DNA of 64,000 nucleotides from Bolinopsis microptera (lineage: Eukaryota > Ctenophora > Tentaculata > Lobata > Bolinopsidae), in assembly GCF_026151205.1 (NCBI RefSeq), contig NC_087075.1, positions 2,888,359 to 2,952,358 of the forward strand. The letters are read 5' to 3'. The notes beneath the pieces are model-generated. The model saw only the letters and a list, made by a program, of their open reading frames with translations. It did no database searches and was not told where the DNA came from. Both the position numbers and the translations under genes were made by a program. The stretch's first letter is position 1, and each line of letters starts with the position of its first letter. Positions 1 through 64,000 of this stretch are shown here, in pieces.

Positions 1-788
1 AAATTTTATGATATCATTGGCAAATAAGTTCTAACTTCTTAAGTTGGAAGAGCGCAAAATAGAAGGTTAGTTGAGCTACATAACACAGTTACATAACACA
101 GTTACATAACACAGTTACATAACACAGTTATCTGTGGAATTGTGTAAAACTGCATTCTATTGGCCAAGTATTCTTGTCACTATCAAGTTTTAGTAATTCA
201 GAGGATTCTCTCAAGTTTAGAACATTTTGCCGGTTGATGGTAGGCGAAATCTCATTCTGTCAAATGGGATCCAGGAATAAGGTCCTGGAGCTAAAACGGG
301 CTGTATGTTGGACCAGATGAATCTAATGTTGGCCACAATTTCTATAGGTTCATAAGTAAGGAATGTGCCAAATCCTGTTCAGCTTTTTATCATTTTCCGG
401 GCTACTATCTCTTCGCACTGTTTCGTAAACCCGAAAAACAGAATTTTCCGCACAACATTTATTTCAGCTTTGAAGTCACTTCGCATGATTTTGAATTCCG
501 ACATTGTAATTAAGTTCAGCTAATTCTTCCTTACAGTCTGAAAAGAGGCGTTGAAAAGGTCTGATTATCAGGATAGAATATTAGTGCGTTATAATGTACT
601 GTGTATACTGTGCATGCTGTGTATAGTGTATACTGTGTATAGTGTATTATGTACACACATAGTCCTCTTACTAACAGTGTATATTCTGGCTACTGATGAC
701 AAATGTACATTGTACACTTTACAGTTAAAGTAATTCAACACTGTATACATATTACACACAGAGGGCACATTAGCCACTTACTATTAAA
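1..788. repeat. Left part of a duplicated segment (copy A)
   Basis: Nearly identical to 30366-31233. Both copies carry a short array of a 13-base unit (cagttacataaca) near their start, longer in the second copy, and a GTATA/GTACA-rich stretch around 600-740 versus 31000-31200 that also differs in length. The rest of the duplicate continues at 3981-4507. The bases between, 789-3980, are absent from the other copy and are inserted elements. No convincing gene; the short ORFs here come from the GTATA repeats. Confidence 0.9.
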
Positions 789-792
789 TTAA

Positions 793-3246
793 AGGACCAG
801 TTAACTGAAAAATTTGTAGTCTCCAATTTGGCTAAGATTTAAATCAGCTGTGACAAACTGGTAAAGAATCGTATCGCCGAAAGAACCAACTCTCTAGCGT
901 ACGTGTAACGCGTGTTATTGCAATAATAAGCTGTGGCCTCGTGACGTCACGAAGTCCCTCAGTGCGCGCTGGCATAGCGTAATACGTTGCAAATGTTTAT
1001 CGTTGTCATTAAAACACATGTAACTCACTCAAATTTTAGAATTATGACTATTACCCTAGTTCTCCCAAATCCTTATAGTTTTGGCTATCATCCTAACTAA
1101 AGGAATAGCTGATTGGATGTACAGTGCTCACGTCATGATTTTAAACAGTGATATAGCTTCTTGAACAGTGGCGGGTGAATGTAGGTTAGAAAGTTTCTGC
1201 TATTACAGTTCTTATGTCATATGTGATAATTTCGGATTGTTTTCATTGCTTAATTACACAAGCAGCCAGCAGGGAGACTGTACCGATTATTTTTCCCCAG
1301 TCCATGAAACTCTAACGAATTTAGAAAGGATCTAGATAAGTAGGAGTTTGTTCAATTCCGAGAGCAATTATATTTATAGCATAGCGAAATTTCTAATTTT
1401 AATCCGCATGTGTCAGCCAGTATAGGAGACAAGAAGTCTGGCTACTTTACGGCCGTTCCTCTGGAACCATCAGTAGAAGTAGCTTCTATCAGAACAGTGC
1501 CGTGGGAACAGAATTCCCGCCAAAATACCCGGTCTACCAAATAGTAATACAGATTGGAGTTCGAGTGTATGGTGTGCGGTGTGTTTTGAATTAGACTTGC
1601 GGCTTACCTAGTTGTTATCCTAATTGCATTATCATCGGTACATACTTACTTTGTTACTTTGTTACTTTGTAGGGCTTCATAGAATCCTCTATCGGGCCAT
1701 CGAAAAAGTCGACCCCCCGGACAGTGTAGAAACTGTTTTATCACCACTCCAATCCAGCAAGGAGTTTCCATTCCGACGGTTGTATCCTGGAGCTGGAGGC
1801 TCGTCCGGAAATGACTTCACGAAGTTCGTTAAAGCTGCTTTGAATTGCATAGGATCCTCGATGGTGTGCATATGTGTTGGGATTACATTCCATAATCGAG
1901 GTCCGGTTACTGCAAATGAGTTGTCATGTAGTGCTTGATTACGTTGACTGCTGGACTTAGCTATACTGGGCACAACTGCTTTTTGACCATGTCTGAGAGT
2001 CACCGAGAACTGGATACCAATATCATTAGGGCACTTGCAATGCAGAACTTTCCACATGTTAATGATTAAATATCGTTCTCTTCTTCTTTGCAATGACATC
2101 AGATCTAGGGCCTTTAATCTCTGCCAGTAGTTGAGGTGCATAACATAAATAAAATACTGGTAAGTTTAAATACCAAGTGCAAACGTGTTCAGTCGATCGA
2201 CCCACTGAACAACTATAGAACTTCCAAGACCCTATTATTCTTTGGCCATATATTACGGCACGATCGATTGTTAGATGGTTAAAGTTAAACGACATTTCAC
2301 GTAAAACATTGTCGCCACAGGTTGATCATGGACACTAACAGCTTAATTTGAGATAAATGACTTATGAGTTTCTCTAAAGTTAACTCTAAAGTTGTGCAGT
2401 CCAGTCATTTTTGGACATTTATGGAAATGAACCTGCAAATGTTCAGATACTAACGAAACTTTGCACAGACCTTCCCGAAGGTGTGAATAAACGATTTTCG
2501 TTTGGAGACATTTTTTTGACAGTGGAGAAAACCCAGGAGGGCCACGCCCATATTGACCCAATAACGTAACCGACCCCTTGCTTCTGAAGGTCGTAGAGAC
2601 TTCAAAATAGGCTTAAACGAAGCCGCATATGCATGTTTATATAGGAGTTATTGAGCAACACATGGCCTAAAATCCATACTTTTCGAGAAATTCGCCAAAA
2701 ACCATTTTGGGCGTGGTGCTGAGCCCATTTTCGATAGGATTGTGATAGAGTCTTTAGACAGGGTGCAAAAGAACTGCAATTAGCATATTAACATATGACT
2801 TACGAACAAACATATGCCTTAAAGTGCTTACTTTTTCAGTTATTGGCGAAAAACTGATTTTCGGTTCCAGAAATCATGCAAAACTATGGGTATCTGGTAA
2901 ATTGGGCTATGAAGGCCCTAAAGGTTTTTAAATGTGTGCAAATTGTGCAGAATGGCCATGTTTATATACAACTTATGAAGCAACATGTAGCCTAAATTAC
3001 TTACTTTTCGAGTTATTCGGGGAAAAACATTGTATTATGTCCATTTTCTACCTGTAAAATACAGTCTCACGGGCTCCTCTGCGCGCGCAAGGGACTTCGT
3101 GACGTCATCGCCAAAATAATACAAACGCTATTTACACGCGTTAGAGAGCAGTTAGAGATTTAGGAATTTCGACTCGTTGCTTAGTTTGCTATTTGTCACA
3201 ATCTGTCAAAATATGAGGATAACTTTTTTTTCAGTTAACTGGTCCT
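793..3246. mobile_element. TTAA-target DNA transposon, non-autonomous (element 1)
   Basis: The ends are inverted: AGGACCAGTTAACTG at 793 and its reverse complement ending at 3246, flanked by TTAA at 789-792 and 3247-3250. Inside the ends, further inverted matches occur (GTGACAAA, CTCTCTA.CGCGTGT, GACGTCACGAAGTCCCT), giving an imperfect terminal repeat of about 170 bp. The allele-like second copy at 31233 lacks this DNA and has a single TTAA, so the boundaries are supported by an empty site. TTAA duplication is typical of piggyBac and Kolobok superfamilies; no transposase ORF is present, so the superfamily is not decided. It contains an old LINE fragment at 1620-2160. Confidence 0.85.
1620..2160 (-). 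mobile_element. LINE fragment, C-terminal end of reverse transcriptase ORF
   Basis: A 150-codon open frame at 1689-2141 reads like the C-terminal thumb/tail region of CR1/L2-type LINEs: a segment with WQRLKALDLMSLQRRRERYL, then IINMWKVLHCKCP, and later GPRLWNVIP and FKAALTNFV. This is the usual 'L..L.SL..RR...LI...K' then 'LWN.LP' pattern. The 5' part (endonuclease and RT core) is missing. On the minus strand the frame ends just before a short ACAAAGTA tandem tail, as CR1-like elements often have. It lies inside element 1 and is a dead remnant. Confidence 0.75.
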
Positions 3247-3250
3247 TTAA

Positions 3251-3976
3251 GGGGGCAGGGGGGGGTCTTTTTGAAATTTCTCTCGAAATTGATTTTATAG
3301 TCGTTTTTGATAGAGAGGAGTGATATCTATCTGTTGCTTTTGGTCTCATGGAAAAATATTGTTCCTAGCCGAAGTTATTGCCGGTCAAAGGTCAGCGCTC
3401 ATGTGTAATTGTATTGCGCGAGCGATTTTCAATCGCGCGCCCTGAAAATCGAGTCTAAAAATTTATCTTCTCCTACAGTTTTTGAGCAATCACCTTGAAA
3501 CTTTCAGGATATGTTCAAACGACCATTTAGAAACTTCTGGTCGATCAGAATTTTGAGATAGGCCTTTTAAATTTTTTTATTCAATTTTGAAAATCCCGGA
3601 CCTTGAAAAATCGTCAAAAAACGAGGTCCAAGATTTTCAAAATCGAATTAAAAATTTTCTAAGGCCTATCTCAAAATTCTGATCGACCAGAAGTTTCTAA
3701 ATGGTCCTTAAAACATATCCTGAAAGTTTCAAGGTGATTGCTTAAAAAATGTAGGAGAAGATAGATTTTTAAACTCGATTTTCAGGGCGCGCGATTGAAA
3801 ATCGCTCGCGCAATACAATTACACATGAGCGCTGACCTTTGACCGGCAATAACTTCGGCTAGGAACAATATTTTTCCATGGGACCAAAAGCAGCAGATAG
3901 ATATCACTCCCCTCTAGCAAAAACAACTATAAAATCAATTTCGAGAGAAATTTCAAAAAGACCCCCCCCTGCCCCC
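3251..3976. mobile_element. Fold-back TTAA element (element 2)
   Basis: Almost the whole 726 bp is one palindrome: the arms run from 3251 to about 3605 and from about 3620 to 3976. The ends read GGGGGCAGGGGGGGTC and its complement. TTAA flanks both sides (3247-3250, shared with element 1, and 3977-3980). Half copies or diverged copies lie at 17403-17800 and 57630-57975. There is no ORF; it is a non-autonomous element that could form a very long hairpin. Confidence 0.85.
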
Positions 3977-3980
3977 TTAA

Positions 3981-4507
3981 GTTGACTAGTTAAGTTAATT
4001 ATGAACTTTGCTTAAATACTTTAAATTAATTAGATATTATCTGGCCGGGTGCAAAGGATAAAGTATTAATTTCCTGTCTAGTAATAATAGATTATAGCAT
4101 TATGATAATATCGAAAATAATTCCAGCTTTAAGTATAATACTTTACATAGTTCACTCTGTGAAACCCAACTTTTAGTGTCCACAAAATGTTTACCGAGGT
4201 AGAGACTGAACAATGTTGAGTCAACATGCTGACTGCTCTAAGTCTATCCTAACAGCTTCAAACCAAAGGCTCAGAAAAAACCGAGGCTTGGGTTCAGATT
4301 ATCTGTCTTTCTCTGAGCTAAATGTACAGTATTTGTCTTACTACAGTTATACACGTTTTACATGCTCACTTTACGTACATGACGTATCAGGCATCTATAG
4401 CCATATAATATATATACACTATACAATTTACATTGTATAGTGTATAATGTATAATGTTTATAGTTCTAACTGCCAAGTCTAATTTATTCGATAAGATTTA
4501 AGATTTG
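3981..4507. repeat. Right part of duplicated segment (copy A)
   Basis: Matches 31240-31767 almost base for base, including the AT-rich inverted GTATA stretch near 4400-4460. Identity stops at the sequence AAGATTTAA/GAAA near 4507, where a different repeat begins in this copy. A 75-codon frame occurs identically in both copies (4213-4440 and 31474-31701) but shows no family resemblance and is not called a gene. Confidence 0.85.
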
Positions 4508-6200
4508 AAATTGTTTGCAACATTTGGCTTGATAATTGAAAAACCTTTCCCAAAGTTTTCAAGTTCATTGGTTAAATATGGATAAGTTCATGACCATTTC
4601 AATCTCAATCGGATACGTGATCCAGCACTCAGTCAGTGATCTCGTTCACTGGTTAATGGCCTGTTTGGCTCACATTGCACCGATTGATAGGTTGCAGCCT
4701 GTTATGGGCGGATATGTCAACTTCCAGAATGTATTCACTGGGGCTCTACTAGAACCGGATGATGAAGTGGGTGGAGAGGATACGGCTTTTTCTGAAAGGG
4801 TCACGATCTGGTGCGCCATCAGTTCGCCCACAGAACCATCGGACAACATCTTGGAACACACTGGCGGCTAGGGAAGTCCTCCTGACCCTACACGTGTGAC
4901 TTCTTCCTGTGGGGGTGGGTGAAGACCAAACTCTATAAGAGATATCTATAACTGCAAACATTCACCAGCTAAAGCACCACCTGACGACATCATCCATAAT
5001 ATGGACCCAGCGTTTGTACGAACGCTTGTCGGGTGTGAAGAAGCGGTGCTTTGCCTCAAAGGGTGATTGCGCTGGGGGACGACAATTTGAACATCTTAAT
5101 TGAAATTATTGAATTTGTTTTTTGTGTTGGGAATTTTATTAGTGATTACATTTATTGATTTATCTTAAAATGTGTGTTTTCCTTTCTAGCAAAGTCATAT
5201 CGGTATCCATCAAAGCTACTGAACATCATTAATGCACGCTAACGCCTTACTCTTGATCAGATTGGGTGACGAGAATCCCTAATTGAGTGCAAATATCACT
5301 GGACTGTGTGCTAGCGGATACATATCCGTTGGATTTAAATTGGTTCATAACTCAGCCATATTTTAACCAATGAACCTTGAAACTTTTGCGAAAAGTTTTT
5401 CAATTATTCAAGCCGAATGTGTGCAAAAAATTTTGAGTTCTTAGCTTAATGCGTTCTCATTTTTGAAGACAATAGTGGAAAAGAGGGCAGTGTCACGCCA
5501 CGCCCACTGTAATTGGGCGGGCTTACGAACTTTCAGGAAATCTAAGTTTGACCCATATCTATAATCTCTGAAATTTTGGTGCAATTTGGGACGAATTACG
5601 TGAGTTATTAAGAGGTTGCGTGTGGTAGTCACTTATGGGCCCACCTGTATAATAATGCAAGTGAAATGTTTCAGTTGGTTCAGTGTACGAGATCGGTCAT
5701 GTAATTAATGAGTCAGTTAATAATGATGTAATTAATGTGGGCACAGCGCGCAGCGACATGGCAGTAGCTCGTAAATGAACACGATAAATTAGATAATAAT
5801 ATATTAAATTAAAATTAAATTAAATAAATTAAATACGCGCATGCATGAACGACTTAAGCAATGAAAAACTTTAGACGGAATAATAGTTATCGCGCGTTCA
5901 TACAAGTGACATAAAGGGTTTGTTTTTCTTTTGGGGCACTTTGGACCAGACGTCCTGTTTAACAAGAATCACGATGTTGTAATCTTCTTGTAAATATACC
6001 TCGATCGACAATCCAATCATACATGAGACGGAACAGGAGGAACTCGTAAAACTAAAAGGCGTTCAGAATTCTCGTTTGAGTGCGTAACTCACACTTAAAT
6101 AGTTAAGCATAATCTAATCGAATTGCAAGCATACATTGAACGGCAAGGAATACATTATATCTGTTAAGGAAAGTAACCAAACCGTTCGAAATTGCTCTTT
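4508..6200. other. Non-coding repeat-rich stretch
   Basis: No supported gene. Short ORFs at 4536-4871 overlap on both strands and resemble no family I know. The part 5335-5600 is inverted relative to 7262-7550 (shared CACGCCAC.CCCACTGTAATT and TCAGGAAATCTAAGTTTGA), so this stretch looks like one arm of an old inverted-repeat element. 4505-4640 is also related, in direct orientation, to 7440-7600. Confidence 0.6.
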
Positions 6201-6214
6201 ATTTTGAACTCTTC

Positions 6215-6840
6215 TTTTCTTCGAGTTTCCGGACCTGTACCACACACTTTTTGAAAGTCACCTATCTTATGGCATTACCGTTTGGGGAGGTGCAAGTAAT
6301 AATAAACTTCAACCACTATTTGTAGCCCAGAAAAAGTGTGTTCGTATCATGTTTGGTGACAAAAAAGCATACCTTGATAAATTTATGACATGTGCTAGGA
6401 CTAGACCTATCAGTGAACAGAAACTTACTAGCAAATTCTTTGAGAGAGAGCACACCAAGCCAATTTTTGCCCGTCAATCACTCATGACATTGCATAATTT
6501 ATACGCGTATCACTGCTGCAATGAACTTTTTAAAGTCTTTAAATATCGAACACCAATTGCACTATTTGAACTTTTCTGTTTGTCTAAAAGACCCGGCAAA
6601 GAAACTCTTCTTATAACAACCATGCCCTCAAACAGTTTCGTTTACAAATCTAGTTGCCTTTGGAATTCATTCCGTCAGATGTTGGCACTGAACGACCTTG
6701 AAATCACCCATGGTGTATTCAAATCAAAGGTAAAAAAAGTCATTCTCTCGTCTCAGGGTAAAGGTGACAAGAATACCTGGGCCCCTTTGGCAAACTTTCT
6801 GAACTCAGGCAGCTTGAACGACTAAATTTGAAAAAATAAA
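6215..6840 (+). pseudogene. LINE reverse transcriptase C-terminal fragment
   Basis: A 158-codon frame at 6349-6825 continues upstream without its ATG from about 6220, reading LYHTLFESHLSYGITVWGG, then QKKCVRIMFGDKK. This is the typical segment just after the RT core of CR1/RTE-like LINEs ('Y..L..SHL.YGI..WG', 'QK..vRi'). It ends in a stop at 6823-6825 followed by an A-rich tail. The endonuclease and YADD region are missing, so it is a 5'-truncated copy. It lies between the inverted arms at 5335-5600 and 7262-7550. Confidence 0.75.
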
Positions 6841-7852
6841 ACTTCTTGTCTGAATGAACTATTAGAACCTCAAGAAGCTGATCCGCATGTCTCCGCTACT
6901 AAAATGTTTAATGAGCCCAATCACTCATCACTTAACAGTTTAATCTTCAAAGTGAGTTGTACAATCTAGGTTGTTTTAAGTAGCTGTTGATAGTGTAAAA
7001 CAGGAGTGACTTGATCGTTTTCATAACTTCGATTTACAATTTGTACCATAATAAAACTAGCACTGCCATGGGGTTCAAAAAGGGTCATTGTAAGCCTCCA
7101 GCGTAATGGTCCTAAGTCTCTGCCCCATGCAGTGCCTGTCAGCATCAGCTAACAGAATAGCCCTAACATAACGATCAAGCCACAAATTAGGTTCTATAAT
7201 GATTTAATATTGTTGAATAAAGAGATTTGAATATAATATTTGTTTTATTCTGAATATTTGTTTTATTCTGAACTCACGTAATTCTCCTTAGAATTGCACA
7301 GAAATTTCAGAGATTATAGATACGGATCAAACTTAGATTTCCTGAAAGTTTCGTTGAATTTAATTAATTACAGTGGGTGTGGCACGCCAATCCCTCTTTT
7401 TCGCTATTGTCACCATAAAGTGAGAACGCTTTCAGCTAGGAACTTCAAAGTTTCTAGACATGTTTGGTTTGATAACTGAAGTGCTTTCCCAAAATTCCAA
7501 GTTGGTTGTTTACAATTTAACAGAGTTATGACCCTTTTAAGATATTGCAGATACGTGATCTTGCCACTTAATCAGTGATTTCGTCACCCAATCAGTAATC
7601 TCATCGGGAGCTATTCGCGAGCGAGCAACAATGAGACTCATTAGGCGGTAACGAGCATGTTGGTCGATGACGATCTGATCACTATATATAGTAGTTTAAT
7701 GTTGCCATGGGGTGGCAAGTCCCCATACATCATAGCCCGATAGTTTCACTGCGTCATTATATAGTAAAGATTTTTTTTTTTTTGTCTTTTTAACAAAGTG
7801 GGATTTAGTGTTAAAACTTAACCCAAGACACGTGAAAAGTGAGTCAAACAGT
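6841..7852. other. Non-coding; right inverted arm and poly-T
   Basis: 7262-7550 is the inverted partner of 5335-5600. A T-run of about 13 follows at 7771-7783. No gene is seen; the 61-codon frame at 7294 lies entirely in the inverted repeat. Confidence 0.55.
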
Positions 7853-7947
7853 ATATATGGACACGTTCATTGAAGTTTGAGGAAATTGGTAAATTTCTAA
7901 AACAGCGTTTTTGACGATAGTGGTTTAATTTTAACATATATTAATCT

Positions 7948-9035
7948 AGCGTGTTCATAAGTTCTGAACATTAGCCACGTGACCCATACTCCCATATGCA
8001 CTGCTCAAAAATAAAATGTATTGCTTTTAGGCACTATTATGTAAAAAATGTCACATTTTTGTGACATTGTTTACCATAGCTGCCCAATTAGCATTTTTTG
8101 GTCTTAGATATAGTAGATTAGGTGAATCTAACAATTATGATACAATGTAGGCCTAAAGGGCAGTGATCGAACGGCTTTAAGGCAACATTTCGTAAACTTT
8201 GTCACACTCAGAATACGAGACCTCTTTTCTACTGTGAGGTGTCCATAAAACCCTTTCAACTCATTATTTGATAGTTCTTCTGCTAATCATAGCCCTAAAA
8301 TATGTTGTTTTGAAAAGTTAACTTGAAATACATGCACTTGGCTATTGGGAAATGATGTAAATTCTGTCACATTATATGGAATTTGAAATTCTGGGTGAAT
8401 TTCCGAAATCATTTATATCTGATTTTGGTTTGGAAGGCGGGAAAACTCTATATAATGAGGACGATACACGGATACAGTTGATTGAAGTATAGCCCGGCAG
8501 TTGATGTAAACATCGTCACAAAATGATACAAAATCGTAAATGGACACGTTCATGTTGAAGTTTAAGGGTATTGGTAAACCAAAAAAAATAGCGTGTTCAG
8601 AAGTTCTGTACATTAGCCACGTGACCCATACTTCCATATACACGGCTCATGTCAGAAATACAATTTATTGTTTTTAGGCACTATAATGTAAAAAATGTCA
8701 CATTTTTGTGACTGTGTTAACCATAGCTGCCCAATTAGCATTTTTTGGTTTAAAATATAGTAGATTAGGTCATTCTAACAATTATGATACAACATTTGGC
8801 TAAAGGGCAGGGATCGAACGGTTTTAAGGCAATATTCCGTAAACTTTGTCACACTCAGAATACGATACCTCTTTTCTACTGTGAGGTGTCCTCAAAACCC
8901 TTTCAACTCATTATTTGATGGTTTTTCTACTAATCATAGCCCTAAAATATGTTGTTTTGAAAAGTTAGCAAATACATGCACTTATTGGGAAATGATGTAA
9001 ATTCTGTCACATTATATGGAATTTAAAATTTTGGG
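7948..9035. repeat. Tandem duplication of about 645 bp (left arm)
   Basis: Landmarks recur with an offset of 640-647: AGCGTGTTCA.AAGTTCTG at 7948 and 8590, the facing motif pair at 8041/8061 and 8688/8708, and single motifs 8192/8839 and 8357/8997. The second unit is cut by the LINE at 9036 and resumes at 14853-14978, which matches 8396-8520. Confidence 0.85.
9028..9035. repeat. Target-site duplication, left
   Basis: ATTTTGGG immediately before the poly-T (minus-strand poly-A) of the LINE; the same eight bases occur at 14853-14860 immediately after its 5' end. Confidence 0.85.
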
Positions 9036-9265
9036 TTTTTTTTTTTTTTTTAAGAGAGGCTGGGCCAAGATAGCCCACGAGAGGATAGCATTGAGATGCT
9101 CTGCCTACCTCTGGGGTGTGGCAACCTTGGGGAAGGTTGCCGGTGAAATCAGAGTGATTGGTGGAGGATGGTGTAAGATGTTATAATATGAGTCAAAATG
9201 ATACGCTTAATGCCAGCTGGGTTTGGAAAAGTAAAACGAGACGAGACAGCATATGAAATAATACT

Positions 9266-12200
9266 TTAAGTCACCCCGGTCTGATCCAGCTCCTCCGGCA
9301 CAATTAAGCGTTTGGTGCGGTTTGCGAAATTGACAATTGTGGTGATGTGTTGGTTGTCGAATATGTCATTGACAGAGAGGTAGTAGTCCTGGAAATATTG
9401 ACCTCTAATTTGGGCAATAGCCGGACACTGTCCAAGAAAGTGTGAGACAGTTTCCTCTCCGTCGCCGCACATAGGACAAGCACTGGTGTTTGATTTGCAA
9501 ATGGTGTGAAGGTGTTTGTTTAAGCCGCAGTGACCCGTGATGAGGTGAACTGCAGTTCTGTAATCTTGTCTGTTTTTGCTGAGTGTAGTGTTGAGGTTTT
9601 TGATGATTTTGGCATGCTTGTGGCCGAGTGTCAGTTTGGTGTGTCTGGGACCGTCAGTTAACCAAGTTTCCTGATTCAGTCTGTTGACTTTGTTGTCGAT
9701 TTGACGCTTGATGTAGGATTGAGGAATTGGACACTTCAAAGTGGATTCACTGATTGTACCAAGCTTGGCCAGCTCATCTGCTTTTTCGTTCCCCCACAAT
9801 CCGATGTGTGCTGCAATCCATCGTATCTCTAGCGTGTTGTTGGATCCGAGTGCATTAAGAGAGTCGTAACAGTCTCTTGTAGTTCTACTCCGCGTTGAAA
9901 GCGCAGAGATAGCTTGTATAGATGAGAGACTGTCAGACCATATGATGATGTGTGTGTTGGTATAGGTAGAGAGATATTTGCAAGCTTCAATGATGGCGGT
10001 GAGCTCTGTTTGGTAAACAGTGCAATAATCAGGGAGCTTGAATGATCTTTCTTCAAGGGTGGTGTTATTGTTGTCAGTTGTGATGATATAGCCAGCCCCG
10101 CATCCTGAGTCAGTGAGTGACCCGTCAGTGTAGCAGGTGATCGTTTCACTGGTAATGTTGTCAATGGTGTTTTGAAGTGAATTTCTATATTCAGTGTTAT
10201 CGGCTCCAGGAGTTGTGACGGTGAAGTGCCGTCCCAGCATCATGGTTGGTGTTGTTAGGTCTCTCGTTGCTCTAGGTGGGATAATGAGGTCTGCCATGAA
10301 TTGTTTGTTGATAGTGGTATGATTTTTGATAGTTCCCTTCCTGAAGGCGATAGTTTCAAGAGTGAGGCTGCCATAAGCTTGTAGCCTGGCCGCACCCTTT
10401 GCTGCTTCGCCTTGCAGGAACAGTATGATGTCAGAAGTGTCGGTGAGGTGATTCAATGCGATAAAAGGTGTGCTTGGCATGGCACCAGACATCATTCTGA
10501 GTGCCAATGCCTGCACACGTTTGAGTTTCTTCGCGTTATAGTCCGTTTGAGTGGCCCTGATCCATATACTACAGCAGTAGGATAGGATTGGACGGATGAC
10601 AGCCGTGTACATCCATTTGCATGTTTTAGGGCTCATACCCCATGTGGGGCCGACAGCTCTTCGACATTGCATGAGGGATGCCGTGGCTTTTTTGGTGGTG
10701 TTGATGATATGTTCATTGAAATTGAGTTTGCTGTCCAAGGTGACTCCTAGAAATTTAGCAGACTTGGAAAGACCTATAATGTTGTTGCCAACTGTTATAG
10801 GTCTTAGAGTCCACTTACTATTCCAGGTAAACATGACTATCTGAGTTTTAAGGGCGCTAATAGATAGCTCTTTGGTTCTGCACCAATTTTCTATCGTTTT
10901 AATAGTTTTGCATGTTCGGTCCCAGATGATGTCTAAATCATCCCCTTCCGCTAGAGACAACAGATCATCCGCAAAGGCTTGCAGGTAACCCGGGATGTCT
11001 TTTGCGGTAAAGGAAAGGAGATCGTCGACTACCAGATTCCAGAGAAAAGGAGAGAGAATGCCTCCTTGGGGGCAACCTCGCCTGATCCGTACCCTTCTCG
11101 ACTTATCCTTATGATTTAGTGTGATGAATCGATTGGTTACCATGTTGATGATCCACTGTGCAGTAGCCAAGTCCACTTTCGTAGCCTTGACTGCTTCAGA
11201 GATAGCCTTGAACGAGACATTGTCGAAGGCGCCCTCTATATCTAGAAAGACACCTAGGACATATCCTTTCTTGGCTATTCTGCGCTCAATGGTGTGAGTA
11301 ACTTTATGAAGTGCCGCTTCTGTGGAGCAGCCCTTCTTAAAGCCGAATTGTCGTTTGTTGATATCATTAGCTATGTTGAGGTCATGTTGCATATGCCATA
11401 AGATCACTTTCTCCTGCAACTTTAACATCACGGGCGAAAGAGTGATCGTTCGAAATGACTTAGCTTTGTTGTAGTCGGTTTTTCCAGGCTTAGGGAGAAA
11501 GATTCCAAGAGAGTCCCTCCACAAAGTTGGGATGTGTTGCGTTTCATGGTTTTTTGTCATAATGTTTTTTGTTATGTCTTTGATATGAGCCCAGGCTTTC
11601 TGGAATATGATAGGTTTTAGAGTGTCAGGTCCTGCAGCCTTCAAGGGATCGAAGGATAGGAGAGCCTTTTCGATTCTTTCAGGGCTGTAGATTTTGTCTA
11701 GTAAGTCTGTGGAGATCGGTAAGGGGCAGAGAGGCGGAACTGGCGGATCAGTAACACTCTCCTTGAAGTGGGTTTGTGTCATGACCTCCAGTGTCTCCTC
11801 TGCGTTTTTGGTGAGTTCGCCATTTGGTTTATAAACGGCTTCAAGTTTGTTATTGGTGTCAGTACAGGTTTTCAGAATCTTGTTCATCCTTCCAGATTCC
11901 TTAACCGATTCTGTGTCTGCGCAGAATTTCCGCCACGCATTGCGCTGGGAGTTGGACAGGATCTTGTTGTATTGCTTGTTGCTTTCTCTAAGAGCGAGCC
12001 ACGAAGCATCAGTTTTGATTCGACGAGCTGTGATGAGTTTGCGTCTTATACCCCTCTGTGCTTCCTCAACTTCTCGAGTTAGCCAGGGTGGTTTTCTGAC
12101 AGCGCTGGAGATGTAAGTAATGGGACATGCCTCCTCGAAGGCAGCTCGGAGAGTAGTATTAATGGTGTTAACTTTGTGATCAATGTCGTGTGGTGTGTTA

Positions 12201-13111
12201 ACGCAGGTGTTGTGGAGATCATTGTTGTTGTAAAGAATCTCGTCAAATTTCGCCCAGTCAGTGTTCTTGACTAGGCGTATTTGTCTTGGTTCTTTTTTGG
12301 GACCAGAAGTAATGTCGAACATGATATATCTGTGATCGGAGTTTGAGTAAAGATCACTAACGTGCCAGTTACTGATCAGTTCAGCCCCCAGTTGGTTGGT
12401 AATAGTGAGGTCAATGATGGAATTATGACCTCGTGAGTTGAGGAATGTTGGAGTTGAACCTTTGTTGGAACAGGAGAGCCCTAGCGACGAGAGGAAATCA
12501 AGTAGTTCCTCTCCTCTTCTATTGCACAACTTGTTACCCCAAAGAGTGTGTTGGGAGTTGGTGTCAGAGCCTATTATGAGTGGTATTTTGTTGTCTATAG
12601 CGTATTTGGCTAGAGGTGTGGTTTCGTGGGATGGAGCTGGTCCATTAATATCCATGTACGAAGCTGCCAGAATTACTTCTGTCGAGCTAAGTTGAATCTT
12701 AATAGCAACTTGATCCGGGGTTGTGAATTGCGATAGTTCCCAACTTTTTTCAGCTAGGTTTTTGTGTATTACTATGGCGGCACGGGGCCTAATGTCCCCA
12801 ACTTTGTAGTAATACTCGGTTAGTTCTTTGCTTATTGGTGGAATTAGGTGTTTGTTATTAGTGTATGGTTCAGTCGCTAGTACAATAGGATTTTTCCTGC
12901 CATGAGTGTTCACCAGCAGGGTTTTCCAAGCGTTGTACTTGCGTTTAAGGTTGATTTGAGTAACAGAGTAATATTCATGATGAGTTTTACCTGTTTTTTT
13001 GGTATTGGGGACGTGGCGTGCAGCACCTGCAGTTACCCTCACCGGACGGGTACTAGGACCTTTTGGATTGGGCACTGTGTCGGGGGGCTGGTCGAAGTCG
13101 AATAGCAGCAA
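9266..13111 (-). CDS. LINE ORF2: endonuclease-reverse transcriptase-RNase H polyprotein
   Basis: 1281 codons, uninterrupted. It copies the element RNA at a nicked genomic target. Approximate residues: apurinic/apyrimidinic-type endonuclease 50-270, with TEPY, GSDTN near 181 and SNSDH near 256 as the expected catalytic motifs; reverse transcriptase about 460-780, with GFKKGCST near 587, RRGCPQGGILSPFLWN, and the catalytic FADD at about 712; RNase H about 990-1115, with CYTDGS and AHIGLWGNEKADELA; then a cysteine-histidine knuckle CPMCGDGEETVSHFLGQC near 1210. All core motifs are present, so the protein could be active. The start ATG at 13111 lies inside ORF1 (59-base overlap), suggesting reinitiation or frameshifting for translation. 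Short ORFs on the other strand are shadows. Confidence 0.93.
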   Translation of the reverse strand: MLLFDFDQPPDTVPNPKGPSTRPVRVTAGAARHVPNTKKTGKTHHEYYSVTQINLKRKYNAWKTLLVNTHGRKNPIVLATEPYTNNKHLIPPISKELTEYYYKVGDIRPRAAIVIHKNLAEKSWELSQFTTPDQVAIKIQLSSTEVILAASYMDINGPAPSHETTPLAKYAIDNKIPLIIGSDTNSQHTLWGNKLCNRRGEELLDFLSSLGLSCSNKGSTPTFLNSRGHNSIIDLTITNQLGAELISNWHVSDLYSNSDHRYIMFDITSGPKKEPRQIRLVKNTDWAKFDEILYNNNDLHNTCVNTPHDIDHKVNTINTTLRAAFEEACPITYISSAVRKPPWLTREVEEAQRGIRRKLITARRIKTDASWLALRESNKQYNKILSNSQRNAWRKFCADTESVKESGRMNKILKTCTDTNNKLEAVYKPNGELTKNAEETLEVMTQTHFKESVTDPPVPPLCPLPISTDLLDKIYSPERIEKALLSFDPLKAAGPDTLKPIIFQKAWAHIKDITKNIMTKNHETQHIPTLWRDSLGIFLPKPGKTDYNKAKSFRTITLSPVMLKLQEKVILWHMQHDLNIANDINKRQFGFKKGCSTEAALHKVTHTIERRIAKKGYVLGVFLDIEGAFDNVSFKAISEAVKATKVDLATAQWIINMVTNRFITLNHKDKSRRVRIRRGCPQGGILSPFLWNLVVDDLLSFTAKDIPGYLQAFADDLLSLAEGDDLDIIWDRTCKTIKTIENWCRTKELSISALKTQIVMFTWNSKWTLRPITVGNNIIGLSKSAKFLGVTLDSKLNFNEHIINTTKKATASLMQCRRAVGPTWGMSPKTCKWMYTAVIRPILSYCCSIWIRATQTDYNAKKLKRVQALALRMMSGAMPSTPFIALNHLTDTSDIILFLQGEAAKGAARLQAYGSLTLETIAFRKGTIKNHTTINKQFMADLIIPPRATRDLTTPTMMLGRHFTVTTPGADNTEYRNSLQNTIDNITSETITCYTDGSLTDSGCGAGYIITTDNNNTTLEERSFKLPDYCTVYQTELTAIIEACKYLSTYTNTHIIIWSDSLSSIQAISALSTRSRTTRDCYDSLNALGSNNTLEIRWIAAHIGLWGNEKADELAKLGTISESTLKCPIPQSYIKRQIDNKVNRLNQETWLTDGPRHTKLTLGHKHAKIIKNLNTTLSKNRQDYRTAVHLITGHCGLNKHLHTICKSNTSACPMCGDGEETVSHFLGQCPAIAQIRGQYFQDYYLSVNDIFDNQHITTIVNFANRTKRLIVPEELDQTGVT

Positions 13112-14144
13112 CCAGCGTCTCCGGGAGAAAACTGTGTTTCTCTAAGAATGTCTCACCCGAAGGTGAGACATCCACCCAGATCCGCTGCCTCTGTTTAAAC
13201 TCCGTCGACGGGCCCCCACCTTCATGTAGCTGCACAGCCACTGCCTCCCAGATGTTGGTGATCTGTATCCTATTCCACGGTGGGGTAGGATTGATAGAGA
13301 ATGTTGTTATCAGTATATGGGAGATTATGTGCGCGTTCCCGCGCAATGTTGTTGAAATAGGTCCTTTAATCACAATAATGTCTGATGTTAAACGTAAATC
13401 AGGAAACCTGATCCGCTCTGCGAAAATCAATGTCTCATCTGTGTTACGCAGTTGATACATCTCATTACCGCTATCAGTCATGATTGTTTTGTAAATCCGG
13501 AGTTGTAGTATAGGGGTAATAGTGGTGGATTCCTTGGTGGTTGCTGAACGAGCACAGCCCCGATTGAAACCAGCACCCTCGCAACAAGGCTGTGAAGCCT
13601 GTGCAAGTGTGCCAATCCCACACGAGGCCGGCTCAGTCCCGCCTCCTCCACTGGTAATCCGGTGTTGTAGTGTAGGTGTAGTAGTGGTGGATTCCTTGGT
13701 GGTTGCTGAACGAGCACAGCCCCGATAGGAACCAGCACCATCGCAGCAAGGCTGTGAAGCCTGCGCAAGTGTGCCAATCCCACACGAGGCCGGCTCAGTC
13801 CCGCCTCCTCCACTGGTAATCCGGTGTTGTAGTGTAGGTGTAGTAGTGGTGGATTCCTTGGTGGTTGCTGAACGAGCACAGCCCCGATAGGAACCAGCAC
13901 CATCGCAGCAAGGCTGTGAAGCCTGCGCAAGTGTGCCAATCCCACACGAGGCCAGCTCAGTCCAGCCTCCTCCACTGGTAATCCGGTGTTGTAGTCCAAG
14001 TGTATTAGTGAGAGTTTTAACACTTTCTGCGTATCGTAGAAAGATGTTTGTTTTACTACCGCGACAGTAATGATATGCCGCTAATAAGGTAAAGGTAAAA
14101 CGGGTGCTAATGATCGGTATTAAGGGCCCGACCTTGAAGTACAC
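13053..14144 (-). CDS. LINE ORF1 frame (putative RNA-binding protein, start uncertain)
   Basis: The open frame is 363 codons but its first half (roughly residues 55-215) is a translation of three 162-bp tandem units rich in Gly, Ser, Thr and Cys. An ATG after the repeats, at 13481, would give a 143-residue protein beginning MTDSGNEMYQL, which is as likely a true start. The C-terminal part has no zinc knuckle I can recognise and ends in a basic tail. Position just upstream of ORF2 and the overlap argue for ORF1, whose usual role is RNA binding and chaperoning. No sequence motif proves this. Confidence 0.6.
   Translation of the reverse strand: MYFKVGPLIPIISTRFTFTLLAAYHYCRGSKTNIFLRYAESVKTLTNTLGLQHRITSGGGWTELASCGIGTLAQASQPCCDGAGSYRGCARSATTKESTTTTPTLQHRITSGGGGTEPASCGIGTLAQASQPCCDGAGSYRGCARSATTKESTTTTPTLQHRITSGGGGTEPASCGIGTLAQASQPCCEGAGFNRGCARSATTKESTTITPILQLRIYKTIMTDSGNEMYQLRNTDETLIFAERIRFPDLRLTSDIIVIKGPISTTLRGNAHIISHILITTFSINPTPPWNRIQITNIWEAVAVQLHEGGGPSTEFKQRQRIWVDVSPSGETFLEKHSFLPETLVAAIRLRPAPRHSAQSKRS
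13499..13984 (-). repeat. Three 162-bp tandem units in the LINE 5' region
   Basis: Units start at 13499, 13661 and 13823, with the remainder of the pattern at 13985. They differ at few bases and are open in more than one frame because 162 is a multiple of three. Their place, just before the shorter ORF1 start, resembles the promoter monomers of some mammalian L1 elements. Confidence 0.85.
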
Positions 14145-14852
14145 ACCCTGAACTTCTAAAACCCTATATGCTCAGGTGTGAGTGAAGGCTGTGAGAGCTC
14201 CAAAAGAAAAAGGGATCAAATGAGGTAAAGGAAGACGGTTGGCACGTGCGACCTACGTTCAGTTTTGCTCAGCTGAACAGTACAGCTTAGTCTCGGCTGG
14301 TCTTGTGATACCGATTAAGCCCCCTTACCACGGCAAGGTCATTTGCTTTGGATAAAGCACCATTACCAATCACTATAGGTGAGAGAAACAGGATAGGATT
14401 GGGTCCTGGGCAGTAACTCCAGAGCAAATGGGCAGAGTCATAGGTGGTGCTCTAGTGCTCAGGATTGACTCTGCCGCTGTACTTTAAATCAATAAGTACC
14501 TACACGTGTGACAGACGCCCCAGCCGACAAGCCCCCTGACGCGATGCATGCGAGCCCAGAACAGAGTGCCTACACCCAGTGGCACGCCATGCTAAGACAA
14601 CGCCGCCAGCTATCGACCCGGATGCTATCCCCACGAGCTACCTAGCGACTTTCGTCGCTTGGGTGCTCAATGTGGACTGCCTCCGTTACGACCACCAGCT
14701 TCGCCACCCAGCCCAGCGGTCCCCTGGTTTCAGCCATCCACCCCAGTCTCAGCACACACCACACCGGGAACCGCCAACCAGCACATCCAGACCCACATGC
14801 CAGGCCTCATCGAAGCTACCTGGTCTTTTGCCCGGAACCAGACAAAAGGGGG

Positions 14853-14860
14853 ATTTTGGG
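14853..14860. repeat. Target-site duplication, right
   Basis: ATTTTGGG, identical to 9028-9035; host repeat sequence resumes directly with TGAATTGCCGAAATC, matching 8397 onward. Confidence 0.85.
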
Positions 14861-15001
14861 TGAATTGCCGAAATCATTTATATCTGATTTTGGTTTGGAA
14901 GGCGGGAAAACTGTATATAAGGACGATGCACGGATAGAGCTGATTCAAGTTAAGGGCAGTTGATGTAAAAATTGTCACAATAATAATAAGGGCAGTTGAT
15001 A

Positions 15002-15670
15002 TGAAAGAAAATCTATCTAACTAATGCAATGGCTGATGTGACGAAATTTACATTTCTTGACCCTATTTTGAAGAAACATGCCTCGATTAGAATTCAATAT
15101 TCTTCCAGGAATTATTAGTAGGTTATTATTCAGCAAATCAGAACTCAAGTTTAACAATTCTGAGTTTAATTTTACTGAGTTACCGAAATGTGACGAAATT
15201 CACTTTTCCTGCCCCAACAGTATAATTTCAATGTGATGAAAAATGGGCATGGGTTTCTATATTTCCTTATCTCTGAATTAATCATTTCAAACTATAATTA
15301 GGACTGTTGATGTGAAAGAACGTGTATCTAAATTTTACAATGACGAATGTGACAAAATTTACATTTCTTGACCCTATTTTGAAGAACCATACCCCGATTA
15401 GAATTCAATATTCTTCCAGGAATTATTAGTAGGTTATTATTCAGCAGATCATCAGAACTCAAGTTTGACAATTCTGAGTTTAATTATACTAAGTTACCGA
15501 AATGTGACGAAATTTACTTTTCCTGCCCCAACAGTATAATTTCAATGTGATGAAAAATGGGCATGGGTTTCTATATTTCTTGTATAAATCCATTCCAACT
15601 ATAATAAGGGCAATTGATATGAAAGAAAATCTATCTAACTAATGCAATGGCTGATGTGACGAAATTTACA
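15002..15670. repeat. Tandem duplication of about 312 bp (right arm)
   Basis: 15002-15300 and 15302-15600 are close copies (ATTCTTCCAGGAATTATTAG, CCTGCCCCAACAGTATAATT in both), and a third unit starts at 15601. Each unit holds two of the GTGAC-N4-TTTAC motifs. Confidence 0.85.
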
Positions 15671-16537
15671 TTTCTTGCCCCTATTTTGAAGAATCATACC
15701 TCAATTAGTATATAATGTTACTTTATTACCATCACTATGTCGATAAATTAGTTATTTTGCCAACACGGAGCAAATAAAGTTATAATATTTTTTGTGACGA
15801 AATTTACAAATTTTTACCCTGTTCAGGTGTTGAAATTTATCCAATGTTAACATATCACTGCCATATAATAATTTATATGACCGGCGTATGGTTGAAATAT
15901 TGTTAATTGATCCATAGTACGTAATATAGGGTGTTCAAGTTGGTACACTAATATTTACTCAATTTCACACATGTTGAGATATCATACAAATTTATGTGAC
16001 TAAATTTACCTATTTCTGCCTTCTGTATTTGTATTTGCGTATAACAATGAAATATGTGAACAATTCCAAACACATTCAGCTCACAAAATAATGCTAGACT
16101 ATTCGGCATTTCTTGTCAGGATGTCATAAACATCCCTCATATAAATTTATTAAATGTGTGACGGAGTTTACATGGTGCTACCATTTAAGAAAAAAAGTCG
16201 CTAAATATGTAGATAATAGTCATATACAGCTATTCTATGAATTGAAAATTCGAAAATTTGGTCAAACACGGCAACAAGGGGTCCATATAAACTCCGTCAC
16301 GTTTTTATAGTGTGACAAAGTTTACAACTCACTGCCGGCCGCATTTAAGCGATATCTTATCGTCTGATAAAGATATCGTTATGCGACAAAGTTTATCTAA
16401 AGGATGAAACGATTATCTTAGGGTTAGAGGGTTTATATAGTTTCATAGTGTGACACATTTTACATCATCGTGCCATTCAGTAGGGTCACTAATATTTACC
16501 AATATCCTCAAACTTCAATGAACGTGTCCCTATACAT

Positions 16538-17402
16538 TCAATTAAATCAAGTGATGTAATTGGCAGAGGCCAGAGCACAATCAAATTTTTAGTGTTGCAA
16601 TTGGCAAAGCACACTACAAATCAAATCGAAACATAATGATACAGAAGATCATCAAAAACTATAACCTCATAAGGTGAATTATAATAAATCAGACATTTCA
16701 AATCAAGCTCAACAGCCCAATTTCAATCGAATAAATAAATTATCAAGTTTTAATTATTAATTCGTTCTGATTAAATCTTTATAAATTAAGATATTTAATA
16801 ATTAATACATTACTTAACGGGTGATACTCGTAAAATATCTGTAAAATATCTGTTCCATATATATACAGGACCGTCGACGAGTCCAACTCTGCGCGCGTCC
16901 TGGTAGGTTGTAAACCTACAATACATTACAAGCGGTTAAAATTTCCCAACATCGATCTGAGAGTTTTTCAGTGTATAGAACAATCATGATAGTAATAGTT
17001 TAAAGTGTGTGCCGCTGCAATTAGATTATATTACTACAATTTAAAATTGTTTGGAGTCCAAGTATCTTTTAAGTCAGCAGTCTGTGATTGTATTAAATGC
17101 TCTATGACAGTGTGCCAATGCAATACCCTCCATTAGCTCCGTTTAACTCAATACTCAAAATAAGCAGGGCCAGTGATTTGCTTTACACTTTACGAGTAAA
17201 ATCACTGGCCCTGTTTTACCTAGGGCTCGCCAATCTTTGTACGCGGCGCTCTTTTCAAGCTAATCCCTGCGTGCAACAATAAACGCCGCTCATATTTTCG
17301 CAACCACTAGACTGTAGATCGGCGAGATGCGAAGGGTTGACATTTTGAATCAAGGTAATTACACGTTATGCAGTTTTAAAATGTATAGCTTCAATTATAA
17401 GT
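16538..17402. other. Non-coding; partial TTAA MITE
   Basis: TTAA at 16814 followed by CGGGTGATACTCGTAAAATA begins a half copy (to about 16935) of the MITE that is complete at 49456-49721. At 17164-17215 is a hairpin with 15-base arms CAGGGCCAGTGATTT. No gene is seen. Confidence 0.6.
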
Positions 17403-17815
17403 TGGCCGGGGCGGGGGTCTTCATCAAAATTCTTTTGAAATTGACTTAATTATACATCATAGCTATTTTTGATAAAGGATCGAGATTAATATTTACCAGC
17501 TGCTTTTGCGGTCTCATGGAAAAATATTGTTTCTAGCAAAAAATTACCGTCGGTGCAACGTTACCGTTTAACTTATGTGCATGTATTTTGCGATCGATTT
17601 TCAATCGCGAGTTGTGAAAATCGAGTAAAAACTCGTTCAAAAACTTGTATCACGTCGTGACCCCCACGCGGTCGTTTCACCCCTGTAGAGTTTCTACGAT
17701 ACAGGTGGAGGCGCGCACTCGTGCGCGGCGGGTCATACAACGTATGACAATAAAAAAGAGGTCCAAGATTTTCAAAATTGAATAGATCAAAATTTTGCAT
17801 AACCCTTTTTTTTCT
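17403..17815. mobile_element. Diverged copy of fold-back element 2
   Basis: GCGGGGGTCTTCATCAAAATT and GTCTCATGGAAAAATATTGT match the arm of the element at 3251-3976; the centre and second arm are eroded. Overlapping short ORFs are not genes. Confidence 0.65.
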
Positions 17816-17818
17816 AAT

Positions 17819-19620
17819 TTTAGTTGATATTTTTGTCTACATGTACAGGTGATTTTATGTTGTCTGTTATCCACGGGTTCCTTAAATATTAGAGGGGTTA
17901 GCGTTGTGAGTTATATGGCTTTTTAAGCTTACAGGCCAAGTCGAAAGCATTTCCGAATGTGTAAAAATGTTGTTGGATTTGATGATTCTGGTGTATCGAT
18001 CAAATATATAAATCCAGGCCATATAACATCTTTTTATTTATTATAATCAGCTATAATTTACTATAATCAGCGTTCGAAAATACGTCGTTTCCAGTTGGCT
18101 TTATATCAACTGTCTCAACGTTTTTGTGTATAGTGATTAAGCATCTCTGCTTTGGAATGAACAGATTAAGGCTTCAATATCTAAAGCCAACAGAATGATA
18201 TGTTGGATTGTTAGAAATCTGATTATCAGGGAAAAATCTGTGATGATATCCATTTACAAAGCTTTAATAAGACCCCATTTAGAGTATTGTGTTCAATTGT
18301 GGAGTCCAGTTGCGGCTCATGGAAGTTGGGGGATCATCTTGGAGCTGGAGAGCGTCCAGAGGCGGTTTACCCGTCTGATTGACGAGGTGGGTACTCTTCC
18401 ATACAGTCGTCGACTGGAAATCCTCAATTTAACAACGCTGGCAGAGCGGCGAATACGTGGGGACCTCATTGAATCTTTTAAAATGATAAGTGGTTTGGCC
18501 AATTACGGAGCTGATTTGTTCAGTATGAGCAGATCTGGTTTTAATGTGGTATCAAACAGTGGATGCAGTAAAAGTAGCAGTAAAATGAAGAAAGTCCACA
18601 GTTCTTTTCTTCCGGAGAGGGTGAGACCTTATTGGAACAAACTCCCCTCGGATGTCAAAAATTGTGGGACTGTGTTAAGTTTTAAAATAAGATTAGAAGC
18701 TTTCAAAAAAGAGACTATTTTAAACGGATCCGTAAATGATATTCATTTTTGGTATGTTTCGGACGAAGTATTAGGAAAAATTGAGGGATTAAATTATGCT
18801 ACTAATAAAGAGAAGCACAATGAATATCTTGTGTGTAATCCTCATGTTGCTAAGAAACGCTTTATTAACTTATATAGTAGTGGAAAGTATGTAAATTAGA
18901 TTAATTTTATCTTGGTTGTTTAGGCCAATAGATTTAAGATATTTTTAAAACTTTAGTAGATATATTTTTGATGATGTGTGATGATGTTTGTGTCATTATG
19001 TTTTGATTTGATTTTTTTTTATCCTCTCAATTGGCACATGACAGGCTCGAATTTGCAACATCCTGATTACAAATTTGTCGCATAGCTTTTAAGAATGTTT
19101 TTCATACATAGTTATAATCCAATATACCTTATTGGCCTATCTCAAAATTTTGTATGAGCCATCTTTTCTAAATGGCCCCTAAAACATTGGTTTTCTTTCA
19201 TTTATTTATCTGTCCAATCGTCTTTTAGTTGATATTTTTTGTCCACATGCACAGGTGTGAGGTGATTTTATGCTGTCTGTTATCCATGGGTTCCTTAAAT
19301 GTTATGTTAGAGGGGTTAGCTTTGTGAGTTATATGGCTTTTTAAGCTTACAGGACAAGTCGAAAGCATTTCCAAATGTGTAGAAAATTTGTTGGATTTGA
19401 TGATTCTGGGGTATCAATCAAATAATCCACATCCTTTACTATAATCAGCGTTCGTTTCCAGTTGGCTTCAACTGTCTCAAAGTTACAGTGTATAGTGATT
19501 AAGCACCCTCTCAATTGGGACATGACAGGCTCGAATTTGCAGCATCCTGATTACAAATTTTTCGCATAGCTTTCAAGATTGTTTTTCATACATAATTATG
19601 ATCCAATATATCTTAATACT
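17819..19620. repeat. Direct repeat pair with a LINE insertion in the first copy
   Basis: 17819-18143 plus 19021-19150 match 19225-19620 (TAGTTGATATTTTT, GGGTTCCTTAAAT, AGCTTACAGG, GTGATTAAGCA and CCTCTCAATTGG in both). The second copy is uninterrupted between GATTAAGCA and CCTCTC, so the 18144-19020 DNA is an insertion. Confidence 0.75.
18144..19020 (+). pseudogene. 5'-truncated CR1-like LINE (RT C-terminal part)
   Basis: A 234-codon frame at 18195-18899 starts in mid-protein: MICWIVRNLIIREKSVMISIYKALIRPHLEYC, then LESVQRRFTRLID, LTTLAERRIRGDLIE and VRPYWNKLPSDV. These are the post-catalytic segments of CR1/L2-type reverse transcriptases ('YK.LIRPhLEY', 'E.vQRR.Tr.i', 'L..RR.RGDLI', 'WN.LP'). 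The YADD core and endonuclease are missing. It ends with an ATGATGTGTG repeat and a T-rich tail. The intact neighbouring copy of the host repeat gives the empty site. Confidence 0.8.
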
Positions 19621-19757
19621 TTTTAGCTGAACTTAAATTGTTTATTATTATTTAGTTTTTTGTCAATCACTACCGGAACTGATATAATCCCCATGCTGCA
19701 TGCGGGTTGAGCAAGCTCCATACGGTCAGAGGGCCTCATGGTGAAAAATTCAGATTT

Positions 19758-19768
19758 GCTCAATGCCC
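19758..19768. repeat. Target-site duplication, left
   Basis: GCTCAATGCCC, repeated at 20910-20920, flanks the 1.14-kb retroposon. Confidence 0.8.
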
Positions 19769-20909
19769 TTTTTTTTTTCTTTTTTTTTTTTTGGTCGAGG
19801 GCGCTCACTCTACCTCCCCGGATTAGCAAGGAGGCTACGTCCGCCTTGTGGCTAACGTCTGATGGAGCTCCTTTGGACTGCAGGCTTTGTACCTTTTGCT
19901 CTGCTTGGCATGGGGTTCGCAGAGCCCGGTACGTCCAAAAGACATAACATAGTTATGACCCGGTGGATCAGCGATGACCCTAAGGTTATCTGCCATAATG
20001 ATCCGTCATCGAGAGACTCCATAGAACCCGTCTGGAGTCAGGTGTCGAAACACCCTCCCGGAAAAGGTAGTGCGTTACTTCGAGGAACTACCACCGCATT
20101 ATGCTAGCGGGCCTGCCCTGGTGATCCTCGAGGTTGTGTCGTGCTTTTAGTATTTAGGAGGATCGAGTTGAGATGATATTAAACTCGAACCCTGGTGTGA
20201 TGTTCCTTTGGTTTATCTTTGGTTTCACGTATTTATCTTTTGACGTCATGTGATGCCGTTTGTGAAGTAGTCTATAGTTGCTCGTGAAAATATGTTCGTG
20301 CGCGGTATTTCTATGCTAGTTTGCCTTGGCGCTTTCCAGACTCTTCCTGTTTTAGAGCGCTCACTTTGGAGTTTTAGTGATATTCCGTGGTTTATATGGT
20401 TTTGCGGCTGGTTCAATAATGTCATTTTTCCATGACTGGATGGGTTATTTTGTCCACTTTCCGTGGCGGAGTAGAGAGTGCCAGTCTCTGTGTTTGAAAT
20501 GCTGATGTGATTGAGTGAGTGAGATGCTACATTTGCTACTGGCTGACTCGCCAGCAGCAATGCAAGTCCAAGAAGAAAGAAGGAGAGACACTGTCCGTTT
20601 TCTGGGTGAGCCACCGCCGACAGTGATCCCACTTCTGTGGGGCTGAGGGTGTTGGCTCCAAGAACCAGCCGTGAGCGAACAGCGCCTGACCCCCTCTGTG
20701 GTAAACTTGAGAATAATAGGACTATGCCATTCTCCAGGCCAATCCGTTCAGTAACCAGCTGACCCAGCACCACCTCTGATGGAAGATGTGGTTCGGATTG
20801 GACTTCGCTAGGATTTGTCAGTTTTTCTGTAGACACTAATGCTCTCTCGAGGAGAGACATGAGCCCCGGCGAAACTGACCAAAAAACGTGACAAGGATTC
20901 TCACCCTGA
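19769..20909 (-). mobile_element. Non-autonomous retroposon of 1.14 kb
   Basis: Minus-strand element with a poly-A tail (T-rich 19769-19792) and an 11-bp or longer duplication GCTCAATGCCC on both sides. Its 5' end (AGGGTGAGAATCC on the minus strand) and about 330 bp after it match 52325-52659; its 3' end matches 50402-50480. A 204-codon frame at 20246-20860 shows no RT motifs and is not a recognised protein. It probably is an internally deleted or SINE-like relative that borrows the machinery of a LINE. Confidence 0.75.
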
Positions 20910-21212
20910 GCTCAATGCCCTTGCTAACCTATTAAGATAGTTAAGTCACAAGTTACAAGTAGGTGGCACAGGAGCAACCTGTTCACACCAAATTGTCAAT
21001 AAAGATGAATGTTATGGTCCTAGGCCCTCTAGGTGACACAGGACAAGTACTGTTCTCAAATTTGAAAGCAAACAACCAAGTTATCTTTGATTTCGAGGTT
21101 GATGATTTATCCTTTATTTATTTTTATTGATTGATTTCAGACTACAATTATATGATAGTCAATAATCTTTGTTGAATATTCTTTTGATATAACATTTGAT
21201 TTATCTCAGATT

Positions 21213-23915
21213 ATGGACCGCTCATTCCTAAGTGTGCTCAAAACCCTGAAAATCGGGCATTCCATCCAACTCCCTCAAGACAACTATGCTGCTCTCAATA
21301 TGTTACTTCCCATGGTGCTGCAAAAAGAACATAGAAAAGTGTCAGAATTGATTAGCAGTAGTCCATATTTTGACATTGATACTGTTTTACCAAAAATAAA
21401 GCGAACTTTACTTCATATGGCTGCAAACATTGGTGCAGCTGAATGTGTTGCAGTTCTCTTGAACGCTGGTGCCAATCCAAATAGGCCAGATAGCAATGGG
21501 GTTGTTCCATTACATTTTGCTGCTCGTAATGGATTTAAAGATTGTTGCAAGCTTCTTTTAAATAAAGGTGCGGATCCAAAAGTACCAGATAACGATGGTT
21601 TAACATCTGTTCATTGGGCAGCTCTAAGTGGCAGAAATGAGCTCCTTGCTGATTTGCTTTCACGGAACATTGAGCTTAATGTACGTGATAAAATGGGTCA
21701 GACAGCTTTGCATTTTGCGGCCATGCATGGACATTATAAAACAGTGGAATATTTAGTTGACAACGGTGCTCAAGTAAATGATGTGAACATTGAAGGGCAT
21801 TCACCTCTCATACTGTCAGCTAAAGAAGGGCACCAACAATGTATAGATCTTTTGCTATCATATGGGGCTAGTCCTTCAGCTAAAAATTCAAATGGTATGT
21901 CAGTGTTACAAATCTTGGTTTCTAATCGGTACCTTGACTGTGTCTATTCTTTGACACAGTCTCACCCTACTCAGTTGTGCAATCTCATTGAGACCCTCAG
22001 AGTTCCTGAAATGATCAACTACAAATATGTAATTGAATGTATCCAGCATATTTGCTGCAAAAAAAGAAGTTTAGTTTTAAAGATTTGGGAGACTCTGGTT
22101 TCTCTAACAATAAATACTGGAAAGGAAGTCATGTCTTCTAATACTGATAAGGCTACTCCAAAAGCTTTTGTCAGTCTTGTGAAAGCCTTGAAACAAATCA
22201 GCATGTTAGACGAAGTTTCTCTCATTGTATCTCACTGCAGCAAATCTAGAACTCACAGTGATTCAAGCACACCAACTACAATGTCCCCTCCAACTACCCC
22301 ATCAGGGTCTAGTTCTTTCACTTTTGGATGTTTCTTTGAAAGCCCTGTGATCATAAATCGACTTGATGATGTTTGGATTATTCTTGAACAGTGGATGGCC
22401 ATGCTTAGTAAAGAAGTCATTGCAAAACGCAGGTCAGATATATCAATTTCTGAGCTGCTAGCTTCAACTGATACCGATACCAAAGCTGGAAATCTGTTCC
22501 TCTGTGACACATTTGATGGTGACTCTAAATCGCTGGATAAAGTCTCAGATAATTTGTGCACAGTCATTGAGGCATATCATCTGTGGTCAAAAGACACCTC
22601 TCTTCACCTTAAATTTGAAGAGTTTGTTACCTCCTATTCTGATGTCTTTAAGGTTTTCCTTGCTCACAACAGCTTTTTCATATTCAACCAACTTAAGTTT
22701 TTCTTGGAATCTCCAAGTTTCATGAGACAGTTCAATGGAATCAGAAAAGTGATTTATCAGAAAGATCTTGCTCTCAGAAAGAAATGGTTTTATGACAATT
22801 TATATGAAGATATTGCTCCGAATACTCACCCTGATGACAGTGCAAAGATCAGAATCCGTCGAGATGACATATTCAACAGCTCGTGTTCAGAGATCTACAA
22901 TGCTAATTTAGACGATTTGAGGAAGAATTTTGTGATTTCATTTCATGGGGACCAAGGTATAGGAGCTGGTGTGAGGCGTGAATGGTTCAATATTCTTACA
23001 AATGAAATGCTAAATGAGGATTATGCACTTTTTACTAATTCGAACGATGGTATGACCTTCCAACCTAGTCATATTTCCGATATTCAAGAAGATCATTTAA
23101 ATTATTTCAGATTTGCAGGGATTATAATGGGGTTATCCTTGTACCACAGCAATGTCATCAATATCCATTTTACAAAATCGTTTTACAAGCATATTCTTGG
23201 GATTCCATCTGATTACACTGATGTTAGGTCCATTGATCCAGGATATGCTAACAGTTTACAATGGTTGCTGGATAATGATATTACAGAGTTTGAAGATGAT
23301 CTGGGACTGACTTTCAGTGAAGATCAGAATGTTCTGGGTGAAGCCAGGGTGGTAGAACTAAAACCAGGAGGTTCCAGTATTCCAGTAGCTGAAAGTAACA
23401 AACAGGAATACGTGGAGTTAGTAACAGAGTATAAAATGACAAGCGCTATCCGGCCCCAGATCAACAGTTTTCTTGATGGATTTCATTCCATAATCCCAGC
23501 CTCACTCGTCGCTATATTCAACGAAAACGAGCTGGAATTACTAATGTGTGGGGTTCCCAACATTGACCCCCACGACTGGGAAACAAACACCACCTACAAC
23601 AACTACGAGGCTGAAGATCAAGTGATCCTCTGGTTCTGGGAGGTTGTCCACGAATTTACCCCTGAGGAGCGCGCACTGCTCTTACAATTCTGCACTGGTA
23701 GCTCCAAGGTGCCTCTGGGAGGGTTTGCTGGTCTGCAGGGATCCGGGGAGGTGATGCCCTTCACCATTAGTAAAACTCATGACCAGAATAAATTACCTAC
23801 TGCCAGCACTTGTTTTAATTTACTGAAACTGCCAAGTTATAAATCGTTCGAAATTGTTAAAAGTAAGTTAAAGATAGCCATTAAGTATGGTTCAGAAGGA
23901 TTTGATTTTGTATGA
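21213..23915 (+). CDS. HACE1: HACE1-type E3 ubiquitin ligase (ankyrin repeats + HECT)
   Basis: 900 codons in one uninterrupted frame, close to the 909 residues of vertebrate HACE1. The N-terminal third has about six ankyrin repeats (residues about 65-265: LLHMAANIGAAECVAVLLNAG, PLHFAARNGF, SVHWAALSGR, ALHFAAMHGH, PLILSAKEGH). A linker with a Ser/Thr/Pro-rich patch follows. The HECT domain occupies about residues 565-900 with the catalytic cysteine in TASTCFNLLKLP at residue 867, the usual spacing of 33 residues from the end. It transfers ubiquitin to targets; vertebrate HACE1 acts on activated Rac1. A 3' splice acceptor ATCTCAG ends at 21209, three bases before the ATG, so the mRNA leader comes from elsewhere. 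No introns interrupt the coding part, unlike vertebrate HACE1. The polyadenylation signal is possibly AATAAA near 24088. Confidence 0.95.
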   Translation: MDRSFLSVLKTLKIGHSIQLPQDNYAALNMLLPMVLQKEHRKVSELISSSPYFDIDTVLPKIKRTLLHMAANIGAAECVAVLLNAGANPNRPDSNGVVPLHFAARNGFKDCCKLLLNKGADPKVPDNDGLTSVHWAALSGRNELLADLLSRNIELNVRDKMGQTALHFAAMHGHYKTVEYLVDNGAQVNDVNIEGHSPLILSAKEGHQQCIDLLLSYGASPSAKNSNGMSVLQILVSNRYLDCVYSLTQSHPTQLCNLIETLRVPEMINYKYVIECIQHICCKKRSLVLKIWETLVSLTINTGKEVMSSNTDKATPKAFVSLVKALKQISMLDEVSLIVSHCSKSRTHSDSSTPTTMSPPTTPSGSSSFTFGCFFESPVIINRLDDVWIILEQWMAMLSKEVIAKRRSDISISELLASTDTDTKAGNLFLCDTFDGDSKSLDKVSDNLCTVIEAYHLWSKDTSLHLKFEEFVTSYSDVFKVFLAHNSFFIFNQLKFFLESPSFMRQFNGIRKVIYQKDLALRKKWFYDNLYEDIAPNTHPDDSAKIRIRRDDIFNSSCSEIYNANLDDLRKNFVISFHGDQGIGAGVRREWFNILTNEMLNEDYALFTNSNDGMTFQPSHISDIQEDHLNYFRFAGIIMGLSLYHSNVINIHFTKSFYKHILGIPSDYTDVRSIDPGYANSLQWLLDNDITEFEDDLGLTFSEDQNVLGEARVVELKPGGSSIPVAESNKQEYVELVTEYKMTSAIRPQINSFLDGFHSIIPASLVAIFNENELELLMCGVPNIDPHDWETNTTYNNYEAEDQVILWFWEVVHEFTPEERALLLQFCTGSSKVPLGGFAGLQGSGEVMPFTISKTHDQNKLPTASTCFNLLKLPSYKSFEIVKSKLKIAIKYGSEGFDFV

Positions 23916-25018
23916 AATTTTGATGTTGCTTTATTTTGTGAACTGATTTTTACGTTATGTTATATATAATTTTGTATACATGAGTTGTTTTAGTTGGAAG
24001 ACGTGACATACGTTGAAGTATGAGATAAATTGGTAGTGTGCAAGTATATATGATATGATTTTCAAGTTTTTATGCAAATTACTACCAAAATAAACAGCAA
24101 TATGCAAGTTGATTGTTTTTATTGAGACCTCAGTTATTATTGTAAGCTCATTTTGGAATTTAATTGCATTGATTTTTAAGGATTTCTGAAGACCTATTAC
24201 GACTCGCCATAATTTATTTGTCAAAATTTCCCGGATATTTTCAGTTTGAATACCAAATTTTTTTGATCTTTTGAGTCTCATTCATCTTGTAAATAATGCA
24301 CATAAATTAAATTCTACCATAATAATAATCTGATCTCATTCTCTGCGGCATGATTAACTTATTTAATTTCTGCTTCAGATTACAGTTATATTTATAGCGA
24401 AATTCGAGTGTTCATCAATGAATATCCAAATATAGATTCCAAATGATGATGTAAGCTACCAGATAGTACGTACCAGAGTGCATACCAGAGAGATAGCAAC
24501 CAAGCCCCACAGTCGTCTAATGATAACGCCTAAGAGATCAGAACATGCAACAAGCGGTAACAGGTACTTGGTGGTTAAAAAAAACATTTTTCCTTTGCAA
24601 ACAAATCTCCAGATATCTAATCTTTAGACAACCTGGTTAACTTTAATGTTCAAAATAAAATTGATCAAAAATAAGTTCATCACCCTACCAATTATGGACG
24701 ATTAACTAATTAACTTGCAGAACAGAGAAAGAGATACACCCTTTAAGACAATGGCCATGGAGGAACAAGCACATCGAGAACACGCTAAAAAACCCAAACT
24801 TTACGTTTTGTAGAACTGATATCAACTTGATCGTCGAGAAAGATGCTGTTGGTATGTGTTACTTTCACTTTTAAATAGCGACGGACAAAATCTTAAGTGG
24901 TATAATTTTACTGTTTCGTCAATCTCCATAATCTCAGCTATTCAAACATATCATTGCAGTGATCATATTATACCCACTATAATATTGAATAATTTGGACT
25001 ATTTTAAAAACATCGCAG
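23916..25018. other. 3' flank of HACE1 and unresolved 5' part of the ABTB gene
   Basis: AT-rich. A good acceptor (ATTAACTTGCAG) precedes 24721 and an ATG-led short frame follows at 24752-24812, but it cannot be joined convincingly to the conserved exon at 25019. The first exon(s) of the ABTB gene may lie here or further upstream. Confidence 0.4.
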
Positions 25019-26455
25019 ATTACATCAGCGAGATTATGAAGCACCCCCTGAAGAAGCTCTCCAACGAGTTGAAGCACCTCTCAGTTCGGTTCCTCCGAAC
25101 ATCCAAAGCTGAGGTCCAAACTGCTTTAAGACTCATCTTCCATGATAACCTCTCTCACCTTGCACTAGGTAAGACACACATTCCAAAGAAGTACACTATT
25201 TTATAGTTTTGAAGTATCTGACAAGTGACACATCAGTTCTCGTGTTTTTACTAATTATTTAGTTTACTAATTATGTTGTCTTGCAGCGTCAGGCGTACAT
25301 GCGTTCTCTTTGTTCCTGATGAGTATGGACAAGTACAAGTTCAGTAAATCTGTCCGGTGTCTTCTTTCCTTTTCTGTAGGACACTTCTTCAGGTTATTTA
25401 ATGGTTTTATGAGTATTACGACTGTCATGTTATATGAATAAATATTATAAAACTAAATAGATTTATGTAAATTTTCTGGTTACATTGAGACCGAAAAACT
25501 CACTTAATTCCTACTAAACTAAAGCAGTAAATTAATTAATTAATTAGTTAATGAATTAATTAATTAATTAATTAATTAACTAACTAATCTAGGTAATAAT
25601 AAACTAACACCACCAGATGGCTGGTGGATCACAACATATCAAAGCGGGTAACTGACTGCAGTGTGGTTTATCTAGCAGCTGCATTCCAGTGTCTCACTGA
25701 GGAGCTTCTCACCCGGACCATCCAGACCAAAGTAACATCAGATTCCAGCAAAGGTATTTCCTGGGCACATCTGTGTTGTCTGAAGCATTTGTTGTGTTTG
25801 TTCGTGTGTTTGTGTGTTTGTTTGTAGTGTGTCTGTGTGGGTATTGTGTGTTGATAACGTTTGAACAGATTAGCAGATTATTAAGATTATCCTGTTCTGC
25901 TTTACGTTGTGTTTTGAACATGTGTATGCTTGAAATTCAATGACTGCATTTTGGGGAGATTATCAAAAGTATTGATTCATATAAAACAGTGGAGCGACCG
26001 ACGTGAACTCAAGCGAGCACGTGCATTATCCAATCAGTTCACGTGCAAGTTGAAACACAGAATGATGCTAAAAACGACCACGAATTTAAGATTAATTTAA
26101 CTAACTGTTTGACACATTGTGAAAGCACATAGACTCTAATGATCTGACTGATGGATACAAATTGATTAACATTCGATTCTAGATGAGTGTGATCTCCCCA
26201 TGTAAAATGCAAACACTTAACCAAAACCCGTGATCACGTGTTACATGATCACGTGTCACATGATCACGTGTTACGTGACACTTGACCACGTGTGACTGAT
26301 GGAACACCACGTGTTAGGGAAGCAGAAAGCGGGGAAGGAAGTGCCCACTACACAGGTGTATCAGTACTACAACATCCTAGACTGGGACACCAGCTGGTGC
26401 CCTCCCTGCCTCAACAGAGACTCCGGTCCTAGCACCAGCGGATGGGTTGCTGGAG
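25019..26455 (+). CDS. ABTB gene: N-terminal helical exons
   Basis: Four exons. The first reads ISEIMKHPLKKLSNELKHLS and RTSKAEVQTALRLIF, the second SGVHAFSLFLMSMDKYKFSK and LLSFSVGHFFR, the third WLVDHNISKRVTDCSVVYLA and CLTEELLTRTIQT. This follows the histone-fold-like N-terminal part of ABTB2/ABTB3. The junctions keep frame (phases 1, 2, 1). The fourth exon (26318-26455, containing YYNILDWDTSWCPPCLNRDS) has no clear counterpart in the vertebrate proteins. Its acceptor, GTGTTAG, has a poor pyrimidine tract and was chosen because it is the one that keeps the frame, so it is the least certain. Confidence 0.8.
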
Positions 26456-29400
26456 GTACGCGATGCGCTTGCTTTATGTGGCGCTGCGCACACACTCACC
26501 CCGCGTGCATTGTGTGCCAATCTTAACGCTTTACACGTTTTTACCCCGTGTACAAGCACTAGCTCTCATCTCTTGCACTGTTTTCGTGTGGATGCTAAGA
26601 TTACTTTGTGGTAGCATATTTGCAGGTGCTATAGTGCGCTATGTAGCTATAGTGCGCTATGTGTGCCACCCTTCTACCTGCGCTATCATGTTCCTGCGCT
26701 GTGTGTGCTTAAATACAACCTTATCCCAGGGGGTCTTCCATTTGAAATATTGTGAAAAAATGTGAAAGTAATTTTGTGAAAATCCAAAGCTGGCAGGATA
26801 GAATTTTACATTTTTGTCATATGGATACCCTCTGCAAGCACCAGTAACCATAGTAACCGCTACTGTGAGCTGATATGTGGTTCTATGTCTCCTCTGTGTT
26901 TAATTCTCTGTTACGTGTTAAGCAGATACCTGGGTTCTTGTGTGAATGGCTACACATTGCTTGTCAAGATTAACATTATTATCATTGCATTAGTAGCTAA
27001 TCTTGTCATTAGTAGCTAATCTTGTCTGATTTCTTATTGATTTTAACTCTTCTTTTTATCAAAGTTAAACTCTTAAACTTGTTGGTTTCTCTTAATGTCT
27101 ATTAAAAAGCAGTTTTGTATAATTTTTAATAGAATTTTATGAGAGAAGGGATACAGCTGCACTGGGTGCTAAGATAAATTAACAAACAACAAACAAATAA
27201 TATAATAAAGTGAAACTTGTAATTTAGATTTAAAGACAACCATTACCCATCAATCCCGTAATAACAAGGTACTCTACTACAATTTAAATTTAGATTAAAT
27301 TAATTTTAATGTTGGGGTGTTATACCCTAAAGCATAGCCTCTTACGTTAAGAGGAAATATGAGAGGTAATATAAAACAATACAGATTTACATACTCGCAT
27401 GAAGTAGCTTGACATTTGAAAATGTACTGATATCAGTAATAATAATAATAATAAGTAGGAATTTATACATCGCTTTATAGCCATAAAGAACTCAAAACCC
27501 AAAGATTCAGTTCAAACCATCTAAAGCGACTCATGAGTAACATGTACATTTAAAGAACTTATTTTTATGAAGTATGCATTTTATGAGAAAGGTAATACAT
27601 GATACTTATACAAATACGTTTTCAAAGAGATGAGTTTTTAGTTTCTTTTTAAATAAGACGATATCGGTTAGTGTTCTCAATTGATAAGGAAGCTTATTCC
27701 AAACAGAGGGTCCGCAGTAGCTGAAACTTCTCTCAGTTTTACTATAGTTTGAAATAGGAGGAACATTTAGGAGGAAATAGTCTTCTTCAGTTCTTAGTAC
27801 ACGTACAGGTTGACTTTTGATGTCAATACATTTGATGATATACTCCGGCGCTATGTTGTTAACGCATTTGAACACGGTTAGAGCAATCTTATACTCTATT
27901 CGTTGTCGTATCGGAAGAAAATGGGCTTTTTTCAGGAATGGAGTGACACTGTCCCATTTTTTGATAGCTTTCCAACCAAACAAGAATCGAACACAGGAAT
28001 TTTGTACCTTCTGGAGTTTCTTTATTAGAAGATCAGGTAAACCGTATAAGAGTCCATTGCAGTAGTCTAGTTTTGAAAAGATCAAGCAGTGAATGAGCTG
28101 TCTTTTTAGATCATAGTTAAGCTTTGAGCCTATAACTCGAAGGTTTCTCAGATGGATGTTGCAGCAACTGATAATTGAATTTATTTGGTCTTCAAATGTT
28201 AGGAATTGATCAAATAGGACACCTAAACTTTTCACTGTGCGGGATGCATCCACAGGGTCAGCTGCATTGTCAAGTTGTATTGAATCGACTGGACATGAAG
28301 AGTAACTGTTCTTGGTCTGTACTACAAGAGCTTCTGTTTTGTTTTGGTTCAGTTTGAGTTTATTTTGGGTCATCCAGGTCTTAATATCTTCAAAACAATT
28401 TGTTATTCTCTCTTCGATTGTTGAGAGATCTCGAAATAGTGGGTTAAACTCAATGTACAGTTGAGTGTCATCTGCGTACATGTGGATGTTAAATCCATGT
28501 CTCTTTGCGATCTGATTGAGCTCCTTTGTGTAAAGTATAAACAGAATTGGACCTAGAATTGAACCTTGCGGGACTCCAATTCTAAGGAAGCATCTCTTTG
28601 ATCTTGATTTATCAATAGTTACTGTGAAGGATCTGTTATTAAGGTATGATGTAAACCATTCGAGAACAGTACCTTCAAAACCAAAGTCCTTTTTTAGTTT
28701 TTTAGGAGCAAGTGATGATTTACAGTATCAAAAGCAGCACTGAGGTCCAAAAGGAGGAGGATAACCTTACTTTTCATGTCACTGATACAAAGAAGATCAT
28801 TGTAGATGGTAAGGGTCGCAGTTTCGCAGCTATGATTTGACCTATAACCACTTTGATGCTCAGCATGAAGATTGTGATAGTCAAGATGTTTGGTCATCTG
28901 TTTCTGGACGCTCTTTTCAATGAGTTTCGAGAGGAAAGGTAAGTTACTAATCGGTCTATAGTTGTTGAAGCTATTGACATCTCCTTTATCATCTTTGATG
29001 GCTGGTCTGACAAGAGCACTCTTTAGGACTGACGGAAATTTTCCAGTGACAAGTGAGTCATTGATAATAAATGACACAATTGGTTTAACTTCATTAAAAC
29101 ACTGCATTAGAAGTTTTAGAGGGATGGGATCCTCTTCACATTCTTTTTTGTTAAGGTCAGAAAGAATCTTTTTGAGATCATTGTCGCTTATGGTTTCAAA
29201 TTGGCTCCAGGCTTCACCTTGAAATGGTTCAGAGTGGTCAAGAAGAATGTCAGCTGCAGTATCATTGTTAATGGCAGAGTAAATCTTTTCCACTTTATCA
29301 TTGAAAAACTCTTTCATCTCCTCACATAGAGTTTCAGCAGGTTTGTTATTAGGCTTCAAGTTTTTAGATATGTCCCGATCCATCAGCTGATTGACTATTT

Positions 29401-32400
29401 TGTAGGTATCTTTTTTATTGTCCTCACAGCTTTGCAGACGATTTTCATAGTATAGCTGTCTAGTGGTGTTTATAACTGCCTCGGCATGCTTAACAGCTTT
29501 TTTATAGTCTAATTTTGAATCTGCAGTTTTAAGTCTCCTGTTGTCACGTTCAGCTTTTCTTCGTTTCCTTCTGGCAGTTTGACATTTTGTGTCCACCCAC
29601 TTGCTTTGATCAGGATTAATGCTAAAACAGATAAGGGGAGCATGTTTATCAAGAACAGTACTCAATCATCTCTAAGTTATCTCTTATTTGGTTATTTTCT
29701 ATGACTGGAGCTGGATTATAATAATACTATAGAGCTTCTGTGCCGGTATGCACCAGTGTCCAGTTTATGCCAGTATGCACCAGTATTTGCCGGTATTTGC
29801 CGGTATGCACCAGTATTTGCCGGTATGCACCAGTATTTGCCGGTATTTGCCGGTATGCACCAGTTTATGCCAGTATGCACCAGTATTTGCCGGTATTTGC
29901 CGGTATGCACCAGTTTATGCCAGTATTTGCCGGTATGCACCAGTTTATGCCAGTATTTGCCGGTATGCACCAGTTTATGCCAGTATGCGCCAGTGTGCGC
30001 TGGTATTTGCCAGTATTTGCCGGTATGCACCAGTTTATGCCAGTATGCGCCAGTGTGCGCTGGTATTTGCCAGTATTTGCCGGTATGCACCAGTTTATGC
30101 CAGTATGTGCCAGTATGAATACTCACTTTTCCCCAATGACTGGACCTGGATAGTAATGATATTACAAAGTACAGCTGCATATGACTGGACACGATTCTCA
30201 GAACTGGTAGAGCAATGTAACCGCTATTTCCCTAATATGGTATAATTACTAGCGAGATCTCTCTCTCTGCAGGTTATGTAAGATGCTTTAATTGCACCTG
30301 CTTTTCTTTACAATATAATGCATCTGCTCTGGAGATATTGACGAAAAAAATCAGAAGATAACGTCAAATTTTATGATATCATTGGCAAATAAGTTCTAAC
30401 TTCTTAAGTTGGAAGAGCGCAAAATAGAACTATAGAAGGTTAGTTGAGCTACATAACACAGTTACATAACACAGTTACATAACACAGTTACATAACACAG
30501 TTACATAACACAGTTACATAACACAGTTATCTGTGGAATTGTGTAAAACTGCATTCTATTGGCCAAGTATTCTTGTCACTATCAAGTTTTAGTAATTCAG
30601 AGGATTCTCTCAAGTTTAGAACATTTTGCCGGTTGATGGTAGGCGAAATCTCATTCTGTCAAATGGGATCCAGGAATAAGGTCCTGGAGCTAAAACGGGC
30701 TGTATGTTGGACCAGATGAATCTAATGTTGGCCACAATTTCTATAGGTTCATAAGTAAGGAATGTGCCAAATCCTGTTCAGCTTTTTATCATTTTCCGGG
30801 CTACTATCTCTTCGCACTGTTTCGTAAACCCGAAAAACAGAATTTTCCGCACAACATTTATTTCAGCTTTGAAGTCACTTCGCATGATTTTTAATTCCGA
30901 CATTGTAATTAAGTTCAGCTAATTCTTCCTTACAGTCTGAAAAGAGGCGTTGAAAAGGTCTGATTACCAGGATAGAATATTAGTGCGTTATAATGTACTG
31001 TGTATACTGTGCATGCTGTGTATAGTGTACACCGTGTATAGTGTACACAGTGTACACAGTGTACACAGTGTATAGTGTATACTGTGTATAGTGTATTATG
31101 TACACACATAGTCCTCTTACTAACAGTGTATATTCTGGCTACTGATGACAAATGTACATTGTACACTTTACAGTTAAAGTAATTCAACACTGTATACATA
31201 TTACACACAGAGGGCACATTAGCCACTTATTATTAAATTAAGTTGACTAGTTAAGTTAATTATGAACTTTGCTTAAATACTTTAGATTAATTAGATATTA
31301 TCTGGCCGGGTGCAAAGGATAAAGTATTAATTTCCTGTCTAGTAATAATAGATTATAGCATTATAATATTAACGAAAATAACTCCAGCTTTAAGTATAAT
31401 ACTTTACATAGTTCACTCTGTGAAACCCAACTTTTAGTGTCCACAAAATGTTTACCGAGGTAGAGACTGAACAATGTTGAGTCAACATGCTGACTGCTCT
31501 AAGTCTATCCTAACAGCTTCAAACCAAAGGCTCAGAAAAAACCGAGGCTTGGGTTCAGATTATCTGTCTTTCTCTGAGCTAAATGTACAGTATTTGTCTT
31601 ACTACAGTTATACACGTTTTACATGCTCACTTTACGTACATGACGTATCAGGCATCTATAGCCATATAATATATATACACTATACAATTTACATTGTATA
31701 GTGTATAATGTATAATGTTTATAGTTCTAACTGCCAAGTCTAATTTATTCGATAAGATTTAAGATTTAAAAAATAGGACAGTGCACATTATTGTGTACAG
31801 GTTATAAGCACACACCGTGAGCACTACATTCAGTGTATGACGTAATGTACTCAAATACGCACTACACTGATCCTTATATATTATTATATATAATATACTG
31901 TTATACATAATATTACATACGCTAATCTAACTGCGTATAATGCGATTACACTATTAATTGCACGAGGCGCAGCCGAGTGGAAATTGATACAATAATCGCA
32001 CGAGGCGAAGCCGAGTTCGATTATTGCAGTTATTTCACGAGGCGCAGCCGAGTGCAATAACTGGTGTAATCGTATTATACATGCAGTTAGATTCACGTAT
32101 AACTCCACGCCTCTGATGTTATAACCAGTGTAATTAGTTTATAATCGCACCGACTTTGTTGTTATACAGGGCGGGCCTCAAAAGTCTACCCATCCTTATC
32201 TCTTAAAATTGTAACAGCTCGCTGAGATCTCACTAATTATTTTATTTCAGAATGGAAAAGCGCCATAACTTACGTTCTGATTAATATTTTTGATTCAAAT
32301 TTTTAGAGAATGTCAATCATAATTAGACACAACTTCGTGCTAAGTTTTGTGTGATTCTGAGCTTGTCTGACAAAGTTAGCTCCTGAGTGTGCTAGCTTTA

Positions 32401-35400
32401 ATTTCTCACCCAGAACTGTTTACATTGGTTAATAGAAACTACAAAAAAAAATCCTGGGTAAAAAAACTAAAAAACCACCGATTTATTTATGTTTTACCAA
32501 TTCTATTCACCATGATACATCGCACATTCCATGTAAGAAGAACGATATAAACAAGCAGGAAGGATCATCTGTGATAGTCCTTATCAGTTAAAATATAGAG
32601 AGAATGGAATGTGCGATGGATCCATGTGAATAGAATTGGTAAAACGTGAATAAATCGCTGGTTTTTTAATTTTGTGACCCAGGATTGTTTTTGGTGCTTT
32701 GGTGGTTTCTATTAACCAATGTAAACAGTTCTGGGTGAGAAATTCAAGCTAGCTCGCTCAGGGGCTAAATTGGTCAAATAAGCTCAGTGAAGCTCGCAAT
32801 CACACAAAACTTGCCACAAAGGTTTAGATACTTGTTATTAACATTCTGTGAAATTTAGAAGCAAAAATATTTATCAGAACATAAGTTATGCCACTTTTTG
32901 TTTTACAAATAATTAGTGAGATCTCAGCCTCATACTGTGTTGTGTTAATGCAATGTAAGGATTGACTTATTCCAAACACAAGGAAAGATGTTGTCCTAAA
33001 CTATAAATTTAAATTCATGCCAATAAATTTATTTCTTGCGACCATTGCACTAACGGTCGCCAAACTACCTCAGGTAGTTGATTTAAGTCAATACTTGAGT
33101 CAGCACCTCACAGTAGTAAAATACTCGGATTTAATTAGGTCCTCATTTTACGAGGTGTTCTCTCTAACTCTAATTGTCTGCCTGAGCCATGATTTACAGC
33201 ATCTTTCAGGGAATCAGTGCAATTAGTTTAGTAATCGTACCTAATAAGATTTCGGTCACTCTCAAAACAGTGCAATTAGTTTTGTAATCGCACCCCCTGG
33301 AAAAAAATCTACCAAATACCGGTGCAATTATGGAATTAATAAATGGCCGCCAAATAGGTCAAAAGTGGAGTTATATATTTATATATAATACAGTTATGTT
33401 CCGCTATAAGCCGAATGCGTGCTACTTGCCTACTCTCTAACTGTACACAGTGTTACAGTTAGTGCTTTATCAGTATATTATAATACTGTAATTACAACTA
33501 ACAGTATCTAATTACCTAGCTAGAACGTCTAATTGAACCCATTAGCAGCTAATTACTCACCAGACTACAGTAGTAGTAAATACTGGTATGATAAGAATAG
33601 AAAAGATGTGTAGTATAACGACACTCGACAGTCAATGGTCTATAATAAACTGATTGGCCCAATTAGACTAGACACCAGGCTGCAGTATACTAAGCGCTAC
33701 ATTAAGATCACGTGATCACGTGATACTCAACAAGCACGTGACTAACACGTGACTACAGCCCACGTGACTATAACCCTCTAACCCCACTCAGGGAAACAAG
33801 ATTTTGTGTTAACTAGAGAAGTGCTGCAGTCGGTGATCGAGCAGGACGAGGACTTAGCTCGGGTATTTGGGGTGGAGTTTGTTATTGGGAGTGAGGAGGA
33901 GGAGGAGGAGGAGATGAACCAGGGCCCTCCTGATAGCCCTAACTTAGAGGTGGGTTTAAAAGTAACTAACACAGCCCCAGAGGTGGGTTGAATCGAGTTA
34001 TAAACCTGATTTTAGGGTTGTGGGTTTTGTCTTATTCAGCAGCAAATATAAGTTTTGATACCATTGGTTTTTACCTGTACTCGTTCTTCTTATGGGCATC
34101 TTGCTTTTGTAAAGTTATGAAGGCACATCAAGATCCATCTCGAGGCTAACATCAGTGATGTTACAACACTGGGCTTTAGTTAAGAGTTAAGGGCCTCACA
34201 GTAAGTACCGGGTATTGTTAAGGACAGTAATTAATGTTGTTAAACAAGAGCCTTGACACGTTGGACCCTACCACCATGGTAATGTCAACAGCTACACGCG
34301 TTACTGTGACGTCACACTGTGATAACACAGCTGTTTTAAATGTGTCTTTTAAACTTGCCTGTCTCTGCTCCTAAAATAGGATATTTATATACAAATATCT
34401 ATTTTTAAATTAACTTAGTATAAGTTGGTATTAACTTAGCAAGTTAATAATAACTTGTTACCTAATAATGTCTTCATCATTCTGTCCGATGTATTGGTAG
34501 AATTAGTTGGTTATTAGCACAATATTATGTTATTTTATACTTCAAATGGTACGTAGAATGTAGATTAACCGTTAACTTTTACCTCTAGCTCAGATTTGAT
34601 TGTGACATACTATTTTTATTCGTTATTTAAACACATACTCGTTATTTAAACACATAATAATATTATGTTACTGAACTCAGTACTTGATAAAATAATACAT
34701 TGTTAACATAAGTTATAAACTCTAGTAGAGTTCAGTTGAGTACCAATATATGTACTTACAATACGCCTCACGTGCTTTGTGGATTTAGGAATTCGTGACT
34801 GTCAGTGACAATTTGAGGCTGTCACGTGATCTTCGTCGTGACGTCATCAACAATAATATTATACTCTTCTGGAAATATTGAACTTGCTTTATTTTTACGT
34901 TATTTAAAGGGATATAATATAGGAATACAAAGAAATAAACAAATTTCGGGTCTTTTTTAATTCCCTTAGCTTAACTTCGGTCTTTTCATGGTGACTTACA
35001 TTGCTCACGAATGAGATGTTAAAATAACGGTTATTCGTACACCTTCAAAAACATCTGTCACGGGAAAAAAGGATAATTTTGCCAAAATTTAACAATTTTC
35101 GAACTGAGTCAGCAAAAGGGCCTTTACTATCCAGAAATGTAGTTGGCACGTATTAATTTTACTCTCCTTTTCGTCATACACCGTTATAAAACCCACAATC
35201 AAATATCACCCTTGTGATCACAACAAAATAATAACATTATCTATACTGTATATATGTGCATAATATCCATCCATGCATCATATCAAAGACTTACAAAGTT
35301 TAGACTTATCACTAAGTTTCCTGTAGTTACGTCATATCTGTGACGTCATCATCAGTTGCATAAGTTGTCGTTAAGTTCTGACACTTTCCTTGACATTTTT

Positions 35401-38400
35401 TTAGTGTTAAAAACACGTACTTAAGGTACTATCTGAGTATCTTTAAATGTGTAAAATAATAGAAAGCAGGTTACTTTATTAAGTTATAAGAACAAATCAC
35501 GTTAAGAATTGTTTCCCTTTAAATTTCTAATTTCCACATTTCAGGATTCTCTGGGAGCGCTGGACATGACAGAATACTTTGAGGACTGTGGATGTGAGCA
35601 CTGCACGGACATCAAGTCACCCCTGGGTACGCCAAGTATATTTGTCTGTTAGTTAAAGAGTTAAGAAGTCTAGAGTGTAGTTACAGCACAACGCCCAACT
35701 CCGCACCTGCTTGTATAACGTGAACATGGACTGGTCTGTGCACCTGCTTCTGATAACGTCATCACTTCTGATGACGTCATCACCTCTGATGACGTCATCA
35801 CTTTGTTATGATGTCATAATTTCTCATTATGCAGGCGAGGGAACTTCAGCTTGTAAGAATAATCCAGAGCGCATACCGAAAAAGCCCCCAGGAATCCCAA
35901 TATAACCCCTGAAGAGTGGAGAAGCTATATTATTTTGTGGCTCGTGATAACTTCATTAGTTTCTAATGATGGCTCTATAATCACAGCGCAGTCAGAAATT
36001 TAAAAGTAATATGAGTACTCTAATAGTGTTATCTGTCACTGTCCGATCTTACTAATTCCTATCTTCTCTTTTTGCAAACTTGACAACTTGCCAATTTCCG
36101 TGTTCATTCGTAGATACAATTCACATTCCAATTGATTATCAGATTCAAAAATAATTTGTGAGTATTCCCGGCGAAAATGGTAAAATTCTCAGATTCACCA
36201 ATTCTCAAAAAATACTCTACTGTGGTAATCTTACATTATCACTGATTTTGCCGTGAAATTATTTAATAGTTATCAAGCCATATTAGATGCACTGTATCTG
36301 ACACATAATATATCGACATTATAAATAATATGATGATATAATATGCTATTCACAATTTGAAGAATGTAGTAAGGTACTTCAAACCTCTGCATGCTCACAA
36401 TGTGACAGTGGGATGTGAGTTATTATAACTCATTAATTTAAAACGTTACATTCTTGTCCGCTTTCGTTACATTTTAGTTCATATTATGTGACACGTTTTG
36501 TTTAGTTTGTGTGGTACAACACTATCAGTACTAGAGAATTAGTTCCAAGCCAACAACACTTACAGCCACCATCAGCTACAGGTATGTCACTTGATATTGT
36601 AATGACGTAACTTGATATTGTAATGACGTCACGTGGTTACTTACAACTTAACAAAAAATCTAACGCTCTTTTTAATTGCAATGAAATCGTGTACACAAGG
36701 TGCAAGCCTCATCTTGCCAATAAATATGGAATTTTTTCAAATTTAATGAATTTTAAAATGGAGAAATAACAACACATTTAGACCAATATTTAAAACCGCC
36801 ACTAATCCCACTTTAGACGTACAGAAGAACACACGGCAATGTTACACAACCCTCAGTTGGAGCAACAACGCTTCATTCTCGCTCTACTACCTAACCAGAC
36901 ATTCATGAGTACGTTACTTTCTTGTCACAGTTTAAAATATGTAGTATTGTCAGCAATTTCGGTTTAAAGAATATACTCGAAATTCAGCTCTCAAAAGTAT
37001 TCCTTTAGAAATAGCGATAGAATTTTCAAATGATTATTTTTAGGTAATCGTGATTGAATATCTTACCTGCAATAGAATAACACTAAAGTGTCGATCATCA
37101 AGGAGCCACAAATTTAGGCTAGGATTCATAATATAGATGAGAAATCAAAAACAGAAAATCAATGTTCAATCCGTCACAGTCCCTTAGTACCAGATTTATA
37201 CAACCACCTATATCGGCGATGACGTCATGAAGCGTAGGACGTCATGTATTACGTCACTAACTCCCCCACGTGTTACAGGAACAGAGCGTGTAATCAGATC
37301 AGTATTAGAGAGTGGATCAGAGTAGCAGGGATATACGCTGCTCACCATCTTAGTGAACTTATAGATGAGGATGATATCTCTCAAGCTGCTAAATTCCTAC
37401 TTGGTATTGACTACCCTCCACGCAGATACGGGTATGATATTTATTTGTAGTAAATATCTATTATTATTACAATCCCAGAATAATCCCAGTCCCTTTTGAT
37501 CCTTGTCTGCCATTTAACGACATTAATTTGTTTTGACGCGTGAGATCTACGTGTCAAAATAAATATTTTTGGTTGTTGGATTATACATTGCTAACACGAA
37601 TACTGAATAGTTCCATCATCTTTAGTAATCATGTGATAAAGTGATAACTGATCAATACTTTGCGTTACTATGACAACTCAACAATTCATTAGTACTTAGA
37701 CATTGATCATAGCTCAATCTATTGGCTACAATATCACCATATAAGGTAATACTACCATATAAGGACATTTAAACCATGACACAGAATCGTAACCACTAGA
37801 TCATGTATGTGATGGTACGTCATTCAGGCACTAGATCACAAGCTCAGGTATCAGTTTGTGCAATAGATGATCTCACCGAGTTGTAGCTGAGATAAAGTGA
37901 TGACTTTATCATGTTTTATGTTACTTAAACAGATTAGGGGGGGGGGGGGGGGGGGGGTGGGGGCTAAATCTAGCTAACTGTACAAGTAAGATAACATGAT
38001 ACGGGTAGTATACAACATAATTAATATTATGTAATGTACATTATACAATATACAATGTACATAATGTACATAATATGATCTGTCTAGTAACCAGTGTCTA
38101 CTAGCTACATGCCTGGTGACGTTATATAAGAAGGTGTTACATAAGTAAAGAGGGTGTGTACTGTACTAGTAGTACTAGTAGTATTGTACTATCTTATCTG
38201 GTGTACTACCTGGTCTTCTTGCTCTGAATAAACACTGATGTATAATATACAGCTAACATCATATGCTCGCTAGGATCATAATATACACTTTGGGAGGAAC
38301 TTTCTAGATGTTTTATCATAATAACTTTTGGATGTATCTACTATATAAAATGAAATGATAGATTCTCTTTGCATGTACGACCGCCCACTTGCAAATTAGA

Positions 38401-41400
38401 CGAGAAATAGGAACCTGGAGGGGGATTATTTAAAACATATAAGTGATACGAAGAGTTTGTATTTAGCAGAGAAATAGGAAGTTAGGTAAAAATCAAAAGG
38501 TTGCATAGCAACGGTGTTGGAACGCGCACGTGCACATGCAAAGATTTGCGAGCGAAATTTTGATCGGATTTGTGGTAATTATGTTGAGTTCAGTGCGAGC
38601 GAGCTGCATTTTAGAACTCTGGAAGCATAACATTTATAGTGGTACGTTGTCACATAATTCGTTTTATAAGCTACTGGGAATCTTGTCACTTCTTATTATG
38701 ATCTTTGAAAGTTCTTAAGACGATTGTAAAGCTATGATGTTTCTTGAGAGGAGAATTATAAACTATGGGAAATCATCTTAATGAGTAGCGAGAAGTTGTT
38801 GACATTGTTAAAAGAGTTTTTTTTTTCTCATTAAACATGAGCGAACATCACGAGTTATATACTAACAAACTATTTACACAGTCGCAGTCATATGACTCAA
38901 CTCAGATAATATTATCTGCTTATTATATACAAATATGTTACACGGATTTTATAATTAGGTATCAACATCTGGTACTGTTTTTCAAAGTTAATAGCTTTAT
39001 AAAATTCATTATATAATATACACCGCAGTGTAACCTCTCAAATCTCAAATATAAGCTTCGTGGATTTAACTATTACTAAGATCGTCAATTTTCTTCAAGA
39101 TTCATGCTTCACCTCCCACCATTAGCTTATCAGTTTAACAACTTGTAACGCACACAGTAAGTATAGTGTAGTGTTTAACGTAACGTATGACGTAATACTA
39201 TGACGTCATATTACAATGACGTAATACTATGACGTCATATTACACAGTATTAGTAGTTTCTAGAGTTACTAGTGTCTGGAAGGCGTATTAAATCACCACC
39301 AGTTACACTGTAGTGTATACTGTAGAGTGTATTATATACTGTACAATTACTGTAATACAAATAGTTAGTTTAACACAGAGGAGTGTGACCCGCCAACTTA
39401 CTTACTTTCTGGTTTTACAGGGGGAAGTGAAGCTGTGAACCATATTATATACATTTTATTGTTATAGAACGATACCAATCCTCAGTGCACTGGTAATAAG
39501 CTACCAGTTGAAGGTGATGGCAGCTCAGTATTATCATATCGTGTGTCCGTCACGTGGAGTTTCCGCTCTACAGAGAAAGATTTCATCTTTTGACTTACGA
39601 ATAAAAGATACATAGCCCTAGGTTACTTTAACATACCACACTCTGTAACAGTAACATGTACAATGTACTATAGTCTATAACATATATACAGCACTGTATA
39701 ATAATATAGAATACTAGAAAGTGTATATCATATAAAATGTAGGGGGAATGTACTGAGTACATTGTACAATGTACTCTAGATCACAGAGGCTAACTTAACC
39801 TAATCCTCAGACTAGAAGACCCACTCTGTCTGTCTCACAAGCTAAACTACGCCTCCAGCTTCAACTCCCTCCCCTTTAAACTACTCACATGTGGCAGAAA
39901 CGACTCCATCAGACAGGCACTCTCCGCCATCGGCCCTGACGGCATCAACTCTCATATTTACCAGGTAACTAACGGCCTGAACGACAGTATATATGTAAGT
40001 GTTTACGTAACTATGACGCTACTATGACATCATATTACACAGTATTAGTAGTGACTAGAGTGACCAGTGTCGGCGGCGGTTAAATCACCCACATTACACT
40101 GGTGTATACTAAGGCTGAAATACTGTACATACTTTAATACTAACAGTTGTTTAAACAAGGTGTGACAGCTCAACTCTCTAATTCCGGTTTTACAGGGAAG
40201 TGAGCTGTGAACCATATTATATACATTATTATCAGAACGTATACCAATCCCAGGCACTGAATAAGCACAGTTGAAGGTATGGCAGCTCAGTATTATATAC
40301 GTGTTCGCACGTGTATTCGCTCAACAGGAAATATTCACTTGACTTACGAATAAAAGATACATACCTAGTACTAACATCCACACTCTGTAACGTACAGGTA
40401 CATGACTAAGTCTTACATATAACGCACTGTCATAATAATAATTACTAGAAAGTGTATACATATAAGTAGGGGAATGTACTCAGGTAACTAACGGGCCTGA
40501 CAGCATCAACTCTCATATTTACCAGGTAACTAACGGGCCTGACAGCATCAACTCTCATATTTACCAGGTAACTAACGGGCCTGACGGCATCAACTCTCAT
40601 ATTTACCAGGTAACTAACGGGCCTGACGGCATCAACTCTCATATTTACCAGGTAACTAACGGGCCTGACGGCATCAACTCTCATATTTACCAGGTAACTA
40701 ACGGGCCTGACGGCATCAACTCTCACATTTACCAGGTAACTAACGGGCCTGACGGCATCAACTCTCACATTTACCAGGTAACTAACGGGCCTGACGGCAT
40801 CAACTCTCACATTTACCAGGTAACTAACGGGCCTGACAGCATCAACCCTCATAATTACCAGGTAACTAACGGGCCTGACAGCATCAACTCTCATATTTAC
40901 CAGGTAACTAACGGGCCTGACGGCATCAACTCTCACATTTACCAGGTAACTAACGGGCCTGACAGCATCAACTCTCATAATTACCAGGTAACTAACGGGC
41001 CTGACAGCATCAACCCTCATAATTACTAGGTAACTATCGGCCCTGACGGTATAGTATCAACTCTCATATCTACCCCCCCCCCACTTTTGTCAGAGAATGA
41101 CCCCTCTGATATTGACCCCATTTTTGTCAGGGAATTACCCCTCTGATTTTGACCCCACTTTTGTCAGGGAATGACCCCACTGATATTGACCCCACTTTTG
41201 TCAGGGAATGACCCCACTGATATTGACCCCACTTTTGTCAGGGAATGACCCCATTGATGTGCGCTGCTAATGCAGGGGACTACAACCTGGTTCACTTACT
41301 GCTAGACGCAGACGCGCACCCCAACATAGCAGTTCCTGTTCCTTTGGATAACACTCAGGTTTATTTAAAACTTTAACTGATAAGTTAGAAACATAGCAAC

Positions 41401-44400
41401 TTTATATTGTGTATTTAGTCCTCTTAGTCCTCTTAGATTCGGTTGTGGAGTTCATCGCGTGAATTTATAATTAACGTTCAGATTTGCCGATTTTCTGATT
41501 TAACTTCGTTTAATCCCAGGTTATTCCAATGGAGAACAGAAGGTGGACAGCGTTATCGTTCTCTGTTAACCAGGGTCACACTGATATAGTAAAGGTATTT
41601 ATCTCAAGATTGCAATTTAGAATGGATGAAAATAGAATTAAATAGAATTTATTATTTAATTAGTCCTATCAGATTCAAAAATCTGTATAATTTCGCGTTG
41701 GAAAAACTTCGCCTTCACTTAACAGTTAACACCACTCCCCAGCTGTTACTGTCACGTGGGGCAGCAGTGGAAGGAAGTATGAACAACCCCGCCGACATTA
41801 CAACTGAGACACCTCTCCAACTAGCTGCGGCAGCTGGAGACATTGCCATCGTGGAGTTGCTGTTGGAAAAGGGAGCTGACCCCTTTCTAAGCAGCTCTAT
41901 ACATAGCAGTGGTTCAAGTAAGAGCATCTTACCTGTCCTTCAATTTCTTAAACTGTTTTTAAGTAAATTAATTAAATGGTATTAACACGTCTTTTAACTG
42001 CATATTATAAAATTGGTTTTCAAATTCTATAAATGGTATGATAAGGTTATCTCACATTTGAGTAACCGTAGTAACCGTAGTAACCGTAGTAACTCCACCT
42101 CCCCCAGCACCTCGGAACAGGGGTGGAAGTAACGCAATAGCACTGGCAGTAGCACACGGTCACGTGGAGGTGCGGCACAAGTTACTGCAACACCAGCCCA
42201 GTGTTAAAAGTAACGACATGCTCAGTTTGCAGGAGATTCTCGCCGAGGGTTCGTGGCTTACTTTCACTTTTTGTTTAATTTCATCTTTACTTTTTAAGAT
42301 TTTGGAGAATTTATTTTTCTTGAGGTCAGAAAGGCAAGAACGGCAAGATTTTCTCTGAATCTTACCCGCACCTATTTAATTAACTAATTAACCTATTTTG
42401 CGCAGGATATCTGTTCCAGAACAATCGAGCTCACGGTATCAGACTGTCCCGTCTTCGTAAGCTACAAGAAGCTCTGTATCTGGCGTGTGAGCATGGTTAT
42501 CTTAACATTGCTCTAGAGCTGAGGTCTATTGGGGTCATGTGGAACCTTAACTTCTGGACTAGGTGACTAATTTTGTGTTTAACTTTATTTTCACTTTCAT
42601 TTTTCTGAACGTTTTTAACTAAAGATTCCCTTTCACTAACCACACTTCCCCTAGATTCACTTTCACTAGCCACACTTCCCCTAGATTCACTTTCACTGCC
42701 CACACCTCCCCTAAGATTCACTTTCACTAACCACACTTCCCCTATATTCACTTTCACTGCCCACACCTACCCTAAGATTCACTTTCACTAACCACACTTC
42801 CCCTAGATTCCCTTTCACTAACCACACTTCCCCTAGATTCCCTTTCACTAACCACACTTCCCCTAAGATTCCCTTTCACTAACCACACTTCCCCTAAGAT
42901 TCACTTTCACTAACCACATCTGACACCTCCCCTAAGATTCCCTTTCACTAAACACACCTCCCCTAAGATTCACTTTCACTAACCACACTTCCCCTAGATT
43001 CCCTTTCACTAACCATACTTCCCCTAGATTCCCTTTCACTAACCACACTTCCCCTAAGATTCCCTTTCACTAACCACACTTCCCCTGATTCCCTTTCACT
43101 AACCACACTTCCCCTAAGATTCACTTTCACTAACCACACTCCCCCTAGATTCACTTTCACTAACCATACTTCCTTAGATTCACTTTCACTAACCACACTC
43201 CCCTAGATGTCTGGAGACAGCGTACGAAGAAGAAAACCTGGAGATAGTCCGGTATCTTCTTAACGATTACGACTGCCTCCGTGTAGATGAGTTTTCTAAC
43301 GCCTTCTGTAAAGACGGCATCGTTCTGCTGTTTGAAATTTTCCAGCATTCAAAGGTTTGTAACAATCAGATCACATCAGAATTAATTTAGGAAAATAGGT
43401 CATAGACTAGAATCCCGGCGGCATAATAATATCACAACCATGTCATAATCAATAGTTATGCCGTCGGAATTCTAGTCGGGAATTTTGCCCTGCAGACCCA
43501 GTTTGCGGCTGTTCTTTTGCCAAGTACAGCAGAAGAGTCTAAAACTGTAATGGGTTAATTGATAAATTGAAAATTACTTCTCTATTTTTATGCTCTAAAT
43601 GTGTAATATTATTTTCCCTTGTCCCCGTCATTATTTGGTACCGTCACTGTTCCCAACAGTACAATTAATTCTCCTATCTGAATCTTTGTGTAAAATTCTG
43701 AATTCTCTGTAAAATTTCCACGCACATTATGTTATTTTCTGCCTAATTTTTAAGTTTGACGACTAATGCTAATATATTTTATAGAAATATATTATTTTGA
43801 TATTGATCCCATTTCAATAAGACATGTTTAATGATATGCTGACATGTTGGCTGATTGCCAATTAGTATCGTCCAGACAATTGCACTACATTTTCCTGATC
43901 ATTACAACCAGCAATACCTGTTTTTAAACAAGAAAAATAATTGTACGTAACCACTCATTCAAATTGCTATCCAGTCTTATAAATAAAAGAGTCAACAAGC
44001 CGGGTTCGTACGACATATTTTTGCAGGAGTTTTTTGGGTTCGTATTATGCAAAATATTTGCAGCATTTATATGACAAACTAAATGATATGCTCATACTAA
44101 GGACCTAAATACAAACTATCACGACATTTTGGAGCTTCAAAATACCTGGAATTCCTCCTCCTACCTGGGATTCTGTCATGTTGAATTACAGTGGACGGCA
44201 TTGAGATGTAACAATTCTTCTAGTTCATTCACTTTCACTTTCTATTCTACTTTCTTCTCTAGTGTTTCACTTTCCCTTTCATTAACAAACCCTAATGAAA
44301 TTTGGAGCTTCCAAATACCTGGAATGCTGAATAACAGTGGACGGCACTGAGAAATAAAGTTGTCCAATAATAATTATTTATCTATTTTAACTTATAATTT

Positions 44401-47389
44401 TGCATTTAAATGATCAACAGACATCTTATATACTACAAATACCAGACAGTACAAAATGTATACTAATCATAAAATTACTCCCTAGGAACCGACCAAACTA
44501 TTTGAGCATATTTGAAGCCAGCGAAAGAATGTAATTGAATGGCTTATATATAATAATGTGTATGAATTAACACGCGTGTAAGAATTCTAGAACATTCAAC
44601 GGAATTCTTATCCATACTGTAATCTTACAACGCGGTGATTCCACATTAATTGTAGTGCGTAGAAATGTGTTCTGCAGTGTAAAATGTACACTGAATGTAA
44701 AATGTACCCTGAGTGTATGAAATGTACACTGAGTGTATAAAATGTACACTGAGTGTATAAAATGTACACTGAGTGTATAAAATGTACACTGAGTGTATAC
44801 AATGTATACTGAGTGTAAACTGTACATGTACTTGCAGGAGGAGGACGTGGTCATGTCGGCATGTAAGATGTTACAACATTGTTACGGCGTGTTTCAGTGG
44901 AAACCTATTACTAACTTCAGTCAGCATGCTGCTCCTGAACCAAGGATAGGTCTGTTATTAATTAATTATCTGATAAATTAGTTAAATAAATATATGATCA
45001 ATCAGTATAATAATTATTAGATCAATTATTACTAAATTAGTTGATTTAATAATTGATTGATTTCTCGTTACCCAACAAATTGACAAAGAAAATAATTACA
45101 GATTTAACTTACGTAAACAACAAGGAGTTTAGTGACGTCACATTTCTGGTAGAAGACAAAATGTTCTACGCTCACAAAATAGTCATCGTCACCGGTAAGT
45201 TCATTTATTCAAATATTCTTGATGTTATATTAGTACTATTCATGACTACTGAAAGAAAGGAGGGACTATTCAACCCTTTTATTTTGTAAGTCTTGACAAT
45301 TAATTTAGTGAGTCAGGGTAATGATGGGGTTCCCTCATATCTAGCAGTTTCACTGTACTCCCTAATCTACTTTCAACTGTATTAGTTTCACTTTCACTTT
45401 AGTAGTTTCACTTTTACTCTTTACAGGAAGTGAACGGTTCAACGCTATGCTCTCAAAGCACTTTGTAGAGGGAACAAGTGCTGTGGTGGAGATTCCTGAT
45501 ATTAAATACAGCATATTTGAGGTTAGTTATATTACACACATTCCGTTTAGTTACAGTTCCATCATTCAAAAGGGAGAGAAAGTGTCTTTTTCCCTGTAGT
45601 TTATTGATTTCAAGTTTGCAATATCCCTATTTAGTCTTGTTATTCTGTTAACAGTGTACTTTCTCACCACAGATAATTATCAAGTACCTGTACGCTGGAT
45701 CAGTTAACTGTGTGGATATAAAGAGCAGCATAGTACTTGATGTAAGTAACTTTTGTAACTTTTGTAACTTTTGTAACTTTTGTAACTTTTGTAACTTTTG
45801 TAACTTTTGTAACTTTTGTAACTTTTGTAACTTTACCTTTAGTTTTAGCTTTAGATTTAAACTCATATCCGGCATATTCACCTAATTACTGCTCTACACT
45901 ATGTGATATAGAATAAATTCTCCCATGTCTAAGTTAAATACATCTGGTTTATCACCGGAAAACTCTGTTATTTGCTGCTATTCATATCTAAACACCGCTT
46001 TCCTTATTTCTTCGAATGTATAATGTACACTGTATAATGTATACTGTACACTGTATAATGTATACCGTACACTGTATACTGTACACTGTACAATGTATAC
46101 TGTACACTGTATAATGTATACCGTACACTGTATACTGTACACTGTATAATGTATACTGTACACTGTATAATGTATACCGTACACTGTATACTGTACACTG
46201 TATAATATATACTGTATACTGTATAGCTAGCAGAACGAAACCTTGCCGAAGCTACCTCGCACTCAATTATGAGACTCTTTTGTAGAACTTCTTTCTTATT
46301 ACTTTATTACTTACGAACGAGTGAAGGAAACTGATTGAAGTTGGAATAAAATATCTAAAATAATGTCATTTTACAAACTATCCCCCCTCTCTTTATCACA
46401 CTGCTCCTGCTATACACATTTTATAACTTCCTCACACTCAAATTGACTCACATTTCACCACCTGTATCAGGTGTTAAGCGCGGCGCACTTCTTCATGCTC
46501 GACGAACTACAGTTTTATTGCGAGAGTTTAGCAGCCGGATCTATTACTAAAGACAACGTTATAACTGTTTATCAGAAAGCTAAGGTACGTGATTTTTGGT
46601 TATTTTTTGTGTAAGTATTACTCAACAGTAATTTAAAACCTTACTGAGCGAGGTTTTAAATTACTAAACTGCGCTATTGAATTATCAAATGACTAAACTG
46701 CGTTATTATATTATACTGCCTTTATACATTTAAAAAAGATATCATGCTTATAATATTGCCTTAAGAAAAACTTCAAAAGATATTGAATTAATTTAATTAA
46801 TAAATATTTTATATTTCAGTTATACACCGCACATGACCTCGTTCACTCTTGCCTTCATTTCTTCCTGGGCTTTCTTCCTGAGCTCATAAAAAAAGAAGAT
46901 TTCGCGTAAGGAATTTGTTGTGTTTGTATTATTTTAAAGCTTATTTATGACTGCAGTCTTAACATTTGTTACTTACTATTATATATTATATATCTGTATC
47001 TGTTTTTATTTTGTCTGTGTCTCATATTGAGTTATACTTTTGTTCACATTCACACATTCGCTCGCATCACTCACAGTCAGCCGCTCTGACATGGTTAACC
47101 ACCTTCCTTGTGTTGTTGGTTAATCATATGAACGGGATATAATACCTCATTTTATTTCATATGATATGGCGCAAGACAAACAATTGAAATCTCAAATTTA
47201 TTAACCAATATTTGATTATTTTTAACCCTAATTTAATTAATTTATTAATATTTTAACCCTAATTTCAGAAATCTGCTCGAAAAATCAGACCTCTGTAGTG
47301 TCCTACAGCAGCAGCTCTCAAAGCGAATCCAGAAACGTATCAAAAGTCGATCCATGTCAATCAACAATCCGCCTCTAATCAGCAATTAA
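25019..47389 (+). CDS. ABTB2/ABTB3 homolog: ABTB2/ABTB3-type ankyrin and BTB domain protein, multi-exon gene
   Basis: Exons joined by reading frame, family match and GT-AG: about 25019-25168, 25287-25392, 25617-25753, 26318-26455, 33792-33949, 35545-35626, 36537-36579 (tentative), 36817-about 36908, 37279-37431, 39811-39964, 41242-41358, 41520-41594, 41743-41917, 42108-42248, 42406-42562, 43207-43354, 44838-44949, 45102-45194, 45427-45521, 45673-45741, 46471-46584, 46820-46905, 47269-47389 (TAA). Order: helical N-terminal region, a charged WIRVA...DEDD segment, ankyrin repeats, then BTB. Family proteins are adaptor-like; a role with cullin ligases is inferred from the BTB domain only. The N-terminus and one or more exons near 35.8-36.5 kb are unresolved. 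Poly-A signal AATAAA at 47518-47523. The intron at 26456-33791 has gained a LINE, minisatellite and duplicated segment. Confidence 0.88.
26226..26317. repeat. Clustered CACGTG palindromes
   Basis: Seven CACGTG/TGATCACGTG-like motifs within 90 bp just before the fourth ABTB exon. A similar cluster stands before the next exon at 33708-33775. They may be E-box-like sites or simply a short repeat. Confidence 0.5.
26456..27593. other. ABTB intron, AT-rich, no gene
   Basis: Start of a 7.3-kb intron. Short repeats of TAGTGCGCTATGT at about 26630-26660 and of (AAT)n near 27440. Nothing else is seen. Confidence 0.5.
27594..29670 (-). pseudogene. 5'-truncated CR1-like LINE with one frameshift
   Basis: Two frames, 28694-29665 then 27606-28481, join into one reverse transcriptase ORF if a single shift is allowed in an A-run (T-run on this strand) at about 28688-28704. 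The stretch between them reads through in the second frame as GFEGTVLEWFTSYLNNRSF and GVPQGSILGPILFILY. Key motifs: RPISNLPFLSKLIEK, LLLDLSAAFDTVNHH, GVPQGSILGP and the catalytic MYADDTQLY, then KLDYCNGLLYGLP, SVWNKLPYQLR. The endonuclease is missing, so the copy is 5'-truncated. It lies antisense in an intron of the ABTB gene. YADDTQLY with these flanks fits the CR1/L2/Rex group. Confidence 0.88.
29742..30118. repeat. Minisatellite of CCAGTATGCAC/CCGGTATTTG units
   Basis: About 375 bp of 12-base modules such as CCGGTATTTG-CC and CCAGTTTATG-CC arranged in higher-order blocks (a block of about 72 bp repeats at 29930-30110). Open frames on both strands are a by-product. Confidence 0.9.
30366..31767. 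repeat. Duplicated segment (copy B, with empty TTAA site)
   Basis: Matches 1-788 joined to 3981-4507. At about 31232-31240 it reads TATTAAATTAAGTTGACTAG with a single TTAA, i.e. the state before elements 1 and 2 inserted in copy A. Confidence 0.9.
31955..32075. repeat. Three copies of CACGAGGCG(C/A)AGCCGAGT
   Basis: Copies near 31969, 32000 and 32037, each next to a TGCAATAA/ATAATCGCA sequence in alternating orientation. Similar 'TGCAATTAGTTT.GTAATCGCAC' remnants stand at 33219-33300. Probably a small MITE. Confidence 0.65.
32166..32940. mobile_element. Fold-back element with about 320-bp arms
   Basis: Arms about 32222-32530 and 32605-32935 are inverted copies: GAGATCTCACTAATTATTT against AAATAATTAGTGAGATCTC, and TTTACCAATTCTATTCAC against GTGAATAGAATTGGTAAAA. 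No ORF. It lies in the ABTB intron. Confidence 0.85.
33792..37431 (+). CDS. ABTB gene: central exons
   Basis: 33792-33949 reads DFVLTREVLQSVIEQDEDLA followed by a run of seven Glu; 35545-35626 reads LGALDMTEYFEDCGCEHC; 36817-36908 reads LSWSNNASFSLYYLTRHS; 37279-37431 reads IREWIRVAGIYAAHHLSELI then DEDDISQAAKFLLGIDYPPR. The last two match the conserved 'W.n.al..L..f.R' and 'EWIRVA...DEDD..QA...L' segments of ABTB2/ABTB3. The end of the 36.8-kb exon is odd: its frame reaches TGA exactly where a GT donor would sit. A short exon at 36537-36579 keeps phase to the right but not to the left, so an exon is probably unseen between 35626 and 36537. Confidence 0.7.
37937..37963. repeat. Poly-G run
   Basis: 21 G, one T, then five G in an ABTB intron; could form a G-quadruplex on the + strand. 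Confidence 0.95.
39170..40480. repeat. Intron duplication flanking an ABTB exon
   Basis: 39995-40480 is a diverged copy of 39170-39780 (both contain CATATTACACAGTATTAGTAG, TAGAGT.AC.AGTGTC, GAACCATATTATATACATT and TACGAATAAAAGATACATA). The exon at 39811-39964 lies between the two copies; the second copy runs straight into the 42-bp donor array at 40481. Confidence 0.85.
39811..42562 (+). CDS. ABTB gene: ankyrin exons
   Basis: 39811-39964 ends SAIGPDGINSHIYQ. The ankyrin part follows: GMTPLMCAANAGDYNLVHLL (41242), RRWTALSFSVNQGHTDIV (41520), TETPLQLAAAAGDIAIVELL and EKGADPF (41743), NAIALAVAHGHVEVRHKLL (42108), and LQEALYLACEHGYLNIALEL (42406). The TPL..A...G...IV..LL pattern gives about four to five repeats, and order and spacing match the ankyrin block of ABTB2/ABTB3. 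All junctions keep frame: phases 0, 0, 0, 1, 1, 2. Confidence 0.9.
40481..41032 (+). repeat. 42-bp minisatellite containing a 5' splice site, 14 units
   Basis: Units start CAG|GTAACTAACGG every 42 bases from 40481 (40523, 40565 ... 40985, last degenerate at 41027). Each unit contains the last 28 or so bases of the exon at 39811-39964 (GGCCTGAC.GCATCAACTCT...TACCAG) and its donor. The minus-strand 191-codon frame here is an artefact of the unit length. Confidence 0.95.
41071..41250 (+). repeat. 37-bp minisatellite containing a 3' splice site, 5 units
   Basis: TTTTGTCAG|GGAATGACCCC recurs with CAG at 41091, 41128, 41165, 41202 and 41239, exactly 37 apart. The last one is the acceptor of the exon at 41242. 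Confidence 0.95.
42603..43206 (+). repeat. About 30-bp minisatellite containing a 3' splice site, about 20 units
   Basis: Unit about CTTTCACTAACCACACTTCC plus CCTAG|ATT. It fills most of the intron 42563-43206. The last unit, ACTCCCCTAG at 43197-43206, is the acceptor of the exon at 43207. Short frames in it are not genes. Confidence 0.93.
43207..44949 (+). CDS. ABTB gene: last ankyrin-like exon and pre-BTB exon
   Basis: 43207-43354 reads CLETAYEEENLEIVRYLLND then DEFSNAFCKDGIVLLFEIF, a final ankyrin-like helix pair. 44838-44949 reads EEDVVMSACKMLQHCYGVFQ and leads into the BTB exons. The frame is closed at 43354 (phase 0) and 44949 (phase 1). Confidence 0.85.
43355..44837. other. ABTB intron with small repeats
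   Basis: An imperfect inverted pair CTAGAAT.CC..CGGCATAA at about 43402 and 43462; a diverged direct pair GGAGCTTC.AAATACCTGGAA at 44131 and 44302; and six units of about 21 bp (TGTACACTGAGTGTATAAAA) at 44680-44815, stopping 20 bases before the acceptor at 44837. No gene. Confidence 0.75.
45102..47389 (+). CDS. ABTB gene: BTB/POZ domain and C-terminus
   Basis: Six exons. The BTB core reads NNKEFSDVTFLVEDKMFYAH then IVIVTGSERFNAML (45102-45521), EIPDIKYSIFE, IIIKYLYAGSVN (45673-45741), VLSAAHFFMLDELQFYCESL (46471-46584), then LYTAHDLVHSCLHFFLGFLP and a basic tail with LSKRIQKRIKSRSMS. The 'FSDV.F.V....F.AHK' start and 'YLY.G.V' are hallmark BTB motifs, which mediate dimerisation and binding to partners such as CUL3. 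The stop is TAA at 47387-47389. Confidence 0.92.
45742..45838 (+). repeat. 10-bp minisatellite (TTTTGTAACT) starting at a splice donor
   Basis: About ten units begin directly after the donor GAT|GTAAGTAAC, so each unit offers another GTAACT. Confidence 0.9.
46015..46228. repeat. GTACACTGTATA-type minisatellite
   Basis: About 200 bp of alternating TGTACACTGTATAATGTATAC modules (unit about 20-22) in an ABTB intron. Related GTATA arrays are at 600-740, 31000-31200 and 44680-44815. Open frames on the minus strand are spurious. Confidence 0.85.
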
Positions 47390-49260
47390 TTAGTTAATTA
47401 TCCAATTAGCAGGTGATTTGAACTTCTGTTAATTAGCTTATTGGTTAATGGGTTGTCGTTTTATTTCCGATGATTGGGAAGATCTCTCCTGTATATTTCA
47501 GTTTAACTTGTGTGATTAATAAACCATCAAAAATAATTTAAAGTACATGATTTAATAGAATAGTAATAATAGTAACTCAATTATAAGTAAATGACTCTGT
47601 AAGATAATTAAAGCATGCCATTTTTACATATTATAATAGTCATGACAGTTGAACATCAAGACTGATGTTTCGTAGGTGTTATATTTTATCTCGCAAAGTA
47701 GTAATTTAATCAGGAAAACAATTCACTTTTAGTGGTTAAGTTCACTTTTATTGGTTAAGTTCACTTTTAGCTGTGCTCTATTGCCATCGCTCAGCTTCTA
47801 TTAAAACTATTGCTCTACAGTGTTGGAGTAATAGTTAAAATGTATTACTACATACAATACCCTATACAGTATACATTTATGTACATATTATTATTTTGTT
47901 TAATGTTCAGCTTTACAATTTAGGCAAACAATCGACCTGATGGTATCAAGCAACAAAATAAGGTAACTTAATTCGCAGCGTATTTTATTTATCTTCATCT
48001 TAGATTCTTTTATCAGTGAACTATATAGGAAGTATAGGGTGACATAGGATTTGCTGATTTTAACTACGTTATATTTGCTTTAATAGTAATGATATTGAAT
48101 ATTGATGGCATTTGCTTGTTTGATAAACGTTTCGGGGTTTATAAGGGCTATATAATTTGATTGCGAATTTATTTTTTTATTTACTTGAATAATTAAATGA
48201 TTATTATAATATAGCTGTTAATTGGTATATAACTTTTTACAGTCAAATTTACCATTTTTAAATTTTGGAATTGTAAACAGTGCTTTTAAGCACTTGACAA
48301 CTGAATATTATGACTTGGTAAAATGCGGTGGAAAATGGGTTAAAATCTAAATATATAGATAACGACGAAATGTCCATTTCTGCTTAAACTGCAAGGTAGC
48401 CGATTTCAGTTCCACTTTAAAGGGATTGGAATATTTAGGATTATTGAGTAGGGTTTACGCACCTCAGGCAATCACTTTTGATTGAATTGACCTGTTTTAA
48501 AACTTTGAGTGACCCTTCAACTTTGGTGACTTTTGAATTGGGTCAGGGACTTTTTATGCAATCTGTTTTGGTGTGCACTCAAAGTAATGAGAATAATCAG
48601 TCTGTAAAGCCGAATGTTGCATCTTATAAATCGGATTAATTTTAATCTTACAATTTTGCTTGTTTCCACAGTGTTGCTAGTTTTACTCTAAAGTTCGATT
48701 GAAATAGAGCCAATAATATTAATCGTTTTATTTGTCGGTTGTTACTCTTTAACCTCAAGTTTTATCTAGCACTAGTAAAATGGATGTCGTCCAATATAAA
48801 TGTGCTTGTACAAAGTAGTAAGTACCAATATAATATAAAATGGCTGTATATAGTATACATGTGGGATGTGACAAAACGCGTGCATGAGTCTACATATTGT
48901 ATTAATGGAGCGCGCGGACTGAATAAACGTACACCACTAAAAGTGTGGTGAACAGCCACATTGACTTGCGCGCGCACCACGCACATCACATCATATCCAC
49001 ACAGCCCCTGATCAGAAGGCTGATTTATTCTACTTTAATTTTGATTGCCCCCCATATAATAATACAACGAAGTATGCCATGGCCTATCCGATGACAATGA
49101 AATTTTCTTCTCTATACTTCTTAGACTTTCTAAATTTCTCAACAATTTGTAAACACTCAAAAATTTGATGATCTCGATGAAATTTTATTTGAAATCGGAC
49201 GCGGAAACGCTCATCTTAATTCCCGGCAATGCTAAACCCGTGAGCACACCTTTGAGTTGA
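47390..49260. other. 3' UTR of ABTB and AT-rich intergenic DNA
   Basis: Poly-A signal at 47518. The rest is AT-rich with no frame resembling a protein; the two overlapping frames at 48739-48989 on opposite strands are not supported. Confidence 0.6.
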
Positions 49261-49318
49261 ATGTTGATTCACGATGTCAATCTTTCGCAGTTTGGCGAGG
49301 CCGCCCAATGGTGCATTT

Positions 49319-50058
49319 TGCCAATATACTGACAATTGATGAATGTTACTCGTCTTAATTTCTTCGGAATGGCCCGATGGCACGTGCTATGAAGTAGCGC
49401 GCGCCGGACCAGACCATTAACAATGGTCAAACTGACAACTGAAGTGGTTGCTTTACGGGTGATACTCGTAAAATATTTGTTGATTTGATTTGATTTGACA
49501 TATATTACCGTCGACGAGTCCAACTCGGCGCGCGTCCTGGTAGGTTGTAAACCTACAAGTGGTTGCGAAAAAATTATTTGTTGCGCGGTGCGGCCCAGTG
49601 GTGCATCGCGCTATAAACCTTTTGAGCTTTTGGTTGTAGGTTTACAACCTACCAGAACGCGAGCCGAGTTGGACTCGTCGACGGTCAATATACGAAACAG
49701 ATATTTTACGAGTATCACCCGTTAACCTTTTGGAAAATGAATAAAAAATATAGGTTTAGGTTTTGCTTCGGATTTAAAAAAATTTATTCCGGTCTATTGG
49801 CTCAGAAAATACAATTTTTTTTAACGGTTAGGTTTTATTATTCCATATTCATAACTTATACTTTTTGCTGTGCGCCGCGCAGATTTTATGACATAAATTA
49901 AACGCAACGTGCTTTCATTGTGCAAATCGAGCGCTTTTGGTGTTGCTTAAAATAGTTGACATGAATTATGGCAATCTTGACCATTGTTAATGGTCTGGCC
50001 CGGCGCGCGCTACTTCGAAGAAATTTAGACGAGTACAGTAACATCCGTCAATGGCAAT
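49319..50058. mobile_element. MITE-like inverted repeat, with a second MITE inside
   Basis: 49319-49440 and 49976-50056 are inverted relatives: GAATGTTACTCGTC.TAATTTCTTC against GAAGAAATTTAGACGAGT, and GACCATTAACAATGGTCA against TGACCATTGTTAATGGTC. A third relative lies at 61924-62058. The element at 49456-49721 sits between them. Confidence 0.7.
49456..49721. mobile_element. MITE with CGGGTGATACTCG ends, TTAA-type target
   Basis: Inverted ends CGGGTGATACTCGTAAAATA and inner inverted segments CGTCGACGAGTCCAACTC and GTAGGTTTACAACCTACCAG. It is flanked by TTTA (left, one base off) and TTAA (right, 49722-49725). A half copy with an intact TTAA begins at 16814. Confidence 0.8.
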
Positions 50059-50394
50059 CGTAAGTGACACTGTTTGGATTTTTATGTTACATAATTAAAA
50101 TTTAAGCTTTTTTCTTGAATGTGAGACGTGGGGACAATAATTGGCTAGTATTAAAGACAAAAGTGCAGCAAACACAGCACTGCTGACCCTCAATATGCAA
50201 TATCCGAAATGTTTGTGCTGGCCATGTGACTTTTACATTATTTATATGTATGTATATAAATATATAGGAATTAAACAGAAATTAAACAGAAATTAAACAT
50301 ATATATATATAAACTAATTACAACACTACAAATCTGTTACATTTATTGAGGATGACTGTAAAGGTAAATTTTACCGACATTTGAAGTCAAGGCG

Positions 50395-52659
50395 TTTTTT
50401 TTGGGTTGGGGCACCCACTTTACCTCCCTATCGGAAGGCTACGTCCGTCTGGTGACTAACGTCTATTGGGGTCCTTCCGGTTGTAGGTTTTTTTTGATTG
50501 AAATAAATTTTCGTGCACATACAGAATGAATGGTTAATAATTTAACATATATGTAGACCAAGCTCTGTGCACGGGATGCTTCCTGGAAGAATCCAGTTTT
50601 TTTAGCGGGGCACCCTACCTAAAGCCAAATTGAGATATAATAATCATATTCCTAGGGAAATAATCAGAAATCGAATACCAATCAAATAATATGATATATA
50701 GGAGTAGTAACCATATTTACTATGCAAAATGCCCCAACCTCATAGTGTAAATTTATATAAAATTCAAATTCCATACCACCACTAAACCCCAACAGTCAAC
50801 ACAACAGCCCAAGCAAAATTAAATAACTTCTTATATACTGTCATACTACAAATTAATTAAACATTTGAAATCTGTTAACCAGAGAATAAATTTCTAAACC
50901 TAATGCAAGTGAAATAATTTAGATGCAATAATGAATGCCTAATATGAGTATCATCTGTCAATGTCCTTGTAGAACAGTCTGTACAAGAGATATGAGTAAC
51001 TAATATAGAAGGAAAAAAAAAACAGGAAGTTGTCGTCTGTTGGAAAATAAATAAAATATCTAGTATATAAATTAGAATATAAAATAACATTCGGTCAATG
51101 TGTCGTCAATAAACTGTACAATTATCAAATGTTAAAACTGTACTGGGTGATACAGTCACCAAAAATAAATACTAAGTATAATAAGTTAATAAATTAAATG
51201 TGGTCTGTAAAACTACCACTAGGTATAATAGGTCAATAAATTAAAAGTGGTTTATAAAACTACCACTGTGCGAACCCCTTCACCAGTTAAAACATGTCAG
51301 TCATGTGCAGAATCAATCAGAATGGTAAGGTGGTAAAAAAGGGAATATCCTTTCGACACTTCAATTATATATGCCTCAGATTTAAAAGAAATAGAAGATA
51401 CTTAGTTATCGTCGACTATGATTGCAGTGTAAAATTTGTCATATGAATTGTCGACGGTATAATTAGGGTCTGTTGTTATAGATGAGAGTAGCTGTTTCTT
51501 ATACGAATCACTAAAGCTTTTAACATCGGGCAGATTTCGTAGATCTGTTGGAACATTATTCCAACATTTTGCCCCCAAGTATTGAAAGTTTTTATGTGAT
51601 GTTGATCTATTAACATATAGGTTGCAGCTTTCGCCGCTCCTACTACCTCCTGATATGTAACTAAATTTGTTCATAAAGTTTGTAGGACAATTGTCATGGA
51701 TGATTCTAAACATATAATTTGACAGATGGAGTTGTCGTCTAAGATGGAGTGGTAACCATTTCATGTCTCTATAAACATTAAGGTGTCACAGGGTACGGGC
51801 ACTTGGCATGGGCTAGTGCTCCTTACCCTCCGGAGGATAAAGCCTTGTGAGCGACGTTTTCCCAAAGGAAAACTGTCATAATGCTCGGTCTCGGGAGAGC
51901 ACCACCCATGCCTAGGTGATCTCCCGGGCGCTCTTTTAGAACAGGCTGCCCCCTGTCTTTTCTAGTGAGCAGACAGGAACCTACCGGGCATACCTGAGCA
52001 TCTAGTATCTCTTGCCCAAATCTATGATTTCTTTTATTTGCGACGCGCGTGGTATAATGTTGACAATAAGAAGCTACCAAGCAAATTTGTGTTTTGTGAA
52101 GACCCTTTTTTTGTTTAATTTGAAATTTTGGGCCGCGTGTGACTTTTCTTTGTATGTGTGTTCGTGTTGCTTCCGTTTACCGGAGTTTTTCTGGGTGCTA
52201 ATTATCCACTAGCTGGAAAAGGAGTAAGTGCTAGATATCCACTAGCTGGAAAATAACTAATTGCTAGATATCCACTAGCTGGAGCGGCCCGGGGGGCGGC
52301 GTGTGAGTGAGTGAGTGAGTGGGGGTGGGTTCGCCTGGAAATGAGACTGGAGAGACACTGTCCTTTATCTGGGTGAGCCACCACCGACAGTGCTCCCACT
52401 TCTGTGGGGTTGAGGGTGTTGGCTCCAAGAACCAGCCGTGAGCGAACAGCGCCTGACCCCCTCTGTGGTTAACTTAAGAATAACAGGACTATGCCTTTCT
52501 CCAGGCCAATCCGTTCAGTAACCAGCAGACCCAGCACCACCTCTGATGGAAGATGTGGTTCGGATTGGACTTGTCAGTTTTTCTGTAGACACTAATGCTC
52601 CCTCGAGGAAAGAGCCCCGGCAAAACTGACCAAAAACGTGGCAGGGATTCTCACCCTAC
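50395..52659 (-). mobile_element. 2.26-kb retroposon sharing both ends with the 19.8-kb element
   Basis: Flanked by AAGTCAAGGCG (50384-50394 and 52660-52670). The T-run at 50395-50402 is the minus-strand tail. The 5' 330 bp and 3' 80 bp match 19769-20909. Between them are a further T-run (50487-50496), a LINE fragment and tandem units CTAGATATCCACTAGCTGGA at 52205-52282, so later insertions have probably lengthened it. Confidence 0.7.
51402..51764 (-). pseudogene. LINE reverse transcriptase C-terminal fragment
   Basis: A 120-codon frame: MKWLPLHLRRQLHLSNYMFR, then FQYLGAKCWNNVPTDLRNLP and VKSFSDSYKKQLL. This is the familiar end of CR1-like RT proteins ('L.W.pl..RR...l..mf', 'W..lP..lr......FK..lk..L'). 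No catalytic core remains. Confidence 0.7.
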
Positions 52660-52672
52660 AAGTCAAGGCGTT

Positions 52673-53637
52673 GTTTTACTGATAGTTGTGGCTGACTAAT
52701 AATATATATATATATAACATGATCTGAATAACATGAAACGTGGCACAAGCGACGAAATTTAATCAATTTGCATAATCCTCATGGCAAGAGTCGAATTGAA
52801 AATCCCCATCAATGATCAACTTAATAGATAGAGCTCGGACAAATTTCAACTCGTGTGAAATGGCTTTATCTACAATAAGCATGATCGCACTTTTGCTGTA
52901 ATAGATGTACTGACATGACGGAACAGAAAAGATACCGTTTTTAGTTCTGAATTGTGATTTGCTGATTATTTTCAGAGGACTATTTATGTTAGTCACCCAT
53001 ATGATCATATCTAATCACAAGATGGTGCTGTTCATTGGTGCATTTTACAGTACACTTTCACTTGTGTGTGTGTGTGTATGGTGAAGGGTACCCTTACAAA
53101 ATTATAAATACTTTGACAGGCCTATCACTTAACCACCGATCAATAAATGGCCTTACGTAGCGTTTGGTGCCCCTGTGGCCAGTCCCCTCTTTAAGTCCCA
53201 CCCCCCCCTAAGAAAGTAGAAATGTAAAATTGAACTAATCAGCTGATTTTAAAGGATTCATAGATAACATCTCAAAAATAATGTGTTTCTGGACCAAAAA
53301 GAGCGATTTTACTAGTACTCTGGTTAAGTTTTTCGAAATGGTCCCACATCCACAAGGATTATGATTACAAGGATTACAAATTTTGTTCACTTTTTTTTCA
53401 ATATCCTGTCATCACTTCTGGAGTAATGGATATTATATGTTTATTTCAATAAATATAATAATCAATAAATTAGAATAGAATCTTGTCTTCTTTTCAGCTC
53501 ACTCTTCTGAAACCTCTTCCTCTACATTCTCAACCTCATCATCAACTTCCTCATCTTCATCATCAACATCATCACCTCTGTCTTCATCGCTGGTGGTGTG
53601 TGCGAGATTTAGGTCCAGTTCGTGAACAGGTATTGCT
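52673..53637. other. Intergenic, no gene seen
   Basis: Contains (TA)n near 52702, (TG)n near 53062 and a TCATCAACTTCCTCATC-type low-complexity stretch at 53510-53590. The latter is preceded by an acceptor-like CTTTTCAG, but no protein is supported. Confidence 0.5.
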
Positions 53638-54360
53638 TTCTCATAATACCGTCCTCAGCCCTCTGTGTCCTCTCACTGCAATCAAAACTGATTTAAGTAG
53701 CTCAAATCGCAAACGACGTCTAAGATTTGCCATGATGAGGCTTTTGTCCTGGCTGGTCTTGGCTGCCAGAAGTGTTGCCACTCGTTTAAGGAACATGGTA
53801 GCCTGTGGGCCCATACCTCCGGTGGTCGAGAATACAAGGCCATTGCTGGTTCCTTTTTCGATCTGTACACAGTGGTCTCCATATTTCCTTTCTTTCTCTC
53901 TCTCATGCTTATTGTACATCTTTGCTGGGGTGTTGTGATAAGCGTTGGATTTGGCTCCGGGGTGTAAAACCCTGATATCAAAAAATGCTATCTCCATTGG
54001 TGACCACAGACCTCTAGCTGCAATGTCAAGCCTTGCCCCATCATCCAGAATGGTACCAGGGCGAAGGCTTTCTCCAGTGCATGGTTGGAGTGTGGGCTCT
54101 ACAACAACCTCATTACAGATTTTTTCAAGAATGCTTGCAATGGTGTCTCTCAGTCGGTTGTGTCTGCTGTTGACAAAGCCTCCTTTCTTGCAAATGAGAA
54201 TGTGGTTGTAGGTGTTATCTTTGCCACAAATGCATTTCTTGGCTATGTTGGCAATGGGTAGAGCATATCTCAGTGCTATAGCGTCTTTGAACCCTTGCTT
54301 GTTCAAGACAAATCCGTACTTCTCATAAGGTAGTTCGGTCAGCCAGCTTGATGCATTACA
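53638..54360 (-). pseudogene. Retrotransposon C-terminal fragment with putative nuclease-like module
   Basis: The 221-codon frame at 53641-54306 extends upstream without ATG to about 54355 (SSWLTELPYEKYGFVLNKQG). Visible motifs: CICGKDNTYNHILICKKGG and RHNRLRDTIASILEKICNEV, then VVVEPTLQP, ARLDIAARGLWSP and IAFFDIRVLHPGAKS, YNKHEREKERKYGDH, FSTTGGMGP and RLRFELLKSVLIAVRGHRG. This C-terminal module is common behind reverse transcriptases in invertebrate genomes. The LDI...FFDIRV pair recalls a PD-(D/E)XK-type nuclease fold, which is my inference. The RT itself is absent, so this is a truncated copy. Confidence 0.75.
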
Positions 54361-55179
54361 AATGCATTACAAATTAGAAGTTTTATATTACAATCGTTTT
54401 AGACAAAACACACGATACTTTGGCGCCCCCCTTGCACTACGGGTCAGCGGGCCCTTCATCAACTATGTTTTACTGATCTCAATCATTTGACTGAATTAAT
54501 ACAGACCGATTGAAGTCCTTAGCTCATCCCAGGGATTCATGGCACTAGCACAGGTTATTTAAATTCCCATTCTACAAATAAAAGGTAAAATTATTGACTT
54601 AAGTGTATACGCATGGGTTAAGTAGAAAATTGAAAATAGCTGGCTCTCCAAAACAGGAACAATGGCTGTCTCACTGCTGTACAAATTAAAATTGTAACTC
54701 AGGTTTGCTGACAGTTTGTGTAACTTTTCAGCTTGGTGCTCTGTTATTTCCCATTTCAGTTCCTTATTTATTTGTCGCTAAAGAGATCATGCTTTGTTTG
54801 AGCATGATTAAAACAATTGGTTTACCAACCGTTTCATTCTGTATATATATATATATAATATCACTTGTTATTAACTAGAGTCCAGTTAAGGTTGGTACTG
54901 TCCAGTCCAATTTAAACTGTATTTTAAATGCTGATCCAGTCTAGTGGAAGTGATGTTATTGATCTGGGTGTGATTGGAAAATATTTGTATTTACATTGAG
55001 ATCTTCTCATTTTAGCTATCATTTAAATTATTAATCAATTTATCATACATTTAAGCCATATTCTGCATTGTCTTGTATGTTACAAGTCATAAGCAACTTT
55101 AATATAATAAGAATATTAACATTTTAATAGCACCACTCTTAGTGCCATTCATTCGTTTCTTACCAATACGCTGTTGTAG
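54361..55179. other. Intergenic; presumed promoter side of PDE6D
   Basis: AT-rich, with (TA)n at 54842-54858 and GATGCATTACAAATGCATTAC at the edge of the retrotransposon fragment. The pyrimidine-rich tract and TTGTAG acceptor at 55140-55179 precede the first PDE6D coding exon. Confidence 0.5.
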
Positions 55180-55184
55180 GTTAA

Positions 55185-59098
<3,914 letters not shown>

Positions 59099-59389
59099 AA
59101 TAACGACTACTAAGACTAGAGTACTTAATCTCTTTCTTAGTGATAATACCTTCTTCCAGCAGCTGGCTACCGTTATGTTGTTTAAATACTCAACATTCCA
59201 GAAATAAACCTTGATTGAGATTGCATGCTTGATTTCAGAATATTATTTACAGTAGGTTTATCAAAAGGTATGTCAAATTGGGTTTCTATTGACTCGCTTG
59301 TACTTTTATAGTGTTAAAAATAGGGGGAAGATTATTTAATTTCTTTGATACGTAACTAAATTCAATCTACAAGTCTCGATATGTGTCTC

Positions 59390-59465
59390 GTAACTCGTTA
59401 TATGTCTCGTTTCTCGACATGAATCTCGACACGAATCTCAACATGAACCTCGACATGATACACAA
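59390..59465. repeat. Short TCTCGACATGAA tandem repeat
   Basis: Six to seven degenerate units of TCTCGACATGAA/TCTCGTTATATG upstream of the exon at 59514. Confidence 0.7.
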
Positions 59466-59513
59466 CCTGTAAACTTCCAGCCACGGGTTATTTCCCTCCT
59501 TTAAACTTTACAG

Positions 59514-59642
59514 TTGTCCATGAACCTCATAAAAGGAATAATAGTTATGTGTATGCTCACTCAGCTTATTGGTATCAAAGATTTAAGGACGACAACTACT
59601 GAGACAGTCCATTACACGGTGAAAGGGTCCATTTGCAAGCAT
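59514..59642 (+). CDS. Possible signal-peptide exon of an unidentified secreted protein
   Basis: A pyrimidine-rich tract ending in TTTACAG stands at 59513. ATG follows at 59520 and the frame reads MNLIKGIIVMCMLTQLIGIK, a plausible signal peptide, then TTTETVHYTVKGSICKH, ending at a strong donor CAT|GTAAGT. 'V.G.I.C' after a signal peptide recalls transthyretin-like secreted proteins, but this is weak. No following exon was found, so it may be a false exon. Confidence 0.3.
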
Positions 59643-59815
59643 GTAAGTTACAGTCACAAACTGTTACTTAGCGTTGTTGGATATTATTGCACTTATTCGA
59701 ATTACATAAAAGTTAATTTCGTGCAATAAAAGCTTTTCGAGGCATTGAGACAGCACAATTTGTAACAAAGAAATGGGCCACTTTTCTTACTCCGCACTGT
59801 GCTGCCTAGACTCAC

Positions 59816-59992
59816 TTTATCACGTGGTCACTAGACACATAGCATTACTAGTCACGTGGTCACTAGACACATAGCATTACTAGTCACGTGGTCACTAGAC
59901 ACATAGCATTACTAGTCACGTGGTCACTAGACACATAGCATTACTAGTCACGTGGTCACTAGACACATAGCATTACTAGTCACGTGGTCACG
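59816..59992. repeat. 32-bp minisatellite, about 5.5 units
   Basis: Unit TCACGTGGTCACTAGACACA plus TAGCATTACTAG, with very little divergence. Each unit holds a CACGTG E-box palindrome. Confidence 0.95.
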
Positions 59993-59999
59993 ATTATTG

Positions 60000-61420
60000 A
60001 AGACCGCCCACAAATACTTTGAGTTACTTTAAAATAGGATTTTAGCGGCTGGTGTACAGTAGCACTGAAGATAAGTTAAAATTAGTGTTAAATTGATGTG
60101 ATCATAATATAATGAGGTAAAGGCAGGAAATATGAGATTGAGGATAGTTCCAAAATCATCCTGCTGTATCCTCCAAGATTTTACCAACAAAGTTTTTGAC
60201 TGGGGTTTGATTTACTGTTAGGAGAGCTGTAACAGAAATCAAAAAATGTATACAACATAAAATGTTATAATTATTTTTGACATCCATGTTAGAGTGTTTT
60301 TATGCCGTTTGGGTAACATTTGGTTGAGCCAAAATCCGATCTAAACAATTTGCAGGTTATTTAAAGAATGATAATATATATTTCATGTAATATAATTGTA
60401 ACATATATTAATTGTTTCATGTCAAATTATTTCCTGTAACCTTTCGTTCATATTCTATCTATTGCAAACGCAAAAAAGCAGCTTTCGTGACCAATTTATA
60501 AACCTGGAAACAATTAAAATTTTAGATTGAGTGTTTCATATTCAGAAAAATCGTCTAAAATATTTTGATTAATAACCAACGGACTCCGTACGTGTCCTAC
60601 GGAAACGGGGGAGTGCTGATGAATTGATCTGAGAGGGTCTACTTAATTAGATTGGTCTACTTAATGACTCCTTTTCTGAGATAAAAGTATCGTAGCGGTT
60701 ACAGCCAGTGTGATTAATGCGCGCCAAAATACGCACGCGCGTTATTTGAAATTATTTCGGGCTTCAATGACATAGCTATAGGAACACAGAAGATTGAGAC
60801 ACTGCAGGTGGAAACTGGGACATTGGTTTTAATCTATTTCACCAGTATCGAGATCACCACCAATGTACAGAGTATGCGTGTTACCGTAGTAAAGTGTCAA
60901 GGCCGGTGACCAAACTCCCGAGAGGGAGTACCGAGTACAGGAGTACTTAATTTGTAATTGACGATGTCAATTCATGGCAGCTCGGCGCGGCACAGTAGCG
61001 CATCTCGACGATCTAGCATCGCGCTACAAAGGAGTACAGGACCCGAACACTGTCAATTATATAACCCTAAAATGCAGTGTTCAGTGGCTGCCAAGATGTT
61101 TTTTACCAAACAGCTAAATCTCATCAGTCATCGATCTAGACATTCCCAATTCCATGTATAAGACCATTGCATTGCTATTCACGGATCTACTAGATATTAT
61201 AATATAATAGCGAGATTGTACTAGTTTGGTTAAAACTGTTCTTGTGCTCGAATCAGTCAGACAATTGGCTGGAATTTGGAAATTTCCGCGCAATTCACAG
61301 TTTAAATTTAATTGAGTTATTGATCACTTGTCATAGTTGCTCTAGTTTCAGCAAAGACTTTTTATGCAGAACCGTCCTTATGCAGCTACACAGTACAATT
61401 AAAAAAGTTTCCCAAATAAC
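60000..61420. other. Intergenic; MITE remnant
   Basis: 60958-61045 (GACGATGTCAAT, CGGCGCGGC, GCATCGCGCTA) resembles parts of the 49.27-49.6 kb MITE. No gene; short frames are not supported. Confidence 0.55.
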
Positions 61421-61757
61421 CAGTTACCAGTACAAATAACCAGTACAAATAACCAGTTACCAGTACAAAGAACCAGTTACCAGTACAAATAACCAGTTAC
61501 CAGTACAAATAACCAGTTACCAGTACAAATAACCAGTTACCAGTACAAATAACCAGTTACCAGTACAAATAACCAGTTACCAGTACAAATAACCAGTTAC
61601 CAGTACAAATAACCAGTTACCAGTACAAATAACCAGTTACCAGTACAAATAACCAGTACAAATAACCAGTTACCAGTACAAATAACCAGTTACCAGTACA
61701 AATAACCAGTTACCAGTACAAATAACCAGTTACCAGTACAAATAACCCTTACAAATA
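61421..61757. repeat. 20-bp minisatellite, about 16 units
   Basis: Unit ACCAGTTACCAGTACAAATA, with two shortened units at about 61433 and 61655. Confidence 0.95.
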
Positions 61758-61923
61758 ACCCGTGGATGATATTTTGCAAATCATTTTTGTTAGAAATAAA
61801 AGATCTATACGATACCAGATACGTATCATAATATATGAGTATGACCAAAATAATTTCTCTGGACTTTTTATCATGATCAGAAAAAACTTCCAAAATACTT
61901 TAAGTCTAACTTTTTGTTTAGTA

Positions 61924-62058
61924 GTTGACCATTGTTAATGATTTGGCCCGGCGCGCGCTACTTCGTAGCTCGTGCCGTCGGGCCATTTCCAATTTCGAGA
62001 AGAAAGCGGCGCGCGCTACTTCGAAGAAATTTAGACGAGTAACATCCGTCAATTTAGT
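61924..62058. mobile_element. MITE copy related to 49.3-50.06 kb
   Basis: TTGACCATTGTTAATGATTT, CGGCGCGCGCTACTTCG (twice) and AAATTTAGACGAGTAACATC match the arms described at 49319-50058. Confidence 0.75.
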
Positions 62059-62287
62059 AGTTGAAGTTCCGCCTACGGTAATGAAAATAAATCAAATTTT
62101 AGAATATTCAGTTCTTTGAAGAATGATCGATTAGGCTGTTCAGTGTTCGGTTACACTTGTACCGGAAGCAACATGCTAACATTTTGTACTTACATTATCA
62201 TAAATTTACCTTCTAAGGAGTAGCTCTACTAGTGACGCATTACTGAAAGAAGGATATAAAATAATAGTTACTACAAAACTTGACCAG

Positions 62288-62344
62288 ATTTTACGTAAGG
62301 TGTTTCCAGTTGAGCGGCTCAACTGGAAACACCTTACGTAAAAT
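62288..62344. repeat. Perfect 28-bp-arm palindrome with one-base loop
   Basis: ATTTTACGTAAGGTGTTTCC...GAGC, a G, then the exact complement. No mismatch over 28 pairs. Confidence 0.97.
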
Positions 62345-62644
62345 GAGCCTTGCATTGATTGTAATAAAAATATAAGATAATAATATTAAAGTACTTATAT
62401 CAGCTTTGACCGTTGTTTGATTCGGCGCGGGATCGGTATACAGCCGTAACCCAAACAGTAAACACAAACATGCAAACTCCCCATCCCTAACTCGAACCTA
62501 AAAGTTAACATCTTCCAGAACTATTGAGAATGAAGAACAGCTTCCTTATACCATGTACGGACGTGACATGCCATGGTTTTCAAATCAACATGATCAGTAC
62601 ATCTGGGTCGTATTGAGACAGTGAGCATTCATAGAAAATTTCTA

Positions 62645-62785
62645 AAATAAGGCACTGAATTCTATCCTTGAGTTGCAACAATCCCCTGCCTCAATAAGGC
62701 ACTGAATTGTGTCCTTGAGTAGCAATAATCTCCTGCCTCAATAAGGCACTGAATTGTGGCCTTGAGTAGCAACAATCCCCTGCCC
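62645..62785. repeat. About 55-bp tandem repeat, 2.5-3 units
   Basis: AATAAGGCACTGAATT.T followed by CCTTGAGT.GCAA.AATC.CC and TGCC at 62647, 62693 and 62740. Confidence 0.85.
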
Positions 62786-62789
62786 TTGC

Positions 62790-63625
62790 CCTCAATCTTT
62801 TCAGCAGTATATGATACACTATCCTTTCTTTGTCTGATAAAGTTAAATTGTGTTATCTGTATTACTATTACTAGTATAACTCAACTCCTTAGGGAAGCGT
62901 TCTCCTTAGGGGGGTGGGGGGAGTATCCTGACGTTCATTTTATATTCCAAAATTGCTTTTACATGTGGCTGTTTAATGTTTATAGTATTTTTTGTGCCTC
63001 CTTTTTCCAAAAAACGATGTCAATACTCTTGAAACTGACACTCCTGAAACCTAAAATTTTTGCCTTCGATTTGTATTACTTGTCAAGTTATACTAGAAGT
63101 AGAAGCCCTGCAAAACTTCAGGTCTCTTCAATATCATTATTAACATGTTTTCTAGGCATCTAAATGTGGTGACTTTGGCGATATGATTTCGAAGTCCTTT
63201 TTTTGTTTTTTAAACTTTTGACGCTTTTGTTAAGCTACTACATACTATTACTTAAAATTTAATCAAAACTGTAAACTTTCGGTCCTGGAAATCACACCCT
63301 CAAAAACTGAAAATGGGACAGAATTTGGGACATTATGATTTTTCAATTTTCTTCGGGATTTTGACTTCCAGTACCTCAATTTGGTTTCATACCATCATAA
63401 ATTAACTGACTAATCGGTTTCTGAGCAAAAGGTTCACCCAATCTGTCAAATTTGTGTTCATAAATTTTCGTATTTGGATATGGGACAGAGTTTGGAAGAT
63501 ACGAATTTTCGTTTTGTTAAGCTTTCTGCTGTGAGCTTCCTCCGACAAAAATCAAACTTCCAGCACCTCAATCGTGTCATTTGCCATCTATTAAAGTACT
63601 ATCAAAACCTTTTCAAGCTTCTCAG
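62790..63625. other. Intergenic upstream of the receptor-like gene
   Basis: The 135-codon frame at 62756-63163 is hydrophobic but low in coding character and resembles nothing known. Two loosely similar stretches (GGGACAGA.TTTGG) lie at 63315 and 63482. Confidence 0.45.
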
Positions 63626-63643
63626 CAAAAAATAGGATAAGTT

Positions 63644-63988
63644 ATGGCAACACTAGATGAGTGCACGGAGCAAATGAACTTTTCTGAAAAGGTAATGATT
63701 CAGTGTAATGTGTGCTTTTAAATTTAATATTTAAGGTGTAAATATTTTATTCATTTAAAAAAGAAGTGATGATTATCTACAATCTATCAAATTTAATAAT
63801 TAAACGATGGGCTGTAAATTATTTTTCTTAATTTCCATATTCTTGGATACATTAATTACAACGTCTACAGGTATTGTCCAGCAACGAGTACAAAACACAA
63901 TTGATGATTTACAGAATTATCATGGGATTGTTAGCTGTTATCTTCAACGGATTCTTTATTAACATCCTCATCAATTTTCCTTTAAAAG
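63644..63988 (+). CDS. First two exons of a membrane protein, possibly a 7TM receptor (partial)
   Basis: Exon 63644-63691 reads MATLDECTEQMNFSEK and ends at AAG|GTAATG. Exon 63871-63988 starts after TCTACAG and reads VLSSNEYKTQLMIYRIIMGL then LAVIFNGFFINILINFPLK, ending AAAG|GTCAGT. The short extracellular-like N-terminus with an NFS glycosylation site, followed by one hydrophobic helix with 'FNGFFINILI', fits transmembrane helix 1 of a rhodopsin-type receptor. The rest lies beyond the window. An acceptor (TTCTCAG) ends at 63625, 18 bases before the ATG. Confidence 0.5.
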
Positions 63989-64000
63989 GTCAGTACCTCC

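Follow-up and report, generated by a model that had tools for sequence, protein, structure and literature searches.

The window (the whole stretch of 64,000 nucleotides analysed here, from Bolinopsis microptera) contains a non-autonomous, cut-and-paste-type DNA transposon with inverted ends, a LINE inserted within it, and about 20 copies of a short motif that are spread through the whole element rather than clustered at its ends (Table 1). That the outer ends are inverted had been part of the original prediction, and the repeats indeed lie at 7859 and 16529, with mirror symmetry between the two ends limited to the first 20-40 bp. When up to two mismatches are allowed, the end sequence has 974 matches genome-wide and its control none. 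On either flank of the LINE the element is 99% identical to another genome copy, and a sibling copy at C11:20026367 is uninterrupted at the LINE insertion site. The left arm consists of two tandem units that are 90% alike; this duplication and the internal end at 8542 had been missed at first. The second left unit adjoins 40 of the 40 left ends scored, one of these cases being partial. Copies differ in their number of motif sites.

Table 1. Features of the transposon, in window positions; signs after motif sites give their direction
Feature	Position	Strand	Remarks
Whole non-autonomous DNA transposon	7859..16529	.	2846 bp without the LINE and the LINE's target copy (length arithmetic)
Left target-site duplication, ATAT	7855..7858	.	
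Right target-site duplication, CTAT	16530..16533	.	one mismatch against the left ATAT
Left terminal inverted repeat, GGACACGTTCATTGAAGTTTGAGG	7859..7882	+	24 bp
Right terminal inverted repeat	16506..16529	-	24 bp
Left unit 1	7859..8541	+	motif sites 8041(-), 8061(+), 8192(-), 8357(-), 8506(-)
Internal copy of end sequence, GGACACGTTCATGTTGAAGTTTAAGG, opening left unit 2	8542..8567	+	
Left unit 2, first part	8542..9036	+	motif sites 8688(-), 8708(+, one mismatch), 8839(-), 8997(-)
LINE inside the element	9037..14852	-	target copies ATTTTGGGT at 9028-9036 and 14853-14861
LINE ORF	9266-13141		endonuclease, RT, RNase H
Left unit 2, last part	14862..14982	+	motif site 14965(-)
311-bp tandem units, 2.4 copies	14983..15708	+	motif sites 15038, 15190 (one mismatch), 15349, 15504, 15656, all (+)
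Right arm	15709..16529	+	motif sites 15794, 15996, 16158, 16312, 16450 (+); 16287(-), one mismatch

The search for target duplications that had been proposed gave a perfect 4-bp duplication, mostly of the form WTAW, in 14 of the 15 copies for which both ends were available; among the other lengths counted separately in the same copies, 3, 5 and 8 bp were never found and 6 bp once. At 60 ends the target tetramers were ATAT (35), TTAT (10), ATAA (7) and TTAA (4), and among exact ends genome-wide TTAA accounts for 18, as against 274 for TTAT (60), ATAA (41) and TATAT (173) together. For the insertion at locus L046 an empty paralogous site is present. Together, the inverted ends, the 4-bp duplication, the empty site and the copy number form the signature of a mobile element. 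It apparently encodes no protein: the longest stop-to-stop stretch reaches 70-80 aa in all but one of the 15 both-end copies, the exception being a copy of 4260 bp with 150 aa. Scans of the window for tRNAs and against Rfam (gathering threshold) gave no match.

The motif had been described as GTGAC-N4-TTTAC, and all 18 predicted exact sites are present, one of them a base away from its predicted coordinate (8506, not 8507), whereas 100 shuffles gave a mean of 0.13 matches and at most 2. Of the near copies, those at 8708, 15190 and 16287 differ by one mismatch and that at 16383 by two. The full motif is longer, TGTGAC-N4-TTTAC-N9-CC, 26 bases of which 13 are fixed. This can be seen in 12 units with unrelated flanks, which were chosen by the ten core bases, so that these ten are fixed by construction; beyond them, the preceding T is found in all 12 units and the two trailing C's in 12 and 11 of the 12. 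Genome-wide, the form with ten fixed bases is about 5-fold more frequent than its reversed control and the 13-base form about 153-fold (2604 versus 17), as the predicted over-representation would have it.

One may consider an explanation that requires no function at all, namely that the motif was carried passively when one ancestral unit was duplicated in tandem within the element, as happens in satellite-bearing elements. The likeness of the two left units and the 311-bp tandem units point in this direction. However, the flanks of the 12 units are less than 45% alike (mostly about 30%), and these units nevertheless agree in the T and the CC, outside the bases by which they were selected. From copy to copy, the 11 core bases also vary at a rate two to ten times lower than other positions do, both when sets are pooled and in the best single copy. 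The latter, L069, was selected by its ends rather than by the motif, and has 1 of 176 core bases changed versus 117 of 1925 elsewhere (p 0.0003). Six end-chosen loci pooled gave 7 of 506 versus 216 of 5179 (p 0.0005) and 14 full copies 25 of 2717 versus 547 of 27767 (p 0.00002), p values that overstate independence because the copies have common ancestry; in the six pooled loci the contrast extends beyond the core, since lower rates than elsewhere were also seen in the N4 (4 of 184, p 0.25) and N9 (10 of 412) bases. Counted per column, 7 of 220 core positions are variable versus 201 of 2858 others (p 0.014). Three further copies taken singly gave p values of 0.053, 0.18 and 0.15, none below 0.05, and in L072 the core changed more than the rest (2 of 88 versus 11 of 1095). 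Because a single copy with mostly intact sites served to define them, the low core rate is slightly favoured, a bias that the inclusion of two degenerate sites was meant to reduce. In L079 the core rate (2 of 109) is biased low because that copy was picked by its motif sites, and the claim of constraint therefore rests on L069 and the end-chosen sets. Passive duplication is thus already largely refuted, and we regard it as highly improbable. As predicted, the motif is not restricted to a single satellite unit in which every position is equally conserved.

Spacing and direction are the other properties of the array. Once the repeat intervals of duplicated units, the inverted partners lying close to another site and the 73 bp separating the two halves are set aside, 12 intervals taken as independent have a mean of 157 bp, a range of 138-202 bp and a CV of 0.109, an evenness matched by none of 100,000 random sets, so that the regularity originally noticed holds. 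Its proposed link to nucleosomes is a numerical resemblance only. Sites at about one nucleosome repeat could place a linker-binding protein that has no direct part in transposition, and the mean spacing and its low variation would agree with such a chromatin role. Yet animal nucleosome repeats are generally longer than 157 bp, the intervals range from 138 to 202 bp, and the orientation is left unexplained; we find this role most improbable. As to direction, 11 of the 12 units with unrelated flanks point outward, towards the nearer end (p 0.003). The single flip of orientation that had been predicted applies to the main series of sites, but 8061, 8708 and 16287 oppose their neighbours.

In our opinion these observations are probably best explained by a transposon whose movement depends on a DDE-type transposase supplied in trans, from a gene that lies elsewhere or has been lost not long ago. 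Beyond its ends, the whole length of the element would be an array of about 20 putative directional sites, about 157 bp apart and with the TTTAC side mostly towards the nearer end, to which the transposase, or a partner protein that it requires, would bind cooperatively. Many sites aimed at each end may provide specificity and help in end pairing, and because of this the copies that retain sites would be those that spread. The conservation of the motif is what one would expect if it were bound by a protein on which mobility depends, most likely the trans-acting transposase. We infer both that this protein is the transposase and that end pairing is cooperative. The predicted cut-and-paste element with many putative protein-binding sites is supported by genome copies, target duplications, an empty paralogue and the slower change of the core.

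Alternatively, the sites may be bound by a host DNA-binding protein, a transcription or chromatin factor such as a multi-finger C2H2 protein, and be used for expression, nuclear location or open chromatin, with a transposase reading the terminal repeats only. Sites throughout an element are unusual for transposase sites, and here the motif runs through the entire element instead of clustering at its ends; at least one long poly-C2H2 ORF exists in this genome, and selective conservation would fit any useful protein. On the other hand, one would expect a host factor to have sites elsewhere, whereas all but one of the extended-motif matches listed (C1 up to 15.2 Mb) belong to members of this transposon family, as judged by reading spacers and clustering, and a generic host factor does not require that sites point outward in both arms. 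We consider a host factor unlikely.

An autonomous relative was sought and not found. None of nine long end pairs sampled held a transposase-bearing copy. Four interiors are LINE sequence (L069, with a LINE 85% identical to that of the window, and L070, L072 and L074, by Pfam); L081 has an ORF resembling a reverse transcriptase by eye, and in L071 there is no more than a reverse-transcriptase zinc match below the cut-off. L075 consists mostly of element, L073 is part element and otherwise unassigned sequence without an ORF of 100 aa, and L082 holds sequence common to one other locus, with no identity assigned. Of the 26 genome hits to the piggyBac profile and the 18 to the Mutator/Kolobok profile PF20700, none falls between the ends of any of the 89 pairs listed or comes within 26 kb of an end in the list (243 of the 974 ends are listed), the closest PF20700 hit being 36 kb from one. 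At L080, to which the Mutator/Kolobok profile also led, neither ends nor motif were found within 2.5 kb, and a TIR search at the Kolobok locus L076 gave no convincing ends. Ends with the same first 12 bases but other sequence behind number 8 genome-wide, below the control's 20. An adjoining ORF of 521 aa had made L079 a candidate for the autonomous relative, which was rejected: the ORF is a C2H2 zinc-finger protein. L079 itself is a diverged copy, 86-88% identical over two long blocks, and since the alignment ends about 430 bp before this ORF it was treated as a truncated copy beside another gene.

Known superfamilies agree with the element only in part. Kolobok elements, among them KolobokP and the Xenopus T2-MITEs, have 4-bp TTAA target duplications and 5'-RR..YY-3' termini (PMC9587614); our element also has a 4-bp duplication and such termini (GG..CC), which suggest Kolobok, but it targets mainly WTAW, with TTAA at only 4 of 60 ends, and no Kolobok transposase was linked to it among the 243 of 974 ends listed. 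Kol0-type Kolobok elements, to which the Mutator/Kolobok profile hits led, are present in this genome and do not carry the motif; L078, the sole Kol0 copy with definable ends, has TTAA and AGGTGCACACCG. PiggyBac, also present here, shares the 4-bp duplication, yet has TTAA targets (PMC9587614) and CC..GG ends (PMC10045372), in contrast to WTAW and GG..CC. Sola2, with AT-rich 4-bp duplications such as ATAT (PMC3627910), may fit as well; Sola ends are variable (PMC10741241), but a conserved TA centre such as that of our element is not a feature stated for Sola2 in the portions of these sources consulted (PMC3627910, PMC10741241). Since TA-centred 4-bp targets differ from the TTAA of Kolobok and piggyBac, and no other group was confirmed, one may also think of an undescribed superfamily, whose transposase would form a directional, near-regular filament along the full length on about 20 three-part sites and so synapse the two arms. 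This we hold to be decidedly unlikely.

Precedent for the design comes from elements of the Galileo/Foldback type, in which several THAP transposase sites lie within long, internally repetitive inverted repeats (PMC3688188). The differences are that three sites are reported for the Galileo-G repeat (PMC3688188), as against about 20 through the whole element and short mirrored ends here, and that P superfamily duplications are 7-8 bp (PMC5199201) rather than 4 bp. For Galileo and Foldback elements the question has been raised why some transposons have many internal binding sites, and it is still open. With hundreds of end-bearing copies that vary in site number, a sharp 13-base motif whose direction is mostly fixed, and near-regular spacing, this family offers a natural experiment on how mobility depends on the number, direction and spacing of sites. 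A non-exhaustive search, as far as the sources covered go, found no element with such a motif or design. In one Xenopus T2-MITE, apparently Xmix, an internal segment has been amplified (PMC6004289), and satellite-carrying non-autonomous Helentrons and foldback elements are mobile with internal tandem units, as here (PMC7492417, PMC4079207); our element differs from the latter two in having inverted ends, a 4-bp duplication and a 13-base motif kept across otherwise unlike units. It is a subterminal-repeat transposon, a known kind in unusually extended form, and not a satellite: a satellite array is conserved over whole units, whereas here the flanks of the units diverge.

The motif sites of the window all belong to a single element. 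Its inverted ends lie at 7859 and 16529, and the end sequence, GGACACGTTCATTGAAGTTTGAGG, has 974 matches in the genome at no more than two mismatches (control, 0). GTGAC-N4-TTTAC occurs exactly 18 times in the window, at positions that the original prediction had correct to within one base and always within 8041-16463, against a mean of 0.13 in shuffled sequence; first-order randomisation of the element gave 0 in 2000, versus the 18 observed. The genome-wide search that the prediction proposed likewise found an excess, with 3784 occurrences versus 777 for the pattern read backwards (264.65 Mb, 232 contigs; the window is C4:2888359-2952358 in genome coordinates).

One copy has 20 exact sites; after aligning them we retained 12 units that are <45% alike over 130 flanking bases. 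The ten core bases are invariant in these by construction, since the units were picked with them. Independent of this picking, a T precedes the motif in 12/12 units, and nine bases past it stands a CC, the first C in 12/12 and the second in 11/12, while the N4 columns carry 0.65 bits and the flanks 0.35. This extended form, TGTGAC-N4-TTTAC-N9-CC, is found 2604 times in the genome versus 17 for its control, and among the matches listed (contig C1 up to 15.2 Mb), judged by reading, it fell in copies of the element family at all but one place. The CC is complete at 15 of the 18 window sites, the remaining three having CA, CA and CG. The three conserved blocks are about one helical turn apart, an arrangement that would suit a protein reading one face.

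In a 3158-bp copy, 22 sites (20 exact, two with one base changed) run along the element, and TTTAC points towards the nearer end in 8/10 left and 12/12 right sites, as it does in 11/12 of the units with unlike flanks (p 0.003). The single flip of orientation that had been predicted thus holds for most sites but not all: the wrong-way sites are members of a close inverted pair, one pair per left unit, and the right arm has one more weak site, inward-pointing. Mean spacing is 157 bp (CV 0.109, 12 intervals taken as independent), leaving out repeated intervals of duplicated units, the inverted partner sites and the 73-bp gap between the halves. Two tandem units, 90% identical, make up the left arm, the second opening at 8542 with another copy of the end sequence; such a second unit adjoins 40/40 scored left ends (one partial; best 40 of 907 candidates); the middle consists of 311-bp tandem units, and length and site number vary between copies.

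On the simplest account, the protein responsible for moving the element would bind these sites, and selection among copies for mobility would keep them. In Galileo, several transposase sites lie in the repetitive ends, and its authors suggest that many sites give specificity (PMC3688188); compared with that description, the candidate sites here are more numerous, span the whole length and mostly keep one consistent direction.

Whether bases outside the motif are less conserved than the motif, a question raised by the prediction, was answered yes in L069 and in the pooled sets, with one sampled locus going the other way. In L069, a long copy picked solely by its ends, the core (TGTGAC plus TTTAC) is changed at 1/176 positions versus 117/1925 elsewhere (N4, 4/64). 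Pooling six end-chosen loci gave 7/506 for the core (p 0.0005), 1/90 for CC, 4/184 for N4 (p 0.25), 10/412 for N9 and 216/5179 for the rest, where, as a point against, the N4 and N9 rates are below the rest too, and comparing 14 full copies with a reference copy gave 25/2717 for the core, 18/988 for N4 and 547/27767 for the rest (p 0.00002), pooled p values that the shared ancestry of copies weakens. With alignment columns counted once, 7/220 core columns vary versus 201/2858 others (p 0.014; N4, 5/80). On the contrary side, the long copy L072 has a higher rate in the core (2/88) than in the rest (11/1095), and three other copies tested singly for a lower core rate gave p values above 0.05 (0.053, 0.18 and 0.15).

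With the left 673 bp and the right 762 bp as queries, 40 copies each were scored at 97-100% identity, the best 40 of 907 and of 1196 first-look candidates, respectively. The 14 full copies (2.4-3.2 kb each, built from matches to both queries) differ by 1.6% on average, which shows a recent spread of window-like copies and, because they are the best-scoring ones, says nothing on the age of the whole family; older copies are L069, whose longest block is about 92% identical, and L079, at 86-88%. The 243 exact ends among the matches listed form 89 neighbouring pairs of median length 2980 bp, 24 of them >3.3 kb.

Target duplications, another proposed check, proved to be 4 bp: the flanks are identical on both sides in 14/15 copies with both ends, as opposed to 0/15 at 3 bp, 0/15 at 5 bp and 1/15 at 6 bp. 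The four flanking bases (n=60 ends) are ATAT 35, TTAT 10, ATAA 7, TTAA 4, TTGT 2, ATAG 1 and ACAA 1, with a T one base beyond at 50/60 ends. The sole imperfect pair of the 15 (TTAT/ATAT) belongs to the copy at C4:9133308, whose paralogous empty site, 99% identical with a single TTAT, shows the insertion and agrees with a length of 4 bp. Another empty paralogue, of L011, is 88% identical and consistent; a third candidate, at 73% identity, was too poor for use. The window copy is flanked by ATAT/CTAT, with one mismatch, and is interrupted by a LINE bracketed by copies of ATTTTGGGT, a site uninterrupted by the LINE in a sibling element; without the LINE the element measures 2846 bp.

Features noted in the window and in other loci (window coordinates unless a locus or contig is named)
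Feature	Position	Strand	Description
LINE	9037-14852	minus	endonuclease, reverse transcriptase, RNase H domains
162-bp tandem repeat	13494-14010		3.2 copies, 95% matches; upstream part of LINE; read inside a 372-aa ORF
One long open frame	21159-23915		ankyrin repeats and HECT ubiquitin-ligase domain; presumably HACE1-like
Common short tandem units	77-647; 30450-31096		TACATAACACAGT then TACTGTGTA; 30 kb apart
Sequence inside long element copy	L070 295-3996 (C3:5195000-5199000)		one ORF with a 2OG-Fe(II) oxygenase domain, which we take to be AlkB-like
Truncated element copy	L079 906-4575		92-bp end block 92% identical; adjoined by a 521-aa poly-C2H2 zinc-finger ORF
Element copy L013	C11:19902443		left flank identical to that of L012 over the 40 bases shown
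Element copy L012	C11:20027867		125 kb from L013

In 14/15 copies with both ends, no stop-to-stop stretch is longer than 70-80 aa, and we therefore call the element non-autonomous. The autonomous relative with a transposase that the prediction proposed to seek did not appear in the nine long copies sampled, which contained LINE sequence, further stretches of the element or sequence that was not assigned, and none of 44 piggyBac or Mutator/Kolobok profile hits lies inside a listed element pair (from 243 of the 974 ends); this is weak evidence of absence, because it covers the 243/974 ends listed and those families only. As for other contents of long copies, the next ORF in L070 has a LINE-like combination of PHD finger and endonuclease domain, and L072 and L074 share related retroelement sequence with a nearly identical 106-aa reading frame.

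The 4-bp duplication and GG..CC ends suggest Kolobok (PMC9587614), a group described as TTAA-specific. In contrast, TTAA rarely precedes exact ends of our element (18, versus 60 TTAT, 41 ATAA and 173 TATAT, where ATAT is counted only as TATAT). Kol0-type Kolobok elements are present in the genome: L076 and L077 encode THAP and Mutator-type DDE transposase domains, L076 also a P2RX7_C partner (tested in that locus), and in L078, which is nearly identical to L077, the duplications are TTAA and the ends AGGTGCACACCG; the motif was not found in the stretch examined of each. Sola2 has AT-rich 4-bp duplications including ATAT, as at the ends of our element (PMC3627910). We place the element in no superfamily.

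In L078, repeats of about 180 bp flank the transposase gene on both sides. The shared left flank of L013 and L012 suggests a segmental duplication, and the common units at the two places in the window suggest a duplicated repeat element.
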